From Pseudolysobacter sp. (lineage in GTDB: Bacteria > Pseudomonadota > Gammaproteobacteria > Xanthomonadales > Rhodanobacteraceae), in the NCBI GenBank assembly GCA_025351985.1, contig JANXUW010000739.1:1-10952 (forward strand): a stretch of DNA of 10,952 nt, given 5' to 3'. Below the pieces are notes generated by a model, which was not told where the DNA came from, made no database searches, and saw only the letters and a program-made list of their open reading frames with translations. Position numbers and translations under genes: made by a program. Shown piece after piece: positions 1 through 10,952 of the stretch. Every line of letters starts with the position of its first letter. Position 1 is the first letter of the stretch.

Positions 1-281
1 AACTCCTGCGAGAAACCATCGGTGACCGACAATAAAATGCTGTACGCACGATTCAGCCACGCCCATTTGAAGAACGGGTTGTGGATGAAGTTGTGGCTGG
101 TGCCATTGATGCTCCACGAAATGCTGATCGAATAAATCAGCCCAAGCACGATGAATACCGGCCAAGACAAGCCATGGAAATCGAAAAAGATGAACGCGAG
201 AAACACCGCGTGCGCGATCCCGAGAAAAGCCGGATAGGCATCCCAGGCGGTGTAGGCAAAAAAGGCTTTGCGAGTGGACAT
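1..281 (-). CDS. Membrane fatty acid desaturase, N-terminal part (cut by the left edge)
   Basis: The leftward frame is open from an ATG at 281 to the window edge and gives 93 residues. They show two hydrophobic segments (about residues 17-34 and 41-57) and then NGTSHNFIHNPFF, in which H63 and H67 form an HxxxH box. A first His box straight after a membrane helix is typical of the di-iron membrane fatty acid desaturase/hydroxylase superfamily. These enzymes act on acyl chains in the inner membrane. The other His boxes would lie beyond the edge, so substrate and position specificity cannot be judged. No strong Shine-Dalgarno precedes the ATG, so the start is moderately sure. A TATCAT hexamer reading leftward (333-338) could be its -10 element. 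The gene is divergent from the phosphatase-aminotransferase pair, which suggests shared control. A related hydroxylase is the main alternative. Confidence 0.8.
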   Translation of the reverse strand, partial: MSTRKAFFAYTAWDAYPAFLGIAHAVFLAFIFFDFHGLSWPVFIVLGLIYSISISWSINGTSHNFIHNPFFKWAWLNRAYSILLSVTDGFSQE

Positions 282-511
282 GGCGGCAACACTGCGATCA
301 GGAAAGGAAAACGCCAATGCGGCGCAACCGTCATGATAAACCGGACAACCTTTGATCGGCCTCAAATGCGCCAGCCACGCAAAATTTTCTGATGCGTTCG
401 GCGGGCTTGGCGAGCCAGCCTGAACCCAAGCCGCTTGTTGCCGTGCCTTGCGCACATGGCAAAAGCAAATCAAAAGGTTGAAAGCCTAGACTGCGCGGAC
501 TTTTGCCGTGG

Positions 512-517
512 AAAGGA
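512..517 (+). promoter_or_regulatory. Ribosome binding site choosing the GTG start at 525
   Basis: AAAGGA ends 7 nt before the GTG at 525. The same frame is open further upstream, with a TTG at 435 and an ATG at 456, but those codons lack a comparable site and would add some 23-30 residues ahead of the conserved DFDGT motif, which normally sits near the N-terminus in this family. Confidence 0.65.
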
Positions 518-524
518 CTGCACC

Positions 525-1232
525 GTGCTCGACTGGAACATCCTCTGCGATTTCGACGGAACCATCGCACTCAAAGATATTACCGACTCGCTGCTCGAAC
601 GTTTTGCGCGTCCGGGTTGGGAAACGCTGGAGAGCGCATGGCGCTCCGGCAAGCTCGGTTCGCGCGAATGCATGGGCGGCCAAGTCGCCTTGCTCGACGC
701 GAGTCAGGAAGAAATCGATGCGCACCTGGCGAGCATGGAAATCGATCCGGCGTTCCCGGCGTTCGTCGCCGCGGCCAAGACTGCGGGCATTTCGATCACC
801 ATCGTCAGCGACGGTCTCGATTACGCGATCAGCAAGATTCTTGCGCGCTACGACCTCGCCGACCTGCCGATCATCGCCAATCATTTCGAGCCGGAAGGCG
901 CGCGCGAATGGTCGCTGAAATTTCCGTATTCGAGTCCGAGCTGTTCGGTGTCGAGTGGCAACTGCAAGTGCGCCTGCGTCAGCCGCGCGCGCAAACCGCC
1001 GCACAATATTCTGCTGATCGGTGATGGCGCTTCGGACTTCTGCGCTGCCGACGCGGTCGATCATGTGTTCGCCAAGGCGCGCCTGATCGATCACTGCACC
1101 TCGGCCGGCATTCCGCACACGCCGATCGCCGGTTTCGCCGAAGCGCTGGCGTTGCTGCCCGCGCTGATCGCCGGTCGCCTGACCAAGTTTTCTTCTCTCA
1201 ATGTAGTCCAGGATATTTCTTCCAATGCGTGA
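525..1232 (+). CDS. MtnX-like HAD-IB family phosphatase
   Basis: The protein is 235 aa from the GTG start. It carries the full set of haloacid dehalogenase motifs: DFDGT with nucleophile D9 and acid/base D11, motif II Ser in IVSDGLDY (S95), a Lys in the Cys-rich stretch GNCKCAC (K148), and IGDGASDFCAA with the Mg2+-binding Asp pair D167 and D171. The long cap after motif I and the size fit the HAD-IB (SerB/MtnX-like) group, which removes phosphate from small metabolites in the cytoplasm. True MtnX acts in methionine salvage, but no other salvage gene is here, so a different phosphorylated intermediate is likely. Its stop codon overlaps the start of the aminotransferase gene by 8 nt, implying translational coupling and a shared pathway. 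The Cys cluster around residues 140-151 might bind a metal, but this is only a suggestion. Confidence 0.82.
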   Translation: MLDWNILCDFDGTIALKDITDSLLERFARPGWETLESAWRSGKLGSRECMGGQVALLDASQEEIDAHLASMEIDPAFPAFVAAAKTAGISITIVSDGLDYAISKILARYDLADLPIIANHFEPEGAREWSLKFPYSSPSCSVSSGNCKCACVSRARKPPHNILLIGDGASDFCAADAVDHVFAKARLIDHCTSAGIPHTPIAGFAEALALLPALIAGRLTKFSSLNVVQDISSNA

Positions 1233-2595
1233 TTCCGAGCTTCTGGCCGACGAGGCCAAATACTGTTCCTTCGGCGATACCGTTCATTATTCCGATCCGC
1301 CGAAAATCTTCACGCGCGCCGAAGGCAGCTATCTCTACGACAGCGCCGGCACCGAATTTCTCGACCTGCAGATGTGGTATTCGGCGGTCAATTTCGGTTA
1401 TTCGAACGAGCGCCTGAACAACGTCCTTAAGAAGCAGATCGATATCCTGCCGCAGGTCGCCAGCCAGTATCTGCATCCGACCAAGATCGAGCTGGCCAAG
1501 ATCGTGGCCGAAGACGCGAAGAAAAAATGGGGTCTCGATGGCCGCGTGCATTTCAACGTCGGCGGTTCGCAGTCGGTCGAGGACTCGCTGAAAATCGTGC
1601 GCAATGCGAAAGGCGGCAAGAGCCTGATGTTCGCGTTCGAGGGCGGTTACCACGGACGCACGCTTGGTGCCTCGGCAATTACGTCGTCGTATCGTTATCG
1701 CCGTCGTTACGGCCATTTCGATCGCGCCCAGTTCATCGAATTTCCGTATCACTTCCGCGGCCCGAAAGGCATGTCGAAAGAAGAATACGGCGAGTTCTGC
1801 GTCGCCAAGTTCGAGCGCCTGTTCGAGACCGAATACAACGGCGTGTGGGATCCGAAAGCCGGCCAGTGCGAATACGCCGCGTTCTACGTCGAGCCGATCC
1901 AGGGCACGGGCGGTTATGTCATTCCGCCGCCGAATTTCTTCAAGGGCCTGAAGCGCGTGCTCGACAAGTTCGGCATCCTAATGGTGGTCGATGAAATCCA
2001 GATGGGTTTCTTCCGCACCGGCAAGCTGTGGTCGATCGAACATTTCGGTGTGACACCGGACGTGCTCGTGTTCGGCAAGGCGCTGACCAACGGCCTGAAT
2101 CCGCTCGCCGGCATCTGGGCACGCGAAGAATTGATCAATCCCACCGTGTTCCCGCCGGGCTCGACGCACTCCACATTCGCATCCAATCCGCTCGGCACCG
2201 CGGTGGGCCTGGAAACGATGAAGATGCTGGCCGAAACCGATTACGAAGCGATGGTCATGGCGAAGGGCGCGCATTTCCTCGCGGGCCTGCAAGACCTGCA
2301 GAAACGCCACAAGGAAATCGGTGACGTCGATGGTCTGGGTCTCGCGTTGCGCGGCGAAATCTGCGAAGCCGATGGTTTCACGCCGAACAAGAAGTTGCTC
2401 GACAAGATGGCCGATCTCGGCCTGGCCGGCGAGCTCGAACACAACGGCAAGAAGATGGGCCTCGTGCTCGATGTCGGCGGTTATTACAAGAACGTCATCA
2501 CGTTCGCGCCGTCGCTGCATATCAGCACGGAAGAAATCGATCTCGGCATCGCGCTGCTCGATCAGCTGCTGACCAAGGCGAAGAAGCTGGTGTGA
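1225..2595 (+). CDS. Class III PLP-dependent aminotransferase
   Basis: This 456-aa protein has the length and layout of fold-type I class III transaminases. Visible are a phosphate-binding region around GGSQSVEDS (113-121), the PLP-stacking motif GGYHGRTLGAS (140-150), YVEPIQG with E223, VVDEIQMGFFRTG with D256 that contacts the pyridine nitrogen, the Schiff-base lysine K285 in FGKALTNGLNPLAG, and THSTFASNPL (314-323) contacting the phosphate of the other subunit. It moves an amino group between an amine or amino acid and a keto acid or aldehyde in the cytoplasm. The C-terminal motif reads TFAPSLHIS where many relatives have a PPLxI motif, so it does not fall obviously into GABA, ornithine, DABA or acetylornithine transaminases. 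The ATG lies inside the end of the phosphatase gene (ATGCGTGA). AGGA at 1210-1213 is a somewhat distant ribosome site. The substrate is unknown. Confidence 0.9.
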   Translation: MRDSELLADEAKYCSFGDTVHYSDPPKIFTRAEGSYLYDSAGTEFLDLQMWYSAVNFGYSNERLNNVLKKQIDILPQVASQYLHPTKIELAKIVAEDAKKKWGLDGRVHFNVGGSQSVEDSLKIVRNAKGGKSLMFAFEGGYHGRTLGASAITSSYRYRRRYGHFDRAQFIEFPYHFRGPKGMSKEEYGEFCVAKFERLFETEYNGVWDPKAGQCEYAAFYVEPIQGTGGYVIPPPNFFKGLKRVLDKFGILMVVDEIQMGFFRTGKLWSIEHFGVTPDVLVFGKALTNGLNPLAGIWAREELINPTVFPPGSTHSTFASNPLGTAVGLETMKMLAETDYEAMVMAKGAHFLAGLQDLQKRHKEIGDVDGLGLALRGEICEADGFTPNKKLLDKMADLGLAGELEHNGKKMGLVLDVGGYYKNVITFAPSLHISTEEIDLGIALLDQLLTKAKKLV

Positions 2596-2611
2596 TGCAG
2601 CTTTGACAATC

Positions 2612-2645
2612 CGCGCTGCCAGTCGTGTTATCGACCGGCAGCGCG
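2612..2645 (+). terminator. Stem-loop after the aminotransferase gene, probable terminator
   Basis: CGCGCTGCC (2612-2620) is perfectly complementary to GGCAGCGCG (2637-2645). After one A/C mismatch, GTCG (2622-2625) pairs with CGAC (2632-2635), leaving the six-base loop TGTTAT. It starts 16 nt after the aminotransferase stop and lies between two genes that converge. Only a short T-tract (TGATTT) follows, so intrinsic termination is likely but may be weak. The symmetric stem could also serve leftward transcripts from hicAB. Confidence 0.6.
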
Positions 2646-2689
2646 TGATTTCGTAAGGCTCCAGCTTCCTGTTGCGATACTTAGGAGTC

Positions 2690-3022
2690 TCAGGCGGCGA
2701 TTTCGTGCTGAATCGCGCGCTCGACAAACTGGTTCAAGCTGATCCCATTGGCCGCAGCCAATTCAACGGCACGCGCATGTAGTTCGGGATCGATGCGCGC
2801 ATTGAATTTTCCCGAGAAGGATTTAAAGGGCTCCATTCCCTTCTCTTCGCACATTTCGAGATAGATCCTGAGCGAAATCTTGCCCTCGGCGCGAAGCGAA
2901 CGAATTGTGGTGGCATAAAAATCGGCACCACCACTCAAACCGAGAAATTCACCTCGAAACATATCGATCTCGGGATCGTAATTTATAACGGCCCTTTGGC
3001 CTTCGATAGTCATGATATTCAT
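2690..3022 (-). CDS. hicB: HicB-family antitoxin with ribbon-helix-helix C-terminus
   Basis: The 110-aa protein begins with a partial HicB fold (MNIMTIEGQRAVINYDPE, then EFLGLSGGADFYATTI) and ends with an Arc-like ribbon-helix-helix domain, GKFNARIDPELHARAV then ISLNQFVERAIQHEI (about residues 70-108). In this family the N-terminal part masks the HicA toxin, and the RHH dimer binds the operator and represses the operon. The start at 3022 is set by a GGAG at 3030-3033 seven nt upstream and by the ATGA overlap with the hicA stop; an in-frame codon at 3049 is less likely. The gene follows the toxin, the usual order. Its base composition is more AT-rich than that of the flanking genes, which fits acquisition by transfer. 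Confidence 0.9.
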   Translation of the reverse strand: MNIMTIEGQRAVINYDPEIDMFRGEFLGLSGGADFYATTIRSLRAEGKISLRIYLEMCEEKGMEPFKSFSGKFNARIDPELHARAVELAAANGISLNQFVERAIQHEIAA

Positions 3023-3273
3023 GGTTTCACTCCATTGGATTCCAGCCATTTGCGGATGTTTGCAATTGCACCTTTATCGGTATCAGGAGAAGGATGCGGA
3101 CGATGAAAAACCCGCGCATCGCCGAATAGTTCGACGCCTACGCGCGACCCTTCCCGCTCGCTGATTTCTGCACCCAAGGCAACCAACAGCGCTTCAATAT
3201 CCTGCCATTGTATGTTCGCCGAAGCCGGATGGATGAAGATGGCATTCAGCGTCTTTGCGTGTTTCCGCTTCAT
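3019..3273 (-). CDS. hicA: HicA-family mRNA interferase toxin
   Basis: The 84-aa protein starts MKRKHAKTLNAIFIHPASAN and continues with WQDIEALLVALGAEIS, EREGSRVGVELFG, FHRPHPSPDTDKG and a C-terminal IRKWLESNGVKP. This is the small double-stranded-RNA-binding-like fold of HicA toxins, which cut mRNA and stop translation until HicB binds them. Classical HicA proteins have a catalytic His in a GSHH-type motif; here the equivalent place reads GSR, as in a common proteobacterial subfamily with the FHRPHP motif, so the catalytic residue may lie elsewhere, perhaps in FHRPHP. ATG 3273 is preferred over an in-frame TTG at 3291, which would fall inside the upstream palindrome. No good Shine-Dalgarno precedes the ATG, which would keep toxin synthesis low relative to antitoxin. 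Confidence 0.9.
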   Translation of the reverse strand: MKRKHAKTLNAIFIHPASANIQWQDIEALLVALGAEISEREGSRVGVELFGDARVFHRPHPSPDTDKGAIANIRKWLESNGVKP

Positions 3274-3279
3274 GTACCG

Positions 3280-3302
3280 ATGGTACTGCAATCCAGTACC
3301 AT
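3280..3302. promoter_or_regulatory. Perfect 9-bp inverted repeat, likely HicB operator
   Basis: ATGGTACTG (3280-3288) and CAGTACCAT (3294-3302) are exact reverse complements around a 5-bp centre. The element ends 6 bp before the hicA ATG. A further half-like GTACC (3274-3278) faces GGTAC (3282-3286), giving a possible third half-site. Ribbon-helix-helix antitoxins bind such repeats, so HicB autorepression is the natural reading. In RNA the same repeat could form a hairpin over the toxin translation start, but only if the transcript begins far enough upstream. Confidence 0.7.
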
Positions 3303-3342
3303 TTCAAAGAGTGCTGTAATCGATCCAAAGACTAGAAGGCGA

Positions 3343-4437
3343 TTATTTCGACTTGGTCTTGCTCGTCTTCGGCTTGGCCGGCTCGCTGTAACGCGCGAAT
3401 CCCGGAATGCGTTCCAGCACCCAGCGTAGCGGATTTTCGACCCACGCGCGCGTGACGAAATCCTCGTGTTTGGTATCGGGATCGGTGCTGAGGATGGTCA
3501 CGCCGCCTTGTGAAAAATTCTTCGGTGGCACGGTCTTGTAGCGCACGTTCGCTTCTTTCAATTCCTGCATCAGCGCTTCGTTGCCTTCGCGGCTGGACTC
3601 GGTGTACGCGCTGAGAAAAAACGTCGGCCAGCGCATCTGCTCGACCCAACTTGTGAACTTGTCGATATTGCCGTACATCGCATCAAGCATCACCACGCCG
3701 CGCAAACGCCGGCCCGCGCCGCCGATCGCCAGTGACCACGCCGCCGGCAGATAACCGCCGCTGTAGGCGACCAGCACGACGGGCATTTGCGAGATGCGCG
3801 ACTCGGCGCGTTTGTCGCCGTACAGTTCCACCAGACGCACACCGGCCTCGCCGATGAATTCGATGAATCCACGGCGCTGCCAGAAACGTCCGGCGCTCGA
3901 ATCGGCGGCATCGATTGCGAATTGCGGCGCGACCAAAACCGCGTTTGCACCGGATCTGGCGAGCTGCTCGACCACTTGCTGGCGCTCGATCACATCGCGC
4001 GTCAGCAACGCGCCGTTGCCGTGAAAAAACACCACCATGAGTGCGGGTTTGCGGATGTCGAATCCGGCCGGCATGTACAACAGCACGCGGCTATCGCGAT
4101 AGATCGCATCTTCCCAATGCACGCCGTCGCGCGCGGTGTGGCCGGTGCGATTGCCTTCACTGGTATCGAGAAAATGCTTGCCGGAATCCGGGATCAGACC
4201 GCGATACGGAAACGGTGCGGTCTTGAAATTGACAAGCGCGAGTTTCGCTGCAGGCAATGCTGCGAGCGGCTTTTTCGCCGCATTTGTCGGCACGGTTTTC
4301 GCAGCGGTCGATGGCGCGGTTTTGGCGATCGGTTGCGCGGCCAAAACCACGCCTGACAGCAACGTCATAACCAACAGCGCCGCGCAGGATTTCAGCAGCG
4401 ACAAACCGCGTGGCAATCGTTGCGACGGCGTCGGCAT
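3343..4437 (-). CDS. Secreted alpha/beta-hydrolase-fold protein
   Basis: The 364-aa precursor has a basic N-terminus, a hydrophobic core (about residues 18-32) and an Ala-rich cleavage region near VVLAAQ, so it is probably exported by Sec. An Ala/Lys/Pro/Thr-rich linker (35-66) precedes the catalytic domain. VVFFHGNGALL (135-145) looks like the oxyanion strand-loop, and VAYSGGYL (223-230) is a nucleophile elbow with S226. D252 in VVMLDAMYG and H324 in TKHEDFV are candidate triad members. It is therefore likely an esterase, lipase or similar hydrolase in the periplasm or at the surface; the substrate is unknown. A Lys/Thr/Ser-rich tail (353-364) follows. Its ATG lies 6 nt after the stop of the membrane methyltransferase-like gene, so the two share a transcript. 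A structural family member lacking activity is possible. Confidence 0.8.
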   Translation of the reverse strand: MPTPSQRLPRGLSLLKSCAALLVMTLLSGVVLAAQPIAKTAPSTAAKTVPTNAAKKPLAALPAAKLALVNFKTAPFPYRGLIPDSGKHFLDTSEGNRTGHTARDGVHWEDAIYRDSRVLLYMPAGFDIRKPALMVVFFHGNGALLTRDVIERQQVVEQLARSGANAVLVAPQFAIDAADSSAGRFWQRRGFIEFIGEAGVRLVELYGDKRAESRISQMPVVLVAYSGGYLPAAWSLAIGGAGRRLRGVVMLDAMYGNIDKFTSWVEQMRWPTFFLSAYTESSREGNEALMQELKEANVRYKTVPPKNFSQGGVTILSTDPDTKHEDFVTRAWVENPLRWVLERIPGFARYSEPAKPKTSKTKSK

Positions 4438-4443
4438 GTTGCG

Positions 4444-7119
4444 TTATCCCGCGGCTTTTTTCAGCGGCAGGAAGATCGCGAAAAACGCCGGAATCGCGAG
4501 CAGATACGCACCGCCACTGACCTGCAAACACGCGGCCAAACCGAACGAGGTCGCGATGATCGGCACCGCCGCCGCGCCGACTACCGAGAACGAGCCGTTG
4601 ATGCCCCACGCCCACAGGAACATTGCGTCCTTGCCGAGGCGCCCGAGCCAGGTCATCGCGATCGACATCGGGAAACCCATGAGGAATGCGGGCGGCGCAA
4701 TCAATGCAAACGAGAACAACAGACGTAACGCATAAGGCAGGCTGCCGAGGCGATCGAGCACCGGATCGAGCAGGAAACTGTAGGCGATCAACAGCGCTGC
4801 AATCGCGACGAAGATGCGCGGCATGACGGTACGTGCCCGTTCCATGTAGCGCTCCGAAACCAGACTACCAAGCCCAGAGAAGACCAGCATGCCAGTGATC
4901 AGGATCGATGCGGAAATGGTCGGATTGCTGAGCGCCAATACGAACTTTGCGATCAGTGAAACTTCAACCACGATATAACCGAGACCGAGGCACGCAAAAT
5001 ACAGGATGGTGCGGAACTGGCCCGGATAACGGCTGAAAATCGTACGCCAGCCGAACGCGACCGGGAACGCGATCAGCACGATCGCCGCGAGCAGCGCGAT
5101 GCCGAACGTCGCCCACACCAGCAGGTAACCCCACTCGTCCTGGAACAGTTCGAGGCGGTCGGTAACGCGCGTGAGATCGGCGGGTTTTACATACGCGGCG
5201 AAGTACGGATGGTTGTTGGTCAGCGGCCGCGCATCGAATACGTAACGATGCGCGATGTCGTCCCAGCCGCCGTGGATCAGGCTGCTCCACGCGAGTTGCG
5301 CGAGCGTAGTCGCGGGCAATTGCGTCGGCGCTGCGGTGGACGTTGTATCAGTCCCATCCAAGGGCGGCGCGGTCGGATCGGCCATCGGCTCGGCAGAACT
5401 GGGGCTCGCAGTTGTCCCAGCATCCGGCTCGGTCGGGCCAGCCGCTTTTACCGTGGCGTCCGCACCGAAGATGCCGGCTTCGTACGCATCAAGCGTCGCG
5501 GTCGTTTGCGTCGTATCGTAGACGAATCCGGGATAGGTGATTTCATCGAACGACATCGCATGCGAGTGCGCGTGCAACTTGGTCATGTCCTCGGCGCTGA
5601 AACCGCCGCGCTTGTACAACACCGTGGTGGTCGAGAGATAACTCGACACCGCATAAAAACGATCGTCGATCGCCGCGCCAGGCTCAAGACTGCGCGCCGC
5701 GTCGGCCATCGTCGCGTACAGCTTGAGGATGGATTTCGGCGGTTCTTCCTTGTTCCACAACGTTACCGACAACACGCCGCCCGGCGCCAGCGCGCGCATG
5801 TACGCGGTCATCGCTTCGCGTGTGTAGGCGTACTTTTCGACGATCGCAAAACCGCCGGGATTCGACAAGCCCGCCGAATCGGCGAGACTCAGATCGATCA
5901 CATCGAAACGCTGATCGGTATTCGCCAGAAACAAACGTCCGTCGTAATCGATCGCGGTGAGCTTGGGGTTGCCGAGTACATCGCCACTGAATTCGCGCAG
6001 GGTCTTGTCGTTGCGGAACGCCGCGAGAATCGCCGGATTGGATTCGGCCACGGTGACGTGCTTCGAATAACGCAGCGCGACTTCGGTCGAGATGCCGCCG
6101 CCGAACTGCACCACGAACGTGTTCGGATCGGACTTGATCTGGTACGGATAGACCATCGGCAGGTAGCGGAAATACGCGCTTTCCGCATCCGACAGATTGC
6201 GCATGATGCCGAACGGGCCTTCGCCGTCGATGTACATGCCGAGATAGGCATTGGCCGGCATCTCGGGCAGGTTGAACGCGGCGTTGTCGGAAAGTCCCGG
6301 CGCGAAATGCAGGTAGGAACTCGAATAGACTTCGAGGTAACCGAACGGCGATGCGTTCTCGTAGATGCGCTGGTTGTCCGGAAATTTGCGCGCGTAGGAA
6401 ACGCCCTTGTAATCCGACACCGCGAGCTTGGAAATGCCGAAATAATCCGGCAGGAAAATCTGCGTCGCGAAACACAGCAGCGCGACCACGGTCACGCCGA
6501 TCAGATTTTTCGTGCTGCGCTGATGCGCAAACCACATCAGGCTGCCGATCAGCCACAACAGCAGCGGCACGACGATCAAATCATCAGGCCGGAAAACATA
6601 CAAGGTCGCCAGCACGACGAGACCGCCGACACCGGCACCGGCGAGATCGGCGAAATACACGCGCCCGAAGATCGCCTTCATGCGCAGGAATACCGCGCCG
6701 AGGAAAAACGCGCCGCTCAGAAATGGCAACAGATAAAGCACGAAGTTCGCGAACAGCCGCCATTTCTGCAGCGGGTCGGAAACCAGGAAAATCGCGTTGA
6801 ACGGAATCTGCTGCGCAAGCAGGTTCGACGCGATGATGAGCGGCCCGAACAATAGCAACGCCACATTCGCCACACCGCGCCAATGTCGCTCGAACCATGC
6901 ATTGGCAGCGCACATCACCACGCTGGTGAGGCCGAAACCCATCATCGCCAGGCTCACCACCATCGAGCCGAAATGCGCCCAACTGCCGACGGCGAAGACA
7001 CGCATGATGACGATCTGCAGCGCGATGATCGCCGCCGATACCATCGCCACGGCGAGGTAAAAAAGCAGCGCGGGTTGTTCGTTGGCGCCGGTGCGCGGTG
7101 AAGATTTGCTGAGGGTCAT
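4444..7119 (-). CDS. Polytopic membrane protein with spermidine-synthase-like methyltransferase domain
   Basis: This 891-aa protein has an N-terminal block of about seven hydrophobic helices (about 18-220), then a soluble region with a Rossmann SAM-type fold, and a C-terminal membrane block (about 664-886). In the soluble part NTFVVQFGGGISTEVAL (333-349) is the glycine-rich motif I, VAESNP with E359 the acidic strand-2 end, and FDVIDLSL (405-412) motif-II-like. LGLGYIVVEVSLI and WAWGINGSFSVVG in the C-terminal helices are typical of the large bacterial membrane proteins usually annotated as spermidine-synthase-like or SAM-dependent methyltransferases. Whether it makes a polyamine, transfers methyl or aminopropyl groups, or only keeps the fold is unknown. 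A Pro/Thr/Ala/Asp-rich stretch (about 555-604) divides the soluble part. It is followed at once by the secreted hydrolase gene, suggesting a common envelope task. The start at 7119 lacks a strong ribosome site. Confidence 0.82.
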   Translation of the reverse strand: MTLSKSSPRTGANEQPALLFYLAVAMVSAAIIALQIVIMRVFAVGSWAHFGSMVVSLAMMGFGLTSVVMCAANAWFERHWRGVANVALLLFGPLIIASNLLAQQIPFNAIFLVSDPLQKWRLFANFVLYLLPFLSGAFFLGAVFLRMKAIFGRVYFADLAGAGVGGLVVLATLYVFRPDDLIVVPLLLWLIGSLMWFAHQRSTKNLIGVTVVALLCFATQIFLPDYFGISKLAVSDYKGVSYARKFPDNQRIYENASPFGYLEVYSSSYLHFAPGLSDNAAFNLPEMPANAYLGMYIDGEGPFGIMRNLSDAESAYFRYLPMVYPYQIKSDPNTFVVQFGGGISTEVALRYSKHVTVAESNPAILAAFRNDKTLREFSGDVLGNPKLTAIDYDGRLFLANTDQRFDVIDLSLADSAGLSNPGGFAIVEKYAYTREAMTAYMRALAPGGVLSVTLWNKEEPPKSILKLYATMADAARSLEPGAAIDDRFYAVSSYLSTTTVLYKRGGFSAEDMTKLHAHSHAMSFDEITYPGFVYDTTQTTATLDAYEAGIFGADATVKAAGPTEPDAGTTASPSSAEPMADPTAPPLDGTDTTSTAAPTQLPATTLAQLAWSSLIHGGWDDIAHRYVFDARPLTNNHPYFAAYVKPADLTRVTDRLELFQDEWGYLLVWATFGIALLAAIVLIAFPVAFGWRTIFSRYPGQFRTILYFACLGLGYIVVEVSLIAKFVLALSNPTISASILITGMLVFSGLGSLVSERYMERARTVMPRIFVAIAALLIAYSFLLDPVLDRLGSLPYALRLLFSFALIAPPAFLMGFPMSIAMTWLGRLGKDAMFLWAWGINGSFSVVGAAAVPIIATSFGLAACLQVSGGAYLLAIPAFFAIFLPLKKAAG

Positions 7120-7232
7120 CGAGTTTTACTTAACCTTGGGATTGCGCTGGCAACTTGAGCTGCCGAACCGGCTTGACGTAGCGTGACCAGCAACAGCGGC
7201 GCGCACCACATCCACGAACTATTGGAAACGAA

Positions 7233-7344
7233 GCCGTCATTCCAGCGAAGGCTGGAATCCATTTTGACTTTGCAGGCGCGCATCACCCCCGTACCTACAG
7301 GAGCAAGATCAAAATGGATCCCAGCCTGCGCTGGGATGACGGGC
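7233..7344. repeat. Imperfect inverted-repeat element (REP/MITE-like, VIPAQAGIH type)
   Basis: The left arm (7233-7267) and right arm (7309-7344) are about 35-bp imperfect inverted copies, both beginning with a GTCATNCCAGCG-type end and closing with CATTTTGA against TCAAAATG. About 41 bp separate them. Each arm holds its own perfect 8-bp hairpin with a 4-nt loop (7239-7258 and 7318-7337). The chance translation VIPAQAGIH is familiar from dispersed non-coding repeats in proteobacterial genomes. The element fills most of the gap between the Pcm-like gene and the membrane methyltransferase-like gene. RNA through it would fold strongly and could weaken or end read-through. No transposase is present. 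Confidence 0.8.
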
Positions 7345-7392
7345 AAAAAACGCAAATCGAAAAAATGTCGAGCGTAAAACGTGACGCCAGTA

Positions 7393-8358
7393 TTACTGCT
7401 TGCCAGCCGCAGGCTTGGCCGGCGGCGGCGTAATACCTTCGACCTTGTCGGTATCCGGCTTGCCGTTGTGGGTGGCCTTGATGACGTCGCCTTCAAGCTT
7501 GGTGAACGGCACGAACGGCACGATCTTGCCGTTGTAGATGTCGCTGCGCGTGACCGTGATGGTGCCGTCCGCGGCCTGATTTTTGACCACCTTGAGCACG
7601 CGTTGCGCACCGGGCGGGCCGACTGGAATGACCATGATGCCACCGGCCTTGAGCTGCTTGAGTAGCGGCGGCGGCACGTGATCGATACCGCAGGTGACAA
7701 TGATCTTGTCGAACGGACCGTTCTCTTCCCAGCCGTAATAACCGTCGGCCTGTTTCGAGGTGATGTTCTTGAATTCGTTGTAGCCTTTCTTGATCAAATC
7801 GTCGTACACGCCGCGCGTGCGTTCGGCCAGCGGCTTGATGATTTCGATCGAGAAAACCTTGTCGGTCAGGTGCGACAGATACGCCGACTGGTAACCCGAA
7901 CCGGTACCGATTTCGAGCACCTTTTCGCCCTGCTTCACATCGAGCGACGCGGTCATGTGGCCGACCAGGTGCGGGCCGGAAATGGTCACGCCATAACCGA
8001 TATCGAGGAACGCGCTGTCGTAGGAATGGGCGCGATTGATCGGACGCACGAAGTCTTCGCGCGGCGTCAGCAGGAATGCGCGCTTTTCGCGATCGGCGCT
8101 CAAATCCTTGTTGGTCAACATTGCCTGCAGACGATCCCAGCGCTTGCCGACGAAGGCCGCATCTTCGCCACGGTTTTTCACCATCCACGCGACGAAGTTT
8201 TCGCGCGTGTCAAGCGGCGGCGCGATATCCCACGTGAATGGCAATACCGCAACCGGCGCCGCGGCAGCAGCCGCTGCGGGCGCGGCATGAGAAAGCAGCG
8301 GCATGATCGATGCCGTCAGCACAGCGAGAGAACCCAAAACAAAACCACGTCTTTTCAC
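7393..8358 (-). CDS. Exported Pcm-like protein-L-isoaspartate O-methyltransferase
   Basis: From the GTG at 8358 the protein is 321 aa. It begins MKRRGFVLGSLAVLT, with a twin-arginine RRxFxL-type motif, a hydrophobic stretch and SHAAPA as a likely cleavage region (after about residue 25), so Tat export is probable. The catalytic half matches the Pcm family: TISGPHLVGHM (125-135), the SAM-binding motif VLEIGTGSGYQS (147-158), acidic E172 in FSIEI, and a later GGIMVIPVG (239-247). Pcm methylates isoaspartyl residues in damaged proteins. Cytosolic Pcm is about 210 aa; the extra length here is an N-terminal region of about 100 residues and a Pro/Ala/Lys-rich tail. Export is odd because SAM is a cytoplasmic cofactor, so it may be carried out already bound or the domain may have another role. 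An in-frame ATG at 8370 and a GTG at 8400 are alternatives, but a ribosome site favours 8358. Confidence 0.85.
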   Translation of the reverse strand: MKRRGFVLGSLAVLTASIMPLLSHAAPAAAAAAAPVAVLPFTWDIAPPLDTRENFVAWMVKNRGEDAAFVGKRWDRLQAMLTNKDLSADREKRAFLLTPREDFVRPINRAHSYDSAFLDIGYGVTISGPHLVGHMTASLDVKQGEKVLEIGTGSGYQSAYLSHLTDKVFSIEIIKPLAERTRGVYDDLIKKGYNEFKNITSKQADGYYGWEENGPFDKIIVTCGIDHVPPPLLKQLKAGGIMVIPVGPPGAQRVLKVVKNQAADGTITVTRSDIYNGKIVPFVPFTKLEGDVIKATHNGKPDTDKVEGITPPPAKPAAGKQ

Positions 8359-8364
8359 GTTTAT

Positions 8365-8368
8365 CTCC
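8365..8368 (-). promoter_or_regulatory. Ribosome binding site choosing the GTG start at 8358
   Basis: Leftward, GGAG is followed by the 6-nt spacer ATAAAC and then GTG at 8358. The GGAG overlaps the in-frame ATG at 8370 and makes it a poor start. With the GTG start, the twin-arginine signal begins at residue 3, as expected for a real signal peptide. Confidence 0.7.
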
Positions 8369-8441
8369 ATAACTCGAATAGTCGAACTGGCAAGGGACAC
8401 GCGGCAGGAACACCGCGATATTCATTTCATTTGAAGCGGAT

Positions 8442-9653
8442 TTACGGCGCCTGTCTCAGTGCGATTACCGCATTGAGACCACCGAAAGCAAACGAATTTG
8501 ATAACGCCGCACGCACGGTTTTTTCGCGCGCGACATTCGGCACGTAATCGAGATCGCAGGCCGGATCGGGATCGACAAAATTCAGCGTCGGTGCCAACAC
8601 GCCGTCGCGCAATGCACCGATCGCCGCGACCAGTTCGATCGCGCCGGCCGCGCCGAGCGCATGGCCGTGCATCGATTTGGTCGACGACACCGCAAGCGCA
8701 TCGGCATGCGTGCCGAACACGCGCCGGATCGCCGCGGTTTCGGTCGGATCGTTGGCCGGCGTGCCGGTGCCGTGCGCATTGATGTAACCGACATCGGTCA
8801 CGTTGAGTTTTGCTTCGGACAATGCGCGCTCGATCGCACGTGCCGCACCGATTTCAGACGGAAAAACGATATCCGCCGCATCCGCCGACATGCCGGCACC
8901 GGCGAATTCAGCGAGAATATTCGCGCCGCGTGCCTGCGCATGTTCCAACGTTTCGAGCACAAAAATGGCCGCGCCTTCACCGAGCACGAGGCCACGGCGT
9001 TGTTTGCTGAACGGGCGACACGTGTCATCGGCGAGCACGCGCATTGCTTCCCATGCCTTGGCGCAGCCGAGCGTGATGCAGGCCTCGGTGCCACCGGTCA
9101 CGGCCGCATCGACCATCCCGCTGCGCACCATGTGGAACGCTTGCGCCATCGCGTGATTCGACGACGCGCATGCGCTGACCACGGCGAACGCCGGGCCGGT
9201 AAGCTTGAATTCGATACTGATCTGGCACGCCGGCGCGTTCGACATCAGGCGCACGATGCTGAGCGGATGCGGCCGCGCGTTCTCGCCATATAGCCGCCGC
9301 GAGGCTTCGTCATGCGTGGTCTCGCCGCCAACGCCGGTGCCGATGATGCACGCGGTGCGATCGCCGAGTTCGTCGGCCGAAAAATCGATGCCGGATTGTT
9401 TGACCGCCTCGCGCGCCGCAACGAGTGCAAACTGCGAAACACGATCCAGCAGCATCAATTGTTTTTCGCTGAAATGCGCGAGCGGCTCGAAGCCACGCAC
9501 TTCTGCCGCGATGCGCGCCTTGAGCAAACTCGCATCGATCCGACTGATCGGCGCGATACCCTGGCGGCCTTCGCGCATCGCATTCCAGCACGTCGGCGCA
9601 TCGAGTCCGAGCGCCGACAACGAGCCCATTCCGGTAATTACGACGCGCCGCAT
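8442..9653 (-). CDS. Beta-ketoacyl-ACP synthase, FabF-like
   Basis: The 403-aa protein has the length and motifs of type II elongating ketosynthases. C162 in VVSACASSNHA is the acyl-accepting nucleophile, H294 in NAHGTGTPANDPTE and H329 in STKSMHGHALGAAG complete the Cys-His-His triad, and K326 is the conserved lysine. The C-terminal NSFAFGGLNAVIAL is the usual substrate-pocket loop. It condenses an acyl chain with malonyl-ACP in the cytoplasm. The gene lies 63 nt downstream of a dedicated acyl carrier protein, without ketoreductase, dehydratase or malonyltransferase nearby, so it probably belongs to a specialised acyl pathway rather than housekeeping FabF. The ATG at 9653 has only a weak GAGA-like ribosome site. 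A housekeeping FabF copy is the main alternative, but the neighbouring acyltransferase and transporter argue against it. Confidence 0.93.
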   Translation of the reverse strand: MRRVVITGMGSLSALGLDAPTCWNAMREGRQGIAPISRIDASLLKARIAAEVRGFEPLAHFSEKQLMLLDRVSQFALVAAREAVKQSGIDFSADELGDRTACIIGTGVGGETTHDEASRRLYGENARPHPLSIVRLMSNAPACQISIEFKLTGPAFAVVSACASSNHAMAQAFHMVRSGMVDAAVTGGTEACITLGCAKAWEAMRVLADDTCRPFSKQRRGLVLGEGAAIFVLETLEHAQARGANILAEFAGAGMSADAADIVFPSEIGAARAIERALSEAKLNVTDVGYINAHGTGTPANDPTETAAIRRVFGTHADALAVSSTKSMHGHALGAAGAIELVAAIGALRDGVLAPTLNFVDPDPACDLDYVPNVAREKTVRAALSNSFAFGGLNAVIALRQAP

Positions 9654-9716
9654 GCGAATCTCGTTCGAGGTTTGAATTTATGCATCTTTCGAATCGTCTT
9701 GAGTGTGACGGATGCG

Positions 9717-9983
9717 TCAGCTCAGCGCAGGCGCGGCGGCTTCTTTTTCGGCGACCAGGCGTTCGACCGCGGTCACCAGACCCTGCACCGAATCGGTATC
9801 GACGGTCGGGTCGCGATCGGGCAAGGTGATCTTGAATTTGTCTTCGAGCTCGAAAATGATCTGCACCGCGTCGAGCGAATCGATTTCGAGATCCTTCAAG
9901 GTGGATTCGAGCGTGATCTTGCTCGCCTCAATGCCGGACTCTTTGGCGATGATGGCGAAAATGGTTTCCTGCACATTACTCAT
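9717..9983 (-). CDS. Acyl carrier protein
   Basis: The 88-aa acidic protein has the three-helix acyl carrier pattern: helix I (about 4-16), the motif LEIDSLDAVQIIFELEDKF with the phosphopantetheine-accepting serine S36 in DSLDA, and a final helix (about 66-80). EIDSLDAVQ differs from the DSLDTVE of housekeeping AcpP, and a short AEKEAAAPALS tail follows. It carries growing or finished acyl chains for the ketosynthase encoded just downstream. The spacing of 63 nt and common direction indicate an operon. The gap of 111 nt to the upstream transporter gene may hold its own promoter, although I could not find a convincing -35/-10 pair there. Confidence 0.95.
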   Translation of the reverse strand: MSNVQETIFAIIAKESGIEASKITLESTLKDLEIDSLDAVQIIFELEDKFKITLPDRDPTVDTDSVQGLVTAVERLVAEKEAAAPALS

Positions 9984-9989
9984 TCATTT

Positions 9990-9993
9990 CTCC
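9990..9993 (-). promoter_or_regulatory. Ribosome binding site of the acyl carrier protein gene
   Basis: A leftward GGAG stands 6 nt before the ATG at 9983. A second ATG at 9987 is out of frame and stops after three codons (ATG AAT GAG TAA), overlapping the true start. The site is strong and suggests high expression, as expected for a carrier protein. Confidence 0.65.
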
Positions 9994-10094
9994 GGGATAC
10001 CCTGTTCCTGCGCATAGTTTAGCGTATGCGCCGGTAAACTTTGAGATTTTACGCGGCAGCGTTTATCGCGCAGACGGCTTGCGTCGCGTTGCGT

Positions 10095-10502
10095 CTAATG
10101 ATCCGCAGGCTTCGACGTATCCGAACCGAGCATTAGGATGCCGCAGACGATGACTGCCGAACCGAGCAGCTTCGACCAGTTCAGTACTTCGCCTACCACC
10201 AGAAACGACGCAATCATCACTGCCACGAACACGATCGCGCTGGTTGGAAACGCGCTGGACAAGGATGACTTGCGCAAGATCACCATCCACGCCAGAAACG
10301 CGCCGAGATAACAGCCCGCCGCGCTCCACAACCACGGCGAGCGTGCCGCATTGAGCGCAGCCGCGAGCGTGAATTCGAACGCACCCGATTGCTCCCCCGC
10401 CAATTTCAGCGAAACCTGACACAAGGTTTCGAAGCCGAGCAAAATCAGCCACGACAGCGCCACAGGATTCAACCAGCGCGCGGGTTTTGCGATGAGGTTC
10501 AT
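10095..10502 (-). CDS. Small four-helix transporter, SMR/EamA (DMT superfamily)
   Basis: From the ATG at 10502 the protein is 135 aa with four hydrophobic helices (about 12-34, 55-76, 82-105 and 109-127). E25 in LLGFETLCQVSLKLAG lies in helix 1, where small multidrug resistance proteins such as EmrE keep an essential Glu. SFLVVGEVLNWSKLLGSAVIVCGILML is the typical helix 3-4 end of EamA/SMR members. Such short proteins work as dimers in the inner membrane and move cationic or amphipathic molecules. The ATG overlaps the stop of the acyltransferase gene by 4 nt (ATGA), and AAGGA at 10512-10516 precedes it, so an upstream start at 10709 is rejected. It may export or flip the acyl product made by its neighbours, like ArnE/ArnF-type flippases. 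The substrate is inferred from context only. Confidence 0.82.
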   Translation of the reverse strand: MNLIAKPARWLNPVALSWLILLGFETLCQVSLKLAGEQSGAFEFTLAAALNAARSPWLWSAAGCYLGAFLAWMVILRKSSLSSAFPTSAIVFVAVMIASFLVVGEVLNWSKLLGSAVIVCGILMLGSDTSKPADH

Positions 10503-10952
10503 CGGTTCGGTTCCTTGATGTGGTGCGCCAGATCGGCGTCGAGACGGTCGAGGCGAAACAGGCGCTCGACCACAGCGAAGATGCGATCGAGCAGACGATT
10601 GCGATGGCGATACCACAACCAGTTCGCCGCAAGACGACTGCCGAGGCGCAGTTTTTCGTGATGCAATCCCTGCCCGCTTTGATACAGCGGAATGCGATTT
10701 GCCAGACAATAACGCACGTTTTCCATCCAGCTCACGTAATACAAGCTGTACTTGCGCGCCACGGCGTAATCCATGCCGAAAAACTTGTCGAGCAAGCGTT
10801 GCTCGTCGTGCAGCACCAGGTTGAATGCGATCAATTGCTCATCCAGCCAATAGGTGACGCAACTGGCGCGCTCACCGAGTTCACGCAATACGCTGCTGAA
10901 ATACGCCTGGGTGAGTTCCTCGAATTGCAGTTCGGCGTTCTCGTAAGTCGCA
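10499..10952 (-). CDS. GNAT/FemAB-like acyltransferase, C-terminal part (cut by the right edge)
   Basis: The leftward frame is open at the right edge and ends at 10499, giving 150 residues. It runs through YWLDEQLIAFNLVLHDEQ (about 36-53), FFGMDYAVARKYSLYY, then PLYQSGQGLHHEKLRLGSRL and WYRHRNRLLDRIFAVVERL. A beta-rich core followed by the SGQGxxxxKLRLG motif and a basic helix fits the second acetyltransferase-like domain of FemAB/BioF2-type GNAT proteins. These pass acyl or aminoacyl groups from a carrier (CoA, ACP or tRNA) to an amine. Because an ACP and ketosynthase follow, an acyl-ACP donor is plausible. The TTG at 10888 is internal, not the start. It overlaps the transporter gene by 4 nt and is probably translationally coupled to it. 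The N-terminal domain and true start lie outside the window. Confidence 0.75.
   Translation of the reverse strand, partial: ATYENAELQFEELTQAYFSSVLRELGERASCVTYWLDEQLIAFNLVLHDEQRLLDKFFGMDYAVARKYSLYYVSWMENVRYCLANRIPLYQSGQGLHHEKLRLGSRLAANWLWYRHRNRLLDRIFAVVERLFRLDRLDADLAHHIKEPNR

Follow-up and report, generated by a model that had tools for sequence, protein, structure and literature searches.

Four leftward genes stand in close order at one end of a Pseudolysobacter sp. contig, and they raise the question of what a GNAT-type transferase, a small transporter, a stand-alone acyl carrier protein and a ketosynthase could be making together, and with which other genes. The window, by which we mean the whole stretch of 10,952 nucleotides that was analysed, is the complete contig C561 of a metagenome-assembled genome in 766 contigs, so the transferase gene runs off its end and is incomplete. 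Gene calls made with a simple script place all four genes (GNAT, SMR, ACP and KS) where the first-pass annotation had put them. Two genes elsewhere in the window, at 435-2595, belong to the same system. The six features are as follows:

435..1232, forward strand: HAD phosphatase of the MtnX/PHOSPHO1 type, called HAD (PF12710, PF06888; TIGR01489 95.3 bits, cut-off 81.55)
1225..2595, forward strand: class III PLP aminotransferase, called AT3, 456 amino acids (PF00202, 249 bits; K285)
8442..9653, reverse strand: dedicated FabF-like ketosynthase, KS, 403 amino acids (PF00109 and PF02801)
9717..9983, reverse strand: dedicated acyl carrier protein, ACP, 88 amino acids (PF00550; S36)
10095..10502, reverse strand: small EamA/SMR protein, SMRa, 135 amino acids, weakly ArnE/ArnF-like
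10499..10951, reverse strand: C-terminal 150 residues of a FemAB-like tandem-GNAT transferase, FemAB (PF13480)

The KS and ACP motifs noticed earlier are real, and both active sites are intact. The KS has what a FabF-like ketosynthase should have, namely both KAS domains (ketoacyl-synt N and C, 165 and 123 bits in Pfam) and a Cys-His-His triad: it keeps C162, H294 and H331, together with K326, which, like S36 of the ACP, we take to be active-site residues. Among NCBIfam models it passes PRK07314 (424 bits, cut-off 387) and stays below the cut-off of the fabF equivalog TIGR03150 (447.9 of 493.75 bits). The ACP is an acyl carrier protein by its PP-binding domain (43.7 bits, cut-off 20.8), in which the DSL serine S36 is kept, and it scores below the own cut-off of every NCBIfam ACP model. 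SMRa matches EamA at 26.8 bits, slightly under the cut-off of 28.2, and its best NCBIfam match is ArnE at 28.1 bits, far below the cut-off of 92. SMR proteins are paired in relatives; the partner in the window's genome, SMRb, lies on another contig (C84; L182). The 150-residue FemAB piece matches PF13480 at 35.1 bits (cut-off 22), and the full-length protein in the same-genus genome G001 (L117:17236-18369) has 377 amino acids and is 89% identical over that piece. The GNAT and SMR genes overlap by 4 bases (ATGA), with 111 bases between SMR and ACP and 63 between ACP and KS. On the forward strand, HAD and AT3 overlap by 8 bases. HAD has D39 and D41 intact and passes the cut-off of PF06888, which we take to be the family containing PHOSPHO1. 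The true start of HAD is uncertain and may lie further in.

Housekeeping fatty acid synthesis can be ruled out as the role of the KS and ACP, because the window's genome has a separate FabF/AcpP pair on contig C247; the KS is 43% identical to that FabF and the ACP 31% identical to that AcpP over 59 residues. The two genes are therefore not the only such pair of the genome, and their description as private stands. So does the reported lack of a ketoreductase and dehydratase, since no reductase or dehydratase was recognised among the recurring neighbour genes.

In relatives the genes belong to a single system with as many as ten members: HAD, AT3, ABH (an alpha/beta hydrolase), ACP, KS, FemAB, ARG (a ureohydrolase-like protein), DegT and the two SMR proteins SMRa and SMRb. 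These ten recur together, and that they form one system is well supported. The neighbourhood comparison proposed in the first-pass annotation places the original four within about 20 kb of each other in 30 of 47 family genomes; in the other 17 regions, some of them cut by contig ends, they are not together, which counts against the model. All ten lie within about 20 kb in 15 of the 47 ACP-carrying family genomes. The most constant members in the loci seen are HAD, a class III aminotransferase and ABH, usually accompanied by FemAB, ARG and the SMR pair, and L184 and L185 have a unidirectional eight-gene run, ABH-SMRb-SMRa-DegT-HAD-AT3-FemAB-ARG. The ten-gene set is found within about 20 kb in Novimethylophilus kurashikiensis, although its KS is just 47% identical, and ACP-KS-HAD-AT3-ABH stand together in the distant genomes G162 and G186. 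Carriers among the named loci are Rhodanobacter, Dyella, Luteibacter and Novimethylophilus, with Pseudomonas added by protein names. What had looked like a short four-gene pathway is thus a set of up to ten genes plus an exporter, in which the ACP/KS pair is optional. Other neighbours were rejected as core parts: the reference for an adjacent desaturase gene (DES) matched the window and L118 only, and adjacent PCMT, spermidine-synthase-like and esterase-like genes had matches only in the window, L118 and L196.

Among 59 genomes of the family, HAD was found in 49 and not in 10. The 10 HAD-negative genomes gave no ACP, AT3 or ARG match at the thresholds used, no FemAB, and no permease (of the exporter described below) at less than 1e-100, and three genera (g6, g15 and g26) each contain both states. 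FemAB was not found in 4 (G017, G037, G042 and G050) of 18 HAD-positive genomes that were hand-picked for this search, mostly as ones where it had not been seen before; this counts against the model. HAD keeps an aminotransferase partner: 8 HAD-positive family genomes lack an AT3 match at 1e-100, and in 7 of them the gene after HAD encodes a class III aminotransferase resembling HemL. This partner, which may simply be the heme enzyme, passes the curated HemL cut-off of PRK00062, not that of TIGR00713; we counted its passing PRK00062 against an amine-lipid model. In a phylum sample of 398 genomes (three samples, taken as the same genomes because their listed handles agree), AT3 is present in 25, with at least 75% identity in 17 of them, the window's genome counted. 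All 16 genomes with ARG and all 12 with the permease fall among those 25 (hypergeometric P = 1.5e-22 and 1.9e-16, values that ignore kinship and have no unrelated variable gene as a control). At most 4-6 candidates were scored per genome in the phylum searches, which list genomes without a match only in part, and the family and phylum presence lists were compiled by hand from individual searches.

The exporter is encoded by a single gene run comprising an outer-membrane channel, a DevC-like permease, a DevA-like ATPase and an adaptor. Exporter and channel are inherited with the gene set even when they lie elsewhere in the genome: counting those at another locus, the exporter is in 42 of the 49 HAD-positive family genomes and in none of the 10 HAD-negative ones. 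No permease was found in the other seven HAD-positive genomes (G000, G002, G011, G012, G023, G033 and G046), a point against the model; a permease match in G005 (2.5e-42, 33%) was treated as a paralogue. Exporter matches occur at 41 of 104 loci, several of these being the same genome twice, after leaving out L191, L194 and L195 (31-36% matches to the ATPase only) from an initial 44. The best NCBIfam matches of permease and ATPase are DevC and DevA, and DevB ranks third for the adaptor. The run has DevA, DevB and DevC homologues and a TolC-type channel in one operon, as a DevBCA-type exporter does, but the likeness goes no further than homology: no protein reaches the cut-off of a Dev model, and the permease, at 64 of 290 bits for DevC, falls so far short that this too counts against the model. 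With an SMR pair and a DevABC-type exporter, the export machinery is larger than the single small transporter first proposed. Cyanobacterial DevBCA-HgdD shares the run of channel, permease, ATPase and adaptor, as well as lipid-type biosynthesis genes that lie next to it or are inherited along with it. Here those genes are a stand-alone ACP/KS pair and an aminotransferase, not heterocyst glycolipid synthases, the biosynthesis enzymes of the heterocyst glycolipid system, and glycolipid export would be an analogy. DevBCA exports heterocyst glycolipid, according to the available text of PMC8277102, which also reports that drugs can be exported by DevBCA paralogues; we counted the latter against lipid export.

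We propose that this set of about ten genes and its partner exporter, kept or lost together in distant bacterial groups, probably builds and exports a nitrogen-containing lipid. We favour, tentatively and at somewhat less than even confidence, the reading that the four genes of the window work in a single system that makes and exports an amine-containing lipid, the product that we infer. AT3 would aminate a phosphorylated carbonyl compound to an amino-alcohol phosphate, a candidate being serinol phosphate from dihydroxyacetone phosphate, and HAD would remove the phosphate before or after acylation. The KS would condense malonyl units on the dedicated ACP into a special acyl chain, using the general reductases of the cell, and FemAB would transfer this chain to the amine to form an amide. 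Trimming of the head group or of an ester might fall to ARG and ABH. The lipid would be flipped over the inner membrane by the SMR pair and taken outward by the DevABC-type pump and outer-membrane channel. DegT may add an amino-sugar-like step in some lineages. The leads for this chemistry were the PF06888 match, the DevA, DevB and DevC matches, and a dihydroxyacetone phosphate aminotransferase and HAD phosphatase described as a pair for the Campylobacter capsule in the available text of PMC11800397. As far as that text goes, the Cj1437/Cj1435 serinol-phosphate route similarly has an aminotransferase and a HAD phosphatase around an amide bond; its target, however, is a capsule sugar acid, and the resemblance of AT3 and HAD to it is one of predicted function. 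A search of the available literature found no description of the gene set, searches on Rhodanobacteraceae aminolipids and on Novimethylophilus gave nothing relevant among the matches listed, and protein-name searches (best 120 of 4,532 and best 120 of 1,216) returned names and no function. It is possible, though we hold this with more doubt, that an undescribed class of lipid extends across Pseudomonadota: an amide in which a dedicated, KS-extended chain is joined to an amino alcohol, itself the product of a phosphocarbonyl aminotransferase and HAD, and which an SMR pair flips and a DevABC-type pump, its genes often distant, exports.

Fatty-acyl transfer to an amine by FemAB is itself something we infer. 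The predicted structure (pLDDT 91.5) has as its top Foldseek matches the aminoacyl-tRNA-dependent peptide synthases Sbb17 and Sba18, followed by MprF-type DUF2156 domains and FemX, and a PDB sequence search gave no match at E up to 1. Because the best structural matches are aminoacyl-tRNA-dependent and not acyl-ACP enzymes, we counted them against acyl transfer. FemAB might instead use aminoacyl-tRNA, the product being a small aminoacylated amine (peptide-like or streptothricin-like) with DevABC-type export, to which ACP/KS would add a fatty tail in some lineages. ARG could fit such a product. It has a ureohydrolase fold by Foldseek, and its motifs GSGDxHH, DNHPD and DKD, presumably metal ligands, are invariant in 32 of 32 rows; by modelled fold and metal-ligand-like residues it is a ureohydrolase, the kind of protein that chemistry derived from arginine or guanidine would call for, with putative guanidine hydrolysis (PDB sequence matches only at E of 0.09 or more). 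It also fits that some clusters with FemAB gave no ACP/KS; the flanks examined of Pseudomonas, f16, f2 and f61 clusters likewise gave none. Conversely, no FemAB was found in the flanks examined of f57 loci that carry ACP/KS. Neither need therefore act on the other. We nevertheless consider an aminoacylated amine rather unlikely. The fold in common with the tandem-GNAT transferases FemX, MprF and Sbb17 comes with TM-scores of only about 0.48-0.58 at 10-16% identity, the same Foldseek list includes an acetyl-CoA-type tandem GNAT (2wpw), and no peptide-forming or tRNA-synthetase gene was recognised among the recurring cluster genes.

The ACP/KS pair could also be an independent accessory of fatty-acid synthesis, a second FabF/ACP that tunes chain length and whose place beside the amine system is due to chance or to shared regulation. 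Relatives of the pair do keep other company: the same family adjoins an LpxD-like gene in the alphaproteobacterial loci L022 and L060 (L060 by eye), and in L066 its neighbour, again by eye, resembles a type III PKS gene. In L119-L121, L130 and L008, ABH alone of the cluster genes accompanies it; L010 and L126 have no cluster gene with it. In a broad scan of 80 loci with KS relatives, the flanks examined held FemAB in 13 and ARG in 13, counts that weigh against our model. Within the family, however, the dedicated ACP is in 47 of the 49 HAD-positive genomes and none of the 10 HAD-negative ones, and the KS adjoins it in 46 of the 47, the exception being G046, with a weak ACP match (1.5e-9) and no adjoining KS. 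ACP/KS also adjoins HAD/AT3/ABH or FemAB in the window's family, in Novimethylophilus and in f57, three lineages far apart. We judge a separate accessory unlikely.

Weak matches of DegT, SMRa and SMRb to the ArnB, ArnE and ArnF models suggest an Arn-like envelope modification, in which DegT would make a polyprenyl-carried amino sugar, the SMR pair would flip it as ArnE/ArnF do, and an ArnT-like transferase would attach it to an acceptor such as lipid A. An ArnT-like PMT protein is indeed present in L009, with relatives in L012, L151 and L161 (L151 and L012 are probably the same genome). Those are few loci, however, every score falls far short of its curated cut-off, and ArnA, ArnC and ArnD were not recognised among the recurring genes. 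DegT orthologues were not found in G000 and G001, of the window's genus (best: 34% partial matches), nor in Pseudomonas and f61 loci. The full aminoarabinose pathway was rejected because the ArnB/E/F/T equivalog matches all miss their cut-offs, and we regard the Arn-like reading as improbable. A sphingolipid (ceramide) pathway with FemAB as ceramide synthase is very improbable: proteobacterial clusters (SPT, AcpR, AasR, CerR, CerS) likewise use a specialised ACP and N-acyltransferase, as the available texts of PMC9386255 and PMC11324152 describe, but here there are a KS, a HAD and a class III aminotransferase, and serine palmitoyltransferase (SPT), acyl-ACP synthetase (AasR) and ceramide reductase are not among the annotated cluster genes. 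A literature search on a bacterial ceramide synthase with GNAT returned no papers.

If the amine-lipid reading is right, cultured bacteria of the genera Rhodanobacter, Dyella, Luteibacter, Novimethylophilus and Pseudomonas would possess a conserved lipid, either secreted or in the envelope. It would have been overlooked because annotation treats its genes separately, under the labels arginase, GNAT, aminotransferase and efflux pump. Since a single exporter is so closely co-inherited with the set, the function of both pathway and pump becomes testable.

The window spans the whole of contig C561 (10,952 bases) in assembly G000, which consists of 766 contigs, with a completeness of 86%. The leftward order GNAT-SMR-ACP-KS that the first-pass annotation described from the right end of the window is present among its features:

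3-473, leftward: desaturase fragment
435-1232, plus: HAD phosphatase, overlapping AT3
1225-2595, plus: class III aminotransferase (AT3), overlapping HAD
2690-3291, minus: HicA/HicB toxin-antitoxin pair (PF07927, PF05534)
3343-4437, minus: 364-aa protein (EST)
4444-7119, minus: spermidine-synthase-like membrane protein (SPDS), 891 aa
7393-8400, minus: PCMT-like gene
After the ACP, leftward: FabF-like ketosynthase (KS), 403 aa, with C162, H294, H331 and K326 intact
After the EamA/SMR gene, leftward: acyl carrier protein (ACP), 88 aa, with S36 intact
Next after the GNAT piece, leftward: EamA/SMR protein, 135 aa, with an ATGA overlap
Right end of the window, leftward: FemAB-like GNAT (FemAB), C-terminal 150 residues only

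G001, a genome of the same genus, carries in sequence a ureohydrolase-like gene (ARG), SMRb, an alpha/beta hydrolase gene (ABH), FemAB, SMRa, ACP, KS, PCMT, SPDS and EST, with AT3 and HAD on the opposite strand. The G000 counterpart of the remaining cluster lies on contigs C84 (FemAB, ABH, SMRb, ARG) and C511. Because C84 overlaps the window (352 bases, 98.3%) and C511 overlaps C84 (515 bases, 89.7%), the contig sequences suggest that the MAG contains more than one strain. The HicA/HicB pair separates AT3 from the 364-aa gene in the window; these genes are just 68 bases apart in G001, suggesting insertion or loss of the pair. The PCMT-like/SPDS/364-aa trio (window 3343-8400, minus strand) also follows FemAB-ARG in G009 (L196:12371-17276), and may consist of accessory genes. 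An MBOAT acyltransferase and an unassigned 344-aa protein are encoded 5' of ARG in G001 (L117:12279-14721) and also on C511; they were unmatched in the remaining family regions examined around the ACP.

The ACP and KS are not the sole such pair in G000, so the first-pass annotation escapes refutation on this ground: contig C247 has a fab cluster with a separate ACP and FabF. Identity is 43% between the window KS and this FabF, and 31% over 59 residues between the window ACP and this AcpP. The dedicated ACP (E-value 1.5e-9 or better) is present in 47 of the 59 genomes of the window's family (G000-G058). We took as its neighborhood one region of up to about 20 kb per genome (two overlapping regions in G001 and G032), some of which are cut by contig ends, and found KS nearby in 46 genomes, ABH in 38, SMRb in 37, SMRa in 36, FemAB in 34, ARG in 33, DegT in 29, HAD in 23 and AT3 in 20. 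The four genes of the first-pass annotation are together in 30 of the 47 ACP regions and not together in 17, and the complete ten-gene set is within the region in 15. In a few Rhodanobacter-type loci, an ArnT-like PMT-family glycosyltransferase gene lies within the cluster (L009:5952-7667).

HAD occurs in 49 of the 59 family genomes (E up to 1e-20). The 10 HAD-negative genomes have no match to this ACP, to AT3 (1e-100), to ARG (1e-10) or to FemAB (0/10), and no match to the DevC-like permease below 1e-100. Three genera (g6, g15 and g26) each mix set-positive and set-negative genomes, so the set was gained or lost repeatedly. Eight HAD-positive genomes have an AT3 match weaker than 1e-100. In seven of them (G043, G054, G009, G024, G032, G041 and G056) the gene after HAD encodes a class III aminotransferase resembling HemL, which scores over the PRK00062 HemL cut-off and under that of TIGR00713 and may be the heme enzyme; the G009, G024, G032, G041 and G056 copies have 83-90% identity to the G043 copy. 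In the eighth, G042, AT3 was recovered as two pieces. A search of the 49 gave no ARG match in G017, G025, G037, G042, G050 and G055; among 18 tested, FemAB went unmatched in G017, G037, G042 and G050, with a partial match in G025 and one nearly full and one partial match in G055.

Many clusters are adjoined by a run of genes for an outer-membrane channel, an FtsX/MacB-type permease (Pfam domains FtsX and MacB_PCD), an ATPase and an adaptor protein. Their NCBIfam matches are all below cut-off: the permease scores best against DevC (64 of 290 bits), the ATPase against DevA (224 of 296) and the channel against NodT (181 of 210); among the adaptor's matches, DevB ranks third (75 of 129). At locus L235 the run continues directly into HAD, ABH and SMRb. 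Among family genomes, the exporter was found in 42 of the 49 with HAD and in 0 of the 10 HAD-negative ones. It is remote or on a separate contig, yet present, in G001, G009, G032, G079, G094, G484, G330 and G378; in G001 it lies at 3.48 Mb, versus 1.32 Mb for the cluster, and still co-occurs. We did not find it in G000, whose genome is incomplete.

In a phylum sample of 398 genomes from 213 genera, ARG (E up to 1e-12) occurs in 16, AT3 (E up to 1e-150) in 25 and the permease (E up to 1e-60) in 12. All 16 ARG and all 12 permease genomes are among the 25 with AT3 (hypergeometric P = 1.5e-22 and 1.9e-16; 6.9e-19 and 2.9e-14 excluding the window's family), although these counts are non-independent because the ARG, AT3 and permease genomes span 9, 13 and 8 genera; ARG was unmatched in 9 of the 25 AT3 genomes. 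Loci L184 and L185 have a single unidirectional run ABH-SMRb-SMRa-DegT-HAD-AT3-FemAB-ARG, and L186 has the same on the other strand. The f16, Pseudomonas-type and f61 loci have the same genes in rearranged order, and their fetched flanks yielded no ACP/KS; the ARG relatives of the Pseudomonas-type loci carry the name arginase in Pseudomonas species. In Novimethylophilus kurashikiensis, HAD-AT3-ABH-ACP-KS-FemAB-ARG is followed by DegT-SMRa-SMRb in the opposite orientation. G330 has FemAB/ARG/SMR (L191) and, on a separate contig, HAD/AT3/ABH with a second FemAB. Smaller groupings are ACP-KS-HAD-AT3-ABH (G162, G186), HAD-AT3-ABH (G257; with a weak FemAB match in G158 and G244) and AT3, SMRa, SMRb, ABH and HAD (G101). 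G128 has an AT3 relative (55% identical) without an adjacent HAD; by eye, a sulfotransferase-like gene follows it (L225:9412-11732; no NCBIfam match).

A broad scan of 80 KS loci speaks against a fixed tie between KS and the other cluster genes: within the available flanks, FemAB was found at 13 loci, ARG at 13, ABH at 15 and HAD at 9. This ACP/KS type also lies 3' of an LpxD-like N-acyltransferase in Rhodobacteraceae (L022:8618-11212, where the LpxD-like gene exceeds the LpxD model cut-off) and Xanthobacteraceae (L060:2431-4990, by eye) relatives. An LpxD-like match occurs in 42 of the 80 loci, a count that may include cross-matches to other LpxA-type genes; the pairing may mean that a second LpxD is supplied with its own dedicated acyl chains. 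In a Bryobacterales MAG the ACP/KS adjoins what by eye is a type III polyketide synthase-like gene (L066:8646-11191), with no such match in the remaining 79 loci.

The recurring genes very probably form one system, judging by linkage and co-inheritance that include distant partners. From the enzyme types we infer the following chemistry. AT3 would aminate a phosphorylated carbonyl, and the MtnX/PHOSPHO1-type HAD phosphatase would strip the phosphate; a dihydroxyacetone-phosphate aminotransferase and HAD phosphatase of Campylobacter are a functional precedent (PMC11800397). The window HAD is above the MtnX-like subfamily and PF06888 cut-offs, the L195 copy is below the former (79.0 of 81.55 bits) and the L082 copy narrowly below the latter. 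The HAD family has a conserved cysteine-rich motif, C...SGxCKC (window copy 435-1232). KS and the dedicated ACP, without reductases, would make a special acyl chain finished by general fatty acid enzymes, and FemAB would form the amide. The SMR pair and DevABC-type pump would export the lipid, by analogy with DevBCA, an exporter of heterocyst glycolipid, although DevBCA paralogues also export drugs (PMC8277102). DegT, SMRa and SMRb match Arn models far under cut-off.

The predicted structure of FemAB (pLDDT 91.5) has a tandem GNAT fold, whose nearest matches are Sbb17/Sba18, MprF-type domains and FemX, with TM-scores around 0.48-0.58. The amide-lipid model is weakened because these closest folds use aminoacyl-tRNA, and because FemAB and ACP/KS are each found in clusters where the other went undetected. 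ARG is predicted (pLDDT 87.1) to have a ureohydrolase fold, with guanidinase, agmatinase, arginase and formimidoylglutamase as the nearest matches (TM-scores around 0.44-0.56), and its metal-ligand-like residues are invariant in 32 of 32 alignment rows.

Searches of an open-access paper collection for combinations of the gene names turned up no description of the set. The components are known kinds of enzyme and dedicated-ACP systems already exist; the product is possibly a categorically new lipid.
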